In this document: positions 1 through 64,000 of the stretch, one piece after another
Layout: every line of letters starts with the position of its first letter
How positions within the stretch are numbered: position 1 is the first letter of the stretch
Assembly: GCA_947259005.1 (NCBI GenBank)
Contig: CAMYKP010000006.1
Span: forward strand, 868,001 to 932,000
Source: an uncultured Parasphingopyxis sp.
GTDB taxonomy: Bacteria > Pseudomonadota > Alphaproteobacteria > Sphingomonadales > Sphingomonadaceae
DNA length: 64,000 nucleotides
Direction: 5' to 3'
Translations under genes and position numbers: made by a program
Notes under the pieces: generated by a model
The model's database searches: none
Told to the model about the DNA's origin: nothing
The model's input: the letters and a program-made list of their open reading frames with translations, nothing else

Positions 1-779
1 CGCTTTTCGAGAAATGCATCGACGGCTTCCTCATGATCGCGGGTTTCATGGATAACCGCTTGGTAAGCCGCCGACAGCTCCAGTACATCGGAATAGCGCT
101 GGGCCTGCGCTTCCCGAAGCAGGCGCTTCGTGAGCCGCACTGCGCGGGGCGGATTTTCGGCGATTTTCTCTGCAATCCCCTTTGCCGCATCCAGCAACTG
201 ATCGTCCGCCACGACTTGCGAGAACAACCCCATTTCAAGACCCTTGGCGGCATCGAAACGCTCTCCTGTCAGGAACAGTTCGGCAGCTTTGGAATAACCG
301 AGAATCTGTTGCAGAGACCAGGCACCCCCATCCCCCGGAACAATCCCGACCTTGATGAAGCTGGCGGCGCATTTTGCGCTTTCGGCGGCAACCCTGACAT
401 CGCACAGGCAGGCAAGGTCGAGGCCCAGTCCGATCGCGTGGCCGTTCACGGCCGCGACAAGGGGAACATTGGTCGCCATGAAGGCACGGGTGATTTTCTG
501 CACGCCGCGCCGATAATTGTTCATCGTATCAACCGGGATGGGCATCCGGCCGATACCGGTTTTTTCTTTCATGCCCTTGAGGTTCCCGCCGGCACAGAAG
601 GCACGGCCGTTTCCCGTCAGGATGCCGACGCTGATTGAAGGATCGTCTTCCAGCGATTCGAGTGCAGCGATCACATCCGCACAATGCTCCAGCGTGCCGA
701 TGGCATTGAGCGTATCCGGGCTGTTGAGCCGCAATATGGCCACCCTTCCCGATTTCTCGACCTGTACAAAATCGCCCAT
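1..779 (-). CDS. Enoyl-CoA hydratase/isomerase family protein, 3' end outside window
   Basis: Reading the minus strand from an ATG at 779 gives about 259 residues of a crotonase-fold protein with no stop before the window edge, so the C-terminus is missing. Visible family features are the oxyanion-hole segment FCAGGNLKGM, the NGHAIGLGLDLACLCDVR stretch and GIVPGDGGAW. The usual second catalytic Glu of hydratases (in the PGAGG region) is Asp here and the first Glu is not evident, so hydratase activity is not certain; isomerase or another crotonase activity is possible. A good GAGGAGA ribosome site lies just upstream. It diverges from the acyl-CoA dehydrogenase operon starting at 915, suggesting joint work in acyl-CoA beta-oxidation in the cytoplasm. 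Confidence 0.9.
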   Translation of the reverse strand, partial: MGDFVQVEKSGRVAILRLNSPDTLNAIGTLEHCADVIAALESLEDDPSISVGILTGNGRAFCAGGNLKGMKEKTGIGRMPIPVDTMNNYRRGVQKITRAFMATNVPLVAAVNGHAIGLGLDLACLCDVRVAAESAKCAASFIKVGIVPGDGGAWSLQQILGYSKAAELFLTGERFDAAKGLEMGLFSQVVADDQLLDAAKGIAEKIAENPPRAVRLTKRLLREAQAQRYSDVLELSAAYQAVIHETRDHEEAVDAFLEK

Positions 780-914
780 CACATTCTCCTCGTCCGGGCG
801 GCCATAACCCGGTGTGCCCCAGTTCGCCATAGCATCGCCAAACCCCACTGCTTGTTTAGGTGAGCGTAGCAAAACTGCTTTGCCCGAAATGCTTTTCCCC
901 TTAAGCCATTCGCG

Positions 915-2054
915 ATGCAAAGCTTTGCCATTCACCCCTTCGAGACGCCCGATACGGCTGCAGACCTGCGGGCACAGGTGCGCAGGATCGTTTCGGAATG
1001 CGAAGCGGACTGGGATGCGACGGACCGCGCGAACAGCTGGTCCGTTGCTGATCCTGCTTTCAGCGCGCGCCTCGGCGACGAAGGTCTTGTCGGGATGATC
1101 TGGCCAAAGCGGTATGGCGGCCATGAACGCGATCCGCTGGAACGCAATATCGTTCTTGAGGAATTGCTCGCAGCCGGGGCACCGGTGGGTGCGCACTGGA
1201 TTGCCGATCGCCAGACCGGCCCGCTGCTACTGCGCTATGGAACGGAGGAGCAGCGCGAAAAATATTTGCCCGGAATGGCCGCCGGCCGGGCCTATGCCTG
1301 TATTGGCCTTAGCGAGCCGGGGGCGGGATCGGATCTGGCGGGAGTAAAGACCACCGCCCGCAAAACGGACTCCGGCTGGATCATCAATGGTCAGAAGGTC
1401 TGGACTACTGGAGCGCATATCGCGCATGCCATATTGGCCCTGGTTCGCACTGAACCGGAATCCGAGCGGCAGGCGGGGCTCAGCCAGTTGCTTTTCGATA
1501 TGGACACACCCGGGGTCATGGTGCGCCCGATCATCAATCTCGCCGGACAGCATGATTTCAACGAGGTTTTCTTCGAGGATGTCGAGGTACCGCACGATGC
1601 GCTTGTCGGTGAGGAAGGCAATGGCTGGCGGCAGGTGACTGCGGAACTTGCGCTCGAACGCTCAGGGCCGGAACGCTATCTTTCAAGCTATGCCCTGCTC
1701 CGTTATCTGATTGCGGAACAGGGCAGCGATAAGGCGATCCAGCCGCTGATCGGCAAGCTGGCAGCCGAACTGTGGACCCTGCGACAAATGTCGATGTCGA
1801 CGGCTGCCAAGCTGGCTCAGGGCGAGGACCCTGCCGGCGAAGCAGCCATCGTCAAGGATCTTGGCAACAGCTATGAGCAGCAGGTTCCGCTGGCCATTCA
1901 GGCCGTGCTGGATGCGGATTTTGACATGCATGACGGCAGCGATCTCGCGCGCACCCTCACCCTGTTGCTGCAAACCGCACCCAGCTTTTCCCTTCGCGGC
2001 GGAACGCGGGAAATTCTGCGCGGCATCATTGCACGGGGGCTTGGCCTCAGATGA
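915..2054 (+). CDS. Acyl-CoA dehydrogenase, full-length subunit
   Basis: A 379-residue FAD-dependent acyl-CoA dehydrogenase, normal length for the family. It shows the FAD/substrate motif LSEPGAGSDLAG, then the INGQKVWTTGA segment of the middle domain, and ends with RGGTREILRGIIARGLGLR, where the Glu of GTREI sits at the usual catalytic-base position. It would oxidise an acyl-CoA to the 2,3-enoyl-CoA and pass electrons to electron-transfer flavoprotein. Its stop overlaps the start of the next gene (ATGA), which encodes a shortened dehydrogenase; this arrangement resembles heteromeric FadE pairs of steroid side-chain catabolism in actinobacteria. The substrate cannot be read from sequence. Confidence 0.92.
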   Translation: MQSFAIHPFETPDTAADLRAQVRRIVSECEADWDATDRANSWSVADPAFSARLGDEGLVGMIWPKRYGGHERDPLERNIVLEELLAAGAPVGAHWIADRQTGPLLLRYGTEEQREKYLPGMAAGRAYACIGLSEPGAGSDLAGVKTTARKTDSGWIINGQKVWTTGAHIAHAILALVRTEPESERQAGLSQLLFDMDTPGVMVRPIINLAGQHDFNEVFFEDVEVPHDALVGEEGNGWRQVTAELALERSGPERYLSSYALLRYLIAEQGSDKAIQPLIGKLAAELWTLRQMSMSTAAKLAQGEDPAGEAAIVKDLGNSYEQQVPLAIQAVLDADFDMHDGSDLARTLTLLLQTAPSFSLRGGTREILRGIIARGLGLR

Positions 2055-2761
2055 GCGAGAACAGAAGCCTGCTTTGCGATACGGCGACAACCCTGCTCCG
2101 CGACGCCACGGACATCCACGCGCTGGAGGAAGCAGGATTTGCAACGCTTTTAGTTGGCGAGGCTGATGGCGGCTTTGGCGGCGACTGGGGCGATGTCTTC
2201 GCGGTATTAAGGATAGCCGGCTATGAGGGGTTCGATCTCGATATTGCCGGGCTGATCCTCGATCCAGTACCCGGGGACAGCCTGGAGCAGGGCGCCTTTG
2301 CAAAGGTCAGCCTTGCCGCCGGTGCGCTGGACCGGATTCTCGAAATGTCCATCGACTATGTGAACACGCGGGAACAATTTGGACGCCCGTTGGCCAAGTT
2401 TCAGGCAGTCCAGCAGTCGCTCGCGATTCTTGCCGTTGAGGCTGCGGCAGTGAATTCGGCTGGAGCCGGCGCAGCACTGGCATTCGATCATGGAGATGCG
2501 GCATTCGAGATAGCGGCCGCAAAAATGCGTACCAACCAGGCCATCGGGATCGGAACGGCGATCGCCCATCAGGCCCATGGCGCGATCGGCTTCACACAGG
2601 AATATCCGCTTCATCCCTTCACACGCCGACTGAACCAATGGCGTATGGAATTTGGCAATGACCGCTATTGGTCCGAAAAACTGGGCGCTGCAGTAGTCGA
2701 CCTAGGCGCGGATGGCCTGTGGGATGAAATCACCCGCCGCTCGGATCGGAACACGGGCTAA
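2051..2761 (+). CDS. Short acyl-CoA dehydrogenase-like protein lacking the middle domain
   Basis: Only 236 residues, against about 350-400 for the family. About 75 N-terminal residues are poorly conserved. They run almost directly into the C-terminal helical domain (VSLAAGALDRILEMSIDYV, then REQFGRPLAKFQAVQQSLA and HQAHGAIGFTQEYPLHP). The beta-barrel middle domain that normally carries part of the FAD and CoA pocket is absent. Translation is coupled to the upstream dehydrogenase by a four-base overlap, so it is probably the second subunit of a heteromer rather than an independent enzyme. No frameshift is visible and the frame is open throughout. Alternatively it is an internally deleted remnant. 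Confidence 0.8.
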   Translation: MSENRSLLCDTATTLLRDATDIHALEEAGFATLLVGEADGGFGGDWGDVFAVLRIAGYEGFDLDIAGLILDPVPGDSLEQGAFAKVSLAAGALDRILEMSIDYVNTREQFGRPLAKFQAVQQSLAILAVEAAAVNSAGAGAALAFDHGDAAFEIAAAKMRTNQAIGIGTAIAHQAHGAIGFTQEYPLHPFTRRLNQWRMEFGNDRYWSEKLGAAVVDLGADGLWDEITRRSDRNTG

Positions 2762-2820
2762 AATACAAGAACAATCCGAAGCAGCCGCCTGGATGCGCAG
2801 CCCGGACAAAGGAGAGAGAC

Positions 2821-3567
2821 GTGACTGACCTGGTTCTGCGCGAAGACCATAATGGCTGGACACTGCTGACGCTGAACCGTCCAGACAAGCTGAATGCGCT
2901 TACTGTCTCGATGTTCAGGGAACTCAGGCAGCACATTGCCGAACTGCGAAAGGATGAAAATATCGGATGCGTGGTTCTGCGCGGTGCAGGAAAATGTTTT
3001 TCGGCCGGGCACGACCTTGCCGACATCGCAGAAGGCGAAGCGGTGCCATCGCGCGGCTGGCATTCCGAAACCCTGAGGATGATGGAGAAGCTTCCCAAGC
3101 CCATCATCGCCGCCGTGCACGGCCATTGTTATACTGGCGCGTTGGAAGTGGCGCTCGCCGCCGATTTCATCATAGCCTCGGAGAGTGCGCGTTTCGGCGA
3201 TACGCATGCGAAATGGGCGCTGACCCCGATTTGGGGCATGAGCCAGCGCCTGCCGCGCCGGGTCGGGAGCGCGACGGCGAAGCGACTGATGTTCTCGGCG
3301 GACATGATCAACGCCGAGGAAGCGGTGCGGATCGGGCTTGCCGAATATGCCGTGCCGCAAGAAAATTTCGACGCAGAAATTGCGTCACTGGCGGAAAGGA
3401 TCGTGGCCAATTCCTCATTTTCCCACGCAGCCAACAAGCGATTGCTGGAAGCGACAGACAGCGATCCCCTGGATGCCGGTTTGCAATGGGAAGTGCAGGA
3501 AAATGAAGGTGCAGGGCCGGACATGCAGGTGCGAATTGCCGCGTTCACCGGGAAGGGCAAGGCATAA
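2821..3567 (+). CDS. Enoyl-CoA hydratase/isomerase family protein
   Basis: A 248-residue crotonase-superfamily protein starting with GTG behind a strong AAAGGAGAGAG ribosome site. The oxyanion-hole motif FSAGHDLADI and the VHGHCYTGALEVALAADF segment are clear. In the region that normally holds the two catalytic glutamates it reads FGDTHAKWALTPIWGMSQRL, with no obvious Glu, so it may be an isomerase or use a different chemistry from classical enoyl-CoA hydratase. It follows the dehydrogenase pair and overlaps the next gene by one base (TAATG), which places it in the same acyl-CoA degradation operon. Confidence 0.9.
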   Translation: MTDLVLREDHNGWTLLTLNRPDKLNALTVSMFRELRQHIAELRKDENIGCVVLRGAGKCFSAGHDLADIAEGEAVPSRGWHSETLRMMEKLPKPIIAAVHGHCYTGALEVALAADFIIASESARFGDTHAKWALTPIWGMSQRLPRRVGSATAKRLMFSADMINAEEAVRIGLAEYAVPQENFDAEIASLAERIVANSSFSHAANKRLLEATDSDPLDAGLQWEVQENEGAGPDMQVRIAAFTGKGKA

Positions 3568-4337
3568 TGAGCCGGCAGAACACCGAAGATGGCGTGCTGC
3601 TATTCGCTTTCACCTGCGGCCATATCACCCTGCCGATGGGTTTTTTCCTTGCCGGAGAACCGGGCAAGGTGAAGGTACCGGCCTGTTGCTATCTCATCGA
3701 TCACCCCAAAGGCCTCGCGATCTTCGACACAGGATTCTCTCCGCGCTTCACCGGCATGACGGAAGGCCTTGGAAAGATCGTGGACATGCCCGACGGCCAC
3801 AATATTGCCGATCGCCTGCGCGAGCTGGGCGTCGACCCGGAGCGGATTGAATGGGTCATCAATTCCCATCTCCACCTCGATCATGCCGGCGGTAACGCCT
3901 TGCTCCCCAACGCAACGATCCTCGTCCAACAGGGCGAATATGAATTCGGCATGGGCGGCGAGGACGGAGCCTATCACACCGTCGATTTCGATACTGGCCA
4001 GCCGTTCAGGCAAGTGTCGGGTGAACATGACCTTTTTGGCGACGGCACGGTAGTCCTTTTCCCCACCGCCGGGCACACGCCGGGGCACCAGTCCGTCCGC
4101 GTGACAACTTCGGATGGCCAGGCAGTTCTGGCTGGCGATTGCTGCAACATGCGGCGTTCGCTTGATGATATGCATCTTCCCGATCATGCCTGGAGCCTCG
4201 ATGCCTGTCGCGGTTCGCTTGAGACCCTTGCTGTACTCCGCCAGAAGGGCGCGCGGATTTTCTATGGCCATGACCCCGAATTCTGGGCAGGAATTCCGCA
4301 GTCCAAATCGCTGAAGATATATATGGTTGCCGACTGA
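3567..4337 (+). CDS. Metallo-beta-lactamase-fold hydrolase (AHL lactonase-like)
   Basis: A 256-residue metal-dependent hydrolase. The zinc motif HLHLDHAGG is present (His101, His103, Asp105, His106), followed by AGHTPGHQS and an AGDCCN aspartate. Its architecture matches the N-acyl-homoserine-lactonase-like branch of the superfamily, which includes lactonases and thioesterases. The start codon overlaps the stop of the preceding crotonase gene, so it belongs to the operon. A role in ring-lactone opening or CoA-thioester hydrolysis is an inference from context; the substrate is not known. Confidence 0.87.
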   Translation: MSRQNTEDGVLLFAFTCGHITLPMGFFLAGEPGKVKVPACCYLIDHPKGLAIFDTGFSPRFTGMTEGLGKIVDMPDGHNIADRLRELGVDPERIEWVINSHLHLDHAGGNALLPNATILVQQGEYEFGMGGEDGAYHTVDFDTGQPFRQVSGEHDLFGDGTVVLFPTAGHTPGHQSVRVTTSDGQAVLAGDCCNMRRSLDDMHLPDHAWSLDACRGSLETLAVLRQKGARIFYGHDPEFWAGIPQSKSLKIYMVAD

Positions 4338-4375
4338 CCGAGCCAGCCGGGATCAATCCGGAAGAGAGGGAGACG

Positions 4376-5173
4376 ATGGACCAGGCACAGGATTTTCGCC
4401 GGGAATGCGATGCGCTGAACCGCTTGCTTGCTCCGCTCGCCGAGACGGACTTTGCGCGCGCTACCGGCTTTAAGGGTTGGACGATCAACCAGATCCTGCG
4501 TCACCTTCACGTCTGGAACTATGCGGCAGACCTGTCTCTCACCGATGAGGACGCTTTCAAGACTTGGTTCAAGGATGCCAGTGGACCTATCAGCAGCGGG
4601 GGCATGCCGGCTTTCGAAGAAGCCTGGCTCGAAGGCCTATCCGGCACCGCGCTGCTTGCCACCTGGCGCGACTTCTATCCCGTCCTGAGCGACCATTTCT
4701 CGGACGTGGACCCCTCCAAACGCGTGGCCTGGGCCGGACCGAGCATGAGCGCACGATCATCCATCACTGCCCGGCTGATGGAAAGCTGGGCCCATGCCCA
4801 GGCCATTTATGACGAACTGGGCGTGGTTCGGGAGAATGCCGATCATATCCGCAATATCGCGGTGCTCGGGTTCAACACCTATGGCTGGACGTTCGCCAAC
4901 CGCACACTTCCGGTGCCGGAACCGCGCCCCCAGCTCATCCTCACGGCACCGTCGGGTGCAGTCTGGACATTTGGCGAGGAAGCGAGTGACGAGCGGATCG
5001 AAGGGCTGGCGGAGCAATTCTGCCAGGTGGTGACCCAGACCCGCAATATTGCCGATACCGCTCTTATGGTTTCCGGGCCGAATGCCAACCGGTGGATGAG
5101 CTTTGCGCAATGCTTTGCCGGCCCTCCCAATGATCCACCCGAGCCCGGCGAGCGATCCATTCGTACAGTCTGA
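4376..5173 (+). CDS. DinB-like/TIGR03084-type metal-binding protein
   Basis: A 265-residue protein whose N-terminal half resembles the DinB/maleylpyruvate-isomerase-like four-helix fold, with the typical GWTINQILRHLHVWNY segment containing histidines that could bind metal. The overall pattern fits the TIGR03084 family, which has no firmly established reaction; related folds act as thiol-dependent transferases or isomerases. An AGAGGGAG ribosome site precedes the ATG. It is the last gene of the acyl-CoA operon that begins at 915. The family assignment comes from memory of the pattern and was not searched. Confidence 0.75.
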   Translation: MDQAQDFRRECDALNRLLAPLAETDFARATGFKGWTINQILRHLHVWNYAADLSLTDEDAFKTWFKDASGPISSGGMPAFEEAWLEGLSGTALLATWRDFYPVLSDHFSDVDPSKRVAWAGPSMSARSSITARLMESWAHAQAIYDELGVVRENADHIRNIAVLGFNTYGWTFANRTLPVPEPRPQLILTAPSGAVWTFGEEASDERIEGLAEQFCQVVTQTRNIADTALMVSGPNANRWMSFAQCFAGPPNDPPEPGERSIRTV

Positions 5174-5296
5174 AGGGGTTAAGCTAAGGAAAAATTCCGG
5201 GGCGACAATCGTTCACACCATGGTTTCCTGCAGAATGCGGCCTCGCATCACCAGATTCTGGCCTTTGCTCAATGGCAGCCCGGAATGGAGCAGCGA

Positions 5297-5315
5297 TACC
5301 GTTAGTTGAACGGTA
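5297..5315. promoter_or_regulatory. Inverted repeat upstream of PepSY gene
   Basis: TACCGTT and AACGGTA form perfect 7-base arms around a 5-base centre, about 50 bases before the PepSY protein start. It could be an operator or a small hairpin. The 192-base gap between 5173 and 5366 otherwise shows nothing recognisable. Confidence 0.35.
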
Positions 5316-5365
5316 AACCCGGTGGATATTTCCCAAACCTCCAGCGCAACAAGGCTGAGCATCCG

Positions 5366-6166
5366 ATGCGTATCAAGCGCAAAATTATCCGCCTGCACCG
5401 ATGGCTTGGTATTGGCGCCACCATTTTCTGGCTGTGCCAGGCGATTACCGGGCTGGTTCTGGTGTTTCACTGGGAGATCGACGATGCGTTGTTGCCGGGG
5501 CCCCACAATGCGCCAGACTGGGCTTCCATCGAAGCCGTAACCGAAAGGCTGGCGCCTGCCGGTTCGGAAACCAGCATCTCGTCTATCTGGACATCGGCGA
5601 GCGGATCCGATCGCTTCGATATCTATCTTGACGGTCCGCAGGGTTCCTCGACCATCCGGATCGACGGCGAAGGCACGATACTGCGCGAACAGGCGGATGG
5701 TGAAAGGATCGCCAATGGCGCCTGGATCGGCACTCTCGTCAGCGTCCATCACAATTTCCTGGCAGGTGATCTTGGAGGCTGGATCGTCGGCGTGAGCGGA
5801 ATTTTGCTGATCTCCAATCTGGGTTTGGGGGTCGTGCAGGCCTGGCCTCGCCGGCGAAACTGGCGCCGCGCGTTATTGCCCCAACGAACCGGACCAAAGG
5901 CAGCGCGACGCTATGCATGGCACCGCGCAATTGGTTTCTGGGGAGCCATACCGGCACTCTTCTCGGTCGCGGTCGGGACCCTACTGGCATTAGAATCCGG
6001 CACGGCGCAGTTGCTTGGCGTTCAACCCCTCGAAACGCCGCTCGCCTATTCTGAAAGCCAGGGGTCTGTCGGCATGGCGGCCGCAACGCAGATTGCCCTC
6101 GCCGCCTTTCCCGACTCTCAGGTGTCGGGGATCGGCGTCCCTCCGAGCCGGTTCATCCTCAATTGA
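5366..6166 (+). CDS. PepSY-associated transmembrane protein, C-terminally truncated
   Basis: About 266 residues from the ATG at 5366, chosen because MRIKRKIIRLHRWLG is the usual N-terminus of the PepSY_TM family; an upstream in-frame start at 5306 is possible. Membrane helices are visible near residues 10-30, 130-155 and 190-210, with periplasmic PepSY-like sequence between the first two. The frame stops shortly after the third helix, within what should be the second PepSY region, and the usual last helix is missing. Family members often serve in siderophore or iron uptake, but no such partner is adjacent. It may be a decaying gene. Confidence 0.7.
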   Translation: MRIKRKIIRLHRWLGIGATIFWLCQAITGLVLVFHWEIDDALLPGPHNAPDWASIEAVTERLAPAGSETSISSIWTSASGSDRFDIYLDGPQGSSTIRIDGEGTILREQADGERIANGAWIGTLVSVHHNFLAGDLGGWIVGVSGILLISNLGLGVVQAWPRRRNWRRALLPQRTGPKAARRYAWHRAIGFWGAIPALFSVAVGTLLALESGTAQLLGVQPLETPLAYSESQGSVGMAAATQIALAAFPDSQVSGIGVPPSRFILN

Positions 6167-6206
6167 GCCACCCTGCCCCGTTTCCACTTTCTGAAGGATC
6201 ACCCTG

Positions 6207-7724
6207 ATGGCAAATCCCACGGGCGCGATGGACGCTGCTTTGGTCAGGATAACCAATATCAGCGATTTCATCTGGGGCGGCCTGTGGAATGGCGAGGAAG
6301 TCCTGCCGATCCCACCGCTGGCACTGATCCTGCTCGGCGCAGGCTTGTACATGATGGTGGGCCTGCGCTTCTATCCGCTGAGAAAATTGGGAAGCGCGCT
6401 GGCTGGGCTTTTCCGCAAGCAGGACGTCGGCGACAACCAGATATCGTCATTTGCCGCCCTGTCGACGGCATTGTCCGGCCAGGTCGGCACCGGCAATCTG
6501 GCCGGCGTAGCGACGGCGATCACATTGGGCGGCCCCGGTGCTATTTTCTGGATGTGGGTCACGGCCTTCTTTGGAATGGCGCTGGCTTTTGCCGAAGGTT
6601 CGCTGGCCATCCGTTTTCGCGAACCGGCGCCGGGCGGCGGATTGCGCGGTGGGCCGATGACCTATATCGAACAGGGGCTGGGCCCGCGCTGGGTATGGCT
6701 GGCTGTCCTGTTCAGCATCGGGGCGATGGCGTCTGCCCTGATCGGCGGCAACAGCATCCAGGCCAATACGTTTGGGGACTCCTTCCATGCACTGAGCGGC
6801 TGGGATGAACGCTGGGGCGGCGCGATTGCCGCCATCGGCGTGTTCGTCGTCATTATCGGCGGCATCCGGTCGATCGCACGAGTGGCCGAAACGATCGTCC
6901 CGCTCATGGCCGCCCTTTACATCCTGCCGGCGCTCGTCGCGCTGATCCTGCACGCCCCCCAGATTCCCGGGACCTTCGGCCTGATTTTCGATGGCGCCTT
7001 CTCCGTCCAATCGGCTTCGGGCGGATTTCTCGGTGCGGGCGTTATGATGGCCATCCGTGCCGGTGTGGCGCGGGGCCTTTTCTCCAATGAGGCCGGTCAG
7101 GGCACAACGCCCATGGCCCACGCCGTCGCCAGTACAAACGACCCGGAAGTCCGGGGCCGTTTCGCGATCGCAGACACCTTTATCGATACAATTGTTATCT
7201 GCACGATGACCGCGCTGGTCGTCCTGACGGTGACGGGAGACTTTACCGTATCCGATGCTACGGGCGCGCAGATAGCCGTGGACCATGCCTGGCAATCCGA
7301 TCTCGGTGGTTTCTCGATGACAGCCGGCGACTTTGCCGCGGCCTTCCCCATAGAACTGGCCGGCATCCCGATCGGGCTACTGATAATATCGCTCGTCCTG
7401 ATACTCTTTGTTTTCACAACCTTGATCGCATCGAGTTATTTCGGCGAGCGAGCCATCACCTTTCTCTACGGAAAACTTGCCGCGCCAACACCTGCAGGAG
7501 AGAAGAGACTGCATCTGTGCTGGCGACTGCTCTGGTGTATCGTCGTGTTTGTCGGATCCTTCCTTCCGCTCGAGATGGTCTGGCGTTTAGGCGACATTGC
7601 AGTGGCCGGAATGACCTTCCCGAATATCATCGCAATTATCGCACTATCCAGGATTGTGTTCCTGATCGGGAAATCGAGCCAATCCGTTGACGATTCGGAC
7701 GACCCTGTATCCGAAACGATCTGA
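6207..7724 (+). CDS. AGCS-family sodium:alanine/glycine symporter
   Basis: A 505-residue integral membrane protein with about ten hydrophobic helices. The family-typical N-terminal start (FIWGGLWNGEEVLPIPPLAL), the FAALSTALSGQVGTGNLAG region and FSNEAGQGTTPMAHA are all present. It should import alanine, glycine or a related small amino acid with sodium across the inner membrane. Its ATG lies 41 bases after the truncated PepSY gene, behind a GAAGGA ribosome site. The exact substrate cannot be assigned from sequence. Confidence 0.93.
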   Translation: MANPTGAMDAALVRITNISDFIWGGLWNGEEVLPIPPLALILLGAGLYMMVGLRFYPLRKLGSALAGLFRKQDVGDNQISSFAALSTALSGQVGTGNLAGVATAITLGGPGAIFWMWVTAFFGMALAFAEGSLAIRFREPAPGGGLRGGPMTYIEQGLGPRWVWLAVLFSIGAMASALIGGNSIQANTFGDSFHALSGWDERWGGAIAAIGVFVVIIGGIRSIARVAETIVPLMAALYILPALVALILHAPQIPGTFGLIFDGAFSVQSASGGFLGAGVMMAIRAGVARGLFSNEAGQGTTPMAHAVASTNDPEVRGRFAIADTFIDTIVICTMTALVVLTVTGDFTVSDATGAQIAVDHAWQSDLGGFSMTAGDFAAAFPIELAGIPIGLLIISLVLILFVFTTLIASSYFGERAITFLYGKLAAPTPAGEKRLHLCWRLLWCIVVFVGSFLPLEMVWRLGDIAVAGMTFPNIIAIIALSRIVFLIGKSSQSVDDSDDPVSETI

Positions 7725-7856
7725 TGCCGGGGAACCGCAACTGAACGGAAATCACCTCCGAAACCGAAGTTGGCGAGAAAATTTTCGCTCGCTCCCATTT
7801 TCGTTCCAAAGCCGTTAACGCTGCACCCGACTCGATCACAAAGGAGATTCTGCCCC

Positions 7857-8627
7857 ATGGACATTCCCCATTCGCTTGCTGGCCTAACCGTACTTGTCGC
7901 AGGCGCATCCTCGGGTATCGGGGCACATTTTGCCGAGCTGTTCGCGGCCGCCGGTGCCAATGTCGTGCTCGGAGCACGGCGGACCGACCGGACCGAGACG
8001 CTGGCGGGCGAATTGCGCAACGCAGATCACAGGGCGCTTGCCGTACCAATGGATGTGACGGACGAGAGCTCGGTGATTGCGGCCTATGATGCCGCCGAGG
8101 CCGAATTCGGCACTGTCGACGCGATTGTCGCCAATGCGGGAACGGCAGGCGGCGGGCGCTCGACCGATACCGATGCCGATCGGGTGCGTTCGGTAATCGA
8201 TACCAATCTGCTCGGCGTCTATCTAACAGCACGCGAGGGTGCAAAGCGGCTGATTGCCGATGGCAGTCGCGAAAAGGAGAATGGCCGGATCGTCCTGATC
8301 GGTTCGATCACTGCCGAAATGACGGGCCAGGGCGATGCAGCCTATGCGGCAACAAAAGCGGGCGTCGCGCATCTCGGAAAGCAATTTGCGCGCGAATGGG
8401 TGCGTCAGGGAATCAACGTGAACACCATCCAGCCCGGCTATATCCAGACCGAATTGTCCGGCGACTGGTTCGACACCGAAGGCGGCGAAGCGCAGATCGC
8501 AGGCTGGCATCGCCGCCGCTTGATGGATATCGACGCGCTCGACGATCTCATTCTCTATCTGTGTTCCAGCAGGTCGCGGTATGTGACCGGCGCAACCATC
8601 ACCATAGACGACGGACAAGCATTATGA
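7857..8627 (+). CDS. Short-chain dehydrogenase/reductase
   Basis: A 256-residue NAD(P)-dependent oxidoreductase. The start at 7857 is chosen for its AAAGGAG ribosome site; the frame is open further upstream. The cofactor motif GASSGIG follows the first strand, NAG lies in VANAGTAG, and YAATKAG holds the catalytic Tyr-xxx-Lys with Ser in GSITAEM upstream. The C-terminus ends VTGATITIDDGQAL, as in 3-oxoacyl reductase-like SDRs. It overlaps the next acyl-CoA dehydrogenase by four bases (ATGA), so the pair is co-translated and probably acts on the same acyl-CoA or hydroxyacyl-CoA substrate. Confidence 0.93.
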   Translation: MDIPHSLAGLTVLVAGASSGIGAHFAELFAAAGANVVLGARRTDRTETLAGELRNADHRALAVPMDVTDESSVIAAYDAAEAEFGTVDAIVANAGTAGGGRSTDTDADRVRSVIDTNLLGVYLTAREGAKRLIADGSREKENGRIVLIGSITAEMTGQGDAAYAATKAGVAHLGKQFAREWVRQGINVNTIQPGYIQTELSGDWFDTEGGEAQIAGWHRRRLMDIDALDDLILYLCSSRSRYVTGATITIDDGQAL

Positions 8628-9793
8628 CCCAATCCCCGATTTCCGACCGCGCCCACGCGATCGCCGATAAAGTTGAGCGCTTCGTCCGTGAAACGGTAGT
8701 TCCCTATGAGCAGGATTCCCGCCTGGGTTCACATGGACCGAGCGACGAGCTTGCCGACGAACTCAAAGACAAGGCACGCGCGGCGGGCGTCCTGACGCCG
8801 CACATCCTGGAGGATGGGGGGCACCTAACCCATGCTGAAACCGCGTTGGTGCTCAGGAAATCCGGCCTCTCTCCGCTCGGTCCGGTGGCCTGCAACACCG
8901 CCGCCCCGGACGAAGGCAATATGTATCTGCTCGGCAAGGTCGGCAGTCCGGAGGCCAGGGAACGCTTCCTCAAACCGCTGGTCGAGGGCCGTGCGCGGTC
9001 GGCATTCTTCATGACCGAACCGGCCAGCGAGAATGGCGCGGGGTCCGATCCTTCGATGATGCAGACAAGCGCGAAAATGGATGGCAATCACTGGGTGATC
9101 AACGGCCGCAAGACGTTCATCACCGGGGCGGAAGGTGCGAAGGTCGGCATCGTCATGGCGAAGTCCGATGACGGCGCCTGCATGTTCCTTGTTGACCTGC
9201 CCGATCCCGCCATCCGCATCGAACGCGTGCTCGATACCATCGACAGCTCGATGCCCGGCGGCCACGCCGTCATTACGATCGACAATCTCCGCGTACCGGC
9301 AGACCAGATGCTGGGCGAGAGCGGTGAGGGGTTCAAATATGCCCAGATCCGCCTTGCCCCTGCCCGCCTAACCCATTGCATGCGCTGGCACGGGGCCTGT
9401 GTGCGAGCTAACGAGATCGCGACCGACTATGCCTGCCGGCGCACGGCCTTTGGCAAGCCGCTGATCGACCATGAGGGCGTCGGTTTCATGCTCGCGCAAA
9501 ATCTGATCGACCTCAAGCATACCGAGTTGATGATCGACTGGTGCGCAGGCGTTCTGGACAGCGGCGAACTGGGCACGGCCGAAAGCTCGATGGCCAAAAC
9601 GCATGTCGCAGAGACGCTCTTTCAGGTCGCCGACCGCTGTGTACAGGCTATGGGTGGAACCGGTGTGTCCGGCGATACGATCGTCGAACAGGTGTTCCGC
9701 GAAATTCGCGCCTTCCGCATTTATGACGGACCCACCGAGGTTCACAAATGGTCCCTCGCCAAGAAGATCAAGCGGGAGTGGAATGCGGAATAA
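8624..9793 (+). CDS. Acyl-CoA dehydrogenase, ACAD10/11-like
   Basis: A 389-residue dehydrogenase beginning at an ATG that overlaps the SDR stop. The FAD/substrate loop reads FFMTEPASENGAGSDPSMM, the middle domain has INGRKTFITGAEG, and the C-terminal motif is RIYDGPTEVHKWSLAKKI. The Asp-Gly-Pro motif replaces the Tyr-Glu-Gly motif of medium-chain enzymes, which is characteristic of the ACAD10/11-like branch that handles very-long or branched substrates. It is followed by an AT-rich region that serves aceA, so the operon appears to be two genes long. Confidence 0.93.
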   Translation: MTQSPISDRAHAIADKVERFVRETVVPYEQDSRLGSHGPSDELADELKDKARAAGVLTPHILEDGGHLTHAETALVLRKSGLSPLGPVACNTAAPDEGNMYLLGKVGSPEARERFLKPLVEGRARSAFFMTEPASENGAGSDPSMMQTSAKMDGNHWVINGRKTFITGAEGAKVGIVMAKSDDGACMFLVDLPDPAIRIERVLDTIDSSMPGGHAVITIDNLRVPADQMLGESGEGFKYAQIRLAPARLTHCMRWHGACVRANEIATDYACRRTAFGKPLIDHEGVGFMLAQNLIDLKHTELMIDWCAGVLDSGELGTAESSMAKTHVAETLFQVADRCVQAMGGTGVSGDTIVEQVFREIRAFRIYDGPTEVHKWSLAKKIKREWNAE

Positions 9794-9876
9794 ACTCTTT
9801 CCAGTCCGGTTAGCGGCGCGCCCAATCAACCAAAAGGCGCGCCGCCCATATCCGCCGGCTCCCGGCTGAGTCAAAA

Positions 9877-9894
9877 TTGTAAATATAATTACAA
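9877..9894. promoter_or_regulatory. Operator-like inverted repeat upstream of aceA
   Basis: TTGTAAATATAATTACAA has perfect 6-base arms (TTGTAA/TTACAA) with a 6-base AT centre. A further TTACAA half-site is at 9941-9946 and a related repeat at 9995-10012. The 252-base gap is markedly AT-rich compared with the genes around it, fitting a strongly regulated promoter. The regulator is not identifiable from the window. Confidence 0.5.
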
Positions 9895-9994
9895 AATAAC
9901 AAATCTACACGGCATATGACCGACAGCGCGACTTAAATCTTTACAAGATTATATAGCGCAAGGCCCGAAATTCCTGCAAATCCTCTGGCGCACG

Positions 9995-10012
9995 CTGTAA
10001 ATTTATTGACAG
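9995..10012. promoter_or_regulatory. Second operator-like inverted repeat near aceA start
   Basis: CTGTAAATTTATTGACAG is a near-perfect palindrome (CTGTAAA against CTGTCAA) ending 33 bases before the aceA ATG. It shares the TGTAAAT core with the repeat at 9877, so both may bind the same protein. Confidence 0.4.
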
Positions 10013-10045
10013 CAAAGTAATTCAACTTCCCAGAGGTATAAAAAC

Positions 10046-11638
10046 ATGTCCTATCAAGACCATATCACGGCCAGCAATGCCCTGATCGACAGCAAGAATG
10101 GCACATGGAGCAGCATCGACGCGGAGTCGGTTGCGCGCATGCGGTTGCAGAACCGTTTCAAGACGGGCCTCGACATTGCCAAATACACCGCCGCGATCAT
10201 GCGCGAGGACATGGCTGCATATGACGCCGACAGCTCCAAATACACCCAGTCGCTCGGCTGCTGGCACGGCTTCATCGCGCAGCAGAAGATGATCTCCATC
10301 AAGAAGCATTTCGGCGATACGAAGCGCCGTTACCTCTACCTCTCGGGCTGGATGGTCGCCGCCCTGCGCAGCGAATTCGGCCCCCTGCCCGATCAGTCGA
10401 TGCATGAAAAAACCTCCGTTCCTGCGCTGATCGAGGAGCTTTACACCTTCCTGCGCCAGGCCGATGCCCGTGAGCTGGGCGGCCTGTTCCGCGACGTTGA
10501 TGCAGCCCGCGATGCCGGTGACGCGGCTGCAGAAGCAGCGGCCATGGACAAGATCGAGAATTTCCAGACCCATGTCGTCCCGATCATCGCCGATATCGAT
10601 GCCGGCTTCGGCAACGCGGAAGCCACCTATCTGCTGGCCAAAAAGATGATCGAAGCCGGGGCCTGCGCGCTGCAGATCGAAAACCAGGTTTCGGACGAAA
10701 AGCAGTGCGGCCATCAGGACGGCAAGGTTACCGTTCCGCATGAGGACTTCCTCGCGAAGATCCGTGCCTGCCGCTACGCTTTCCTCGAGCTTGGTGTCGA
10801 AGACGGGATCATCGTCACCCGCACCGACTCGCTCGGTGCCGGCCTGACCAAGCAAATCGCCGTTTCCAAGGAACCCGGCGATCTCGGCGACCAGTATAAC
10901 AGCTTCCTCGATTGCGAAGAGATCGACCCGACCACGGCCCGCAACGGCGATGTCATCATCAACCGCGACGGCAAGATGATGCGCCCGAAACGCCTGCCCT
11001 CCAACCTGTTCCAGTTCCGCGCTGGCACCGGTGAAGACCGCTGCGTTCTCGACAGCATCACCAGCCTTCAGAATGGAGCCGACCTGCTGTGGATCGAAAC
11101 CGAAAAGCCGCATGTCGAGCAGATCGCCGGGATGATGGACCGCATTCGCGAGGTCGTTCCGAATGCCAAGCTCGTCTACAACAACTCGCCATCCTTCAAC
11201 TGGACGCTGAACTTCCGCCAGCAGGTCTATGATGCGATGGTTTCCGAAGGGCTGGATGTTTCGGAGTATGACCGCGATGACCTGATGGATGCGAAATATG
11301 ACGATACCGAACTCGGCGAAGCCGCCGACAAGCGTATCCGCACCTTCCAGGCCGACGGATCGAAGCGTGCCGGCATTTTCCATCACCTGATCACCCTGCC
11401 GACCTATCACACGGCCGCCCTGTCGACCGACAATCTCGCCAAGGAATATTTCGGCGATGCGGGCATGCTCGGCTATGTTCTGGGCGTCCAGCGCAAGGAA
11501 ATCCGCGAAGGGATTGCCTGTGTGAAGCATCAGAACATGTCCGGCAGCGACATTGGCGACGATCACAAGGAATATTTCGCCGGTGAAGCCGCACTCAAGG
11601 CCGGCGGCGTTCACAACACAATGAACCAGTTCGGATAA
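10046..11638 (+). CDS. aceA: Isocitrate lyase
   Basis: 530 residues, the long subfamily-3 form seen in Pseudomonas aeruginosa. It cleaves isocitrate to glyoxylate and succinate, the first step of the glyoxylate shunt needed for growth on acetate or fatty acids. The catalytic loop reads DEKQCGHQDG with Cys221; Gln replaces the second Lys of the classical KKCGH, as in this subfamily. IIADIDAGFGN carries metal-binding acidic residues. It is monocistronic: an AT-rich regulated gap precedes it and a hairpin follows. No malate synthase gene is in the window. Its presence fits the many acyl-CoA catabolic genes nearby. Confidence 0.97.
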   Translation: MSYQDHITASNALIDSKNGTWSSIDAESVARMRLQNRFKTGLDIAKYTAAIMREDMAAYDADSSKYTQSLGCWHGFIAQQKMISIKKHFGDTKRRYLYLSGWMVAALRSEFGPLPDQSMHEKTSVPALIEELYTFLRQADARELGGLFRDVDAARDAGDAAAEAAAMDKIENFQTHVVPIIADIDAGFGNAEATYLLAKKMIEAGACALQIENQVSDEKQCGHQDGKVTVPHEDFLAKIRACRYAFLELGVEDGIIVTRTDSLGAGLTKQIAVSKEPGDLGDQYNSFLDCEEIDPTTARNGDVIINRDGKMMRPKRLPSNLFQFRAGTGEDRCVLDSITSLQNGADLLWIETEKPHVEQIAGMMDRIREVVPNAKLVYNNSPSFNWTLNFRQQVYDAMVSEGLDVSEYDRDDLMDAKYDDTELGEAADKRIRTFQADGSKRAGIFHHLITLPTYHTAALSTDNLAKEYFGDAGMLGYVLGVQRKEIREGIACVKHQNMSGSDIGDDHKEYFAGEAALKAGGVHNTMNQFG

Positions 11639-11660
11639 CCCCACCCTGATCACCAGGGTT

Positions 11661-11696
11661 CAGGTGCCCTCCTTTGCCCCCCTTGGGGGGCACCTG
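11661..11696 (+). terminator. Hairpin terminator after aceA
   Basis: CAGGTGCCC (11661-11669) pairs with GGGCACCTG (11688-11696), 22 bases after the aceA stop. There is no proper T-run, only a loose AATTTT further on, so it may work as a bidirectional or factor-assisted terminator between the convergent aceA and asparaginase genes. Confidence 0.55.
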
Positions 11697-11792
11697 TCCC
11701 ACCCTAATTTTCCTGGGGAGGAAAGTAATCCGTCGGTAGAAATACCGGCGGATTTTCCTTGTTCGGCAGTAGCTTAGCGCAATCCCCTTCCT

Positions 11793-12692
11793 TTAGCGAC
11801 AAGCCCCGAAAGTCATGCTCATCGCAGGAAGTGTGTTCGAAACCGCGGCCCGCTTCATGCCGTCCGAATTGAACAGCATCGCGATTTCGCCGGTTTTCGA
11901 CACCGCAATCGCGCCGCCATCTCCGCCCAGCTTCTTCACATCGGCCAGCATGTTCCAGATCGCCTCTTCCAGCGTGTCCCCGGCCAGCTCAAACCGATGC
12001 GCCGCCGTCAGCGCGCCGCCCGCGCGCACGAACTTCTCGCCCGTACCGGTGCAGGAAATCGCGACCTCCTGATCCGCCCAGGTGCCCGCCCCGATCAGCG
12101 GCGTGTCTCCGACCCGGCCCGGCGGTTTCCCGAACACACCGCCGGTCGATGTCGCCGCCGCCAGATTGCCGTGCACATCCAGCGCCACCGCGCCCACCGT
12201 GCCATGCGACATGTCTGTCACTGTCAGATCAGCCTCGCTCACCCCGACAGGCAGTACATAATAGGCGTTCGGATCGCCGACCGGCGCGCAGTCATTCGCG
12301 GCGGCAAAGCGGATCGCCCCGTCTCCGGCCAGCATGACACTGGGCGAGCGGTCCATCACTTTCCGCGCAACCCCGATCGGACTGACCACATCCTGGATAA
12401 CCGCGACAGAGCCCGCATCCTGCGTCGCCCCGTCCATGATACTGGCGTCCAGCTCGATAATGCCGTGGAGATTGGGGGCCGAGCCCCTGCCCGCCACATA
12501 GAGGCCAGACTCCTCCATGTCCCGCACCATTTCCTCGACAACATCGACGCTTGCCGCGCCGCCCCGGAGCAACCCCTCGCCGCGCGCCACCAGCGCCGCC
12601 AGATGCGCCTCGACCTCGCCATAATCGACCCCGGCCCTCGGCCCGGCGCCGCCATGCAGGGCCAGCGCGAAACGAGGAGAAGATGAGGTCAT
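11793..12692 (-). CDS. Isoaspartyl peptidase/L-asparaginase (plant type, Ntn hydrolase)
   Basis: 299 residues, typical of the self-cleaving asparaginase/isoaspartyl dipeptidase family. The N-terminus has LALHGGAGP; the autocleavage and nucleophile site is in [12 protein letters not shown], with Thr165 as the expected N-terminal nucleophile of the beta subunit. IGAGTWAD and SCTGTGE further on belong to the active site. It hydrolyses isoaspartyl dipeptides and asparagine in the cytoplasm. It stands alone and convergent with aceA, so no pathway role can be read from its neighbours. Confidence 0.93.
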
Positions 12693-12796
12693 GGCGAAAG
12701 CTCCAATCAGATTTTCGCCCTCTATGAGAAAGCGTTTCGCTTGTCGATCAAAAGGCTGCGGGAGCCGATCGGAAGGCTATCCTGCCCTCCCATCAA

Positions 12797-12814
12797 GTTG
12801 ACACTCGTTGACAC
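12797..12814. repeat. Tandem GTTGACAC repeat
   Basis: Two exact GTTGACAC octamers, 10 bases apart, in the 376-base gap between the asparaginase start (12692) and the HEPN-like gene (13069). Spacing of one helical turn suggests a protein-binding site. Both contain a TTGACA -35-like hexamer but no convincing -10 follows at 17 bases. The rest of this gap shows no gene. Confidence 0.3.
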
Positions 12815-13068
12815 AGGCCGGGGGTAAAGCGTGCAACAATATTTCCCAAAGTTTACAAGAGTGGCACGGAGCGTTGCGCGCGGCGGAACCGTGCGTCCTA
12901 TTGGACACAGGGGTGTGGAGGGACGCGACGGGGTCATGGGCCGGATAGTATCATGGTCGGCGGCGTGTAGGACAGGAAATAGGGTTTTGGGAAAGCGCGT
13001 ACGTCCGCTTGCGCGAAACCTCCCTCCACTCTTCAATATCTTGCGGTTTGTCTTTATCGATACCCGTT

Positions 13069-13635
13069 ATGTCCGATAACCAATACAAAGAAAAAGCTGA
13101 AATTGCCGAAAAAGGCATCCCTGAAGATGCAAAAGAACAGCATGCTTCGGTGTATTATAAGATTGGCCAGTTCTTGACAGGCTGGTCAACGGTCGAATCT
13201 CTCTTCCAACTTTTATTAGAGATTATGCTGGGCTGCTCTCGCCAAAATGCGGCAATTCTGTTTCATTCCGTGCAAAGTGCGCGGGGGAGAACCCGCCTGC
13301 TTGATGCACTTGCATACGAAAATCTCAACAAAGCAGACCGCGAAACGCTACACGCATTGTTGAAGCGGTTTAGGGCCCCGACCCGGCTCCGAAATGAACT
13401 GGCGCATGCGCAGTATAATATTAGCTTTACAACATTTTTGATCGAATCCAGCTCAACAGCCAACATGAGTGACTATGACGGTGGAGATCCAGTCAAACGC
13501 ACGCCAATTGACCGCGCGTGGGAGAATCGCATCGAGAATATGTCGGCATCGCTACACAAGCTAAACTTGGAGCTGTGGGAATTTATCGGCACGTTAAGAG
13601 AACAAAAAAAGCAGAGAAACGATCAGGAAGGATAG
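13069..13635 (+). CDS. HEPN-domain-like protein, possible RNase/abortive-infection factor
   Basis: 188 residues from the ATG at 13069; the frame extends 20 codons upstream and there is no clear ribosome site, so the start is uncertain. The protein is all-helical in appearance. It carries FLTGWSTVESLFQLLLEIML and then RLRNELAHAQY, in which Arg108-Asn-x-x-x-His113 matches the R-x4-6-H motif of HEPN nucleases, so the catalytic pair is present. Codon use is more AT-rich than in flanking genes, and a hicAB module follows about 150 bases away, so horizontal acquisition is plausible. HEPN membership was judged by eye; function is unknown. Confidence 0.55.
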   Translation: MSDNQYKEKAEIAEKGIPEDAKEQHASVYYKIGQFLTGWSTVESLFQLLLEIMLGCSRQNAAILFHSVQSARGRTRLLDALAYENLNKADRETLHALLKRFRAPTRLRNELAHAQYNISFTTFLIESSSTANMSDYDGGDPVKRTPIDRAWENRIENMSASLHKLNLELWEFIGTLREQKKQRNDQEG

Positions 13636-13689
13636 ACTATTTGATTTCACATTCTGCTGACAATGCGCTCAATACACCCATCCAGTTAC

Positions 13690-13732
13690 CCCCTCACCCA
13701 CACAATAACCTCCGCACCAGCAACGCCGCACT
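13690..13732 (-). repeat. Degenerate copy of the hutG 3' end (direct repeat, distal copy)
   Basis: By eye 38 of 43 bases match 14581-14623, the true end of hutG. On the minus strand it reads SAALLVRRLLCG then stop, against SAALLVRRMLFG then stop in hutG. The two copies have the same orientation and bracket hicB-hicA. It is non-coding now: no upstream hutG sequence accompanies it. Confidence 0.75.
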
Positions 13733-13780
13733 CCTCGATTACGGTGACAGTGCACTTAATTCCCAACGCGAAACCGCTCC

Positions 13781-14191
13781 CTACCCCGCAATAAATTCAC
13801 GCGCGGCTTCTGCTAGCGCAGCGGAGCGGGTGATCTTGCGTTCTCTGGCGGCGCGATCGAGCAGGTCGAGCGTGTTTTCGTCCATCGTGACATTGATCCG
13901 CTTTGTCCTGCCGGCAGGAACCAGCGCGGGGAGCATCATCGTGGTTTCCGCTTCGGCCCAATCCTCGGCCAGATCGGCATCGGCGCGCAGCTCCGTTAAC
14001 GTCCGCGCCTTGGGAAGAGCGATCCCGGCGTCGATCATCGCGGCAATATGTGTCGCCAGAATTGTGCGCGCCTCTGAAGCGGCTTCATCGAAATCACTGG
14101 TTTCGGTGTGCGCGGTAAAGCCCGGAATATCGGGCGCGGTAAAACCGAACCCGGTCTCGTCGGCAAAAACGAATGTCAGATAATGGCTCAT
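13781..14191 (-). CDS. hicB: HicB-family antitoxin
   Basis: 136 residues from the ATG at 14191, chosen for its AAAGGA ribosome site; the frame opens 13 codons earlier. The N-terminal half (YLTFVFADETGFGFTAPDIPGF) is the partial RNase-H-like HicB fold that blocks the toxin, and the C-terminal half (GRTKRINVTMDENTLDLLDRAA) is a ribbon-helix-helix DNA-binding domain, so it should both neutralise HicA and repress the operon. It lies 72 bases downstream of hicA in the same direction. The operator is probably the palindrome at 14507. Confidence 0.92.
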   Translation of the reverse strand: MSHYLTFVFADETGFGFTAPDIPGFTAHTETSDFDEAASEARTILATHIAAMIDAGIALPKARTLTELRADADLAEDWAEAETTMMLPALVPAGRTKRINVTMDENTLDLLDRAARERKITRSAALAEAAREFIAG

Positions 14192-14263
14192 GATGGCGTG
14201 TCCTTTCGTTTCAGTACCCGAATTCTGCATCTCCTTTCGATGCCGGGCGGCATCATAGGCGGG

Positions 14264-14452
14264 CTATCTCCAGCCCGCCGCTTTCTCAATTGCCCGCTTC
14301 AATCCTTTCGGTAGATCCTTGCGCGGGTGCGGGACGGTGATGATGTTCGCTTTGGCGGCGTGTTTGAAGCTGATATGGCTGCCTTTCTGGCTCACTTGCT
14401 CCCAGCCTTCTTTACGAAGCCGCTTTATGATCGCCGCGCTGTCGTTCATCAT
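14264..14452 (-). CDS. hicA: HicA-family mRNA interferase toxin
   Basis: 62 residues, typical length. The dsRBD-like fold signature IIKRLRKEGWEQVSQKGSHISFKH is present with the catalytic His26 in KGSHISF, followed by ITVPHPRKDLPKGLKRAIEKAAGW. It cleaves mRNA when not bound by HicB. Two consecutive Met codons (14452 or 14449) are possible starts. It is the first gene of the hicAB operon, behind AT-rich promoter DNA containing a perfect palindrome. It appears intact. Confidence 0.92.
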   Translation of the reverse strand: MMNDSAAIIKRLRKEGWEQVSQKGSHISFKHAAKANIITVPHPRKDLPKGLKRAIEKAAGWR

Positions 14453-14506
14453 TCCCGCCTTTTACGTACGTATTATTATACACACGAATTTAAAAAGTCA
14501 ACATTT

Positions 14507-14526
14507 ATGTGTATATAAATACACAT
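14507..14526. promoter_or_regulatory. hicAB operator palindrome
   Basis: ATGTGTAT and ATACACAT form perfect 8-base arms around ATAA, 55 bases upstream of hicA. A partial extra half-site (TATACACAC) lies nearer the gene. This is the expected kind of target for the ribbon-helix-helix domain of HicB. The surrounding 100 bases are the most AT-rich of the neighbourhood. Confidence 0.65.
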
Positions 14527-14580
14527 CTATGTGAGATGGCGAGAGGTCAACTTCGATTTAGCAAGCGCGAAAAACGATCT

Positions 14581-14623
14581 CCCCTCACCCAAACAACATC
14601 CTCCGCACCAACAGCGCCGCACT
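14581..14623 (-). repeat. hutG 3' end (direct repeat, intact copy)
   Basis: The last codons, stop and four following bases of hutG, matched at 38 of 43 positions by 13690-13732. Together the copies flank an 848-base segment holding only hicAB, as would be left by integration or a duplication at a gene 3' end. Confidence 0.75.
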
Positions 14624-15514
14624 TCGCGCCGTCATGCCATTCCGGTCATGCGGAGGGGATAGTTCGACGATATCGGCGAGTGGCAAAGTGCAACCATGCG
14701 AATCTGCAGCGCTGATCACAGTCTCCACCAGATACTCGACAACTGCCAGCGACACGCCGCGCGCGGCGGGGGCGCTGACGCCGGGGGCCTGATAGTGGGG
14801 CAGCAGATCGATATCGATGGTGAGGTAGAGAATGTCGGACCGCCGGGCGATGGCCTGTATCTCGCCATCTGCCGCGCCCTTATCGGCAATAAGGTCATGA
14901 TCCATCACGATGCGCGCGCCCCAGTCCGCCGCTCGCTCGATCAGGGCCATCGTGTTGGATTCCTCCGCCAGCCCGAGACACAGATAGTCGAAACCGTCCG
15001 GGTCCGCTTGCCGCATCTGGTTGAACGGCGTGCCCGATGACGGGCCAGCCGCGCCGGGCGTTCGCAGATCGAGATGCGCGTCGAGATTAATGATGCCGAT
15101 ATGCTGGTCCGGGAAATGCTCACACAGGCCGAGATAGCTGCCAAAGGCCGTTTCATGCCCACCGCCGAGAACGATCAGGCGGTCATGTTCGGCCAGCGCG
15201 CGCGCAACATGCTGGCCGAGCATCGCCTGCCCGGCCTCCAGATCGTCGCCCTCGACATCCACATCGCCAAGATCGGCAAAGGGCTGCGCATTGGCAGGCG
15301 CGGCAAAACCGGCCAGCGCCTTGCGGAGCGCCTGCGGCCCCTGCCGCGCGCCGACCCGCCCCTTGTTGCGGGCCACTCCGGCCTCCGAGGCAAATCCGAG
15401 CAGGGCGCGGCTACCGCTATCGCTTGCAAACTGCCAGAGGCGCTTCGCCTTTTCGCCATCCTCGCTGTCGTCTCGGCCTGTCCATGGCTGGGGCGGGATA
15501 TGGGTGACGGGCAT
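14585..15514 (-). CDS. hutG: Formimidoylglutamase (arginase/ureohydrolase family)
   Basis: 309 residues from the ATG at 15514, which lies 5 bases after the hutU stop; an upstream start would overlap hutU by about 50 bases. Manganese-ligand motifs of the ureohydrolase fold are present: GGGHE (His120), NLDAHLDLR (Asp145, His147, Asp149) and TIDIDLL. It hydrolyses N-formimino-L-glutamate to glutamate and formamide, the last step of the four-step histidine pathway. It is the last gene of the hutI-hutH-hutU-hutG operon. Its 3' end is duplicated beyond the hicAB pair. Confidence 0.93.
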   Translation of the reverse strand: MPVTHIPPQPWTGRDDSEDGEKAKRLWQFASDSGSRALLGFASEAGVARNKGRVGARQGPQALRKALAGFAAPANAQPFADLGDVDVEGDDLEAGQAMLGQHVARALAEHDRLIVLGGGHETAFGSYLGLCEHFPDQHIGIINLDAHLDLRTPGAAGPSSGTPFNQMRQADPDGFDYLCLGLAEESNTMALIERAADWGARIVMDHDLIADKGAADGEIQAIARRSDILYLTIDIDLLPHYQAPGVSAPAARGVSLAVVEYLVETVISAADSHGCTLPLADIVELSPPHDRNGMTARSAALLVRRMLFG

Positions 15515-15519
15515 GGCCG

Positions 15520-17193
15520 CTATTCGCCCAAAATGCCGGGCAGGTTCAGGCCGTGTTCGCGCGCGCAATCGATAGCGTCCTCATAGCCGGCATCGGCATG
15601 GCGCATCACGCCCGTCGCCGGGTCGTTCCATAGAACATTGGCGATCCGCGCATCCGCCTCTTCCGTGCCGTCGCAGCAGATGACCATGCCGGAATGTTGG
15701 GAGAAGCCCATGCCGACGCCGCCGCCATGATGGAGGCTGACCCATGTCGCGCCGCTGGCTGTATTGAGCAGCGCGTTGAGGAGCGGCCAGTCCGACACCG
15801 CATCGGACCCGTCCTTCATCGCTTCGGTTTCGCGGTTGGGCGAGGCGACAGATCCGCTGTCGAGATGGTCGCGGCCGATGACGACCGGCGCGCTGAGTTC
15901 GCCGTTGCGTACCATCTCGTTGAAGGCGAGGCCCAGCCGGTGCCGCTGCCCCAGCCCGACCCAGCAGATGCGCGCGGGCAGCCCCTGAAAGCTGATCCGC
16001 TCGCGCGCCATGTCGAGCCAGTTGTGGAGATGGGGATCGTCCGGGATGATCTCCTTCACCTTGGCGTCCGTCTTGTAGATATCTTCGGGATCGCCGGAGA
16101 GCGCGCACCAGCGGAACGGGCCGATGCCGCGGCAGAAGAGCGGGCGGATATAGGCGGGAACGAAGCCGGGAAAGGCGAAGGCATTTTCCAGACCCTCTTC
16201 CTTCGCAACCTGGCGGATATTGTTGCCATAATCGAGCGTCGGCACGCCGGAATTCCAGTAATCGACCATCGCGGCGACATGGGTCTTCATGCTGGCGCGC
16301 GCGGCTTTCTCGACCGCCTTGGGATCGCGTTCGCGCTGGTCGCGCCACTCGGCCATCGTCCAGCCGGCGGGCAGATAGCCGTTGATCGGGTCATGCGCGC
16401 TGGTCTGGTCGGTCAGCATGTCGGGCCGGATGCCGCGTTTGAAAAGTTCGGGCACAATCTCCGCAGCATTGCCGAGCAACCCGACGGATTTGGCCTCTCC
16501 GGCCTCTGTCCATGCCGCGATCATCGCCAGGGCCTCGTCAATTGTCCGTGCTTTCTCGTCCACATATTTGGTGCGCAGGCGAAAATCGATCCGGGTTTCG
16601 TCGCATTCGATGGCGAGGCAGCAGGCCCCGGCCATGACAGCGGCGAGCGGCTGCGCGCCGCCCATGCCGCCAAGCCCGGCGGTCAGGATCCATTTGCCGG
16701 TCAGATCACCGTCATAATGCTGACGCCCGGCTTCGACGAAGGTCTCGTAGGTGCCCTGCACGATCCCCTGCGTGCCGATATAGATCCACGAGCCGGCCGT
16801 CATCTGGCCGTACATGGCGAGCCCTTTTTTATCGAGCTCGTTGAAATGATCCCAAGTCGCCCAGTGCGGCACGAGGTTGGAGTTGGCGATCAGGACGCGA
16901 GGCGCGTTTTCATGGGTCCTGAACACGCCGACCGGCTTGCCGGACTGGACGAGCAGGGTTTCATCGGCCTCGAGATCGGTGAGGCTGGCGACGATCTGGT
17001 CGAAGGCCTGCCAGTTGCGCGCCGCCCGTCCGATGCCGCCATAGACGACCAGTTCTTCCGGATTTTCCGCCACATCGGGATGGAGATTGTTCATCAGCAT
17101 CCGCAGCGGCGCTTCGGTCAGCCAGCTCTTGGCGGTTAGCGTCGTGCCGGTGGGCGGGCGCACTTCGCGGGAATTGTGGAAGCGATCAGCCAT
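15520..17193 (-). CDS. hutU: Urocanate hydratase
   Basis: 557 residues, full length. It converts urocanate to 4-imidazolone-5-propionate using tightly bound NAD as electrophile. Recognisable stretches are [15 protein letters not shown] near the N-terminus, [16 protein letters not shown] in the NAD site, [14 protein letters not shown], and [17 protein letters not shown] near the C-terminus. The ATG overlaps the hutH stop by 8 bases, so translation is coupled. A long open frame on the opposite strand (15694-17139) is a codon-bias shadow. Confidence 0.97.
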
Positions 17194-18730
17194 GGGAATT
17201 ATTCTCCAGCGTGGGGAAGGTCAGTCCTGTCGCATCGACGAGCGTATCGCCGCGCGCCAGCTCCGCAGCAGCGATCAGGTTGGGTGCGAGGAAGCGGTCT
17301 TCGGTGAGCGGAGCGATCTGTTCGCCGAATTTTTCGATCACCGCGCGCAGCGGCGCACTGGTCTTTTCGGGCGCGCGGAAGCGGATGCCCTCCACCGCGC
17401 AGAAGATTTCGATACCGAGAATCTGGAAGAGATTGTCGAGCATGCGTTGCAGCCGCCGCGCGCCATGCGCCGCCATGCTGACATGGTCTTCCTGGTTGGC
17501 GCTGGTCGGCGTGGAATCGGTCGAGCAGGGATTGGCCAGATGCTTGTTCTCGCTCATCAGCGCGGCGCTCGTCACCTCGGCAATCATGAGGCCCGAATTG
17601 AGCCCGGGATCGGCGGCGAGGAAGGGCGGCAGGTCGTAGCTGAGCGTGGGATCGACAAGCAGCGCGATACGGCGCTGCGATATGCCGCCAATCTCGGCCA
17701 GCGCGAGCGCGATCATGTCGGCAGCAAAGGCCACCGGCTCGGCATGGAAATTGCCGCCAGAGACGATGCGGCCCTCTTCCGCCAGCACCAGCGGATTGTC
17801 CGTCGCGGCATTGGCTTCGCGGCGCAGGGTGATCGACGCCAACGACAGCATATCCATCGCCGCGCCCGTCACCTGCGGCTGGCAGCGCATGCAATAGGGG
17901 TCCTGCACGCGCGGATCGTCATCCCGGTGCGAGTTGCGGATTTCGCTGTCGTCGAGCAGGGCGCGCATGGTGGCAGCCGCAGCGATCTGTCCGGGATGGC
18001 CGCGCAGGTCGTGAATTTCGGCAAGCAGCGGCGCGGTGGACGCCTTGGCCGCATCCATCGAAAGCGAAGAGGAGATGAGCGCGGTGCAGGCCGCATGCTG
18101 CGCCTCGAACAATGCCGCCAGCGCATAGGCGGTCGAGAATTGCGTGCCGTTGATCAGCGCCAAGCCCTCTTTCGGGCCGAGCGTGATCGGTTTCAGCCCG
18201 GCCTTGCTGAGCGCCTTGGCCCCGGTCAGCGTATCGCCATTGTATATGGCCTCGCCCTCGCCGATCATCACCGCCGCCATATGGGCGAGCGGTGCCAGGT
18301 CGCCGGAGGCCCCGACCGAGCCTTGCGCAGGAACGACGGGCGTCACGCCCCGCGCCAGCATCGCTTCGAGCAGGTCGATAACGTCCTCGCGCACGCCGGA
18401 TGCGCCGCGCCCCAGCGATATCAGTTTGAGCACCATCATCAGCCGGGCGATCGCACGCGGCGTCGCTTCGCCCACCCCGCAGCAATGGGAGAGTACGAGA
18501 TTGCGTTGCAGCTTGGCCGTGTCGCCTGCCGCGATGCGGATCGAGGCCAGTTTCCCGAAGCCCGTATTCACCCCGTACACGGCCTCGCTGCCCTGCGCGG
18601 CGATCGCGACGCGCTCGGCCGATGCGACAATCGCCGTTCTCGCCTTGGGATCCAGCTCAACCGGCAATTCGTCTCGCCAGATTTTTTCCAGCATTTGCAG
18701 AGATACCTCGCCGGGTCTCAACGTCAGCAT
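17186..18730 (-). CDS. hutH: Histidine ammonia-lyase
   Basis: 514 residues from the ATG at 18730. The frame extends upstream through hutI, but [20 protein letters not shown] is the correct family N-terminus. The MIO cofactor forms from Ala141-Ser142-Gly143 in [14 protein letters not shown]. It removes ammonia from L-histidine to give trans-urocanate, the committed step. Other conserved stretches are YGVNTGFGK and [14 protein letters not shown]. The start overlaps the hutI stop by 7 bases and the end overlaps hutU by 8, a tight operon. Confidence 0.97.
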
Positions 18731-19923
18731 TCTACTCCTCCGAAAATCCGTTTGTGGAGCGGGGCATCGCCGATCCGGTATGTCAGTTCCGCCGGGTCGG
18801 TAACGTCCCAGATCGCAAGGTCGGCCACCTGCCCTGCAGCGAGCCTCCCAACATCCGAAAGCCCCAGCGCCCGCGCCGCATTCACCGTTGCCCCGCGCAA
18901 ACATTCTTCCGGCGTCAGGCCGAACAGCGTAGCCCCCATATTCATCGCCAGCAGAAGCGAGGTCATCGGTGACGAACCGGGATTGCTGTCCGTCGCCAGC
19001 GCCATCGAAACCCCGGCATCGCGAAACGCCTGGATCGGCGGCTTTCGGGTTTCGCCGAGAAAGTAGAATGCCCCGGGCAGGATCACGGCCACCGTCCCGG
19101 CCTTGGCCATTGCGGCGATCCCGTCCGCGCCGACAAATTCCAGATGCTCGGCCGAGAGCGCGCCATATTCCGCAGCCAGCGCGGCCCCGCCCTGATCCGA
19201 CAATTGCTCGGCATGCAGCTTGACCGGCAAGCCAAGCTCCGCCGCCACATCGAAGACTCTCCGGATCTGCGCCGGGGTGAAAGCGATATTCTCGCAAAAG
19301 CCATCCACCATATCGACCAGCCCTTCGGAGGCCGCTTCCCGCAAAGTCGGCAGGCAGATCGTGTCGAGATAGTCGTTTGCCTCCATGCCCCTGGGAATGG
19401 CATGCGCGCCGAGAAAGGTCTTGCTGATCCGCACCGGTCGCAATTCGGCCAGCCGCGACGCGACGCGTAGCATCCGCAATTCCGTTTCCCGGTCGAGCCC
19501 GTAACCGGATTTGATCTCCACCGTGCAGACTCCTTCCGCGAGCAATCGGTCCAGCCGGGCAAGCGCGCCGTCCAGCAATTCCTCGTCAGACGCCGTCCGC
19601 GTCGCTTCAACCGTGGAAAAGATACCGCCCCCTGCCCGCGCAATCTCCTCGTAACTTGCACCTTCGAGACGCAGTTCGAATTCGCGGGCGCGGGAACCGG
19701 CATAAACAAGGTGCGTATGGCAATCGATCAGGCCGGGGGTGACCAGCCGCCCACCGAGCGAGCTTTTCCCGAAATCTGCAAATCGCGCGGGCATGGCACC
19801 GGATGCGCCTGCATAGGCTATCCGGCCATCCTGAATCGCGATCACGCCGTCGGCAATCATGCCCCAGCCCTGCGGATCGGCCAGCGTTGCCAGCGTCGCG
19901 TCAGTATAGATGTGATCCCGCAT
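18724..19923 (-). CDS. hutI: Imidazolonepropionase
   Basis: 399 residues from the ATG at 19923, preferred because GAGAGGA lies at ribosome-site distance; an ATG at 19947 would add 8 residues. An amidohydrolase-superfamily metal enzyme: [24 protein letters not shown] carries the HTH zinc or iron ligands, KSGYGLD and [12 protein letters not shown] follow, and [12 protein letters not shown] near the end is diagnostic for the family. It opens 4-imidazolone-5-propionate to N-formimino-glutamate. It is first in the hut operon; no hutC-type repressor gene is adjacent. Confidence 0.95.
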
Positions 19924-20013
19924 CCGTGATTCTTTCCTCTCAGACATATTCTAACATAGACGCGAAATAGTCGGACCTACAGTGCCACAGAAACGCCTTG
20001 GCAGACCCGCCCC

Positions 20014-20029
20014 TTTACGTTTACGTCAA
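20014..20029. promoter_or_regulatory. LiuR-like operator upstream of acyl-CoA dehydrogenase operon
   Basis: TTTACGTTTACGTCAA is a near-palindrome (TT-ACGT-ACGT-AA core symmetry), 50 bases before the start at 20079. It closely resembles the motif I recall for LiuR, the MerR-family regulator of branched-chain amino-acid and fatty-acid degradation in proteobacteria. It lies between divergent hutI and the dehydrogenase gene; the gene content downstream favours control of the latter. Confidence 0.55.
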
Positions 20030-20078
20030 TTGGCGTATCACTGTCGCGAAGAGAAAAGAGATTGAGGAAGCCTGATTC

Positions 20079-21194
20079 ATGAATTTCGATTTTTCGGACG
20101 ACCAGAAGTTCCTGCGCGAAGAGGCGCGGAAGTTCCTCTCCGCCAAGTGCACGACGGCACAGGTCCGCGCCGTCCTCGATGACGAAGCGATGAGTCACAA
20201 TGCCGACGTCTGGAAACAGATTGTCGAGATGGGATGGCTGGGTACGGCGATCGCCGAAGAGCATGGCGGCCTTGGCCTGGGCATGCTTGAACTCTGCGTG
20301 ATTGCAGAGGAACTGGGCCGCGCTCTCGCGCCGGTTCCCTTTGGCTCCACGGTCTATTTCTTTGCCGAAGCACTGAAGCTGGCCGGATCGGATGCGCAAA
20401 AGGCTTCGATACTGCCAAAGGTCGCCGATGGCTCCGTGATCGGTTGCTTCGCCGCCTCCGAAGGCCCGGGTCCCGTCGAAGCTGGCTCGCTAACCACCGC
20501 ATTCGAGAATGGCGCGTTGAGCGGTACGAAGATCCCCGTAACCGATGGCGACATCGCGACTCATGCCGTGGTGCTGGCGAAGGATGGCTCGGGCACCAGC
20601 CTCATACTCGTCGCGCTCGACCAGCCGGGCGTAACCCGCACATCCATCGAGACGATCGAGCCGACCCGCAGCCATGCCGAGATCACCTTTGACGGTGCTG
20701 CGGCCGAAAGGCTGGGCGCGCAGGGCGATGGCGAAACCCTGTATAATGCAATCATGAACCGGGCGGCGGTATTGCTCGCGTTCGAGCAAACCGGCGGCGC
20801 TTCCGTCTGCCTCGAAATGGCGACGGACTATGCCAAGGAGCGCCACGCCTTCGGCCGGCCAATCGGCGGCAATCAGGCGATCAAACACAAGCTCGCCGAC
20901 ATGTATGTGAAGAACGAGGTCGCCCGCTCCAACGCCTATTACGGGGCATGGGCATTATCGACCGACGCCGCGGAACTGCCCGAGGCCGCAGCTGCCGCAC
21001 GCATTGCCGCGTCCGAAGCCTATTGGTTTGCAGCCAAGGAAAATATCCAGACGCATGGCGGTATGGGCTTTACCTGGGAGGTAGACTGCCACCTCTATTA
21101 TCGGCGATCCAAACTGCTTGCGGTGCAGGCCGGCGCCCCTGCTGTCTGGAAAGAGAAACTTGTGCGGGCCCTCGAAACTCGCAACGCTGCGTAA
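20079..21194 (+). CDS. Acyl-CoA dehydrogenase, subunit 1 of a pair
   Basis: 371 residues with an AGAGATTGAGGAAG ribosome region before the ATG. N-terminal MNFDFSDDQKFLREEARKFL is typical of the FadE-like branch. The FAD loop (FAASEGPGPVEAG) is less canonical than in the next gene. The C-terminal ENIQTHGGMGFTWEVDCHLY region is strong but lacks the classical terminal Glu-base motif. Because the next gene carries GTDEI, the two may form an alpha-beta heteromer with one competent active site, as described for actinobacterial steroid-degrading FadE pairs. Confidence 0.9.
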   Translation: MNFDFSDDQKFLREEARKFLSAKCTTAQVRAVLDDEAMSHNADVWKQIVEMGWLGTAIAEEHGGLGLGMLELCVIAEELGRALAPVPFGSTVYFFAEALKLAGSDAQKASILPKVADGSVIGCFAASEGPGPVEAGSLTTAFENGALSGTKIPVTDGDIATHAVVLAKDGSGTSLILVALDQPGVTRTSIETIEPTRSHAEITFDGAAAERLGAQGDGETLYNAIMNRAAVLLAFEQTGGASVCLEMATDYAKERHAFGRPIGGNQAIKHKLADMYVKNEVARSNAYYGAWALSTDAAELPEAAAAARIAASEAYWFAAKENIQTHGGMGFTWEVDCHLYYRRSKLLAVQAGAPAVWKEKLVRALETRNAA

Positions 21195-21205
21195 AGGAAA
21201 CCCCG

Positions 21206-22402
21206 ATGGATTTTAACGACACCCCTGAAGAAGCAGCATTCCGGGCCGAGGCACGCGCCTTTCTGGAACAGCATCTGGAGCCGAAACGGGGCAATGCGAC
21301 CCGCAGCCGGGAACCGCGCGCTCTGACCCTCGACAAAGCCAAGAAATGGCAGAAGGTGAAAGCTGAAAACCAGTTTGCGCAGATTACCTGGCCCAAGGAA
21401 ATCGGCGGACGCGGCGGCACACCGATGCAGCAGGTCATCTGGAATCAGGAAGAAGCGAAATTCAACGCGCCAATAGGTCCCTTTGCGATTGGCCTTGGCA
21501 TGTGTGTGCCCACCGTCATCGCCTTTGGTTCCGACGCGCATAAGGCGCGCTATGTCCAGCCAGCCCTGCATGGCGAGGAAATCTGGTGCCAGCTATTCTC
21601 CGAGCCGTCCGCCGGTTCCGACGTCGCGGGTTTGAAGACGAAGGCGGTAAAGGATGGCGATGACTGGGTGATCAACGGCCAGAAAGTCTGGACCACCGGC
21701 GCGCAGTTTTCAGACTATGGCATCGTCCTGACGCGTACCGATCCCAATGTGCCCAAGCATAAGGGCCTTACCATGTTCATCGTCGACATGAAGGCACCGG
21801 GGGTAGAGGTTCGCCCGATCCACCAGGCATCGGGCGGCCGCGAATTCAACGAAGTCTATTTCACCGATGTGCGCATTCCGGACAGCGACCGGCTCGGCGA
21901 TCCGGGTATGGGCTGGAAGGTCGCGCTCGTCACCCTGATGAATGAGCGGCTTGCGGTCGGCGGTTCCCCGGGGCCGGACTGGCAGGAGATCATGGACTAT
22001 GCCCGCGATGCAGGCACATTGAGCAATCAGGCGTTCCGCGAAAAACTCGCCGACTGGTATGTCGCGGCACAGGGCTACAAGCTCACCAAGTTCCGCACCC
22101 AGACCGCCCTGTCGCGCGGCGAAACGCCGGGGCCCGAAAACTCGATCGGCAAGATCATCACCGCCAATCACCTGCAGGACATCTGCAACAGCGCGGTCGA
22201 GATGCAGGATCATTACGGGCTTATCATCGACAAGGACAAAGCGCCCGCCGATGCGATTTTTCAGGAGAGCCTGATGTGGGCGCCCGGCCTGCGCATTGCC
22301 GGCGGCACGGACGAGATACTGAAAAACATCATCGCCGAGCGCGTGCTGGGCCTGCCCCAGGATGTGCGGGTGGACAAGGATAAAGCATTTTCCGAACTTT
22401 AG
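21206..22402 (+). CDS. Acyl-CoA dehydrogenase, subunit 2 of a pair
   Basis: 398 residues from the ATG at 21206, 11 bases after the preceding stop and behind AAAGGAAA. FSEPSAGSDVAGLKT is the FAD/substrate loop, INGQKVWTTGAQFSDYG the middle domain, and GGTDEILKNIIAERVLGLP carries the catalytic Glu at the usual place. It oxidises an acyl-CoA to the enoyl-CoA; co-transcription with a second dehydrogenase and a thiolase implies one beta-oxidation route. Substrate chain type is not deducible. Confidence 0.93.
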   Translation: MDFNDTPEEAAFRAEARAFLEQHLEPKRGNATRSREPRALTLDKAKKWQKVKAENQFAQITWPKEIGGRGGTPMQQVIWNQEEAKFNAPIGPFAIGLGMCVPTVIAFGSDAHKARYVQPALHGEEIWCQLFSEPSAGSDVAGLKTKAVKDGDDWVINGQKVWTTGAQFSDYGIVLTRTDPNVPKHKGLTMFIVDMKAPGVEVRPIHQASGGREFNEVYFTDVRIPDSDRLGDPGMGWKVALVTLMNERLAVGGSPGPDWQEIMDYARDAGTLSNQAFREKLADWYVAAQGYKLTKFRTQTALSRGETPGPENSIGKIITANHLQDICNSAVEMQDHYGLIIDKDKAPADAIFQESLMWAPGLRIAGGTDEILKNIIAERVLGLPQDVRVDKDKAFSEL

Positions 22403-22418
22403 GCGGCATCACGCCGCC
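22402..22418 (+). terminator. Intercistronic hairpin before the thiolase gene
   Basis: GGCGGC-ATCAC-GCCGCC directly overlaps the last base of the dehydrogenase stop codon, flanked by CTTT and AAAG that can extend the stem. There is no T-run, so it more likely tunes expression or mRNA stability within the operon than ends it. Confidence 0.35.
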
Positions 22419-22453
22419 AAAGACATAACCACAATCTAAGAAGGACTATTTTC

Positions 22454-23707
22454 ATGGCCGAAGCCTATATCATCGACGCATGCCGTACGCCGCGCGGCAT
22501 TGGCAAAGTTGGCAAGGGGGCCCTTGCCGAAGAGCATCCCCAACACCTGGCGGCAACGGTCCTCAAGGCCATTGCCGAGCGCAACAATCTGAACACCGCC
22601 GATATCGACGATGTCATCTGGAGCACCAGCACCCAGAAGGGCAAACAGGGCGGTGACCTGGGCCGCATGGCCGCGCTCGATGCCGGCTATGACATCCGCA
22701 CCAGCGGCACGACGCTTGACCGTTTCTGCGGTGGCGGCATCACCAGTGTCAGCTTTGCAGCGGCGCAGATCATGTCCGGCATGGAAGATCTTGTTGTCGC
22801 AGGCGGCACGGAAATGATGTCGCTGACTGCAGCGATGGCCAAGGAAGAAATGGCCGCCGGCATTCGCCCTGCGATGATGGGCTCGGGCAATGAACGGCTG
22901 CAACGCGTTCACCCGCAATCGCATCAGGGCGTATGCGGCGATGCCATTGCATCCATGGAAGGCATTTCGCGCGAAGCCGTCGATGCGCTGGGCCTTGAAA
23001 GCCAGAGGCGCGCAGCCGTCGCAATCGCCGAAGGCCGGTTCGACAAGAGCATCGTCCCGGTTGTCGATGACGAAGGCAATGTCATCCTGGGCGAAGAAGA
23101 ATTCCCGCGTCCGCAGACCACAGCTGAAGGCCTTGCTGCACTGGAACCATCCTTCACCAAGATCGCCGATGTTCCGCTGGATGAGAAGGGCACGACTTTC
23201 CGTAAGCTTATCAACCAGAAATACCCCGATCTTGAGATTGAGCATGTGCATCATGCGGGTAACTCGTCCGGCGTTGTCGATGGCGCGGCGGCGGTGCTGC
23301 TGGCTTCGAAAGACTATGCAGACAGCCATGGGCTGAAACCGCGCGCCCGGATCGTGGCAACCGCCAATATGGGCGACGACCCGACCCTGATGCTCAACGC
23401 GCCGGTACCGGCTGCCAAGAAGGATCTCGAAAAGGCAGGGCTCACCAAGGACGATATCGACCTTTGGGAAATCAACGAAGCCTTTGCCGTGGTTGCCGAG
23501 AAGTTCATCCGCGATCTCGATCTGGACCGCGACAAGGTCAACGTGAATGGCGGCGCGATCGCGCTCGGCCATCCGATCGGTGCGACCGGCTCGATCCTGA
23601 TCGGCACGCTGCTCGACGAGCTGGAACGGCGCGACCTGAAGCGCGGCCTCGTCACCATGTGCGCCGCCGGCGGCATGGCGCCTGCGATGATTATCGAGCG
23701 GGTATAA
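22454..23707 (+). CDS. Thiolase family acetyl-CoA C-acyltransferase
   Basis: 417 residues with the two thiolase halves. The acyl-accepting Cys lies in RFCGGGITS, the HHAGNSSGVVDGAAA segment follows, and the C-terminal pair NGGAIALGHPIGATGS and CAAGGMAPAMI carry the catalytic His and second Cys. It cleaves a 3-oxoacyl-CoA to acetyl-CoA plus a shortened acyl-CoA. It is the third gene of the acyl-CoA dehydrogenase operon, 51 bases downstream, followed by a good terminator. It supplies the acetyl-CoA that aceA-dependent growth would need. Confidence 0.94.
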   Translation: MAEAYIIDACRTPRGIGKVGKGALAEEHPQHLAATVLKAIAERNNLNTADIDDVIWSTSTQKGKQGGDLGRMAALDAGYDIRTSGTTLDRFCGGGITSVSFAAAQIMSGMEDLVVAGGTEMMSLTAAMAKEEMAAGIRPAMMGSGNERLQRVHPQSHQGVCGDAIASMEGISREAVDALGLESQRRAAVAIAEGRFDKSIVPVVDDEGNVILGEEEFPRPQTTAEGLAALEPSFTKIADVPLDEKGTTFRKLINQKYPDLEIEHVHHAGNSSGVVDGAAAVLLASKDYADSHGLKPRARIVATANMGDDPTLMLNAPVPAAKKDLEKAGLTKDDIDLWEINEAFAVVAEKFIRDLDLDRDKVNVNGGAIALGHPIGATGSILIGTLLDELERRDLKRGLVTMCAAGGMAPAMIIERV

Positions 23708-23717
23708 ACGCTGACTG

Positions 23718-23758
23718 GGGGCGGCCCCGCACTCCGGAGCCGCCCCTCACCAGTTTTT
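23718..23758 (+). terminator. Rho-independent-like terminator after thiolase
   Basis: GGGGCGGC (23718-23725) pairs with GCCGCCCC (23739-23746), with five T's at 23754-23758. It ends the dehydrogenase-thiolase operon just before the convergent NTF2-like gene. Confidence 0.65.
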
Positions 23759-23765
23759 CCGGTCG

Positions 23766-24158
23766 CTAGCCAAAGGCGACAGCGGCCTCATATGTGTTCA
23801 TGAAATCGCGGAAGCGGAGCCATTTTTCATCGGCAACCGTGATCACATGGACGAAATCGGATTCGATGGGCCGGCCGGTCGAGCGAGCCGTCAATCGCAG
23901 ATGGCCGGTCACCACAACCTTGTCCCCTTCGCAAATGAATTCCTCCGGATCGAACTGGTGGATATCGACCGATGAAAGCACGGTTTCGAAAAAGCCGCGC
24001 GCCGCGTCCCTCCCCCGGAACGTCCGCGCATAGGGAATGACCTCGGGCCCGTAAAATTCGATGGTCACGTCCGGGTGCAGCCATTCGGCAATGGCGTCGA
24101 CATCCTGATTGCCAAAGGCCTCGAACACATGTTTCGTCACATCGACCGGCGCGATCAT
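23766..24158 (-). CDS. NTF2-like (SnoaL-type) protein
   Basis: 130 residues from the ATG at 24158, selected for its GGGAG ribosome site 16 bases after the TonB-receptor stop. The sequence has the alpha+beta NTF2 layout: VFEAFGNQDVDAIAEWLHPDVTIEF, then FRGRDAARGFFETVL, then GDKVVVTGHLRLTARSTGRPIESDFVHV. Such small proteins act as steroid isomerases, polyketide cyclases, hydratases or binding proteins; catalytic residues cannot be assigned with confidence. It appears co-transcribed with the upstream TonB-dependent receptor and perhaps the P450. Confidence 0.85.
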   Translation of the reverse strand: MIAPVDVTKHVFEAFGNQDVDAIAEWLHPDVTIEFYGPEVIPYARTFRGRDAARGFFETVLSSVDIHQFDPEEFICEGDKVVVTGHLRLTARSTGRPIESDFVHVITVADEKWLRFRDFMNTYEAAVAFG

Positions 24159-24174
24159 CGGCTCGTCTCCCGCA

Positions 24175-26592
24175 TCAGAAGTTGAACCTGAAATCGACGC
24201 CATAGGTGCGCGGCGGGCCAAGCGGGCCGACAAATTCCGCGCCGTAAACGGTGCCGGTCAGGATCTGGTTGGTGAAATAGGTTTCGTTGGTCAGATTGTC
24301 CCCGAACAGGCGGACGCTCCACCGCTCATCCGCGCTGGTAAAGCCGATGCTCGCGCGAACCAGGCCGTAATCCTGCTGTGAGGCGGCATCGATATTGAAC
24401 ACGGTGAAGTAGATCTGGCTCTGCCAGTGATATTCGAGCCGGGCATTGATATCGCCGAAGCGCCCGATCGGATGATCGAACTGTCCCGCCACGCTGAATT
24501 TCCAGCGCGGTGCGCGCGGCAGGCGCAGCCCGTCCAGATCGCGGATGAGGCTGCCCGGCTCCTGGGAAAGCGGCGCAGGCCTTAGCGGCTCGGTCAGCTG
24601 GCCTTCGGTAAATTCGGCATCGACATAGGTCAGCGCGGTGTCGAACCGGAAATGCTCGCTCGGGCTGAGCATCGCTTCCACCTCGAAACCCCTGACCCGC
24701 GCCTTGCCCACGTTGCGGATGATCGGCTGGTTGCCGATGCTGTCCTGCGCCTGGAGGTTGGTATAGTCATACCAGAACGCCGCCGTGTTGAGCCGCAGGA
24801 AATTGTCGAACAGATCGGTACGCGCACCAATTTCATAGGACCATATCCGCTCCGGCTCGAACGGGTCGCGCTGGCTGCTGCCAATATTGTAGCCGCCGCT
24901 CTTGAAGCCGCGCTGGACGGTTGCATAGAAAAGCAGATCGTCCGTCGGCGTCCAGTCGATCCCGAATTTCGGGGTAAAGGCGCTGAAGGTTTCCGGCCCG
25001 TTGACTGGCGCGACGATGAAACCGAACGGATCGGGCTGGGCGGCATTCCGATCCTCAGTGATGGCATTGGGAAAGAAGATCGTGTTCGGCGCAATCCGCA
25101 TATCGGGCAGCATTACCAGGTCGAAATTCTGGCGGCCGTCCCGCGTCTCCTCGCTATAGCGACCACCGATCCTGAGGGTGAACTGGTCGGATATTTCCCA
25201 TTCGGTATCGAGATATACGGCCCATGCCTCGGTTTCCTGCTGGCCGCTCAGATGGAGTTCGCAGCACAGGTCGGTCGACGGAAACACGACCGGGAATGGC
25301 GGCAGCACGCCAGCAGCCTGCAGATCCATGAAGCCCTGGATCAGGATAGGCTCCCAGAAATTGCCGAAAATGTCATTGTCGATGACATTGCTCTCTTCGA
25401 AATAATAAACGCCGAGGATCCAGGAAAAGGGCCGGTCCGCAGGAGAGCTGAGCTGGAACTCGCCGCTCCACTGCCAGTGATCCTCCTCGCGCCCGACATA
25501 ATTGTTGAAGGTATCGGACAGATCGAATTCATTCTGCGAAACCGGGTTGGTATCGCGGTAGCTGCCGATGACGCGCAGATTATAGTCGCCGATATCCCAG
25601 TCGAGCGTCGCGTTGAGGCCCCAATTCTCGACCTCGTTGAAATAGGGCACATCGGCAAAGAGATCGCGGGATGCAGCCGCCGACACCCGCCCGGCATTCT
25701 TGATCGCAAAATAGGGAAATGTCTGCGACCCTTCCCGCGTTCCATACCAGCCGGGTATTTCGTCCGCATAGCCGGCGCTGGCATAATGATAGGCATTGGC
25801 CTGATCGTCGGCCCGATAATAGTCGCCGGTCAGGGAGAGCGTCGCCGTGGAACCCAGATCGGCTTCGAGCGACAGCCGGAAGGCGAGATCGTTGCGATCC
25901 TCGACATCATCGGTCGCACCCGTCGGCCCGGTAATCGTCGTATAGCCATCGCGATCCTCGAACTGGAATGCCGCACGCGCGCGCAAGCCATTGGTAATCG
26001 GGCCGCTAATGGCCCCGGATGCCCGGTAGCGATCATAATTGCCGAGCGTCAGCTGGACATTGCCTTCGAACTCGTCGGTCGGCCGGGCGGTGACGATGCT
26101 GACCGCGCCCGCCGTGGCGTTGCGACCATAGAGCGTGCCTTGCGGCCCCCGCAAAACCTCTATGCGTTCGATGTCGAAAAAGAGCGGGCCGATGGCCGCC
26201 GGGCGGCTGATATAGACACCATCGACATAGGTGGCGGTTGAACTGTCGGTACCGGCTATGATGGTCGGCGTGCCGATCCCGCGCACGAAGATCGACGTGT
26301 CGCCCTGATAGGTCGATATCTGCACGCCGGGCGAAATCGCGCCGACCTGCTCGATGGAGGTGATGGACCGGGAACCAAGATCGTCCGCAGAATAGGCCGT
26401 CACGGCCATCGGTGCATCCTGAAGCGATTCCTCCCGCCTGCTGGCGGTCACGATGATTGGGGCGTTTCCGACGTTCCCGCCCGCACTCGCACCCTGGGCA
26501 TCATCCTGCGCCCAACCGGCCGACGGCATTGTTGCCGTTCCCAAGATTGTTGCAGCCAGCAGCAGCTGACGTGTCTGCCTTCCCGAATTCAT
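24175..26592 (-). CDS. TonB-dependent receptor
   Basis: 805 residues. A signal peptide (QLLLAATILGTATMPSAGWA) is followed by a TonB-box-like region (APIIVTASRRE), a plug domain (LQDAPMAVTAYSADDL to VLRGPQGTLYGRNATAGAVS) and a 22-strand barrel ending in Phe. It should import a large or poorly diffusing substrate across the outer membrane using TonB energy. No STN signalling domain is present. The neighbours are a P450 and an NTF2-like protein, so a hydrophobic carbon substrate such as a steroid or terpenoid is plausible, by inference only. Confidence 0.93.
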   Translation of the reverse strand: MNSGRQTRQLLLAATILGTATMPSAGWAQDDAQGASAGGNVGNAPIIVTASRREESLQDAPMAVTAYSADDLGSRSITSIEQVGAISPGVQISTYQGDTSIFVRGIGTPTIIAGTDSSTATYVDGVYISRPAAIGPLFFDIERIEVLRGPQGTLYGRNATAGAVSIVTARPTDEFEGNVQLTLGNYDRYRASGAISGPITNGLRARAAFQFEDRDGYTTITGPTGATDDVEDRNDLAFRLSLEADLGSTATLSLTGDYYRADDQANAYHYASAGYADEIPGWYGTREGSQTFPYFAIKNAGRVSAAASRDLFADVPYFNEVENWGLNATLDWDIGDYNLRVIGSYRDTNPVSQNEFDLSDTFNNYVGREEDHWQWSGEFQLSSPADRPFSWILGVYYFEESNVIDNDIFGNFWEPILIQGFMDLQAAGVLPPFPVVFPSTDLCCELHLSGQQETEAWAVYLDTEWEISDQFTLRIGGRYSEETRDGRQNFDLVMLPDMRIAPNTIFFPNAITEDRNAAQPDPFGFIVAPVNGPETFSAFTPKFGIDWTPTDDLLFYATVQRGFKSGGYNIGSSQRDPFEPERIWSYEIGARTDLFDNFLRLNTAAFWYDYTNLQAQDSIGNQPIIRNVGKARVRGFEVEAMLSPSEHFRFDTALTYVDAEFTEGQLTEPLRPAPLSQEPGSLIRDLDGLRLPRAPRWKFSVAGQFDHPIGRFGDINARLEYHWQSQIYFTVFNIDAASQQDYGLVRASIGFTSADERWSVRLFGDNLTNETYFTNQILTGTVYGAEFVGPLGPPRTYGVDFRFNF

Positions 26593-26658
26593 CCTCTTCT
26601 CTCCCCCAATTCCGGCACTCTTCGTTGCTCGGTTGTTGCTTGTAAAAACTCCTGCCCT

Positions 26659-27906
26659 CTACTTCCGGGCCCTGAATATGACGGGATTGCGCGCAAGGCC
26701 GTGATTGAGCAGGCTCACTCCCTGCCATTCCGCAGCGCCGACGCGTTCGATGCGCGCATAACGCTCGCGCAGCATCCGCGCGGTTGATTCTGCTTCCAGA
26801 TGGGCAAGCGGCGCGCCCAGGCATCGATGGATGCCATAGCCGAAGCTCATGTGCCGGGCCGCGTTTTCGCGGTTCAGCCTGAACGAATACGGGTCCTCGA
26901 AAACCAGCGGATCGTAATTGGCGGCACCGAAGAAACAGGCGACCCAGTCGCCGCGCTTGATATCGGCAGAACCGAGCGTGATGTCGCGCGTGGCGACCCG
27001 GAACAATCGTTGCGGTGGGCCATGGTAGCGCAGGGTTTCCTTGTAGATCGCGTCGAACAGCCCGGCATCCGCCACATAGGCATCCCAGATTTCGGGCAGG
27101 TCGGCAAAGACGGCGATCAGATTGCCCAAATAGAATGACGTTGTCTCGGCACCGGCCACCGTCGCCGTCATGCAAAAGCGGACTATCTCCTCGAAAGTCA
27201 GCCGATCACCCTCGACCACCGTTTCGATAAAGGCGTTGAGCAAGGGTCCGTCGGGCTTTTCGCCCAGCTCGATCCGGCGGATCTGCTCCGTCACATGATT
27301 GTGGAAGAATTCCATCGCCTCGACATTGAACGCCTGGCGCTCCTCCGGATCGATGTCCGCCGAAAGCATGAAGGCCGTCGCCCAGTTTCGGACATCGCGG
27401 TCCATCTCGATCGGCATGCCGAACAGATGGGCCATCACGCGGCTTGGCAGCATCGCACAATAATCGGCCATGACATCGACCTCGACGTCCAGCGCGAAAT
27501 ATTCGTCCATCGTCGCAGCAACCAGCCGGTCGACCTCCGGGGCCAACGTCTGGATCGAAGACGGACGGAACACCGCCGATGCAATTTTTCGCAGCCGCGT
27601 ATGTTCGGGCCTGTCGTGATTGACGAGCATCAGAGAAGGCGCTGAGGACTCTTCCTGCAGGCTATCGCGGGAGGAGAAGCTCTCATGATCCCATGCCACG
27701 GCAGCCACATCATCGAAATTGAGCACAACCCAGGAAGGCTTGGGTTCATCGACGCCCGGCATCGTACCGGGCGGGAAATCGCGATAGCCGAACAGCGGAG
27801 ATTGAGCGCGCAGCAGATCGTAATAGGGATATGGATTGCGAATGACCTCGGGGTCAGTCAGCCGATCCACTGTGAAAGCGTCTTGCGATTGGCCGGCGAC
27901 GTCCAT
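26659..27906 (-). CDS. Cytochrome P450
   Basis: 415 residues, soluble bacterial type. The I-helix motif is AGAETTSFYLG, the K-helix is ETLRYHGP with the ExxR pair, and the heme-binding loop is FGYGIHRCLGAPLAHLEAE with Cys362 as ligand. It hydroxylates an unknown substrate with electrons from ferredoxin; no ferredoxin gene is adjacent. It lies 66 bases upstream of the TonB receptor in the same direction and diverges from a MarR-like regulator, a layout typical of regulated catabolic modules. Confidence 0.95.
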   Translation of the reverse strand: MDVAGQSQDAFTVDRLTDPEVIRNPYPYYDLLRAQSPLFGYRDFPPGTMPGVDEPKPSWVVLNFDDVAAVAWDHESFSSRDSLQEESSAPSLMLVNHDRPEHTRLRKIASAVFRPSSIQTLAPEVDRLVAATMDEYFALDVEVDVMADYCAMLPSRVMAHLFGMPIEMDRDVRNWATAFMLSADIDPEERQAFNVEAMEFFHNHVTEQIRRIELGEKPDGPLLNAFIETVVEGDRLTFEEIVRFCMTATVAGAETTSFYLGNLIAVFADLPEIWDAYVADAGLFDAIYKETLRYHGPPQRLFRVATRDITLGSADIKRGDWVACFFGAANYDPLVFEDPYSFRLNRENAARHMSFGYGIHRCLGAPLAHLEAESTARMLRERYARIERVGAAEWQGVSLLNHGLARNPVIFRARK

Positions 27907-27919
27907 AACACCCCTTTAA

Positions 27920-27946
27920 TTGCATTTGGAAACTATTGCATATGGA
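27920..27946. promoter_or_regulatory. Direct repeat in the P450/MarR intergenic region
   Basis: TTGCATTTGGA (27920-27930) and TTGCATATGGA (27936-27946) match at 10 of 11 bases with a 16-base period. The position, just upstream of the P450 start and facing a MarR-like gene, suggests an operator. The rest of the 210-base gap shows no gene. Confidence 0.4.
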
Positions 27947-28116
27947 CATAATTAGATGGATGAATGATTCCCGTCAAGTCATCTCGAAAACCGCAGTGCC
28001 GGATGGACTGCTGGGGCACCCTGGCGGGCGGCGTTGAACATTCACTGCAAGGCGCGGTAAGGAACAGTCATGAACACAACCGATTTCCCTACGACTATCG
28101 AAAAGCCCGGCATTCC

Positions 28117-28665
28117 ATGGTGAAGAAGACCAAAGCCGCAACGCCCCGGTCGGATGAGTCCCAGTTCGGGCTGCAGCTGCCGATCAGCCGCGACAACGCA
28201 CCGCTGAATTTCCTGAAGCTCTTCTATCCCTTCCACTATGCCGTGGGCATGGCGGTCGAGAAGCAGCTCAGCGGAGATACGCTCAATCGTCACCAGACGG
28301 TCATCCTGTGGATCATCAAATCAAAAGGCCAGGACGGCCGCACCCTGCCCCGCAAGGTCATCGAACAGCTGATCGGCGAATGGTATGATCTGGGGAGCCC
28401 AGCGATTTCCAAAGTGTTGCGCAAAATGGCCCAGCCCCCGCTGGAACTGATCGCGATCGAAGAAAGCGCGAATTCGGGCAGGGAAAAGAGCATCAGCCTG
28501 ACCGAGGCCGGAACCGAGACCATCAATGCGATGATCGCCCGGACAGAAAATTTCATTGCGAAAATTTCGGACAGGCTCACCGATGCCCAGATCCTCAACG
28601 GTATGGACTTTATGGAGCGCGTGGGGGAGATCGTGGAGTTCGAGCTGGAATCGCCCGATTCCTGA
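28117..28665 (+). CDS. MarR-like winged-helix regulator
   Basis: 182 residues from the ATG at 28117; the frame is open upstream but codon content there looks non-coding. A helical N-terminal part is followed by a putative winged helix (LNRHQTVILWIIKSKG, then GEWYDLGSPAISKVLRKMAQPP) and SISLTEAGTETINAMI, the usual C-terminal pattern of MarR proteins. It diverges from the P450-TonB receptor group and is a likely local regulator. The ligand is unknown. Assignment to MarR is by pattern and is moderately secure. Confidence 0.7.
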   Translation: MVKKTKAATPRSDESQFGLQLPISRDNAPLNFLKLFYPFHYAVGMAVEKQLSGDTLNRHQTVILWIIKSKGQDGRTLPRKVIEQLIGEWYDLGSPAISKVLRKMAQPPLELIAIEESANSGREKSISLTEAGTETINAMIARTENFIAKISDRLTDAQILNGMDFMERVGEIVEFELESPDS

Positions 28666-28690
28666 ACGCTTTCGGAGGCAAGCAACGACC

Positions 28691-29182
28691 ATGGCAAAAT
28701 TGCATTTTCTTCTCGGCGGTGCAGCCGCTCTGGCTCTTACGGCTACCTCCGCTTGTTCGGGTGGCGATGACGCCGCACCCGCATCCGGCACGGAGACGTC
28801 CAGCGAAGCTGCCGCAGCCCCGGATACACCGTCCGCAGATTCGATCGATACGCTGGACGGGACGGTGCTTGCCGACTTTACAGGCGACGCATCTGCCGGC
28901 GCTGCCGTGTTTGCGCAGTGCCGGGCCTGTCATGTCGTTGACGAAGGCGTGAATCGCACCGGGCCCTCGCTCCACAATGTCGTCGGCAGTGTGGCCGGCA
29001 GCGTTGGCGGCTTCAATTATTCCGATGCCATTTCGCAAAGCGGCATCACCTGGACGCCGGAAAAACTGTTCCAATATCTTGAAAATCCGCGCCGTATCAC
29101 ACCGGGAACGCGTATGGCCTTTCGCGGCCTTTCAGACCCGCAGGACCGCGCCGATATAATTGCCTATCTCCAGTCGGAATAG
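28691..29182 (+). CDS. Lipoprotein c-type cytochrome, class I
   Basis: 163 residues from the ATG at 28691 with a GGAGG ribosome site. A lipoprotein signal ends at Cys22 (TATSAC). An Ala/Ser/Thr/Asp-rich tether follows, then the heme site CRACH (Cys77, Cys80, His81) and an axial Met142 in GTRMAF. It resembles membrane-anchored cytochrome c2/c552 proteins that shuttle electrons between the bc1 complex and a terminal oxidase or periplasmic dehydrogenase. It is anchored at a membrane facing the periplasm. It starts 25 bases after the MarR-like gene, so the two may be co-transcribed. Confidence 0.9.
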   Translation: MAKLHFLLGGAAALALTATSACSGGDDAAPASGTETSSEAAAAPDTPSADSIDTLDGTVLADFTGDASAGAAVFAQCRACHVVDEGVNRTGPSLHNVVGSVAGSVGGFNYSDAISQSGITWTPEKLFQYLENPRRITPGTRMAFRGLSDPQDRADIIAYLQSE

Positions 29183-29206
29183 GTCCGGCCTCGGCTGTTC
29201 CCGTCG

Positions 29207-29590
29207 CTATTCGACGAGGGCCGTCACCCCATAGCCGCGCGCAATGGTCCGTTGTCGGATGTCGGCAGGGCGCAACGCGCCCGCCAGAACGCCGAGCGCC
29301 GCATCGATATCGTGGCGATGGCCGCACAGGAACAGGTCGAGCGCGGCATAGCCATGTTCGGGCCATGTATGGATCGACATGTGCGATTCCGCGAGCAGGG
29401 CGACGCCTGTCACCCCCTGCCCTTCGCCGAAATGGTGCAGGTTCAGGTCGAGGATCGTCGCGCCCGCAGCAGTCACCGCATCGCGCAGCGCCTGCTCGAC
29501 AAGCCCGGCATCATCAAGCCTGGCCGAACAGCCATGAAAGTCCGCCAGCACATGGCGTCCGTCATAGGGTGGAGGAGAGTTAGCCGTCAT
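29207..29590 (-). CDS. speD: S-adenosylmethionine decarboxylase proenzyme (class 1b)
   Basis: 127 residues from the ATG at 29590. Self-cleavage should occur between Glu68 and Ser69 in LAESHMSIHTWPEHGY, making the pyruvoyl group; Cys89 in DLFLCG is the expected proton donor. It produces decarboxylated S-adenosylmethionine, the aminopropyl donor for spermidine. Its start overlaps the end of the spermidine-synthase-like gene by 11 bases, so the two steps of aminopropyl transfer are translationally coupled. It is the last gene of the SPFH-DUF4178-DUF350 cluster. Confidence 0.94.
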   Translation of the reverse strand: MTANSPPPYDGRHVLADFHGCSARLDDAGLVEQALRDAVTAAGATILDLNLHHFGEGQGVTGVALLAESHMSIHTWPEHGYAALDLFLCGHRHDIDAALGVLAGALRPADIRQRTIARGYGVTALVE

Positions 29591-31124
29591 AGCGCCGCCA
29601 TTCATTGGCGAAGGTCCGCACCAGCCGCTGATTGTCGAGCCGGTTCGGTTCGGCATCGACCCGGGCCATGTCCGGCGGAAATTGGAAGAGCAAAGGTTCC
29701 GATGCCGTCGTCACGAAACGCCCTCCCGGCAGCAGGTCGGACTGTTCGGGAACGCCCATGGGCGAGGCGAGAATGAAGCCCCATTCGCCAAAGCTCGGCA
29801 CATAGGCATGATAGGGCCGCGTCTCGAAACCTGCCGCTTCGAGCGTCGCCGCGATCGTCCAGAAGGCATTGGGCGCGACATAGGGCGACCCGCTTTGCAC
29901 CGATACCATGCCGCCGGGCGCGAGGCGCCGAAGCAGGGAGCGGTAAAAGGTCGTGGTGTAGAGCTTGCCGAGCGAAAAATCGGTCGGGTCGGGAAAATCA
30001 ATGACAATCGCGTCATACAGGCCTTCGGTTTCGCGGACCCAGCGAAAACCGTCGGCATTGATGACGGTCATGCGCGGATCGCTGAGCGAGCCCTGGTTGA
30101 GCTGCACCAGAAGCGGGGTTTCGCGGAACAGCTCCGTCATCGCCGGATCGAGATCAACCAGCGTCACGGTCTCGACATCCGGGTGGCGCAGCACCTCGCG
30201 CGCGGCAAGGCCGTCGCCGCCGCCGAGGATCAATACGTTGCGCGGGCTTTCCACACGGCCAAGGTTCGGCAGCACCAGCGCCTCGTGATAGCGATATTCG
30301 TCCAGCGAGGAGAATTGCAGATTGCCGTTGAGGAACAGCGAGACATTCCCGCCGCGCCGCGTGAGCACGATGCGCTGGTACGGTGTCGAGGTCGCATGGA
30401 TGATCGGCTCATCGATACTCGCCGTTTCGGCCAGTCGCTGGAAACGCTCGGCACCGACAAAGCCGATCACGAGAGTTGCAGTGACGAGCAAGCCGGCCAG
30501 CAGCTCGACCGGCAGGCGCCGGCCCCGGGGCTGGATCATGATCAGCGCGATCGCCACGCCGACATTCAGCAGCCCGAACAGGAAGCCGGTCCGGATCATG
30601 CCGATGAACGGCATCAGCACCAGCGGAAAGAGCAGAGACGCCGCCAGCGCGCCGACATAGTCGAACGTCAATACGGTGGAGATGGTTTCGCGGAAATCGA
30701 AATCGTCGCGCAATATCTGCATCAGCAGCGGGATTTCCAGGCCCACGAGAAAGCCGATGACGAGGACCAGGCCGTAAAGTACGACCCGAAATTCATCGAC
30801 GACCGGGAACATCATGAACAGGATCGCCGCCGCCCAGCCACCGACAAGTGCGATCAAAATTTCTGCGCGAATAAAGAGCCTTAGCTCATCCTTCTTCACA
30901 TAGCGTGAGAACCAGCTCCCGATTCCCATTGCGAACAGATAGACGCCGATAATGGTCGAAAACTGGGTGACGCTGTCGCCGAGCAGATAGCTGGCAATCG
31001 TGCTGGCGAGCAGCTGATACACAAGACCGCAAATCGCGACGACAAAGACCGACGCGATCAGGGCATAGGCAAGCGGCCTTGCGGATTTCTCGAACGGGGG
31101 CTGGGGCGCCGCTGTGTCAGCCAA
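29580..31124 (-). CDS. Membrane-anchored polyamine aminopropyltransferase (7-TM spermidine synthase-like)
   Basis: 514 residues if started at the TTG at 31124, whose TTGGCTGA overlaps the DUF350 stop; another in-frame TTG is at 31163 and no ATG is available. The first half has seven hydrophobic helices (about residues 18-225). The second half is a spermidine-synthase Rossmann domain with LILGGGDGLAAREVLRH and IDFPDPTDFSLGKLYT, the aminopropyl-transfer signature. It would move the aminopropyl group of decarboxylated SAM to a diamine at the inner membrane. This long form differs from soluble SpeE of about 290 residues. Confidence 0.9.
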   Translation of the reverse strand: MADTAAPQPPFEKSARPLAYALIASVFVVAICGLVYQLLASTIASYLLGDSVTQFSTIIGVYLFAMGIGSWFSRYVKKDELRLFIRAEILIALVGGWAAAILFMMFPVVDEFRVVLYGLVLVIGFLVGLEIPLLMQILRDDFDFRETISTVLTFDYVGALAASLLFPLVLMPFIGMIRTGFLFGLLNVGVAIALIMIQPRGRRLPVELLAGLLVTATLVIGFVGAERFQRLAETASIDEPIIHATSTPYQRIVLTRRGGNVSLFLNGNLQFSSLDEYRYHEALVLPNLGRVESPRNVLILGGGDGLAAREVLRHPDVETVTLVDLDPAMTELFRETPLLVQLNQGSLSDPRMTVINADGFRWVRETEGLYDAIVIDFPDPTDFSLGKLYTTTFYRSLLRRLAPGGMVSVQSGSPYVAPNAFWTIAATLEAAGFETRPYHAYVPSFGEWGFILASPMGVPEQSDLLPGGRFVTTASEPLLFQFPPDMARVDAEPNRLDNQRLVRTFANEWRRYDG

Positions 31125-31332
31125 CGATTGCCGCAGCCACGATAATCGAAAGGCCGAGCGCAATCATGCCGGCAAAAATGGCGACCGCGACATTCTGCTT
31201 CTGCTCGATTTCTTCCCACAGGCTTCCCGGGGTCAGGAAATCGAGAATGACAAAGGCGACGACCATGACGAAAATGCCGACGCCCGCATAAAGCAGGGTC
31301 GCGCCGACAAGATAGAGGCTGAATAGGTTCAT
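31117..31332 (-). CDS. DUF350-family small membrane protein
   Basis: 71 residues from the ATG at 31332 with a GGGAG ribosome site. Two membrane helices (LYLVGATLLYAGVGIFVMVVAF and VAVAIFAGMIALGLSIIVAAAI) flank the short loop FLTPGSLWEEIEQKQN. This is one DUF350 unit, the YjfL-like family whose function is unknown. It overlaps the following spermidine-synthase-like gene by about 8 bases and lies 28 bases after the 54-residue gene. Context suggests a membrane partner of the polyamine enzyme. Confidence 0.88.
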   Translation of the reverse strand: MNLFSLYLVGATLLYAGVGIFVMVVAFVILDFLTPGSLWEEIEQKQNVAVAIFAGMIALGLSIIVAAAIVG

Positions 31333-31360
31333 AACTGGCTCTCCCTGGTGAACTTCGAAA

Positions 31361-31525
31361 TCATTTGTGACGCGGTCCGCGACCGATAAAGACGCCGCCC
31401 GGTCCGCGTGCCGTGCTTGCCCGCTGGCCATCCGCGAAAGGCGAATAGCCGGTGAAGGATGCATAGGCGAAACCCGATGTGACGAGCAGGCACCATATCC
31501 CGAAAATGAAAACGCCCCGGTTCAT
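31361..31525 (-). CDS. Small membrane protein, 54 residues, in the polyamine/SPFH operon
   Basis: A short frame found by reading between the DUF4178 gene and DUF350. ATG at 31525, stop at 31361-31363, 54 residues. The N-terminus NRGVFIFGIWCLLVTSGFAY is a membrane helix or uncleaved signal, followed by a short soluble tail rich in Gly and Arg. It starts 9 bases after the DUF4178 stop with AGG in ribosome-site position and fills an otherwise empty gap in a tightly packed operon, which supports it being real. No family was recognised. Confidence 0.65.
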   Translation of the reverse strand: MNRGVFIFGIWCLLVTSGFAYASFTGYSPFADGQRASTARGPGGVFIGRGPRHK

Positions 31526-31534
31526 GCCGCTGCC

Positions 31535-32929
31535 TCAGTCATCGTCATCATCTCCTGCAAAATCGCTGTCCGACTTGCGCCGCGATTCAAAGCTCAGATG
31601 TTTCCACCATTGCCATATCGCCGGGACAAACACGAGCAGCAGCGCGAGGAACAGGTTCGAATAGAAGGTTGCGCCCTTCTCTATCGTCACCTCGACCTGG
31701 GCATTGGGGCTGCTGCCATATTGGCCCTCCGTCCAGCGGTTTCCGGCCGCATAGACATTGAGCTCATAGGTTCCCCTTGGAATCATCGAGAATTTGCTCG
31801 CCGAATAACGGCTGCCTTCGGACCAGTTTCCCTCGCTGTCACGGCCGGAATAGGCTTCGACGACATTGTTGGCCTCGAACACCTCGCCGGTATCCCGGTT
31901 TGTCAGGGTATAATTGAGGTCGATCCAGCTATTCTCGATGCGCGGGGCCTGGGCTGAGACTGTGACCGCCTGGCGCGCACGATCGAGCACGATCGGCCCC
32001 ACTTTCGCGCTCTGTTCCACGCCGTCGGTGGACAGATTGACCCGGGCCGTCTGGGGATCGCTGGTCCCGCCGAACAGGAAGGTAAGCACAAGCAGCGCAA
32101 GCCCCACGGCCAGCGCCAGTTTCATGAACCCGCCCGCTTTTTTGCGATAGGGCGAAGGCTGGTGCGGGAGCGGCAGGCCGCCGCCCTTTGCCGGAGGTAT
32201 CCCGAAGGCGTCGGTAATTTCATTGGGCTCGAGAAGTTCGCTCAGAGACCATACCGTCTCGTTGCCGCTATGCTCCCAGCTCAGCATCTTGCCGGGCCGG
32301 ACGAAATCGGCCGTCAGCACTTCCTCGCCAACCGCCACGCGCCAGTAAAACTCGCCCAGCACATAATCGACCTGCGCCCGGGTCTGCGCATAAAAGGGTT
32401 CGTAGAATTCACCATCCACGGTGAAACCGACCAGAGACAGTTTTTGCGGCGAAGCCGTCAGCTGCCGCCCGAAGCTCCAGCCGCGCCCGTCGGTGTCGAG
32501 GAAGCGATAGCCCTCATAGGGATTGAACAGCAGATATTCGTCCCACGGATATTGCCCGTTTTCCGATCGCCGCTGATAGCCGATGACCTCCCATTCGGTG
32601 CCACGCAAAACGCCCCGGCTGCCAAGCGGCAGTTCGAGCTTGCGCACCTCGCCTTCATAGCGCTGGATAATGCTAACATCGGGATTGGTGATATCGAGCG
32701 TCGAGCCGCAATATTGGCAGGCGATGCTGACCGACGTGCCAGCCGCCTTGATCTCTATCGATCCCCCGCAATTGGGGCAGTTGAACTGCTCGGCCGCCGG
32801 GGCGCTGTCACTTTCGGACGGCACAACCGTGCGCGTTGCCGTCGGACCTAGCGGCCGCTCTTCGGAAGCATTGCCCCAGGGATTGGGGCGATCGTCGCCC
32901 GAAGGTGTTTGTGGCGGCTCAGGCGGCAT
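31535..32929 (-). CDS. DUF4178 protein with zinc ribbon and two membrane segments
   Basis: 464 residues from the ATG at 32929, which overlaps the previous stop by 11 bases. A Pro-rich N-terminus leads to a zinc ribbon (CPNC at 51-54, CQYC at 71-74). A DUF4178 domain follows (LGSRGVLRGTEWEVIGYQRR, then WDEYLLFNPYEGYRFL). Then come a membrane helix (LALAVGLALLVLTFLFG), an extracytoplasmic beta-rich domain and a second helix (LFLALLLVFVPAIWQW), and it ends in an acidic tail DDDDD. Function is unknown. Two DUF4178 genes in tandem next to SPFH and polyamine genes suggest parts of one complex. Confidence 0.88.
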   Translation of the reverse strand: MPPEPPQTPSGDDRPNPWGNASEERPLGPTATRTVVPSESDSAPAAEQFNCPNCGGSIEIKAAGTSVSIACQYCGSTLDITNPDVSIIQRYEGEVRKLELPLGSRGVLRGTEWEVIGYQRRSENGQYPWDEYLLFNPYEGYRFLDTDGRGWSFGRQLTASPQKLSLVGFTVDGEFYEPFYAQTRAQVDYVLGEFYWRVAVGEEVLTADFVRPGKMLSWEHSGNETVWSLSELLEPNEITDAFGIPPAKGGGLPLPHQPSPYRKKAGGFMKLALAVGLALLVLTFLFGGTSDPQTARVNLSTDGVEQSAKVGPIVLDRARQAVTVSAQAPRIENSWIDLNYTLTNRDTGEVFEANNVVEAYSGRDSEGNWSEGSRYSASKFSMIPRGTYELNVYAAGNRWTEGQYGSSPNAQVEVTIEKGATFYSNLFLALLLVFVPAIWQWWKHLSFESRRKSDSDFAGDDDDD

Positions 32930-33593
32930 AGTCGGGCATCTTCCAGCCATGAATCGCGCGCAGGTTTTGCGGCTTGAGTTCGGCAAGCGTTACATAGCGG
33001 CCCACGTAAAAGGCCGGGTCTTCGCCTTCCTCCCGTTCGAAATTTGCGGAGAAGCCCTGCTCGTCCCGCATATCGATATTGAACACTTCCCAGCCCGTCG
33101 TCGGCGCAAAGGGCAACTCACCTTCGGCGGCAATACATCTGGCCGTGCGCATGTCCGACACGACAAAATCCGCGCCATCGATCTGGGTGCGATCCCCGAC
33201 CGTCGTCTCCCCGCCCTGCGCCAGATGCTGGATCAGGTCTGAATTGCATTCGGCAATCGGGCGTTCGATGACCATCTGGAATTGCCCGTCCGACTCGCTG
33301 AGCCAGCCATGGGTCATGTCCGAAAAGAGGCAGAGCCAGTCATTCCAGGCGCCCTGGTCATAGCCAAGCCGGATGCGGCCAATGACATCGAAAGGTTTGC
33401 CGCCATATTCGCCGCGCGTTCCGATCTGGATCGGGCTGACATCGAAGGGCAGTACGGCCACTTCGCCGGCCAGCTCGACGCCATCGGCAATCCGTTTCAC
33501 GGTCGCATGGCAATAATCGCAGATGCGCGCAGGCAGGGCCGGTGAGCGGAAGATCACTTCCGCCCCGCAGTTCGGGCAGTTTTCCGATTGCAT
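32919..33593 (-). CDS. DUF4178 protein with zinc ribbon, soluble
   Basis: 224 residues. An N-terminal zinc ribbon has Cys6, Cys9, Cys25 and Cys28 (CPNC, CDYC). The rest is a DUF4178 domain (GTRGEYGGKPFDVIGRIRLG, WNDWLCLFSDMTHGWL). There are no membrane helices, unlike the next gene, with which it overlaps by 11 bases. It lies 58 bases downstream of the SPFH gene. The domain's biochemical role is unknown; zinc-ribbon fusion suggests protein binding rather than catalysis. Confidence 0.87.
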   Translation of the reverse strand: MQSENCPNCGAEVIFRSPALPARICDYCHATVKRIADGVELAGEVAVLPFDVSPIQIGTRGEYGGKPFDVIGRIRLGYDQGAWNDWLCLFSDMTHGWLSESDGQFQMVIERPIAECNSDLIQHLAQGGETTVGDRTQIDGADFVVSDMRTARCIAAEGELPFAPTTGWEVFNIDMRDEQGFSANFEREEGEDPAFYVGRYVTLAELKPQNLRAIHGWKMPDYAA

Positions 33594-33651
33594 TGCCTAG
33601 CCAGTCCCCCCGTTCTGTCTGTTTCGATTAGGCCGCACCTTATATCGGCGC

Positions 33652-34668
33652 TTAGATCTGGCTCAGGAGATCCGCTTTTTTCGCGTCGAATTCTTCCTTG
33701 CTGATCGCACCCATTTCCTGAAGCTTGTGCAGCTTCTCAATCTGCTCGAACGGATCGGCTGCTTCCGCGGCTGGTGCAGCGGGAGCCGCCGGTGCGGCAG
33801 GTGCTGCGGGAGCCGGCTGGGCCAGCGCACCGGCCATGGTCTGGCCGATTGCCATGCCCACGCCTGCGCCTGCGCCGATGCCGGCCATGCCGCCTTCCTG
33901 CTGTGCGGCAAGCTCGATGGCTTCGGCTGCCTGGAACTTCGCATATTGATCGAGATCGCCAAGCACCCGCATCGAGCTTTTCTTGTCCAGATGCTCCTGA
34001 ACAGCTTCCGGCAGCGAGACGCTTTCGACGAAGAACGTCGGTACTTCGAGGCCATATTGCTCGAATGCCGGGCCAACCGCCTCTTTCAGCGCGTCGGACA
34101 ATTTCTGCTGATTGGCCGCGAGGTCGATGAACGGCACATCGCCGCCGCCAAGGCCGGTTGCCAGCGCCGTAATAATGGCGGCGCGCAGCTGGGGCTCGAT
34201 GGAGCTCACCGTCACCTTGTCCAGCGTGCCGACAAGGGCAGAATAGAAAGGCGCGATATCCTTCACGCGGAATGAATAGGTGCCGAAGGCGCGCAGGCGG
34301 ATCGGTCCAAGCTCCGGATCGCGGATGGTGACCGGCTGCGCCGTGCCCCATTTCAGGTTCACCTGTTCCTTTTGCGAGAAGAAATAAACGTCCGTCTTGA
34401 AGGGCGATTTGAACGCCTTGTCCCAGTTTTTGAGATTGGTGAGGATCGGCATGTTCGACGTGTCGAGCGTATGCAGGCCGGGGCCGTACATATCGGCAAG
34501 CACGCCCTCATCGATCACGACGGCTGCCTGTGTTTCGCGGACCGTCAGCTGGGCACCGTTCTGGATCTCGTTATCCGCAAAATCCAGCCGTTCCGCCAGA
34601 TCGCCGGGTTCTTCACCCCATTCGATAACGTCGATAAATTGTTTTGAAAGAAAATCCCTAATGCCCAT
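33652..34668 (-). CDS. SPFH-domain protein with C-terminal SHOCT domain (virion-core/YdjI-like)
   Basis: 338 residues with a GGGAGAGA ribosome site. An SPFH/band-7-like domain spans about residues 40-240 (RETQAAVVIDEGVLADMYGPG, then LRAFGTYSFRVKDIAPFYSAL). A helical Gln/Ala/Gly-rich segment and an Ala-Pro repeat linker follow (about 280-298). A SHOCT motif closes it (DPFEQIEKLHKLQEMGAISK). Such proteins oligomerise at membranes. It is the first gene of the seven-gene cluster that ends in speD, so it may organise a membrane microdomain for the other products. That last statement is inference. Confidence 0.9.
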   Translation of the reverse strand: MGIRDFLSKQFIDVIEWGEEPGDLAERLDFADNEIQNGAQLTVRETQAAVVIDEGVLADMYGPGLHTLDTSNMPILTNLKNWDKAFKSPFKTDVYFFSQKEQVNLKWGTAQPVTIRDPELGPIRLRAFGTYSFRVKDIAPFYSALVGTLDKVTVSSIEPQLRAAIITALATGLGGGDVPFIDLAANQQKLSDALKEAVGPAFEQYGLEVPTFFVESVSLPEAVQEHLDKKSSMRVLGDLDQYAKFQAAEAIELAAQQEGGMAGIGAGAGVGMAIGQTMAGALAQPAPAAPAAPAAPAAPAAEAADPFEQIEKLHKLQEMGAISKEEFDAKKADLLSQI

Positions 34669-34782
34669 TACAGTCTCTCCCTTGCCGTTTCACTTTAGCG
34701 CTATCCCATCGAAGCGCAAACCATGATACTGATATAGGGCGGCAACACGGGTATTTTTAGAGGCGAGCACCGAAAATCGACG

Positions 34783-34812
34783 AAAAAGGGCGGAGAAGAT
34801 ATTTCCCCGCCC
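34783..34812 (-). terminator. Rho-independent terminator after TonB receptor
   Basis: Read on the minus strand, GGGCGGGGAA and TTCTCCGCCC pair around ATATC and are followed by five T's. It lies 38 bases past the TonB-receptor stop and separates that operon from the SPFH cluster, which must therefore have its own promoter between 34669 and 34782. Confidence 0.85.
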
Positions 34813-34849
34813 CTTCGCTGAAGACCGTGACCTGGTCCAATAGCCGCCT

Positions 34850-37594
34850 CTAGAATGTCGTGCTGAGTCCGAAGGAGAAACTGCGTCCCCGATCATAGCT
34901 GAGCGCGTCAATCGAAGAGCCATCCGGCGCCTGATAGAATTCGCGGAAATCCTCGTTGAGGATATTGCGAAGTTCAAGCGTCGCCTGCACTTCCTGGCCG
35001 AACAGGGTGAGCGCTTGACGCCAGATAAAGTCGAGCTGGATACGGCCCTCCTCCACAATGTCCGGCGCATCGCCAATCGGCGAGCGGTTCGTGATCCGGT
35101 CACTCGTATAGGTGATGAGCAGCGATTGCTGGGAGAGGCTGTCTTCGTCTTCAAGGCTGATTTGCAAGTTGGCGATATGATCGGACTGTCCGGTCAGGGC
35201 CACGCCGTCGACGAAATAGTTGGTTGCCGGCTGGGGGTCCGTAAAGCCCGGAACGAAGGTCGTGTCTCCAGCCGCAACCGAGATTTCCGACTGGGTATAG
35301 GTATAGTTGAGCTGTGCCCGCAGCCGCCGTGATGAGAAGATGCCTCCCCAGTCATAGAGCGGGAAATATTTCACCAGTTCCGTTTCGACGCCGTAAAGCG
35401 TTGCCGCCGGTGCATTGAGGAAGGTGACATTGACGTCATTATCGCCGCTCGTCGCCAGCTGTTCGATCGGGTTCTCGATATCCTTGTAAAAGGCTGCGAT
35501 GCTGAACAGCTCATCGCGATCGAAATACCATTCGAACCGTCCTTCGATGTTCAGGAGCTCGCTGTCGATCAGGGCCGGATTGCCGCGGAAGGTGCGGTCA
35601 TTATCCGGATCGGTATAGGAAGGCGCGGCCAGTTCGCGGAACTGGGGCCGGCCGATCGTGCGCGACGCACCCAGGCGAAGCTGCATGTCTTCGGCGAAAT
35701 TCCATGTCAGTGTTGCTGCCGGCAGCCAGTAATCATTGGCAATGGGCGGGGCGACGAACAGCGGGTTCACCTGGAAACCGAAAAACGGGATCGGCGTTAC
35801 GCTTTGAACGGCGTCTTCGTAGCGGACGCCTGCCGCGATGCTGAATCCGTCGAACAGTTCAACATCGATCTGGCCATAACCGGCATGGACCTCAAGCTCG
35901 GCCGTATAGGCATCACCGCCCTGCGCGTCGGTCCGCTCTTCGACGAAGATGTCGTAGAAGCCGAGCGTCGCATTCGAGAAGAGGAAATCCGGGCGAATTT
36001 GCGTGACCGGGAACGGCAAGCCGCCCTGACGCTGGGTGACGAAACGGAAAGCCCGGCGCTCGAAATCGCGCTGGTTCAGATAATAGGCATAGCCGACATT
36101 GATATCGAACCGCCGCCCGGTGGGAATGCTGTAGGTCAGATCGATCTGCGCGCCATAGACATCGTCATTGAGCTCGGAAAAACTCAACAGGTCGGTCTGG
36201 CCGCCCGAGCGCGTATCATGGACAAAATCGTTCGCCACCGTGTTGAACGCATATTGGATCTCGCGCTCATACGGGGCTTCGCGCTGCGCATTGGCATAAC
36301 TGCCGCGTACATCGACATTGATGTCGCCAAAATCGAACTCGCCAACCAGCTGCGTGCTCATGAGCTGGCGCTCGAACCATTCGGTATTCTGGTTGTTCTG
36401 GATCGTGCCCGTGCTGCGTACCGGGCTCACCGATGTGCTGATCCGCGCTTCCTTGGCGGTATCGCGAATATAGAGATTGGTGAAGCGGATGCTGTGCTCG
36501 CCAAATTCCGCACCGACCCCGACCAGCCCGTTCACGACGATGCGGTTCTGGGTCGACAGGAAGCGATAGTCGGACACATTGGCGGTGATCGTCTGGTCGC
36601 CATTGGTGAGCTCGCCCTGCTGGCGAATACCGCCGCGGGTTTCCCAACCATTGCCCCAGCCGGCAGTCGCGACAAAACCGAGGCGGAAATCGCTGCCGAT
36701 ATCGACATAGGTGCCGCCCGTGATGTTGACGCTGCCGTTGAACGGTATCTCGTCATTGCGCTGCACGAGATTGATATTGGCGTTCTGGAAGCTGCGCGAG
36801 ATATCCGCGATATCCGCAACATAGCCCGGCGCCGCCGGATTGGAGAATTCGGGCTGGTCGAAGCGGATGCGTACACCGCTGTCGAGCGCCGTCCGGACGA
36901 GCGCCGGGATATCGCGCGTGCCATCGTCAAAGCCGGTCCAGTCGCTGTCGCTCCCATAATAGGTGTAGCCGGTGGAAAGCGTGGTTTCGGAATTGCCGCT
37001 CAGGCTGCCGCTGAAGGTAATGAAAGGCTCATCGGGCACCGCACGGGTCGTAAGGTTGATCACGCCGCCGCCGAATTCGCCGGTATAGTTCACCGAATAG
37101 GTTTTCTGGACGAGCGAGCTTGCCAGGATGCTGGTGGGGAAGAGATCGAGCGGAACCGTGCGTTTCAGGGGTTCCGGAGACGGGAGCGGCGATCCGTTGA
37201 GAAGCGCCAGGGAATAGCGTTCGCCAAGACCGCGCACATAGACGAAGCGGCCGCCGACAAGGCTGAGGCCCGATACACGCTGCAATGCGCCCGCAGCATC
37301 GCCTTCGCCGGTACGGGCAAGATCTTCCGACGACAGCACCGACAGCACTTCGGATGACGCGCGGACCGGCTCGGGAATGTAGCGCCCGGTAACGACGATC
37401 GGCGTGCCGCTGCCACCGCCGGTCGAGATATCGACGCTATCGTCCGCTTCACTCTCTTCATCAGGTGCGCCGGACTGGGCGGCGCCGTCTGCAATGCTTT
37501 CCTCTGCCGTTTCGTCAGCGGTCTGGGCGAAGGCCGGTGCAGTGAGCGCACTCGATACAAGCAGGAGGCTTGCGAGTGTGAATGTCTTGGTCAT
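34850..37594 (-). CDS. TonB-dependent receptor (lipoprotein-partnered)
   Basis: 914 residues from the ATG at 37594, chosen because MTKTFTLASLLLVSSALTAPAFA is a clean signal peptide behind GAAGAGAG; the frame opens 10 codons earlier. An acidic spacer leads to the TonB box (TPIVVTGRYIP), a plug (ALQRVSGLSLVGGRFVYVRG) and a large barrel ending in Phe. There is no carboxypeptidase-like or STN domain. It is about 80 bases downstream of a secreted lipoprotein gene in the same direction, reminiscent of SusC/D-like pairing. The substrate is unknown; Pho-box-like DNA upstream of the group hints at phosphate-related uptake. Confidence 0.93.
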   Translation of the reverse strand: MTKTFTLASLLLVSSALTAPAFAQTADETAEESIADGAAQSGAPDEESEADDSVDISTGGGSGTPIVVTGRYIPEPVRASSEVLSVLSSEDLARTGEGDAAGALQRVSGLSLVGGRFVYVRGLGERYSLALLNGSPLPSPEPLKRTVPLDLFPTSILASSLVQKTYSVNYTGEFGGGVINLTTRAVPDEPFITFSGSLSGNSETTLSTGYTYYGSDSDWTGFDDGTRDIPALVRTALDSGVRIRFDQPEFSNPAAPGYVADIADISRSFQNANINLVQRNDEIPFNGSVNITGGTYVDIGSDFRLGFVATAGWGNGWETRGGIRQQGELTNGDQTITANVSDYRFLSTQNRIVVNGLVGVGAEFGEHSIRFTNLYIRDTAKEARISTSVSPVRSTGTIQNNQNTEWFERQLMSTQLVGEFDFGDINVDVRGSYANAQREAPYEREIQYAFNTVANDFVHDTRSGGQTDLLSFSELNDDVYGAQIDLTYSIPTGRRFDINVGYAYYLNQRDFERRAFRFVTQRQGGLPFPVTQIRPDFLFSNATLGFYDIFVEERTDAQGGDAYTAELEVHAGYGQIDVELFDGFSIAAGVRYEDAVQSVTPIPFFGFQVNPLFVAPPIANDYWLPAATLTWNFAEDMQLRLGASRTIGRPQFRELAAPSYTDPDNDRTFRGNPALIDSELLNIEGRFEWYFDRDELFSIAAFYKDIENPIEQLATSGDNDVNVTFLNAPAATLYGVETELVKYFPLYDWGGIFSSRRLRAQLNYTYTQSEISVAAGDTTFVPGFTDPQPATNYFVDGVALTGQSDHIANLQISLEDEDSLSQQSLLITYTSDRITNRSPIGDAPDIVEEGRIQLDFIWRQALTLFGQEVQATLELRNILNEDFREFYQAPDGSSIDALSYDRGRSFSFGLSTTF

Positions 37595-37673
37595 GGCTAC
37601 TCTCTTCAAAGCGGGAAAAGACAAGAATGGGCGACGACCGAAATCCCGGTCGCCGCCCGATCATGCTTGCTGG

Positions 37674-39227
37674 TTAGCCGTAGAACGGCGTGACCAGGCA
37701 GGAGAGCGCGGCCGCACCGGTGTCCTGATCGTCCGATCCGAACAGGCCGCAGGTCCAGTCCTGCGTCCAGGGTGTTGCCGCAGCCTGATCGACCGCTCCG
37801 ATATAATCGACCGTGGCGATCGACGGATCGGTGAATGCCGTCACGCCATCTTCGTTCGGCCCGTTGACGAAACCGTCGGTCAGGGAGGTTGTGAACGAGG
37901 CATTGTTGTTGGCGCCCAGATTGAACAGGGTCATGATTTCAGCCGCCGTGATGCTGCCTTCGCTGCCAAATGCCGTCGGGCAATCGATAACGACCGACTG
38001 GAAATCGGGCACGCCGTTATCGCGCGTTTCATCGTCGCTGATGTTCAGGCATTCCGACTTGTCGGTGATGATGCCGTTCCACAGCTGACCGCCGATACCT
38101 TCACGAAGCAGCACACCGAAGTTTTTCGATCCGCCCCCGCCGTAGAAGGTGAAGTTGGCCAATGTCGGATCGGAACGCGGCAGATCGTCGAACTTGGAGT
38201 CCGCCTCGATATAGTGATCGCCACCTGCAGCACGCTGCCGGGCGATGAGGAACTGCAATGTTCCGACGAAGCCCGAGTCGATATCGAAGCTGTCATCGTC
38301 GGCACCCGTGATCGCGATGTGATCGCCATTGACCGTACCGCCGAACCATTCGACGCCATCGTCCGAACTGTTGTGGACCTGCACATAACTGAAATCGGTC
38401 CCGGAACCGACACCGCCAAGGGAGATGCCGTTGAGTTCGTTGCCGGTGCTGACTTCGAAACCGGGATAGCGAACCTGTACGTAACGCAGGGTGCCGCTGT
38501 CATCATTTGGCTGATCGCCGCCGTAAAAGGCGCCGGACGTGCCTTCGATTTCGGTCTGGCAATCCGCCGCTCCGCCAACCGCTGCACCGTCGCAATCGTT
38601 GATCGGGGCGCGGCCCAGTATGACCAGGCCGCCGAACAGGCCGATCGAATCCGCGTTCACCGTTCCTGTGCCGTCAGTCTCGTTCTGGAAATTGGCGCGC
38701 GCCGTGAAGGTGATCGGCTGGGTCTGCGTGCCGATTGCGTTGAGCTGCGAACCGCGCTGGACGACCAGGAAGTCGGCCGTACCTGCACCGATCACGACCA
38801 CACCGGGATCGATGTTGAGAATGCCCTGCGTGCCGCCGGCAGCCATGCCGTCACCGCCCACATCGACGCCGACATCGACGCGGCCGCTGAGCGAATAGAC
38901 AACGCCGTCCAGCTTCTGAAGCGTCATCGTACCGGTGATCGTACCGCCCAGGCGGCAGATGCGGAAATCGACAGAGCCATCGTCATCGCCGTCAATCGTG
39001 CCATCATTCGTCGTGCCCATCGGGCAATCGGCGGCGGGCGTGATCGCATCAAAGCGCGCGCTCGTCGGCGCCGGGCCGGGAGGCGGCGGAGGCGGGGGAG
39101 GAGGAGCCGGCGTTGACGGCGTCACAACGACGATATTGCCTTCGCCGGGAGAAGCGACATCGTCGGCGCCGCAGGCAGCGAGCGGAATGGCAGCGCTCAT
39201 CAAGAGCATGATGCGAGTACGTGACAT
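37674..39227 (-). CDS. Secreted beta-rich lipoprotein next to TonB receptor
   Basis: 517 residues from the ATG at 39227, with an AAAGGGG ribosome site. A lipoprotein signal ends at Cys19 (IPLAAC). A nine-Pro linker follows, then a long Gly/Asp/Asn/Thr-rich region with regular short strands (GILNIDPGVVVIGAGTADFL, SIGLFGGLVILGRAP, DDGVEWFGGTVNGDHIAITG) suggesting a beta-helix fold. Several Cys in the second half may form disulfides, consistent with extracytoplasmic location. It is probably a surface partner of the downstream TonB receptor. No enzyme motif was recognised. Confidence 0.8.
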   Translation of the reverse strand: MSRTRIMLLMSAAIPLAACGADDVASPGEGNIVVVTPSTPAPPPPPPPPPGPAPTSARFDAITPAADCPMGTTNDGTIDGDDDGSVDFRICRLGGTITGTMTLQKLDGVVYSLSGRVDVGVDVGGDGMAAGGTQGILNIDPGVVVIGAGTADFLVVQRGSQLNAIGTQTQPITFTARANFQNETDGTGTVNADSIGLFGGLVILGRAPINDCDGAAVGGAADCQTEIEGTSGAFYGGDQPNDDSGTLRYVQVRYPGFEVSTGNELNGISLGGVGSGTDFSYVQVHNSSDDGVEWFGGTVNGDHIAITGADDDSFDIDSGFVGTLQFLIARQRAAGGDHYIEADSKFDDLPRSDPTLANFTFYGGGGSKNFGVLLREGIGGQLWNGIITDKSECLNISDDETRDNGVPDFQSVVIDCPTAFGSEGSITAAEIMTLFNLGANNNASFTTSLTDGFVNGPNEDGVTAFTDPSIATVDYIGAVDQAAATPWTQDWTCGLFGSDDQDTGAAALSCLVTPFYG

Positions 39228-39344
39228 GAAGAAATAACCCCTTTGAACCATTGTGGCGTGACGAACCGCGAGCGACGGGGCCGGCAGGTTCCGGGGACGC
39301 CTCTATGGGGGCTGTGTGATTCCTTGATGACGGACTCTTTGAGC

Positions 39345-39380
39345 TTTTATGACATTTGCAGAAACGAAAATGTCATAAAA
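39345..39380. promoter_or_regulatory. Perfect 13-base inverted repeat upstream of lipoprotein gene
   Basis: TTTTATGACATTT (39345-39357) and AAATGTCATAAAA (39368-39380) are exact complements around a 10-base centre, between the gspC stop and the lipoprotein start. The TGTCAT cores recall Pho-box half-sites but are inverted. It could be an operator or a hairpin ending gspC transcripts. Confidence 0.55.
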
Positions 39381-39405
39381 CTACGCGGCTCGCGCTCATG
39401 CTGCG

Positions 39406-40182
39406 TTAGCGATCATCCATCATTATTGTTTGCGGTTGGCCGTCCCGTAATATTTCGATCTCGACGCGCCCTCTTTGACGGATACGGCGGGGAATTCCGG
39501 CGACATCGTCGGCATCTTCAAGCCCGAGTCCCCCGACTCGCAGAACGACATCGCCGTCCTGCAAACCGGCATCGCGGAACATTTCCGGCATGCTGCCACT
39601 GCGAAATTGAAAGCCCGCATGACGGCCATCGACCCGGACGGGGGCAAGAGCGGCCTGGTATTCCAGTGATTCCCGGCGCGAGGCTTCATCGCCGCGTGAC
39701 CCGGACCGGGAGCCTGCTCCCGGCGCGGCAGCCGACACCGTGGAGCCGCTCTGCCCGTCCTCGGCAAAACTCAGCCGCACCTCACGGCCGCTTTCCCGGA
39801 CAAGGATATGATCGGCAGCCACGGCGAGCAGCGGAACCCCCGGTACGACATCGCGGCCAAACCGCACGAGCCGCTGCGCCCCGGCCCCGGTCGACACTAT
39901 GGCCGCGCCATCCTCTCCCGTGCCCATAACGCCGTGCAGGCGAATCTCGGCGACGGAAGCGGTCGGCGATGCGACAGCCGCAGGGGGCGATACCGCAGGT
40001 GGAGCGACAGAAGGCGCAGGTGCAGGCTGCACGGCCTCAGGCGGGGAGGAATCGTCGCGGCTGAACAACCAGAGCAGGAGCAACAGCGCCGCCAGCCCGA
40101 TACCAATCAGTATGGCCAAGCGGCGAGGCGATGTTTCGGCATCGCGATCAAACTGGAAAAGGCCGGCCCGTCCATCGGCCAT
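39406..40182 (-). CDS. Orphan type II secretion GspC-like protein
   Basis: 258 residues. A single membrane anchor (about residues 21-41: LAILIGIGLAALLLLLWLF) is followed by a Pro/Ala-rich periplasmic linker. A homology-region domain comes next (IRLHGVMGTGEDGAAIVSTG, then DHILVRESGREVRLSF) and then a PDZ domain (FRDAGLQDGDVVLRVGGLGL). That is the GspC order. GspC links the outer-membrane secretin to the inner-membrane platform and recruits substrates. No other T2SS gene is in the window, so this copy is isolated and may route the adjacent lipoprotein to the surface. Confidence 0.82.
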   Translation of the reverse strand: MADGRAGLFQFDRDAETSPRRLAILIGIGLAALLLLLWLFSRDDSSPPEAVQPAPAPSVAPPAVSPPAAVASPTASVAEIRLHGVMGTGEDGAAIVSTGAGAQRLVRFGRDVVPGVPLLAVAADHILVRESGREVRLSFAEDGQSGSTVSAAAPGAGSRSGSRGDEASRRESLEYQAALAPVRVDGRHAGFQFRSGSMPEMFRDAGLQDGDVVLRVGGLGLEDADDVAGIPRRIRQRGRVEIEILRDGQPQTIMMDDR

Positions 40183-40234
40183 GCTGCATTCTCCTCGGCC
40201 AAAGCCCGAAACTGCAATCTGCTATCGGCATGAC

Positions 40235-40252
40235 ATGACGAAGTGATGACAG
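40235..40252 (-). promoter_or_regulatory. Pho-box-like sequence upstream of gspC
   Basis: On the minus strand it reads CTGTCAT-CACT-TCGTCAT, a 7-4-7 direct repeat. The first unit equals the CTGTCAT Pho-box half-site and the second differs at two positions. It ends 53 bases before the GspC ATG. This suggests PhoB control of the gspC-lipoprotein-TonB receptor group. Confidence 0.45.
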
Positions 40253-40339
40253 AAGGCAAGCGATAAGAGATTCTGATGGTGTCCGTGATTGAATTTCCGC
40301 ATTTTCGTTAAGAATTGGACGCTAGAATAGGGCGGTGCG

Positions 40340-40370
40340 AATGTCTCCATTTGGGCCGAAAGCAGACATT
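40340..40370. repeat. Sphingomonad-type intergenic hairpin repeat, copy A
   Basis: An imperfect inverted repeat beginning AATGTCTCC and ending GCAGACATT with a TTTGGGCCGAAA centre. It is related to copies B (41891) and C (41928) on the other side of the MFS gene. It lies in a 327-base gap (40183-40509) that also holds the Pho-box-like site; nothing else was seen there. Confidence 0.6.
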
Positions 40371-40509
40371 GGCCTTGGCCCAGAGCAAACATACTAGTCG
40401 ACAATAGGGTGCCGTACCGCCAAGGCTAGGTCTACTAGAGCGCGAGCGGCTTCAAGCAATATTCAAACCTCCTCGCAGGGCATGTATTATAAAATTTGGG
40501 GGGGGGCGC

Positions 40510-41856
40510 GTGACAGAAACGACCATTCAGACCGGGCCTGCGCTCGATTCCAGCAGTGTTACGAGGGCCTTCACGGTCTTTTTGCTATACGCGGGTCAAG
40601 GTATTCCCATTGGCCTTTTCGATTTTGCAATACCCGCTTGGATGGCGGTCAACGGCGCCAGTGCCCAGGACATTGGGTTTGTTGTCGCAATGATTGGCAT
40701 TCCATGGAGTTTCAAATTCATCGCCGGCTTTGTCATGGACCGTTATACCCTGCTTGCGATGGGCCGCCGTCGGGCATGGATACTCGGCGCTCAAACCATG
40801 ATGATCGCGCTGCTTTTGTTCTTTGCGATCATCGATCCGGGCCCGCGCGATGTCCTCATCCTCGGGTTGGTGGCACTCGCCGTGAATACCGCAACCGTTT
40901 TCCAAGATGTCGCCGTTGACGGCCTAACCGTGGACATTGTGCCTGAAGAAGAGCGATCGCTGGCAGGTGCCCTGTCATCCGGTGGTCAGGTCATGGGCAT
41001 TGCCGCCTCAGCCGCGCTCACCGGCGCGATGGTCTATGCATTCGGCGCCAGCGCTGCCTATATGGCCTGCGCCGCGCTGGTTGCCATTATCACGGTTCAT
41101 GTAATTTGGGTGCGCGAGCGCATCACCGAGCGCCGATTGCCATGGTCCGAAGGGGAGGCTCATGAAGCCAATCTTTCTTCTCAGGCGCGAAGCTGGCTTC
41201 CTCTGGCAAAGTCGGCGCTGAGCAATACCCTGTCCCCTCTCAGCCTTATCTGGATTCCGGTTCTGCTAACCCGCGGCCTGGCCTATGGTGTGTGCGTCGT
41301 GGCGGTACCGCTTATCGCCAGCCAATATGGTGGTTGGACAGAGGATCGCATCGGATCGCTGAATGGCACGGCTCAGTTGATTGCCGGGATCGCAACCATT
41401 GCAATCGGCGCACTCATTGCGACGAAACTCGGAGCGCAACGCGCGCTCATGCTGGCTACATTTGCACTCATGGCGCTTGTCACCTGGATGTGGATGTCGT
41501 CGGAATCCTGGTCCGACCCTGGGGTCATCACGGCGTTTGTTTTGGGATGGACGGCAATCTTCTTCTTGGGGGGTGTCGGGGAGGTCGTAATCATAATGCG
41601 ACTCAGCCCACCTTCGGCCGCAGCTTCGCAATATTCGGTCTTCATGGCATTTCACAATATGGGCATCAGCCTAGCCGGGATCCTCATTGGATCGATCGCG
41701 GTCTTTGGCGAGCCACAGGGGATGCTGGCATTCCTAATCGGGACACAGTGCCTCGCCGCAGTCATCCTGCTCATCGTCAAGTTTCCAACCGAACGGATAA
41801 AGGAATCGATGGGCCACAGTGAATCCGCTGACGGCCTGGCCGCGGTGCGCGACTAA
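40510..41856 (+). CDS. MFS transporter, AmpG/PAT-like
   Basis: 448 residues, GTG start behind a run of nine G's serving as ribosome site. About twelve hydrophobic helices are present. The stretch TATVFQDVAVDGLTVDIVPE corresponds to the DxxxD loop of AmpG-type permeases, and GIPWSFKFIAGFVMDRYTL resembles the helix 2-3 loop of the same group. It probably moves a muropeptide, acyl-CoA-like or other solute across the inner membrane; substrate not assignable. It is monocistronic and flanked on both sides by intergenic hairpin repeats, which can mark recombination or insertion boundaries. Confidence 0.87.
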   Translation: MTETTIQTGPALDSSSVTRAFTVFLLYAGQGIPIGLFDFAIPAWMAVNGASAQDIGFVVAMIGIPWSFKFIAGFVMDRYTLLAMGRRRAWILGAQTMMIALLLFFAIIDPGPRDVLILGLVALAVNTATVFQDVAVDGLTVDIVPEEERSLAGALSSGGQVMGIAASAALTGAMVYAFGASAAYMACAALVAIITVHVIWVRERITERRLPWSEGEAHEANLSSQARSWLPLAKSALSNTLSPLSLIWIPVLLTRGLAYGVCVVAVPLIASQYGGWTEDRIGSLNGTAQLIAGIATIAIGALIATKLGAQRALMLATFALMALVTWMWMSSESWSDPGVITAFVLGWTAIFFLGGVGEVVIIMRLSPPSAAASQYSVFMAFHNMGISLAGILIGSIAVFGEPQGMLAFLIGTQCLAAVILLIVKFPTERIKESMGHSESADGLAAVRD

Positions 41857-41890
41857 AAAGGAAATATATAGCGACGCCCGGATTGCACCC

Positions 41891-41922
41891 AATGTCCGCT
41901 TTTGGGGCGCAAAGTGGACACT
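41891..41922. repeat. Sphingomonad-type intergenic hairpin repeat, copy B
   Basis: Starts AATGTCCGCTTTTGGGGCG and ends GTGGACACT, an imperfect inverted repeat directly after the MFS gene and adjoining copy C. Confidence 0.6.
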
Positions 41923-41927
41923 GGCTG

Positions 41928-41958
41928 ATTGTCCGTATTTGGATCGAAAACGGACATT
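41928..41958. repeat. Sphingomonad-type intergenic hairpin repeat, copy C
   Basis: Arms TGTCCGT and ACGGACA around TTTGGATCGAAA-like sequence. Tandem with copy B; a further fragment (AAAACGGACTTG) follows near 42000. The remaining sequence up to acs shows only its ribosome site. Confidence 0.6.
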
Positions 41959-42067
41959 CAAACTGAGGGGCTACCACGATGCTCTATTGCGATGATGAGG
42001 AAAACGGACTTGCTATCTCGTCCGCCCTCGGCTCACTATCGGCGCACGGAAATCAGGAGAGCATTTG

Positions 42068-44004
<1,937 letters not shown>

Positions 44005-44008
<4 letters not shown>

Positions 44009-44706
44009 TCGCGTTTGATAACTGGCGTCAGGAAACTCCGGGCGGCAACCCAGTTCTTCAGCGCGCCCAGATGCGGGATACGCACGGCCCGGTAAGCCGT
44101 TTCAACCAGCCCCTCCTGAACCAGTTCCGACAATGCCTTGCCAGCCGTCACCCGGCTGGTGGCGATGGCTTCGGCGAGCTCGGTCTGGCTTCCGCGGGCG
44201 ACATGCCCCTCGCCATCCGGTTCAGCCAGACCGACTAGCGTTTTGGCGAGCCGCACGGTGGCTGAGAGGCGTCTTTGATCATCGAGTTGTTCGAGGGAAA
44301 GTGACAATTGCCGCGCCAGACTGGCCAGCAAATGATCCCGCAAGGCAGGCTGTGCATCCAGCAACCGTGTGAACCTCTCGCGTGAAACCTCCCGGATCGC
44401 CGTTTCGCCGACCGCCACGGCATCCAGTGTGCGGGGAATATCGAGAAACAGCGTCATCTCGCCGAAACAGTCGCCCGGACGCATCAGGATATAGGTGGAG
44501 CGCTCGCCTTCGGAATCCATCGCGCTCATCCGGACAGCACCCTCGACGACGATCGATAGCCCGGGCTTGCGGTCACCGCGCTGCTGGATGGTCGCACCGT
44601 TGCGATAGCGGATCAGCGTTCCCGCCGCCTCGACCGCTTCGCGCATGGCAAACGGCATCTGGCCGATAAATCGGCCGAGGGCGGGAGAAAGGGGCGGCTC
44701 GCTCAA
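44005..44706 (-). CDS. Crp/Fnr-family transcription regulator
   Basis: 233 residues; the start is TTG at 44706, with AAAGAAG at ribosome-site distance and no better upstream ATG. The N-terminal cyclic-nucleotide-binding-like barrel includes [18 protein letters not shown], then a dimer helix, then a Crp-type helix-turn-helix ([20 protein letters not shown]). No Cys cluster of the FNR type is seen, so oxygen sensing by FeS is unlikely. It is convergent and overlapping with acs. The effector is unknown. Confidence 0.88.
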
Positions 44707-44792
44707 ATGCTAACTTCTTTGCAGTTGGTTCAAGCCGTTCCTGCTACGACTCGCTCCACAAGGCAAGAGCCTGAAGAGTGGGGGAGGATGTC

Positions 44793-45635
44793 ATGAAAAC
44801 CAGTACGATCTTGATCCTGGCGATCTATTTCGGTTTTGCGCTGATCGAGCTTTGGCGCACCGGCCTGTTCCACAAGGCCGAACAGACGCGCGCCGACGGG
44901 ATTGTCGAAGCGGTGAGTACGGTTGTTCTGCTGTTCGTCACCCAGCCGCTCGTCCTGTTCAGCTCCGCCTGGCTCGCAGGCCAGTTCCTGCCGCAATATG
45001 CGGGCGCGCTGGCGGGCATTCCGATCATCGCCGCCATAGCGCTGTTCCTCGTTCTCGATGACATGATGCAATATTGGTGGCATCGCGCAGCCCACACATT
45101 CCCGCTGCTCTACAAGCTCCACCGTCCCCATCATGACGGCCGCTATATGAGCGTGCGCCTCGTCTACCGGAACAACATTTTCTACTATCTGACGATGCCG
45201 GGCATCTGGCTTTCCGGCGTGCTGATCTATCTCGGCCTGGGCTATGTCTATGCCGGCTATATCGTCGTGAAGCTTCTGGTGATCATCGGCGCGCATTCGG
45301 ACGTCGCCTGGGACCGGCCTCTCTACAAGATCGCCTGGCTCTCGCCTGTCATGTGGGTGGTCGAGCGGACCATTTCGACGCCCTCCACGCATCACGCGCA
45401 TCATGGCCGCCACAAGGCCGACGGCGTGACCAATTACAAAGGCAATTTCGGGAATCTGCTCTTCTTCTGGGACGTGCTTTTCGGCACGGCCAAGATCACC
45501 CGGCGCTATCCCGACAGCTATGGCGTCGAGAACCTGCCCGAAACATCGACCGGTGAGATGCTGGTCTGGCCGCTGATCTCGACCGGCCATTCGGCCAAGG
45601 CGGAAGAGCCGGCAATAGAGCCAGCCGCTGCCTAA
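44793..45635 (+). CDS. Sterol desaturase/fatty acid hydroxylase superfamily protein
   Basis: 280 residues from the ATG at 44793, chosen for GGGGGAGG just upstream; an in-frame GTG at 44778 is less likely. Multiple membrane helices surround the di-iron histidine motifs: HRAAH, HRPHH and HHAHHGRH. It would hydroxylate or desaturate a lipid (fatty acid, carotenoid or hopanoid-like) in the inner membrane. Its stop overlaps the convergent CMD gene by 4 bases. No lipid-biosynthesis gene is adjacent, so the substrate is open. Confidence 0.9.
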   Translation: MKTSTILILAIYFGFALIELWRTGLFHKAEQTRADGIVEAVSTVVLLFVTQPLVLFSSAWLAGQFLPQYAGALAGIPIIAAIALFLVLDDMMQYWWHRAAHTFPLLYKLHRPHHDGRYMSVRLVYRNNIFYYLTMPGIWLSGVLIYLGLGYVYAGYIVVKLLVIIGAHSDVAWDRPLYKIAWLSPVMWVVERTISTPSTHHAHHGRHKADGVTNYKGNFGNLLFFWDVLFGTAKITRRYPDSYGVENLPETSTGEMLVWPLISTGHSAKAEEPAIEPAAA

Positions 45636-46183
45636 TTACCCTTAGCGGCGATGCGATATTCGCGCGCCTTTTCAAAGGTATTATAGTCCTCGATCTCGAT
45701 CGGGAAGGTATTGAGGAAATTGCAGACAAGCTGGTAAAATCCGACCACCAGCACAAGATCGGCAAGCTGCTCAGTCCCGAGCTGCGCATGCGCCCTGACC
45801 AGCTCATCCCCATGCAGCCTGTGATCGCGGAGGATCATATCCGTCCAGCCTATTATCGCCTGTTGACCGTCGCTGAGTGCAGCCACATCGGCGTCCAGCG
45901 CGCAGGCGGCGAAGACGGCTTCGGGAATCTTGAGCAGCCGCGACAGGGCCTCATGCTGGTGAACCTCATAGGCCGATCCATAGCGATGACCGACCCGCAA
46001 TATCGCAATCTCCCGTAGGTCCGGCGGCAGCGAACAGCCATCGAAAACCGTATCGGCAAAAGCGCAAAAGCCCATCGCCATCCCGCGCGAATGCATGAGC
46101 ATATGATAGACATTGGCCCCGCCACGGCTGAGCACGGCTTCGCGCAACTCGGCAGGCAGCGTTTCAAGGTCGGGATAGGTCAT
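45632..46183 (-). CDS. Carboxymuconolactone decarboxylase-like protein
   Basis: 183 residues from the ATG at 46183 with a GGAG ribosome site; the open frame continues far upstream but there it lies inside the VOC gene. The helical CMD/AhpD-like core is visible (LPPDLREIAILRVGHRYGSAYEVHQHEALSR), but the CxxC redox pair of AhpD is absent, so it is more like the gamma-carboxymuconolactone decarboxylase side of the family. Function unknown. It follows the VOC-family gene by 25 bases in the same direction, probably one operon. Confidence 0.83.
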   Translation of the reverse strand: MTYPDLETLPAELREAVLSRGGANVYHMLMHSRGMAMGFCAFADTVFDGCSLPPDLREIAILRVGHRYGSAYEVHQHEALSRLLKIPEAVFAACALDADVAALSDGQQAIIGWTDMILRDHRLHGDELVRAHAQLGTEQLADLVLVVGFYQLVCNFLNTFPIEIEDYNTFEKAREYRIAAKGN

Positions 46184-46208
46184 TGCGATCTCCAGGTCGG
46201 GTTCAGAA

Positions 46209-46736
46209 TCAACCGAAAGTGCGGATGGGATCGGACCCGTCCCAGCCTTGCGCGACCTTGCGGATATGGGCGAAAGTTCGCCCCTTGGTCCCGCTGATAT
46301 CGGAAATTTCAACGATGGTTCCGGGATGCGCCTCGGTATCGAAATAGGCGAAACGCCCCTTCTCTCCGCCGATACAGCCTTCATGGCCGACCGTATAACC
46401 AAGCGACAAAGCCTTGTCGTAAACGCGCTGATACTCCTCCGTCCAATAGGACATATGCTGGAGCCCTTCATGGCCGGCTTCCAGAAAATCGCGGTACATG
46501 GACGGCGCATCGTTGCGTTGCTGAATCAGCTCGATCTGCAGGTCGCCGGAATTGGCGAGCGCGATGCTCATCTCCACATCGGAATCGACACCGCGATATT
46601 TGAACCAGTCGGTTTTCACATCTTCGATATAGAACCATGGCCCGACGCCCATGACCTCGATCCAGTGCTTCATCGCAGCTTCGATGTCCTTCACGACATA
46701 GCCATTCTGGCAGACATTCCCGAAAATCCGGCTCAC
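46209..46736 (-). CDS. VOC-family (glyoxalase/dioxygenase superfamily) protein
   Basis: 175 residues, GTG start with GGGGAGAAG upstream. The paired beta-alpha-beta-beta-beta units of the VOC fold are suggested by CQNGYVVKDIEAAMKHWIEV and by EGLQHMSYWTEE. A C-terminal HPGTIVEI carries a Glu in the usual metal-ligand position. It could be a metalloenzyme such as an epimerase, isomerase or dioxygenase. It lies between an SDR and a CMD-like gene on the same strand, suggesting a small catabolic operon (SDR-VOC-CMD). Confidence 0.85.
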   Translation of the reverse strand: MSRIFGNVCQNGYVVKDIEAAMKHWIEVMGVGPWFYIEDVKTDWFKYRGVDSDVEMSIALANSGDLQIELIQQRNDAPSMYRDFLEAGHEGLQHMSYWTEEYQRVYDKALSLGYTVGHEGCIGGEKGRFAYFDTEAHPGTIVEISDISGTKGRTFAHIRKVAQGWDGSDPIRTFG

Positions 46737-46784
46737 GATTCTTCTCCCCTCATGCCTCCACGCCGCGTGAGCCGCATTTCGACC

Positions 46785-47795
46785 TCAAACAATGCCGTTA
46801 TCTATCAGGCTGCGCGCCGTATCGATGATCGTTTCCTCTTCATTGCGGGTCTGCCAGCCAAGAACCTCCCTGGCATGGCTCGCATCGGCATGACGCACCT
46901 TGCCAAGTTCGGACTTCACCTGACGCGCGACCGGATCCCATATGGAAACCAGCCTCATCACCCAATCGGGCAGTTTGCGTGACGGCACTTTTCGCGCCTC
47001 ATCTCCCAGCCGCTCCTTCAGCAGCATGGCGATGTCGTGCATCTTGAAGAATTTCCCGGCAGCGAAAAAGCGTTCGCCGTCCATGTCAGGCGCAGTCAAT
47101 GCGCGCACATGCAGATCGGCAACATCGCGAACATCGACCACGCAAAATCCGAGATCGGGAGAGCCGGGGAAACTGCCGTCCATAAGCTTTTTCACCGCCT
47201 CCAGAGAGGTCGAGAAATCGGAACTGAGAACCGGCCCCAGCACCATGCTGGGATTAATGGAGCAATATTCCATATCGCCGCCATTGGCGTCCATCCAGTC
47301 CCGCGCCGCGCGTTCGGAGATCGTCTTCGATTTCACATAGGGGTAAACATCCGGATGGCTGAGATCGGTCCAGCGGCTTTCGTCGAAAGTATATTCGCCG
47401 CGATCCACACCGTAGCCGATCGCGGCCATGGACGATGTCATCACGACGCGCTGGACACCGGCTTCCTTGGCAAACCGCAGCGCCCGGAGCGCGCCGTCGC
47501 GCGCCGGCCCGATAAGATCGTCTTCATTCTTGGGCGAGGCCGAGGGAAGCGGCGATGCGAGATGCGCGACATGGGTGCAGCCTGCCATCGCCTCGGCCCA
47601 GCCCGCATCATCCATCAGATCGGCGGCGAAGAAGCTGAGCTTGCTATTGTCGACGCTCAGAATGTCGCGAACATGCTGCTCTTTGGCCAGCGAGCGGATC
47701 GTCGTCCGGACCGTCCAGCCTTCCGCCACAAGCTGCCTGATCGTGAAACCCGCAATATAACCGCTGCCCCCCGTTACGAGTACAGTTCCTGACAT
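46785..47795 (-). CDS. Extended SDR, NAD-dependent epimerase/dihydroflavonol reductase-like
   Basis: 336 residues with GGGAGGA before the ATG. The N-terminal VLVTGGSGYIAGF is the extended-SDR cofactor motif, and YPYVKSKTISERAARD carries the Tyr-xxx-Lys pair. The middle SSMAAIGYG holds the catalytic Ser. It resembles dihydroflavonol-4-reductase/cinnamoyl-CoA-reductase-like enzymes that reduce aldehydes or ketones. It is the first of three minus-strand genes (SDR, VOC, CMD). The true substrate is unknown. Confidence 0.92.
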   Translation of the reverse strand: MSGTVLVTGGSGYIAGFTIRQLVAEGWTVRTTIRSLAKEQHVRDILSVDNSKLSFFAADLMDDAGWAEAMAGCTHVAHLASPLPSASPKNEDDLIGPARDGALRALRFAKEAGVQRVVMTSSMAAIGYGVDRGEYTFDESRWTDLSHPDVYPYVKSKTISERAARDWMDANGGDMEYCSINPSMVLGPVLSSDFSTSLEAVKKLMDGSFPGSPDLGFCVVDVRDVADLHVRALTAPDMDGERFFAAGKFFKMHDIAMLLKERLGDEARKVPSRKLPDWVMRLVSIWDPVARQVKSELGKVRHADASHAREVLGWQTRNEEETIIDTARSLIDNGIV

Positions 47796-47880
47796 TGTGA
47801 TCCTCCCGCCTATCTGTACGGACGATCCTATGCCTCAAGGTTTTGCAGCGCAATGAAAAGCGCCGGAGCATTGTGGCGGG

Positions 47881-48375
47881 CTATTCCGCCTGGCTGTCCT
47901 GGAACGCTTCCATCATCGGCCGAAGCTCCTCGGAATAGAAAAGCACCTCGGGCGGCTCGAAACGCCATGCCGTGCGATGCTCGCGAAAGGCGATAACCCC
48001 GGCGACCGGCAACCCTTCTTCGTCATAAGCCTCGCGCATGGCGGCGATGATCCGATCCTGATCGTCGGCATCGACGAGTATCCAGACCATCTGCAGGGCA
48101 TCATCGCGAAAGACGAATTCGGCCAGGCGCGGTTCGCCCATATAGTCGAACCCCTCGCAATCGATCTGCTGCTGGATCTCCTGCACATCGGGCAGGAATG
48201 GCGGATCGATGGCGCGCAATTCCGCCTCGTTGCACATTCCAGCGAGCCGCTCGGTCATCGTGTCCACCGAGGCACCAAATTCCATCACGTCGGGAATCGT
48301 GACGTCCACCGACTGCGCCGAAACGGCCGTGGACATTCCGAGCGTCGCCAAAAGACAAAGAGCGCCGGCTTTCAT
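47881..48375 (-). CDS. Exported hypothetical protein
   Basis: 164 residues. The N-terminus KAGALCLLATLGMSTAVSAQ is a signal peptide with an AxA-Q cleavage site, so the mature protein is periplasmic. Two later Cys (near positions 48 and 73) could form a disulfide. The rest is acidic with no motif I recognise (FRDDALQMVWILVDADDQDR). It stands alone, divergent from a DAO-type oxidoreductase across an AT-rich gap with a palindrome that may regulate both. Confidence 0.75.
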   Translation of the reverse strand: MKAGALCLLATLGMSTAVSAQSVDVTIPDVMEFGASVDTMTERLAGMCNEAELRAIDPPFLPDVQEIQQQIDCEGFDYMGEPRLAEFVFRDDALQMVWILVDADDQDRIIAAMREAYDEEGLPVAGVIAFREHRTAWRFEPPEVLFYSEELRPMMEAFQDSQAE

Positions 48376-48410
48376 GTTTCAATCCTCCAAACAGGTCGCC
48401 ACTGCTATAG

Positions 48411-48430
48411 TGTATTAGATACATAATACA
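48411..48430. promoter_or_regulatory. Palindrome in divergent promoter
   Basis: TGTATTA and TAATACA form perfect arms around GATACA; the inner TGTAT-TAG-ATACA is a second, overlapping palindrome. It lies between divergent genes starting at 48375 and 48472 and is the AT-rich core of the gap, so it is probably an operator. Confidence 0.5.
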
Positions 48431-48471
48431 ATAGGATTTCCAAACTCGAGTAATCGCCATAAAGGCCGTCC

Positions 48472-49605
48472 ATGCGAACCTTAGACACGATCATCATCGG
48501 CGGCGGCATTGCAGGGCTCTACGCAGCCGCCCGGATTGCGCGGCGCGGCGAAACGGTCGTCCTCGAACGCGAGAGCGCGCCCGGCTATCACAGCTCCGGA
48601 CGCAGCGCGACATTCTGCCATTTCGGGATCGGCGACGGTCTGGTCCACAAACTGACGGCAATCAGCAAGGCCGTTTTCGCTGCGCCACCGGATGGTGATC
48701 ACCCGCCTCTCGCGCGGCGAATGGCCGCTTTTTTCATTGCCCGAGCGGATGAGCGGGAGCAGCTGGACCGGCTGACCGAAACCACCCTCGCCCATTCGCC
48801 CGATGCGCGTCAGATCGCACAGGATGAGCTGCGCGAGATCGTTCCGGTCCTGAAAGCCGGGGATGAGGGTTTCGCAGCCGGGCTTTACGATCCCGATGCC
48901 TATAAGCTTGACAGCGATGCCATGCTGCAGGCGAATATCCGTGCGCTGCGCGCCGCCGGCGGAGCGATGGTTACGAATGCTCCGGTCGAGGCAATCCGCC
49001 GTGAAGGCGAACACTGGATCGTCGATACACCGGGCGAGAGCTATGCGGCCCGGCACGTCGTCAACGCCGCTGGAGCCTGGGCCGATACGATTGCGGAATT
49101 GGCCGGCGTTCGTCCGCTCGGACTGACGCCGCTCAAGCGCACCATCATAGCCTTTCGTCCGCCCGAGGGCATCGACGTATCCGGCTGGCCCTTCACCAAG
49201 ACGGTTGGCGAAGGCTTCTACATGCTCCCCGAAGGATCGGGCCAATTGCTGGCCTCACCGATGGACGAAGACACGTCACCGCCCTGCGATGCGCAGCCCG
49301 ACGAGGAAACCATCGCGCTAGCCGCATGGCAGGTCGAACAGGCTACGACTATGCCGATTCGGCGCATCGACCATAAATGGTCGGGCCTCAGGACCTTCGC
49401 GCCGGACAAAAGCCCGGTGGCCGGATATGCGCCGGACGCGCCCGGCTTTTTCTGGCTGGCCGGACAGGGCGGATTCGGGCTGCAAACGTCGCCGGGCATG
49501 GCGATGGCGGCGGAGGCGATGCTTCTTGGCCTCGACTGGCCGGAGGCTCTGACTGCAATGGATGTGCGGCCGGAAATGCTCAGGCCGGAAAGGCTGTTCG
49601 CCTAG
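48472..49605 (+). CDS. FAD-dependent oxidoreductase (DAO family)
   Basis: 377 residues. The N-terminal IIIGGGIAGLYAAARIARRG is a Rossmann FAD-binding motif, followed by LERESAPGYHSSGRSATFCH. The C-terminal part (GLRTFAPDKSPVAGYAPDAP and LAGQGGFGLQTSPGMA) matches the D-amino-acid oxidase/glycine-oxidase-like family. It oxidises an amino or hydroxy acid, with electrons passed to oxygen or a quinone; substrate unknown. Its stop overlaps the convergent sulfatase-like gene by four bases (CTAG). Confidence 0.9.
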   Translation: MRTLDTIIIGGGIAGLYAAARIARRGETVVLERESAPGYHSSGRSATFCHFGIGDGLVHKLTAISKAVFAAPPDGDHPPLARRMAAFFIARADEREQLDRLTETTLAHSPDARQIAQDELREIVPVLKAGDEGFAAGLYDPDAYKLDSDAMLQANIRALRAAGGAMVTNAPVEAIRREGEHWIVDTPGESYAARHVVNAAGAWADTIAELAGVRPLGLTPLKRTIIAFRPPEGIDVSGWPFTKTVGEGFYMLPEGSGQLLASPMDEDTSPPCDAQPDEETIALAAWQVEQATTMPIRRIDHKWSGLRTFAPDKSPVAGYAPDAPGFFWLAGQGGFGLQTSPGMAMAAEAMLLGLDWPEALTAMDVRPEMLRPERLFA

Positions 49606-51152
49606 TCCATGCTGCCTGCCACCTCGGCGAACGTGTATAATTCCCCGTTGGAAACGAACACCATGTGCCGGTCTGGTAGGTTTGGCATCGCAGAACCGAA
49701 GCTCTGCCGGAGGATGGACGGGTAGATGTTGATCGGGCTGGCCGGCATGTTGCCGGGCGCACCATCGGCATGGCGCACGGCGAACAGGATGCCGAATTTC
49801 TCACGCAATGCAGGGCGTTCAAGTTCGTCCCAGTCAACCGCGACCGGATCGCGTCCGATAAATCGTTCATCGCCGACATGCGGTTCGGGCCATGGGCCTT
49901 CGTCGGCCTGCAGGATGATCGTTGCGGGGCGCGGACCGGCAAGGATCGCGTCGATCGTCGCCAGAAGCCGGCTGTTCGCATATTCGAGCTGGCCGACATA
50001 ATTGTCGCGCCGGGTTGCAGCCTCCGCATCGGCCAGCGAGCGGCAGCTGCCATCGGCGTTGATCACATAGGGAGGGTGCGGGACAAGGAAATGCGCAAAC
50101 ACATATTTGCGCTCATCCCGTCCGGCAAGATCCTGCAAGGCATTGAACTTATATTCTTCGCGCAGGCACTGGTCATGACGCGCATCGCCATAGGGCAGAT
50201 CGGCGAGTTCCAGAGCTCGGCCCGGAACAGATTGCTCGACGAGCAGGCGGGCAAGTTCCGGCAAGTCGCGCAGGTTGATATTCTCGTCCGCGCCGGGATT
50301 GCGGCGTGACGGGTTCCACCAGGTACCGGCAAAAACGGTCGTGTATCCGGCCTCGTTGAAAAACTGGATGGCGCGGTTGTCGCGCATCGCCCGGTAGATC
50401 GGCACCCAGTCGCCGCCCATCAGATCGTCGCTTTCGGCAAGCGGCTCAAGATAGGCTGCGTTCATCGTTGACGCGAGCGAATGGCCGGTGCGCTGGAAAT
50501 TCGAAAAGGCGTTGTCGTCGACGGCGAAACCGCGTTCGCGCAGGGCATTGAGAAACGGCCGGTTGTCATAGCCGTAAACCCGGGCCAGCGTTTCGCTATT
50601 CCCATAGCGGTCCATCACGAAATGCCAGACATCGGGGCTGTTTTCATCGGCGCTGGCTTCGAATGCCGGAAATGGTGCAGAAACATCCGGCCGGGCCGCT
50701 TCCAGCCGATACTGGTCGGCACCTGCCTGCCCGGCGAAGATCAGGATCAGCGGCAGCGCGGCGAGATTGATCATTGCATTGGTCCGCTCAAGCTTAGCGT
50801 CATGCTGCGGAATGCGGCGCATCAGATCGAGCGCAATCAGGCCGACAAGGACAAGCGCGCCTGCCTCGATCAGCGGCGAAGCCAGTAACCGCGTCAATGA
50901 CGGAGCATAGAAGAGATATCCCCCCAGCACTCCCAGCATCATGCTTGCCCGGATCCATGATTTGGCGAGAAGCCGTAAACCGATCAGCAGGCCGATAAGG
51001 ATCGCCAGCAGTACAAGTCCCGTCGGCAGGGCATCTTCATAGCCGAGCCGGTCGGCATTGCTCCGCCACAATCCGAAAAAGATGATGACGGGAATGACGA
51101 ATCCGGCAAGCGGCAGCCGTGCAAACCAGCTTTGAGCCAGCTTTTCGAGCAT
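49602..51152 (-). CDS. Membrane-anchored sulfatase/phosphoethanolamine transferase-like protein
   Basis: 516 residues. About five N-terminal helices (for example LPLAGFVIPVIIFFGLW and GLVLLAILIGLLIGLRLLA) are followed by a soluble alkaline-phosphatase-superfamily domain. DVWHFVMDRYGN carries the first metal Asp, TGHSLASTMNAAY the probable Thr/Ser nucleophile region, and VFAHFLVPHPPYV and LQADEGPW later ligands. It may transfer or remove a phospho- or sulfo-group on a surface polymer. Its ATG shares one base with the methyltransferase stop (TAATG), and it is third in a three-gene operon. Confidence 0.82.
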   Translation of the reverse strand: MLEKLAQSWFARLPLAGFVIPVIIFFGLWRSNADRLGYEDALPTGLVLLAILIGLLIGLRLLAKSWIRASMMLGVLGGYLFYAPSLTRLLASPLIEAGALVLVGLIALDLMRRIPQHDAKLERTNAMINLAALPLILIFAGQAGADQYRLEAARPDVSAPFPAFEASADENSPDVWHFVMDRYGNSETLARVYGYDNRPFLNALRERGFAVDDNAFSNFQRTGHSLASTMNAAYLEPLAESDDLMGGDWVPIYRAMRDNRAIQFFNEAGYTTVFAGTWWNPSRRNPGADENINLRDLPELARLLVEQSVPGRALELADLPYGDARHDQCLREEYKFNALQDLAGRDERKYVFAHFLVPHPPYVINADGSCRSLADAEAATRRDNYVGQLEYANSRLLATIDAILAGPRPATIILQADEGPWPEPHVGDERFIGRDPVAVDWDELERPALREKFGILFAVRHADGAPGNMPASPINIYPSILRQSFGSAMPNLPDRHMVFVSNGELYTFAEVAGSMD

Positions 51153-52537
51153 TAGCTGCGACGATATTGGACGATAAGGCGGCCATCTTCGCCAAGCTTT
51201 TTCTGCTCGACGATCTCAGCCCGCGCGCCGACATGCTGAAGGAAGGCTTCCTCGGTATAGTCGGGGAAGATATCCTTGCGGCTGGCCAGCAATTTGCGGA
51301 CCATCACGTCATCCTTGTTCGGGAACTCGATCACGCCCTGCGGCGCAAGGCCGATCAGCCAGTCGACAGCCATGTCGAGCGGCACGTTGCGGCCAATCGC
51401 GATGTGATGGATCACGGCAAGCGCCACCATCGCATCGATCTTGCCGCGATCGCCAAGGCTTGCGCGCTCGGAATTGGCCCAGCCCTGTGCAGGGCTTGGA
51501 TTGGCAGCATCGAGCCAGAGCGGCAGAACCGACAGTTTCGACTGGGAGAAACGCGAATAGCAGCGTTCCAGTGCGCCATAGTCGAAATCGAAGGCAACGA
51601 CCGATTTGGCTCCGGCTTCAAGCGCCGTCTGTGTGAAATCGCCACTGTTGCAACCGATATCGAACATCATGTCCGGTTGTACCGACCCCGCCATCGCTGC
51701 GACGAAATCATGCTTTTCGGCACGCTTTTCCGCATTGTAGCTGTTGTCGCCGGCATAGTCCGACCAGACCGAACGGCCGCCCGGCAATTCAAGGCCGGAG
51801 ATATAGCTTTTCAGCCCTTCGAGCATCGCCACAAGAGACCGCTTGGGCAGCTTGTGCGCCTTGACGATCTTTTCCTTCGTCTCGGTCTTCAACGCATGTT
51901 TGTGCGCCTTGGCCTGGGTGACGACATGGGCAAGCACCGTGAAGGAAAGCTTGTCGCGCCAGCCCAGAACCGCCGCCAGGTCTTCAGGCGCAATGCCCTC
52001 GACCGATCCGCGATACCAGCTGTTGGGAACCACGCCGCGCTTCGCCCAGAGGAGCAGCGGATTGAGAAACTGCATGCAGAACTGCCGGTGCCCGGCCCAG
52101 ATTTCGCCCTCTTCATAGGGAACGACGGACAGGTGATCGATGAACACCGGCTCGGTGCCGCGAAACTGCACATTATATGCTGTGGCATCGCAGAGGGTGA
52201 AATTCGACCGCAACGCTTCCAGATGCAGTTCGAGATGGAGAATTGCAGCCGCTTTCAGCTGCGAAAAGGTCCATTCATACGGATAGGAGATGAACGGGAT
52301 CAGCGGGTGCGACAGCAGATGGGCCGGTTTGGGTTCAAGCGTGTCGGCAAGGCCGGGCTCTGCGGCTTCCGCTTCGACCATCAGCCCTTTGGCGATAAGC
52401 GCGTCAAGCACGCCTGCCTTTTGCACGGCCTCGAAATTGTCGCGGCCCATCTCGTAGATGGCGCGCAGCACGCGGTCGTCCTGAATGAAGACGCGGCCGC
52501 TGGGGTCCCTGAAAGAACCCGGGTCCGGATTGATCAT
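51152..52537 (-). CDS. NoeA-like class I SAM-dependent methyltransferase
   Basis: 461 residues. A long N-terminal region of about 280 residues (ISYPYEWTFSQLKAAAILHL, then ATAYNVQFRGTEPVFIDHLS) precedes a Rossmann methyltransferase domain with MMFDIGCNSGDFTQTALEAG and VVAFDFDYGALERCY. This long form recalls NoeA, the host-specific nodulation protein of rhizobia, whose exact reaction is unsettled. It starts 3 bases after the small YLDPATGS gene and ends in the start of the sulfatase-like gene, so the three products are made together, probably for surface modification. Confidence 0.85.
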   Translation of the reverse strand: MINPDPGSFRDPSGRVFIQDDRVLRAIYEMGRDNFEAVQKAGVLDALIAKGLMVEAEAAEPGLADTLEPKPAHLLSHPLIPFISYPYEWTFSQLKAAAILHLELHLEALRSNFTLCDATAYNVQFRGTEPVFIDHLSVVPYEEGEIWAGHRQFCMQFLNPLLLWAKRGVVPNSWYRGSVEGIAPEDLAAVLGWRDKLSFTVLAHVVTQAKAHKHALKTETKEKIVKAHKLPKRSLVAMLEGLKSYISGLELPGGRSVWSDYAGDNSYNAEKRAEKHDFVAAMAGSVQPDMMFDIGCNSGDFTQTALEAGAKSVVAFDFDYGALERCYSRFSQSKLSVLPLWLDAANPSPAQGWANSERASLGDRGKIDAMVALAVIHHIAIGRNVPLDMAVDWLIGLAPQGVIEFPNKDDVMVRKLLASRKDIFPDYTEEAFLQHVGARAEIVEQKKLGEDGRLIVQYRRS

Positions 52538-52540
52538 GGC

Positions 52541-52765
52541 TTAGTTTTCGGTGTTGTCGGATGCGACGTCGCCGGTCTTGCGACCGAAGAACGAACGAAC
52601 CTTGTGCATGAACAGTTTCGCATAGAGCAAACCGCCAGCGACTGCGCCGATAACGGCCTGAATGATGATGCTGCCCGTGGCCGGATCGAGATAGGCAAAA
52701 GCCGGCGCCGCACCGAAAATCGTCAGCACGGCAAAAGCCGCGATATGTCGTTCAGAAATACCCAT
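52541..52765 (-). CDS. Small YLDPATGS-type membrane protein
   Basis: 74 residues with GGAGGG before the ATG. A signal-like N-terminus (FAVLTIFGAAPAFA) is followed by the short motif YLDPATGS, a membrane helix (IIIQAVIGAVAGGLLYAKLF) and a basic juxtamembrane tail. I recall the YLDPGTGS-type motif next to similar methyltransferase and sulfatase genes in other bacteria, but I cannot verify that here. It heads the three-gene operon. Function unknown. Confidence 0.82.
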   Translation of the reverse strand: MGISERHIAAFAVLTIFGAAPAFAYLDPATGSIIIQAVIGAVAGGLLYAKLFMHKVRSFFGRKTGDVASDNTEN

Positions 52766-52871
52766 TAAACCCTCCGTCAGTGTTCCACCGACGAGAGTTG
52801 AAGGAATATCGTTAAGAAATGGATAAAATGACGAGGAAAAGCCGCGGTAACCCTGTCTTTCGATCCTTAAC

Positions 52872-54221
52872 CTATTTGAGCAGCACCAGTTCCTCGGCCA
52901 TGGTCGGATGGAGCGCGACGACGTCGTCGAAATCGGCCTTGGTCAGCCCCGCTTTCACGGCAACCGCCGCCGCCTGCAGGATTTCCGCTGAATCCGGGCC
53001 AATCATGTGGAGCCCGACGACTTTGCCCGTGTCTCCGTCGCAAACCATCTTGTAGAGCGCCCGCTCATCGCGATCGGCGAGGACATTTTTCATCGCCCTG
53101 AAATCCGACAGATAGCATTTCACGCTGCCAAGCGCCTTGCGCGCTTCGGCTTCGGTCATGCCCACAGCGGCTAATGGCGGATGGCTGAACACCGCAGACG
53201 GGATATAGCGATAGTCGACCGTTTGCGGGTTATCGTTGAACACCGTCTCGGCAAAAGCCTGGCCCTCGCGGATCGCAACCGGCGTCAATTGCACCCGGTT
53301 GGTGACATCGCCGACCGCATAGATGCTGTCGACATTGGTCTTGTTATACTCGTCGACCTTGATCGCGCCCTTTTCGTCCAGCTCGACCCCGGCATTGTCC
53401 AGCCCGAGGCCATCGGTTTTGGGAACGCGGCCCGTCGCGATCAGCACGATATCAACGTCGAGGGGCGAATGATTGCTCATCTCGACATGGAGTGATCCAT
53501 CGTCGTTCTTCTCGATCTTTTCGAACTGGGCGTTGAACCGGAAGTCGATGCCTTTGCGCATGGATATTTCGAGCAACCGATCCCGGATCGCCTGGTCATA
53601 TTGGCGCAGGATGGCGTCCGAACGGTTGATAAGCGTCACTTCGCAGGAAAATTCGTTGAAGATGCCGGCAAACTCGTTGGCAATATAGCCGGCACCCGCG
53701 ATCAGAACCCGTTTCGGCAGGGATTCCAGATGGAAAACCTCATTTGAACTGATCGTGTGCTCGACGCCCAGAAAATCGGGCTTGAACGGCCAGGCGCCGG
53801 TGGCCACGAGGATTTTCCCAGCGGTGACAGTCTTGCCCGATGCAAGCTTCACTTCATTCGGCCCGGCAACCGTTGCGCGCTCATGAATGATCTCGACATT
53901 GTTGCTCTCGAGCGTGTTGATATAGATGCCGTTCAGCCTTTCGACCTCGGCAAGGACATTGTCGCGCAGGGTCGGCCAGTCGAACTCAGGATCGCCCGGT
54001 ACTTTCCAGCCGAAACGGCGGGCATCGTGAATATCCTCGGCAAAATGGGACCCATAGACGAGGAGCTTTTTGGGCACGCAGCCGCGAATGACGCAGGTTC
54101 CGCCCACCTTATGCTCTTCGGCAATCGCCACTTTCGCTCCAAATGCAGCCGAAACGCGAGCGGCGCGAACACCGCCCGAACCGGCGCCAATTACAAAAAG
54201 ATCATAGTCAAATTCGGCCAT
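52872..54221 (-). CDS. gor: Glutathione-disulfide reductase
   Basis: 449 residues. FVIGAGSGGVRAARVSAAFG is the FAD motif, GGTCVIRGCVPKKLLVYGS carries the redox-active disulfide Cys pair, and LIATGRVPKTDGL and IYAVGDVTNRVQLTPVA are the downstream signature stretches. The C-terminal HPTMAEELVLLK provides the catalytic His-Glu. It keeps glutathione reduced using NADPH in the cytoplasm. It is followed (upstream on the strand) by pgi, in the same direction, 107 bases away. Confidence 0.96.
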   Translation of the reverse strand: MAEFDYDLFVIGAGSGGVRAARVSAAFGAKVAIAEEHKVGGTCVIRGCVPKKLLVYGSHFAEDIHDARRFGWKVPGDPEFDWPTLRDNVLAEVERLNGIYINTLESNNVEIIHERATVAGPNEVKLASGKTVTAGKILVATGAWPFKPDFLGVEHTISSNEVFHLESLPKRVLIAGAGYIANEFAGIFNEFSCEVTLINRSDAILRQYDQAIRDRLLEISMRKGIDFRFNAQFEKIEKNDDGSLHVEMSNHSPLDVDIVLIATGRVPKTDGLGLDNAGVELDEKGAIKVDEYNKTNVDSIYAVGDVTNRVQLTPVAIREGQAFAETVFNDNPQTVDYRYIPSAVFSHPPLAAVGMTEAEARKALGSVKCYLSDFRAMKNVLADRDERALYKMVCDGDTGKVVGLHMIGPDSAEILQAAAVAVKAGLTKADFDDVVALHPTMAEELVLLK

Positions 54222-54328
54222 CGGGATTTCCTGTCATCATTGTCTGCCAAGGGTTCGAACTGGGGCGGCAAGAGGTTACGCGCAAGCGGAGTTTTGGCGA
54301 TAATAGTGATCGACTTTTCGTTCGATAC

Positions 54329-55831
54329 TCACAGCGCCCGCTCGATCAGCGCTTTGGTCGAGGGATCCAGCTCCAGCGCATCCTCATCCTCGGCAATGGC
54401 GCGGGCGATATCCTTGCCCAGCTCGACCCCGAACTGGTCGAACGGATTGATGCCAAGCAGCGCTGCATTGACGAAGGTGCGGTGCTCGTAAAAGGCGAGC
54501 AGCGCGCCCAGGCTTGCCGGATCGAGCCGTTCGAGCAGGATCGTGCTGGACGGCCGGTCTCCGGGAAAATGCCTGGCCGGATCGTCGGACGCGCGCCCCG
54601 TCATCAGGGCCGATCCTTGCGCGAAGCAGTTGACCAGCAATTGCTCGTGATGCGCGGGGTCGCGGTGATCATGCGCCTCGGCCACGGCGATGAATTCGGC
54701 GGGAACAAGATGCGTTCCCTGATGCAGCAGCTGGAATACCGCATGCTGCGCATCGGTGCCCACTCCGCCCCAGACAATCGGTGAAGAGGCACGGTTCAGT
54801 GGCTTGCCATCTGCCGTCGCGGCCTTGCCGTTCGATTCCATCTCCAGCTGCTGGAGATAGGACGGAAGCAGCCGCAACCGCTCGTCATAGGCGAACACTG
54901 CCCGCGTCTCGGCCTTGCGCGCCTGCGTATAATAAAGGTCGGCAAAGGCGGCGAGCACGGGCGCGTTCTTTCGCCACTCGGTAAAACGGAAATGCCGGTC
55001 CATCGCCGCCGCGCCCTCGAGGAGCTGCTCAAACGCTTCCCAGCCCAGGGCCAGTGCGATGGGAAAGCCGATCGACGACCAGAGCGAATAGCGGCCGCCC
55101 ACCGTATCGGGGAAAGGCAGCACCCGTGTCTGGTCGATCCCGAAATCGACTGCCGCATCCGGCTGCGCGGTCAGCGCTACCATCTGGCCGAACGGATCGA
55201 CGATCCCGGCATTGCGCATCCATTGCAGCGCGCTTTGCGCATTGAGCATGGTTTCAGCCGTGGTGAAACTCTTCGACGCAATGACGACCAGCGTATATTC
55301 CGGGTCGAACAGGGTGAACGGCCCTTCCAGCGCTGCGCCATCGACATTGGAAACCACCGCGACATCATAGGCCGGGTCTTCCCGCCCCAGGGCGTCGATA
55401 ACGAAATCCGGGCCAAGCGCCGACCCGCCAATGCCCAGATGGAGGATATGGCGGATCTCGCCAAGCGCCCCTGCTTCGATCGCGTCGATCAGCGCGCGCA
55501 TCCTGAGATGCAGCGTGTTGGCAAGCGCCACGCTGTCCGGTGCGCCCTGCCCACGCTGCGCCATATGCTCGGCCGCCCGGCCCTCGCTGGCATTCACCGG
55601 CTCGCCCGCGAACAGCGCATCGCGCTTGCCCGCCAGATCCTGCGCATCGGCAAGGCTTTCAAAAACCTCGATCAGCTCCGCATCGAGATGCGTCTTGGAA
55701 AAATCGAAATAGAGGCCTGCCTCTTCGACGGTCAGTGTATCGAGTCGGTCGGGATCGGCGTCGAAAAGCGCGGTCAGGCGCTGCGGCGCGGCGCTTTCAA
55801 TCGCCTGCCATGAAGTTTCGCTATCAGACAT
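54329..55831 (-). CDS. pgi: Glucose-6-phosphate isomerase
   Basis: 500 residues. The family stretches LHLGIGGSALGPDFVIDALG, VVIASKSFTTAETMLNAQSA and GGRYSLWSSIGFPIALALG are present, and GINPFDQFGVELGKDIA near the C-terminus is the second signature with the catalytic region. It interconverts glucose-6-phosphate and fructose-6-phosphate. In sphingomonads it feeds the Entner-Doudoroff route and sugar nucleotide synthesis. It is single in its own unit between the histidine kinase and gor. Confidence 0.96.
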   Translation of the reverse strand: MSDSETSWQAIESAAPQRLTALFDADPDRLDTLTVEEAGLYFDFSKTHLDAELIEVFESLADAQDLAGKRDALFAGEPVNASEGRAAEHMAQRGQGAPDSVALANTLHLRMRALIDAIEAGALGEIRHILHLGIGGSALGPDFVIDALGREDPAYDVAVVSNVDGAALEGPFTLFDPEYTLVVIASKSFTTAETMLNAQSALQWMRNAGIVDPFGQMVALTAQPDAAVDFGIDQTRVLPFPDTVGGRYSLWSSIGFPIALALGWEAFEQLLEGAAAMDRHFRFTEWRKNAPVLAAFADLYYTQARKAETRAVFAYDERLRLLPSYLQQLEMESNGKAATADGKPLNRASSPIVWGGVGTDAQHAVFQLLHQGTHLVPAEFIAVAEAHDHRDPAHHEQLLVNCFAQGSALMTGRASDDPARHFPGDRPSSTILLERLDPASLGALLAFYEHRTFVNAALLGINPFDQFGVELGKDIARAIAEDEDALELDPSTKALIERAL

Positions 55832-55876
55832 GCTGCCCTTCTGACGTGCAGACAGTGCGGCGGCAAGCGCCTTGCT

Positions 55877-57235
55877 TTACGGATGGCGAAGGGGAAGCGA
55901 AAGCCGCGCCCTGAGCCCCCCGTCCGCCAGGTTTTCCAGCGTCAGTTCCCCGCCATGTTCGCGGACGATGGCACGGGCCAGTGCGAGACCAAGGCCCGAG
56001 CCGCCCTGCTCCCGATTGCGCGACTCTTCGAGACGGGTGAAGGGTTCGAACACCGTTTCGAGCGCCTCGGCGTCGATACCCGGCCCCTTGTCGTCTATCT
56101 CTATCAGCGCCTGATCTGCGTCCTGCCGCACGCGCACCGAAGCTGCGTCGCCATAGCGCACCGCATTGTCGATCAGGTTGCGGATCGCGCGCTTGAGCAG
56201 GTTGGACCGCCCGCGCACAACCAGCCGTTCGCCGTCGTCAAAGGTAACCGGCGCCCCGACATCGCGAAAATCCTCGATAGCGCTCTCGACCAGCGCCGTC
56301 AGATCCAGCTTCTCGCTTTGTGCATTCGGCTTTCCCAGCCGCGCCAGCGACAGGATATCGTCCAGCGTTTCAGTCATGTCCGTAATGGTTTCGACCATCC
56401 GGGCACGCTCAGCCTGATCGGGTACATTCTCGGTATGAATGCGCAACGCAGCCAGCGGTGTGCGCAGGTCATGGCCGATGGCGCCAAGCATGTGATCCTT
56501 CTCGCCCAGCATCGCCGCGATCCGGACCTGCATCGCATTGAAGGCTTCGATCAGGCCCGCGACATCGCGCGGTCCTTCCACGGCGATCGGCTCCGTCCTG
56601 TCGGCATTGCTGAAATCATGTACTGCGTCGGTCAGCGAACGCAGTGGACGCGAGACCCGCCGGACGAACAGAAACAGGACGAGGAGCAGAACGCCGTACA
56701 GAATCACCGTTTGCGCGACTATCGAAACCAGCGCTCCGGCACCGGGCGGGCGTACACGCATCCAGCCGTTCAGCCACTGGTCGTTCTCGAGCTGGATCGA
56801 AATGCGTAAGATCTCGGGAGGTCGGCGGCGATCATCGCGCTGACGAAAATGGGGTATTCTTTCCAGCCGGGACATATCCGCCCGGGCCACATGGATTTCT
56901 CGTACCGGAAATGCTTCGGATTCCAGGCTGCTTGCCAGCCTTTCTTCAAACATGGTGAGGCGCTGCAATCCTTCTGCTTCGACCGCGCTCTCTATATCGA
57001 CCTGTAGCCGACCCCGGCGGCGTCCGCCGCGACGTGCCCGCAATGGCTCGCCCGCCTCGACCCGTTCGGCAGCCGTTACGACACGCGCCACCAGCGGCCC
57101 TGCAGCTTCCGCAAAACGCAGGCGTTCACCGGCCCGAACCAGCATCGCGAAATTGATCGCCTGCGCCACGAACAGGGCGAGTGCCACGACCAGCATAAGC
57201 TGCCCGAACAGGCTTTTGGGCCAGAAGCGCTTCAT
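55877..57235 (-). CDS. Two-component sensor histidine kinase
   Basis: 452 residues from the ATG at 57235, which overlaps the regulator stop (ATGA). Two membrane helices (about LMLVVALALFVAQAINFAM and SIVAQTVILYGVLLLVLFLF) bound an Arg-rich periplasmic region (RARRGGRRRGR). HAMP follows (RRVSRPLRSLTDAVHDFSNA), then the phosphoacceptor His in AIGHDLRTPLAA and the ATPase N, G1 and G2 boxes (NLIDNAVRYG, DKGPGID, GGSGLGLALARAI). It phosphorylates the response regulator upstream. The basic periplasmic segment could sense acidic ligands or metals; that is inference. Confidence 0.95.
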   Translation of the reverse strand: MKRFWPKSLFGQLMLVVALALFVAQAINFAMLVRAGERLRFAEAAGPLVARVVTAAERVEAGEPLRARRGGRRRGRLQVDIESAVEAEGLQRLTMFEERLASSLESEAFPVREIHVARADMSRLERIPHFRQRDDRRRPPEILRISIQLENDQWLNGWMRVRPPGAGALVSIVAQTVILYGVLLLVLFLFVRRVSRPLRSLTDAVHDFSNADRTEPIAVEGPRDVAGLIEAFNAMQVRIAAMLGEKDHMLGAIGHDLRTPLAALRIHTENVPDQAERARMVETITDMTETLDDILSLARLGKPNAQSEKLDLTALVESAIEDFRDVGAPVTFDDGERLVVRGRSNLLKRAIRNLIDNAVRYGDAASVRVRQDADQALIEIDDKGPGIDAEALETVFEPFTRLEESRNREQGGSGLGLALARAIVREHGGELTLENLADGGLRARLSLPLRHP

Positions 57236-57951
57236 AGCTTTTTGACGTCCGACGCCAGGGTATAGCCGCCACCCCACACAGTTTTGATGAGGGTCGGCGT
57301 TTTAGGATCGCTCTCAATTTTGCGGCGCAAACGACTGATCTGATTGTCGATTGCCCGGTCAAGGGCGGCGGCCTCGCGGCCCTGTGTCAGATCGAGAAGC
57401 TGGTCGCGCGACAGGACCTGCTGGGGATGGGTAACCAGCGCTAGCAGCAATTGATACTCCCCCGTCGACAGGGCGACGGACACGCCGGCATGATCGACAA
57501 GCGTACGCTCCCCGGCCTTGAGGACCCAGTCGCCAAAGCTGTAACTTTGCTGGTCGGGCGCGCGCTGGTGCGTACCGCCATTGCCAGCGCGGCGGAGGAT
57601 CACCTTGATCCGGGCCAGCAGCTCGCGCGGCGAAAATGGTTTTACGACATAATCGTCCGCGCCCATTTCAAGCCCGATGATCCGTTCGGTTTCTTCCGAC
57701 TTTGCCGTCAGGAGGATCACCGGGATCTCGCTTGTTTCGCGGATATGGCGCGTCAGGCTGAGCCCGTCTTCGCCCGGCATCATGATGTCGCAGATCACGC
57801 AGTCGATAGCGTAGCCGGCGAGCTGCTGCCGCGCAGCCTTGGCATCCGCAGCCTGGGTAACGCGATAGCCGTTCTTGCCCAGAAACGCGGCAAGCGGATC
57901 ACGGATGCTGCGCTCGTCTTCGACAAGCAGGAGGTGCGGTTGACTGGTCAT
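57232..57951 (-). CDS. OmpR-family response regulator
   Basis: 239 residues. The receiver has the acidic pair in VEDE, Asp55 in VICDIMMPGEDG as phosphorylation site, and Lys in VVKPFSPRELLAR. The C-terminal winged helix (GEYQLLLALVTHPQQVLSRDQLLDLTQGR to VWGGGYTLASD) binds DNA as tandem direct repeats. It overlaps the kinase gene by 4 bases. The EF-hand gene lies 141 bases upstream on the same strand, so the regulator may also control that gene through the direct repeats at 58837-58885. Confidence 0.95.
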   Translation of the reverse strand: MTSQPHLLLVEDERSIRDPLAAFLGKNGYRVTQAADAKAARQQLAGYAIDCVICDIMMPGEDGLSLTRHIRETSEIPVILLTAKSEETERIIGLEMGADDYVVKPFSPRELLARIKVILRRAGNGGTHQRAPDQQSYSFGDWVLKAGERTLVDHAGVSVALSTGEYQLLLALVTHPQQVLSRDQLLDLTQGREAAALDRAIDNQISRLRRKIESDPKTPTLIKTVWGGGYTLASDVKKL

Positions 57952-58034
57952 GATAGCTGCATAGCGCGGCTTGGTGTCCGAAGCGATATGGCGGGCAACC
58001 GGCCAGGGAAGGAACCGGTTACCCGCCAGACGCC

Positions 58035-58070
58035 GCGCGCTCCCCAGATTCAGGAGGGGAAGGAGCGCGC
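58035..58070. terminator. Hairpin between EF-hand gene and response regulator
   Basis: GCGCGCTCC (58035-58043) and GGAGCGCGC (58062-58070) pair perfectly across an 18-base loop, just after the EF-hand stop on the minus strand. No T-run follows, so it may attenuate or stabilise rather than end the transcript. Confidence 0.4.
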
Positions 58071-58092
58071 AGCAGGAGCGTGATGGCGTGGC

Positions 58093-58761
58093 TTATTCGC
58101 CGCGCCGTTCCGCACGATGGGCAGCGCGGGCGGCCTGGCGCTCTTCGCGCGTTACCGTGCCGTCATTGTCCGTATCGGCGCGACTGAAACGCTCGACGGC
58201 GCGGACGCCGAATTCTTCACGCGTAATCCGGCCATCGCCATTGGCATCCGGATTCGGGCGATTGGCCCTGCGTTCGGCGCGATTGGCGCGGCGTTCGGCA
58301 CGCCGGGCTTCACGCTGCTCGCGCATAGCCGTGCGTTCGGCTTCGTCGATCCGGCCGTCGCTATTGCTGTCGGCCCGGTCGAAGCGGGCAATCGCCGGGG
58401 CAAGGGCTTCGTCACGCGTCAGAACGCCGTCGCTATTTGTGTCGAGCCGCGCCATCCGGTCGCCATGGCCGTGACGACCGCCGCGTCGACCTTCGCCACC
58501 ATGCCGACCGCGGCGTTCACCGCGATGGCCGCGACGCTCGGCACGCATCGCCGTCTGCTCGCTGGCATCGATCGCACCGTCGCTATTCGCATCGGCGCGC
58601 GCAAAGCGCTCATCGATTGACGTATTGAGTTCGGCGCGGGTCAGATTGCCGTCGCCATTGGCATCGGCGCGCATATGGCCCGGTTGGGCAACGGCCACGC
58701 CGGCCACGAGAAGCGCTGCTGCGCCTGCACCAATGGCCATCTTCTTTTTCGTTATTTTCAT
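58093..58761 (-). CDS. Exported EF-hand protein with six calcium-binding loops
   Basis: 222 residues from the ATG at 58761; an upstream open extension lacks coding character. A signal peptide ends AGVAVAQ. Six canonical loops begin near residues 33, 57, 107, 131, 172 and 196 (DANGDGNLTRAE, DANSDGAIDASE, DTNSDGVLTRDE and so on), in three pairs separated by Arg/Gly/His-rich linkers (RRGHRGERRGRHGGEGRRGG). It should bind calcium in the periplasm. The adjacent OmpR-type two-component system on the same strand may sense or regulate it. The function beyond calcium binding is unknown. Confidence 0.9.
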   Translation of the reverse strand: MKITKKKMAIGAGAAALLVAGVAVAQPGHMRADANGDGNLTRAELNTSIDERFARADANSDGAIDASEQTAMRAERRGHRGERRGRHGGEGRRGGRHGHGDRMARLDTNSDGVLTRDEALAPAIARFDRADSNSDGRIDEAERTAMREQREARRAERRANRAERRANRPNPDANGDGRITREEFGVRAVERFSRADTDNDGTVTREERQAARAAHRAERRGE

Positions 58762-58836
58762 CGGGATTTTCCTTACTGTAATCGGTCCAATCCGGCGGAC
58801 GGTTCGTCCACCACGCCATGAGGAATAGGCGATGAT

Positions 58837-58885
58837 TGTCGCAGACCTTTGTCGGATCGCCTGAAAAGTGTCGCAAATTGTCGCA
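58837..58885. promoter_or_regulatory. Tandem TGTCGCA half-sites between EF-hand gene and lepB
   Basis: TGTCGCA occurs at 58837, 58869 and 58879, with a variant TGTCGGA at 58850. The last two are exactly 10 bases apart (TGTCGCAAAT-TGTCGCAAAA). Direct repeats with helical-turn spacing are the usual target of OmpR-type regulators, and one is encoded next door. The site can control the EF-hand gene (minus) and/or lepB (plus). Confidence 0.5.
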
Positions 58886-58940
58886 AAACAGGCTTTTGCC
58901 GGGGTTGACCGGGGGCCGCGCCTCGTCGACATCGCCCGCG

Positions 58941-59798
58941 ATGCTCAGGGAATTGGAAGAAAAGACCGGCGACGGATCGCCGCAGCCCTTGCCGGGCGAG
59001 CCCCGGCGGCGAACGGCGTTCGGCTGGCTGAGATTTATCGTCTCGCTGGCAATCCTCGCCGTGCTCGTCCGCAGCCTCGTCATCGCGCCCTTCAACATTC
59101 CGTCGCGCTCGATGACGCCGACCATGCTGGTCGGAGACTATCTGTTCGTCGCGAAATGGCCCTATGGCTATTCGCGGTACAGCTTCCCCTTCACGCCCGA
59201 CTTTATCGAAGGCCGGATCGGAAACGGCAGGCCGGATCGCGGCGATATTGTCGTTTTCCGTTCCCCGGCGGAACCGGCAAGCAGCTATATCAAACGCGTG
59301 ATCGGATTGCCGGGTGACCGGGTCCAGATGATCGCCGGCGAGCTATTGCTGAACGGCGAAGCGGTCGCGCGCGATGCCGTGCCCGATTTCTCCGAACCCG
59401 TCGACGATGCCAGCGGCTGCGCCAGCGAGCCCGGCAGCAACAGCCGGCTGGAAAGCGCCGATGACGGTTCGCTCGTCTGTTACACCCCGCGCTATCGGGA
59501 AACCCTGCCCGGCGGACACAGCTATCTGGTGCTCGATGCGGGCGACAGCACCGCCGACACGACCCGGGAATTCATCGTCCCTGCAGGCCATTATTTCCTG
59601 ATGGGCGACGACCGGGACCGCAGCGCCGACAGCCGCTTTCCGCCCGCGCCCGGCGGCGGGATAGGCTTTGTTCCGGAAGAGAATATCGTCGGCCAGGCCT
59701 TTGTGATCTTCTGGTCGAGGGACGGATCGGCGAGCTGGATCAACCCGATAAGCTGGTTCAGCGCGACCCGCTGGAACCGCATCGGGAGCGGGTTTTGA
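58941..59798 (+). CDS. lepB: Signal peptidase I
   Basis: 285 residues from the ATG at 58941, chosen because it gives the normal N-terminus; the frame is open from 58836. A single membrane helix (FIVSLAILAVLVRSLVIAPF) precedes the catalytic Ser in IPSRSMTPTMLVGDYL and Lys in SSYIKRVIGLPGDRV. MGDDRDRSADSR is the box E signature. It cleaves signal peptides on the periplasmic side of the inner membrane. It is followed by rnc 37 bases later, the common alphaproteobacterial lepB-rnc-era arrangement. Confidence 0.95.
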   Translation: MLRELEEKTGDGSPQPLPGEPRRRTAFGWLRFIVSLAILAVLVRSLVIAPFNIPSRSMTPTMLVGDYLFVAKWPYGYSRYSFPFTPDFIEGRIGNGRPDRGDIVVFRSPAEPASSYIKRVIGLPGDRVQMIAGELLLNGEAVARDAVPDFSEPVDDASGCASEPGSNSRLESADDGSLVCYTPRYRETLPGGHSYLVLDAGDSTADTTREFIVPAGHYFLMGDDRDRSADSRFPPAPGGGIGFVPEENIVGQAFVIFWSRDGSASWINPISWFSATRWNRIGSGF

Positions 59799-59835
59799 TA
59801 GCGCTTCCCGCCTACCCCCGCTAAAGACCCCCGCG

Positions 59836-60507
59836 ATGAACGATAATCCAGAAACCCCGGCATGGCTGGCCGATACGCTCGGCCATACGCCGCACGACCC
59901 GGCGATCTTCGCCCGCGCCCTTACCCATCCGAGCATGGATGAGCCCGATTACCAGAGGCTCGAATTCCTTGGCGACAGGGTGCTCGGCCTGATCGTGTCG
60001 ACCTGGCTCTATGAGCGCCATCTGGACGATCCCGAGGGCCAGCTCAACAGCCGCCTCGCCGCGCTCGTGTCGCGGTCCACCTGCGCCGAAATCGGCCGCG
60101 AGATCGGGGTCGCCGCCCATATCCGCTTCGGCAAGCAGGCGCGCGACGATGGCGGCGCGGACAGCGACAATGTGCTTGGCGATGTCGTCGAAGCGCTGAT
60201 CGGTGCGCTGTATCTCGATGGCAGCTTCGATACCGCCCGATCCTTCGTCTACCGACGCTGGGAAAGCCGGGTCGAAGAAATGGACCGCGCACCGCAGCAT
60301 CCTAAAAGCGCGCTCCAGGAATGGGCCGCCGCCAATCGCTGCAAGCCGCCCGTCTATACGATCGTGGACCGCAGCGGCCCCGCCCATAATCCGCATTTCA
60401 GGATGCGTGTCGAAATCCCCAACCGGGACAGTGCCGAGGCCGAGGGTTCATCGAAACAGGAAGCCGAAAAAGCCGCCGCCAAGGCGCTGCTGGAGAAACT
60501 GAGTTGA
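59836..60507 (+). CDS. rnc: Ribonuclease III
   Basis: 223 residues. The catalytic domain has RLEFLGDRVLGL with the acidic active-site residues and NVLGDVVEALIGALYLDG with the second set. The C-terminal dsRNA-binding domain runs from HPKSALQEWAAANR to SSKQEAEKAAAKALLEKL. It cuts double-stranded RNA, including rRNA precursors. A very long perfect hairpin lies immediately downstream, before era, which could make the rnc-era transcript a substrate of its own product. Confidence 0.96.
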   Translation: MNDNPETPAWLADTLGHTPHDPAIFARALTHPSMDEPDYQRLEFLGDRVLGLIVSTWLYERHLDDPEGQLNSRLAALVSRSTCAEIGREIGVAAHIRFGKQARDDGGADSDNVLGDVVEALIGALYLDGSFDTARSFVYRRWESRVEEMDRAPQHPKSALQEWAAANRCKPPVYTIVDRSGPAHNPHFRMRVEIPNRDSAEAEGSSKQEAEKAAAKALLEKLS

Positions 60508-60522
60508 GTATGGTTTTTCAGA

Positions 60523-60540
60523 ACGTTGCTCACGCAACGT
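60523..60540. repeat. Small inverted repeat after rnc
   Basis: ACGTTG and CAACGT around CTCACG, 16 bases after the rnc stop and just before the long hairpin. Confidence 0.35.
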
Positions 60541-60544
60541 CGCG

Positions 60545-60621
60545 GCACCGGCCCGCTCCCCCACCCGGCCTCCCACGAGCATACCCTGATTGGGAGGCCG
60601 GGTGGGGGAGCGGGCCGGTGC
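60545..60621. repeat. Perfect 31-base-arm hairpin between rnc and era
   Basis: The left arm 60545-60575 (begins GCACCGGCCCGCTCCCCCAC) is exactly complementary to 60591-60621, with a 15-base loop CGAGCATACCCTGAT. With one mismatch the stem extends to 60541-60625. It is GC-rich and non-coding. It looks like a mobile palindromic intergenic element. It would form a strong dsRNA stem in the rnc-era mRNA. Confidence 0.95.
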
Positions 60622-60688
60622 GGCGATTTCCCGCCAGGGAAATTCTGACAAAAACAATCCGTCTCTCCGACATATCCGGAACACTCTC

Positions 60689-61594
60689 ATGAATGACACA
60701 CCCCCCCAGCATTGCGGCTTTGTTGCCATTGTCGGCGCGCCGAATGCGGGCAAGTCGACGCTGGTCAACGCGCTGGTCGGCCAGAAGGTCGCGATTACCA
60801 GTCCGAAAAAACAGACCACGCGTACGCGCTTGATGGGCATCGCAATCGTGGACCAGACCCAGATCGTGCTGATCGACACGCCCGGCATCTTCGCGCCGCG
60901 CCGCCGGCTCGACCGGGCGATGGTCGCGGCAGCATGGGGCGGCGCGGAAGGCGCCGACCTGATCGCGCTGATTATCGATGCGGAAAAAGGCCTGAAGGGC
61001 GGGATTGAGGCGATGGTGGAAACGCTGCGCAAACGCCCCGAACCCAAACTGCTTATCCTCAACAAGGTCGATGTCGCGAAGAAGGATGAGCTGCTCCGCC
61101 TTGCCGCCGGCCTGAACGCCCTGCTCGAGCCCGAAGACACGTTCTTCATCTCGGCCACGACCGGCGACGGCGTCGCTGAGCTGAAAGCCGCGCTGGTGGA
61201 AGCCATGCCCGAAGGCGCCTGGCATTTCCCCGAAGACCAGGTCAGCGACGCCAGCCAGCGCCTGCTTGCCGCCGAAGTGACGCGCGAACAGCTGTACCAT
61301 CAGCTGCGCAACGAACTTCCTTATGCCAGCGCCGTGGACACCGAGAGCTATACCGAGCGCAAGGACGGCTCGGTCGAAATCCGGCAGCAGATCCTCGTCG
61401 CCCGCCCGACGCAGAAAGCCATCGTCCTCGGCAAGGGCGGCACCCGCATCAAGGAAATCGGATCGGCGGCGCGCGCCGAGCTATCCGAGCTGTTGGGCAA
61501 GAAGGTTCATCTGTTCCTGCACGTGAAAGTGAAGCCCGACTGGGAAGAGGATCAGACGCTGTACCGCGATATCGGGCTGGATTGGGTGGAATAG
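60689..61594 (+). CDS. era: GTPase Era
   Basis: 301 residues from the ATG at 60689; the upstream open frame crosses the hairpin and is not coding. G1 GAPNAGKST, G3 DTPGI and G4 NKVD are present. The C-terminal KH domain (RPTQKAIVLGKGGTRIKEIG) binds the 3' end of 16S rRNA. It is an essential 30S assembly factor. It normally follows rnc; here the two are separated by 181 bases holding the hairpin. Its stop lies one base from the stop of the convergent mntP. Confidence 0.97.
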   Translation: MNDTPPQHCGFVAIVGAPNAGKSTLVNALVGQKVAITSPKKQTTRTRLMGIAIVDQTQIVLIDTPGIFAPRRRLDRAMVAAAWGGAEGADLIALIIDAEKGLKGGIEAMVETLRKRPEPKLLILNKVDVAKKDELLRLAAGLNALLEPEDTFFISATTGDGVAELKAALVEAMPEGAWHFPEDQVSDASQRLLAAEVTREQLYHQLRNELPYASAVDTESYTERKDGSVEIRQQILVARPTQKAIVLGKGGTRIKEIGSAARAELSELLGKKVHLFLHVKVKPDWEEDQTLYRDIGLDWVE

Positions 61595-61595
61595 C

Positions 61596-62138
61596 CTAGG
61601 CACTCAAATGCTCGACGAGAATTTTCACGCCGAGCGCGATCAGCACAAGCCCGCCGAATATCTCCGCCCTGCCCTCGAACCGCCTGCCGACATGATGGGC
61701 ACCGAGCGCGCCTGCGAAGCACAGCAGCGCCGTCACCGCACCGATAATCGCGCAGGCCAAACCGACAGGAACGGCGAGCAGCGGCAGGGTGATACCCGCT
61801 GCGGCCGCATCGATGCTCGTCGCAATGGCAGCGGCGAACAGGTGCCAGCCGGAAAGCTCGGGATCGGCCTCGGTATCCTCACGCGAGGCGCGGAGCATGT
61901 TGAGACCGAGCGCCGAGAGCAGCAGGAAGGCAACCCAATGGTCGACGCTCTCGATCCAGCCCGCAAAGGCCGTGCCGAGGCCCCAGCCGACCAGCGGCAT
62001 CAGTGCCTGCGCCGCGCCGAAAGCAAGCGCGAGTTTCAAGGCTTCGGCAACCCCCATCCGCCCGGCCGCGCCCTGGGCGAGCGACACCGCCAGCGCGTCC
62101 ATGGCAAGCGCCAGGGCAAGGCCGACCAGGCTAAGCAT
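61596..62138 (-). CDS. mntP: Manganese efflux pump MntP
   Basis: 180 residues from the ATG at 62138. Six hydrophobic helices are arranged as two repeats, with the conserved Asp motifs LALAMDALAVSLAQG and AAAIATSIDAAAAGITLP. This is the MntP (YebN) pattern. It exports manganese across the inner membrane. It lies 5 bases after the sirtuin gene stop in the same direction, suggesting co-transcription. No mntP riboswitch could be placed since the upstream DNA is coding. Confidence 0.92.
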   Translation of the reverse strand: MLSLVGLALALAMDALAVSLAQGAAGRMGVAEALKLALAFGAAQALMPLVGWGLGTAFAGWIESVDHWVAFLLLSALGLNMLRASREDTEADPELSGWHLFAAAIATSIDAAAAGITLPLLAVPVGLACAIIGAVTALLCFAGALGAHHVGRRFEGRAEIFGGLVLIALGVKILVEHLSA

Positions 62139-62143
62139 CGCGC

Positions 62144-62845
62144 TTAGCCCAGCACCTCGTCGACCCAGGCCGGCACCAGTTCTCCTGCCCGTCCCATCCT
62201 GCTTTCGTTGAAGAAGATACTGCCCTCGCTCGGGTCGAGATTGAGTTCCAGGGTCTGCGCACCGGCGTAGCGTGCGCTCTGCACCAAGCCGGCGGCCGGA
62301 TAGACGGCACCCGACGTCCCGATCGACACGAACAGATCGCATGTGGCTATCGCGGCGTCGATCTCGTCCATCCGGTACGGCATCTCCCCGAACCAGACGA
62401 TATCCGGGCGGACATGGCCGCTCGCCCCGCAAGCCGGGCACGGCGGGTGCCCCGCCATCTCTCCCTCGAAAACATGGCGATCGCCGCAGGCAAGGCACCA
62501 GCCGGATTTCAGTTCGCCATGCATGTGCAACAACCGCTTCGCGCCGCCACGCTCGTGCAGGTCATCGACATTCTGCGTGACGATGAGCAGCCTGCCCTTC
62601 CATTCGGCATCCAGCCGCCCGAGCGCGATATGGGCCGGGTTGGGCTCGACCGTCGCCAGCTTCGCGCGGCGCTGATCATAGAAATCAAGGACGAGATCGG
62701 GATCGCGCGCGAAAGCTTCGGGCGTTGCCACATCCTCGACCCGCTGCCCCTCCCACAGGCCGTCGGGCCCGCGAAAAGTCGGCACGCCGCTTTCGGCGGA
62801 AATGCCTGCGCCCGTCAGGACGACGATATCGCGGATATCCTCCAT
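62144..62845 (-). CDS. NAD-dependent protein deacylase (sirtuin, CobB-like)
   Basis: 233 residues. VLTGAGISAESGVPTFRG is the NAD pocket, TQNVDDLHERGG follows, then HMHGEL with the catalytic His and CLACG/CPACG as zinc ligands. VWFGEMPY and SIGTSGAVYPAAG complete the signature. It removes acetyl or other acyl groups from lysines using NAD; acetyl-CoA synthetase is a classic target and an acs gene is in this window. It is paired with mntP downstream. Confidence 0.95.
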   Translation of the reverse strand: MEDIRDIVVLTGAGISAESGVPTFRGPDGLWEGQRVEDVATPEAFARDPDLVLDFYDQRRAKLATVEPNPAHIALGRLDAEWKGRLLIVTQNVDDLHERGGAKRLLHMHGELKSGWCLACGDRHVFEGEMAGHPPCPACGASGHVRPDIVWFGEMPYRMDEIDAAIATCDLFVSIGTSGAVYPAAGLVQSARYAGAQTLELNLDPSEGSIFFNESRMGRAGELVPAWVDEVLG

Positions 62846-63008
62846 CGGTCCCTAGATACGGCTCTTCCGAAAATGGGCAAGGGAGTCTGTCATGGCGTGC
62901 CGCTTTCTGTCATGACTTTCGGGCAACGCATTGCGCTTCCTAAGTTGATGCCGACAAAGGTTCGGCCTTAAGAGACGTGACGACAACGAGGTTTTGAGAA
63001 GAGAGACG

Positions 63009-63734
63009 ATGACCAGTATCGGCATAATCGGCAGCGCGGGACGGATGGGGCAGACCATTGCCGCCTTGCTTGGCGGGGGCGCAGGCCATGCGGGCGGTGT
63101 GGACGCAGGCGGCGATGTTGCCGGGCTGGCGGCTGCAAGCGATGTGCTCGTCGATTTTTCCGCGCCCGGCGGGCTTGAGGCTACCCTCGCCGCCGCGCGC
63201 GAAGCGGGCACACCGATCGTTATCGGCACCACCGGACTCGGCAAGGCGCAGCACGCGCTGATCGATGAAGCAGCACAGGATATTGCGGTGCTGCAGGCGG
63301 CAAACACCTCCCTCGGGGTAAATCTGCTTGCCCATCTGGTGCGCGATGCGGCGGCCCGGCTCGGGACCGAATGGGATATCGAGATTGTCGAGATGCATCA
63401 TCGGTACAAGGTCGATGCGCCATCGGGAACTGCCCTGCTGCTCGGTGAAGCTGCGGCGGCGGGCCGCGAAACGACTCTCGGCGAAGTTGCGGAAGAAGGC
63501 CGGGCGGGTCTCGATTGCGCCCGTACCGAAGGCGCTATCGGTTTTGCCAGCCTGCGCGGCGGATCGGTCGCCGGGGATCACCAGGTGATCTTCGCGGCAG
63601 ACGGCGAACGCATCGAACTGGGCCACCGCGCGGAAAGCCGCGAGATATTCGCCCGCGGCGCGATCAGGGCCGCGCGCTGGCTCGCGGACAAGCCCGCCGG
63701 ACGCTATGCCATGGCCGATGTGCTGGATCTTTAG
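63009..63734 (+). CDS. dapB: 4-hydroxy-tetrahydrodipicolinate reductase
   Basis: 241 residues from the ATG at 63009 with AGAGAGA upstream. IGIIGSAGRMG binds NAD(P)H; VEMHHRYKVDAPSGTALLL holds the catalytic His and Lys. It catalyses a step of the diaminopimelate/lysine pathway. It is slightly short compared with the roughly 270-residue E. coli protein, as the second Rossmann part is trimmed. It starts the plus-strand unit that continues into a membrane protein cut by the window edge. Confidence 0.95.
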   Translation: MTSIGIIGSAGRMGQTIAALLGGGAGHAGGVDAGGDVAGLAAASDVLVDFSAPGGLEATLAAAREAGTPIVIGTTGLGKAQHALIDEAAQDIAVLQAANTSLGVNLLAHLVRDAAARLGTEWDIEIVEMHHRYKVDAPSGTALLLGEAAAAGRETTLGEVAEEGRAGLDCARTEGAIGFASLRGGSVAGDHQVIFAADGERIELGHRAESREIFARGAIRAARWLADKPAGRYAMADVLDL

Positions 63735-63767
63735 CCGTTCGAACAGCCGGGAAGGAACCCTCCGTCC

Positions 63768-64000
63768 ATGAGGGATCAGAGCTTCATCACCTATCTGATA
63801 TGGGCGCTGCTCCTCGTCGTCAGCATCGCCGCACTGGTGACCGCGCGATGGAGCCTGGCCTTTGTCAGCACGCTGACGCTGCTTATCACCTTCCTGCCCC
63901 TGCTGTTCCAGAGCTGGGCCGGGATTCGCATTCCGCGCGGATTCACCGCAGCGATCATCTTTTTCACCGTCGCCACCATCTTTCTCGGCGAAGTCGGGGA
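63768..64000 (+). CDS. Membrane protein, 5' part only
   Basis: About 78 residues from the ATG at 63768 to the window edge with no stop. Three hydrophobic helices are visible (FITYLIWALLLVVSIAALV, FVSTLTLLITFLPLLFQ, AAIIFFTVATIFLG). AGGGAAGGAAC-like purines precede the start. The stretch IRIPRGFTAAIIFF resembles YjdF/DUF2238-type membrane proteins, whose function is unknown. It follows dapB by 33 bases and is probably co-transcribed. Confidence 0.75.
   Translation, partial: MRDQSFITYLIWALLLVVSIAALVTARWSLAFVSTLTLLITFLPLLFQSWAGIRIPRGFTAAIIFFTVATIFLGEVG

Follow-up and report, generated by a model that had tools for sequence, protein, structure and literature searches.

A SpeD-SpeE membrane gene cluster as a candidate system for extracytoplasmic protein-lysine aminopropylation

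In an uncultured Parasphingopyxis sp., two enzymes annotated as polyamine makers are encoded next to an SPFH protein, DUF4178 and DUF350 proteins and a small membrane peptide. What do these enzymes modify? We analysed the locus in a window of 64,000 nucleotides (the whole stretch of DNA considered here). As a sequence-only reading had described, the ORF list holds seven genes in the order SPFH-SHOCT, DUF4178, DUF4178, peptide, DUF350, SpeE and SpeD, running on the minus strand from 34668 to 29207 (Table 1). That reading proposed a membrane microdomain that makes or places aminopropylated polyamines; the 54-aa peptide was listed in it and left unexplained. We hold another answer with moderate confidence: the cluster would be an extracytoplasmic protein-lysine aminopropylation system, with acceptor and topology predicted from sequence. 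The enzymes seem instead to place a polyamine arm on the lysine that ends a very small membrane protein.

Table 1. Features of the cluster, with positions in the window
Feature	Position	Strand	Evidence
SPFH/Band-7 with C-terminal SHOCT, 338 aa	33652..34668	-	Band_7_1 9.1e-73, SHOCT 1.4e-7 (Pfam)
DUF4178 protein a, 224 aa	32919..33593	-	DUF4178 1.1e-14 (Pfam)
DUF4178 protein b, 464 aa	31535..32929	-	Pfam DUF4178; start ATG 32929
Membrane peptide, 54 aa, ends GPRHK	31361..31525	-	ORF; proposed aminopropyl acceptor
Codons CAC AAA, C-terminal His-Lys of the peptide	31364..31369	-	sequence; stop TGA 31363-31361
Short DUF350, 71 aa	31117..31332	-	Pfam DUF350; start ATG 31332
Membrane SpeE, 514 aa	29580..31124	-	Spermine_synth 9.7e-35 (Pfam); start TTG 31124
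SpeD, 127 aa	29207..29590	-	AdoMet_dc 4.5e-35 (Pfam); start ATG 29590

The starts of DUF4178b, DUF350, SpeE and SpeD were corrected to those in Table 1. With the refined starts four of the six junctions are tight, in agreement with the earlier count of four that overlap or lie within about 10 bases: the two DUF4178 genes overlap by 11 bp, DUF4178b and the peptide are 9 bp apart, and DUF350/SpeE and SpeE/SpeD overlap by 8 and 11 bp, respectively. The other two intergenic gaps are 58 and 28 bp. A promoter scan of the minus strand gave no promoter-like site, and terminator-like sites were no more frequent than in shuffled sequence. Judged by hydropathy only, the SPFH-SHOCT protein has no clear TM segment (maximum 19-residue hydropathy 1.43) and is probably a cytoplasmic scaffold. 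DUF4178a has Cys pairs at its N-terminus that appear zinc-ribbon-like by eye. DUF4178b has a DUF4178 beta domain, a TM segment (261-285), a beta domain (292-417), a second TM segment (422-451) and an acidic tail; four Cys are invariant (C50, C53, C70 and C73 in the numbering of its AF2 model, which starts one residue after Met; pLDDT 88.4). Foldseek gave no convincing match for the DUF4178 fold (TMq <=0.17 among the 50 matches listed).

A search of gene neighbourhoods bore out the earlier suggestion of a system tied to the membrane and showed it to be conserved: the genes are found together across phyla, and their neighbours vary in part but not freely, with PspA/CesT replacing SPFH, split clusters, and an oxidase present or absent. 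The SpeE fusion occurs in 22 of 299 Pseudomonadota genomes, and the 19 genomes with DUF4178 above the cut-off all fall within these 22 (hypergeometric P ~3e-27, kinship ignored). This association is not chance. The cluster type is already published, without a settled function, and related neighbourhoods had, as the earlier reading stated, been noted in comparative genomics: excerpts of Ravi 2024 (PMC11237479) link 7TM-SpeE, DUF350 and DUF4178 to PspA/CesT, describe a variant in which band-7-2TM-SHOCT goes with AdoMetDC and polyamine oxidase, and raise 'aminopropylation of other substrates'. An acceptor peptide and its C-terminal Lys are named here, but not in those excerpts. In contrast to the operons they describe, the present cluster has two DUF4178 genes and no PspA, oxidase or ATP-grasp ligase. 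Its band-7 and SHOCT protein at 33652-34668, with no clear TM segment by hydropathy alone, may or may not correspond to their 2TM form.

We next consider the transferase. SpeE is predicted to have 7 TM helices at residues 17-223, followed by an aminopropyltransferase domain at about 241-514. The residues and fold of this enzyme class, which the earlier reading had singled out for checking, are kept. The G-x-G-D-G, the DP-loop aspartates (D376/D379, or D389/D392 counted from 31163) and the DE and YH motif positions are invariant in 14 divergent SpeE rows, with 90% or more for the third Gly and for the Glu in YHE; across 81 rows each catalytic site exceeds 95%. The fold is that of solved aminopropyltransferases (Foldseek TMt 0.71-0.81 among the 50 matches listed, all of which cover the transferase domain and none the TM domain). 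The putrescine-site motifs are also largely kept, so a free amine could still be the substrate. SpeD and SpeE might then convert putrescine to spermidine or a related compound at the membrane, for protection from membrane stress, with the peptide as a small subunit. The kept catalytic and amine-site motifs agree with this, as does the name of the NCBIfam model that SpeE matches, 'polyamine aminopropyltransferase' (PRK03612; 645.8 bits against a cut-off of 472). We nevertheless consider it unlikely, since the SpeE domain is predicted to lie outside, no ordinary putrescine source was found in the 84% complete host genome, and free-polyamine synthesis would leave the invariant terminal lysine described below unexplained.

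The topology was derived from the SpeE loops, of which one set carries more K+R than the other (8.4 versus 2.25; same direction in 48/48). Together with seven TM helices, the positive-inside rule predicts an extracytoplasmic transferase domain; if the TM count were wrong, the domain would fall back in the cytoplasm. As for putrescine, the host genome (84% complete) yielded no OKR-type decarboxylase (OKR_DC) and no ordinary ODC/ADC, import aside; it does hold one Orn/Arg-decarboxylase-like gene, which is exosortase-associated. Clusters of AdoMetDC, an MFS-spermidine-synthase fusion and DUF350 were reportedly described in 2019 by Li, Kurihara, Kim, Liang and Michael, in an enzyme family said to occur in thousands of genomes. 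Such fusions are said neither to have yielded spermidine nor to have complemented E. coli speE, and the acceptor was reportedly concluded to be probably not putrescine, with none named. The same linkage of SpeD, membrane-SpeE fusion and DUF350 is present here; to it we add a peptide that ends in lysine, the DUF4178/SPFH set and the predicted outside topology. Of the proposed polyamine microdomain, the membrane setting and the aminopropyl transfer are supported; the production or placement of free polyamines is not, and the acceptor was probably wrong. The peptide with its invariant C-terminal Lys would be a better candidate than a free amine.

SpeD carries an ESH...HTWPE...CG motif, of which ESH presumably contains the processing Ser, and is a class-1b-like S-adenosylmethionine decarboxylase. 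It matches TIGR03330 (NCBIfam; 117.6 bits, cut-off 75.65) and is the only SpeD found in the host genome.

The case for the peptide comes from its end. At least 80 SpeE loci were listed, which are the query's nearest relatives among the matches listed and not a random sample; in 64 of them both DUF4178 and DUF350 lie upstream of SpeE. After inspection a C-terminal Lys, usually -HK, was seen in 64/64 such loci, and in 78 of 80 listed loci once split clusters were followed, the other two being left without a call. When the most hydrophobic gap ORF per locus was picked blindly, ignoring its C-terminus, 58 of the 63 picks ended in K (one of the 64 loci had no candidate), compared to 4.8% of 8538 background ORFs. 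Among the six remaining loci, four have another gap ORF with a K end and two, where there is no separate peptide, have the lysine tail fused to DUF4178; these replacement ORFs and fused tails came from a search directed at that ending. The 54-aa peptide has no family match in Pfam, and across phyla the peptide bodies, taken without the last two residues, vary much as shuffled sequence does (median identity 25.6%, against 23.9% when shuffled); the SpeE proteins of these loci reach 55.6%. The codons vary (Lys AAA 46/AAG 12, His CAC 30/CAT 21, all three stop codons), which indicates that selection acts on the amino acids. An origin of the terminal Lys from a peptide stop overlapping the next start was considered and rejected (TAA or TAG stop in 49/58, AAG in 12).

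The K end was also found in the genome draws, which may include some species of the 80-locus set. A K-ended peptide is present in 21 of the 22 SpeE genomes of Pseudomonadota (not found in G164), where one listing and most of another kept only HK or GK ends, and in 19 of 20 Acidobacteriota genomes, where HK, GK, RK, VK, IK, SK or AK ends were kept. PspA-type operons keep the K tail as well (HK, GK, VK or IK ends kept), and -RVK/-RIK ends come from an unfiltered listing of the Pseudomonadota draw. The penultimate residue is variable (H, G, V, I) and the last Lys alone is invariant.

Docking or stability might also account for the conserved terminal K. The HK tail might be a docking or assembly motif by which an unmodified subunit or sensor binds SpeE or DUF350, and the acceptor would then be a lipid head group or a different protein. 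Terminal motifs are often ligands, the tail is retained on very dissimilar carriers, and a lipid substrate would fit the 7-TM and DUF350 domains. However, a docking motif sits poorly with a His that varies next to an invariant Lys, and it would not predict a Gly-Gly terminus where the enzyme is a ligase; we regard it as improbable. The peptide's own charges are of little help in deciding its orientation: in the 58 peptides K+R and D+E are 1.40 and 0.29 before the TM segment, then 1.57 and 1.53 over the 15 residues that follow it. To place the tail we relied on the DUF4178 fusions and on variants that, by eye, look exported or lipoprotein-like.

Sister systems bear on the choice of acceptor. 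Pederick is said to have described in 2023 the E. coli peptide-spermidine ligases YjfMC / YgiBC, and database records for E. coli-type systems annotate YjfC and YgiC as such ligases. There, a protein with a Ser/Gly-rich tail adjoins the polyamine-attaching enzyme, like the peptide and SpeE here. E. coli yjf also has DUF350 and PspA; the shorter YgiBC form lacks DUF350. Their enzyme is a ligase and their terminus -GG, whereas here an aminopropyltransferase goes with -K; the cluster works alike and is not a member. DUF1190 proteins end in GG in 27 of 30 cases, with a YgiC/YjfC-like ligase in reach in 26 of 30; the four loci that lack a nearby ligase end in GG all the same, and a ligase is in reach at all three with another ending. 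No YgiC/YjfC-like ORF was found in any of the 80 listed SpeE loci (phmmer, E 1e-5), there is no ATP-grasp match among the seven genes, and DUF1190 was not found in the host genome (84% complete). The tendency of the SpeE fusion and DUF1190 to avoid each other is weak (P 0.04, kinship ignored). We count the apparent swap of enzyme and terminus in favour of a lysine acceptor. That the carboxylate of the terminal Lys is modified rather than its side chain, or that the Lys is trimmed by a protease, is suggested by the DUF350-bearing ligase systems (the short form being without DUF350); with no such ligase ORF in the 80 listed loci, and with SpeE chemistry needing a nucleophile such as an amine, we judge it very improbable.

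In the lysine-aminopropylation model, SpeD, whose homology is clear, would decarboxylate AdoMet in the cytoplasm. The product may reach SpeE through its 7-TM domain, perhaps with DUF350. From the inner membrane, with its N-terminus inside and its transferase domain outside, SpeE would move the aminopropyl group onto the side-chain amine of the peptide's C-terminal Lys. This side chain is a putrescine-like aminobutylamine, so the product would be a spermidine-like C-terminal arm. SPFH-SHOCT and the two DUF4178 proteins may keep the peptide next to the enzyme from beneath the membrane, as fusion and linkage suggest. A FAD amine oxidase lies beside SpeE in 71 of the 80 listed relatives and may oxidise the arm; none lies between SpeE and SpeD here, and the host genome (84% complete) gave no match. 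An RR pair occurs anywhere in its N-terminal extension in 22 of 26 sequences (a mechanical count on motif-filtered sequences); on visual inspection 18 N-termini look Tat-like and four have RK instead. The system probably serves membrane or envelope homeostasis, in parallel to PspA-type systems.

No account of C-terminal lysine aminopropylation as a bacterial modification was found in the literature searched. In diatom silaffins, according to excerpts of PMC3820600, lysines carry aminopropyl units on modified peptides; these are eukaryotic, with many lysines and machinery only starting to be known, whereas one terminal Lys is proposed here. Microcin C, in excerpts of PMC10491745, is a peptide conjugate that receives an aminopropyl group on a phosphate by MccD and MccE, and not by SpeE as here. 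More tentatively, and at somewhat less than even odds as a joint claim, aminopropylation of a membrane microprotein's C-terminal Lys on the extracytoplasmic side, catalysed by a SpeE embedded in the membrane and supplied with decarboxylated AdoMet from the cytoplasm, might be a widespread bacterial modification. It might form one of two parallel polyamine-arm routes, aminopropyl-lysine or spermidine on Gly-Gly, on an SPFH- or PspA-tied envelope protein.

The terminal Lys offers a directly testable candidate substrate for this enzyme family. If the proposal is true, SpeD/SpeE homologues would be over-annotated as polyamine biosynthesis in many genomes, and bacteria would have a candidate for protein-lysine aminopropyl transfer, i.e. 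silaffin chemistry. The common logic of DUF350, DUF4178, SPFH and PspA operons would then be a polyamine-armed protein kept at the envelope.

All seven genes of the tight cluster described by the sequence-only reading were found on the minus strand in the order given there (SPFH-SHOCT, DUF4178a, DUF4178b, a 54-aa membrane peptide, a 71-aa DUF350 protein, a 514-aa membrane SpeE and SpeD), and neighbouring genes overlap or are at most 9 bp apart at four of the six junctions. The flanking genes, one for a TonB-dependent receptor on the upstream side and a convergent one for cytochrome c on the downstream side, make it a self-contained unit. This type of cluster is already known; the acceptor is the new claim. 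Li et al. in 2019 reportedly connected AdoMetDC with the membrane-SpeE fusion and DUF350 and made a case that putrescine is not the acceptor. A literature search (titles and abstract openings, silaffin enzymes included, mostly without subscription papers) returned no bacterial lysine aminopropylation, and DUF4178 turned up in one paper on full-text search. Ravi et al. 2024 (PMC11237479) report operons in which PspA-CesT is combined with DUF350, DUF4178, a lipoprotein and a 7TM-SpeE fusion.

Coordinates of the features discussed (L, locus; G000, the window's own genome)
Feature	Source	Coordinates
Seven-gene cluster	window, minus strand	34668-29207
TonB-dependent receptor gene	window, upstream of cluster	
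54-aa membrane peptide	window	31361-31525
SpeE fusion	window	29580-31124
SpeD	window	29207-29590
Cytochrome c gene	window, downstream of cluster	28556-29182
Second Spermine_synth match	G000, L084	C6:69294-69638
Exosortase-A-associated decarboxylase	G000, L085	C6:167725-168453
FAD amine oxidase (example)	L003	11566-13179
~360-aa membrane protein	L042	13147-14220
~360-aa membrane protein	L028	13098-14189
DUF4178b-type gene, first	L037 (Solitalea)	6440-7744
DUF4178b-type gene, second	L037 (Solitalea)	8185-9489
367-aa carrier protein	L196	4372-5475

The 80 SpeE relatives compared, among the matches listed, came from genera of Sphingomonadales, Burkholderiales and Bacteroidota, other Proteobacteria, Verrucomicrobia, Acidobacteria, Nitrospirae, Oligoflexia, Obscuribacterales and others. 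The order DUF4178-peptide-DUF350-SpeE is kept in most of these listed loci, and DUF4178 and DUF350 lie upstream of SpeE in 64 of the 80. For 12 loci lacking the usual pair immediately upstream, DUF4178 was found in the genome in all 12 cases (within the locus itself in L053 and L076), compared to 1 of 14 control genomes. Among 299 Pseudomonadota genomes, 22 carry the SpeE fusion and 20 DUF4178, and all 19 genomes with DUF4178 above the cut-off fall within these 22. In the other three (G152, G164 and G195) SpeE is present but no DUF4178 reaches the cut-off used. The twentieth DUF4178 genome (G007; 24.6 bits, below the cut-off) harbours a more distant SpeE, DUF350, DUF2170 and PspA. The co-occurrence of DUF4178, DUF350 and SpeE, which the initial reading named as support for a system, extends across phyla in the 80 listed loci. 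A Solitalea locus contains two consecutive DUF4178b-type genes, and two genomes (G305, L170/L187; G387, L169/L186) each carry two SpeE fusions a few kb apart with differing identity to the query.

To examine the peptide blindly, the small gap ORF with the highest hydrophobicity was picked with its end ignored in 64 loci, one of which had no candidate (n=63). Lysine was the last residue in 58 of 63 (51 -HK and 7 -GK), compared to 4.8% of 8538 background ORFs. On inspection, and thus not blind, the other six of the 64 loci all had the K tail, either on a different gap ORF (L011, L049, L054 and L067) or fused to the DUF4178 C-terminus behind a TM-like segment (L063 and L081). Within the remaining 16 loci it was found inside the locus in six (L023, L026, L030, L048, L053, where it is fused, and L077) and at another genomic site, next to DUF4178 or DUF350, in eight (L055, L056, L061, L066, L074, L076, L079 and L080). 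Overall, 78 of the 80 listed loci have the tail and none contradicts it; in the other two, L034 and L038, the contig runs out. The tail is likewise present in 21 of 22 Pseudomonadota SpeE genomes (15 beside SpeE, 6 beside DUF4178 elsewhere), the exception being G164, with no K tail within 6 kb and 82 bp between SpeE and the end of its contig. In Acidobacteriota, the phylum of the L079 genome, it was found in 19 of 20 SpeE genomes and 19 of 23 places; none was found in G387, where the contig ends beside the second SpeE. As Tritonibacter (L092) and two genomes of the window's class have -RVK or -RIK ends, only the last Lys is constant.

The peptide bodies are 25.6% identical (58 peptides) compared to 23.9% after shuffling and 55.6% for SpeE of the same loci, and conservation of at least 85% across 16 Sphingomonadales loci plus the window is limited to a juxtamembrane SP and the terminal GPxHK. 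A nucleotide-level cause of the terminal Lys is excluded, because codon and stop-codon usage vary among K tails. The tail end stays the same while its carriers differ: besides the separate peptide, these are the DUF4178 C-terminus (L053, L063, L081 and several further genomes), a 510-aa Alteromonas lipoprotein-like protein (-RGPSSGK), small proteins on an Ensifer plasmid (-GGPESGK) and a Burkholderia cenocepacia plasmid (-YGSHK), a 96-aa peptide whose operon also encodes CesT_Tir_1 and PspA (-RGLRGGK) and a 367-aa protein upstream of DUF350, SpeE, DUF2170 and PspA (-SFRRGK). The last has a signal-like N-terminus, a Ser/Lys/Asn-rich, silaffin-like C-terminal part and no Pfam match.

A comparison is offered by E. 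coli yjfIJKLMC, which encodes DUF2170, PspA, DUF2491, DUF350, DUF1190 (YjfM) and an annotated peptide-spermidine ligase, and by its short form ygiBC. YjfM and YgiB end in -GG, whereas the SpeE systems have Lys. DUF1190 occurs in 39 of the 299 Pseudomonadota genomes; in the 30 of 42 places examined for C-termini and surroundings, 27 end in GG, two in GS and one in GT, and a YgiC/YjfC-like ligase is within reach in 26. The four places without ligase still end in GG, and a ligase is present at all three that end otherwise. No YgiC/YjfC-like ORF was found in the 80 listed SpeE loci, and DUF1190 and SpeE genomes do not overlap (expected ~2.9; P 0.04, weak, with kinship ignored). So the tail end follows the enzyme, a Gly carboxylate for an amide ligase and a Lys amine for an aminopropyltransferase, and this is our strongest argument for taking the tail as substrate. 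We infer that the peptide-spermidine ligases act on YgiB/YjfM themselves.

SpeE keeps its aminopropyltransferase residues, the loss of which would have told against the first reading: catalytic-site positions are each >95% conserved in 81 rows, 14 divergent rows show no change in the DP-loop aspartates, G-x-G-D-G, D371 or the DE and YH motif residues, and the modelled transferase domain matches solved aminopropyltransferases in structure. The AF2 model (pLDDT 91.3) has seven TM-type helices (17-48, 51-75, 80-105, 112-138, 144-174, 176-197 and 205-223). Loops TM2-3, 4-5 and 6-7 carry a mean of 8.4 K+R compared to 2.25 for the remaining three loops, a bias shared by 48 of 48 sequences; this predicts an N-terminus inside and a transferase domain outside. 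The DUF4178 fusions, with a domain without evident signal peptide followed by one TM-like segment and the tail, would place the tail outside too; the peptide's own charge balance is near neutral regarding its side. The window's SpeE has Gln at position 37 in TM1 (Q50 counted from 31163), where >95% of relatives have Glu. The window's genome also has a weak Spermine_synth match in a 222-aa soluble-looking protein below the NCBIfam SpeE cut-offs, and its only Orn/Arg-decarboxylase N-domain match found is the exosortase-A-associated decarboxylase of L085 (TIGR03099).

An FAD amine oxidase (PF01593, assigned from two members) lies directly 3' of SpeE in 71 of the 80 listed loci and forms one ORF with it in L074. 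It was not found in eight (L006, L029, L036, L055, L056, L061, L066 and L070), nor in the window cluster or, by matches, the 84% complete genome. Its N-terminal extension has an RR pair in 22 of 26, 18 being Tat-like and some also lipobox-like by eye. A ~360-aa membrane protein family adjoins the oxidase in L042, L028 and 27 other loci; it has conserved His-containing motifs by eye and, for two members, no match above the Pfam cut-off.

In the proposed mechanism, SpeD would supply decarboxylated AdoMet and SpeE would add the aminopropyl group to the tail Lys side chain, the same chemical step as from putrescine to spermidine. Acidic residues conserved within or close to the TM helices (e.g. 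D50, E130 and D155) would, as a guess, suit a cationic cargo, the donor crossing the membrane. If the topology prediction is wrong, the same transfer might take place inside, followed by export. We consider it somewhat probable that the terminal Lys of the small membrane peptide is aminopropylated; the full version, with this modification outside the cytoplasm, seems plausible to us at a little under even chances. As the close relative L006 also lacks the oxidase, modification rather than oxidation would be the core of the system.
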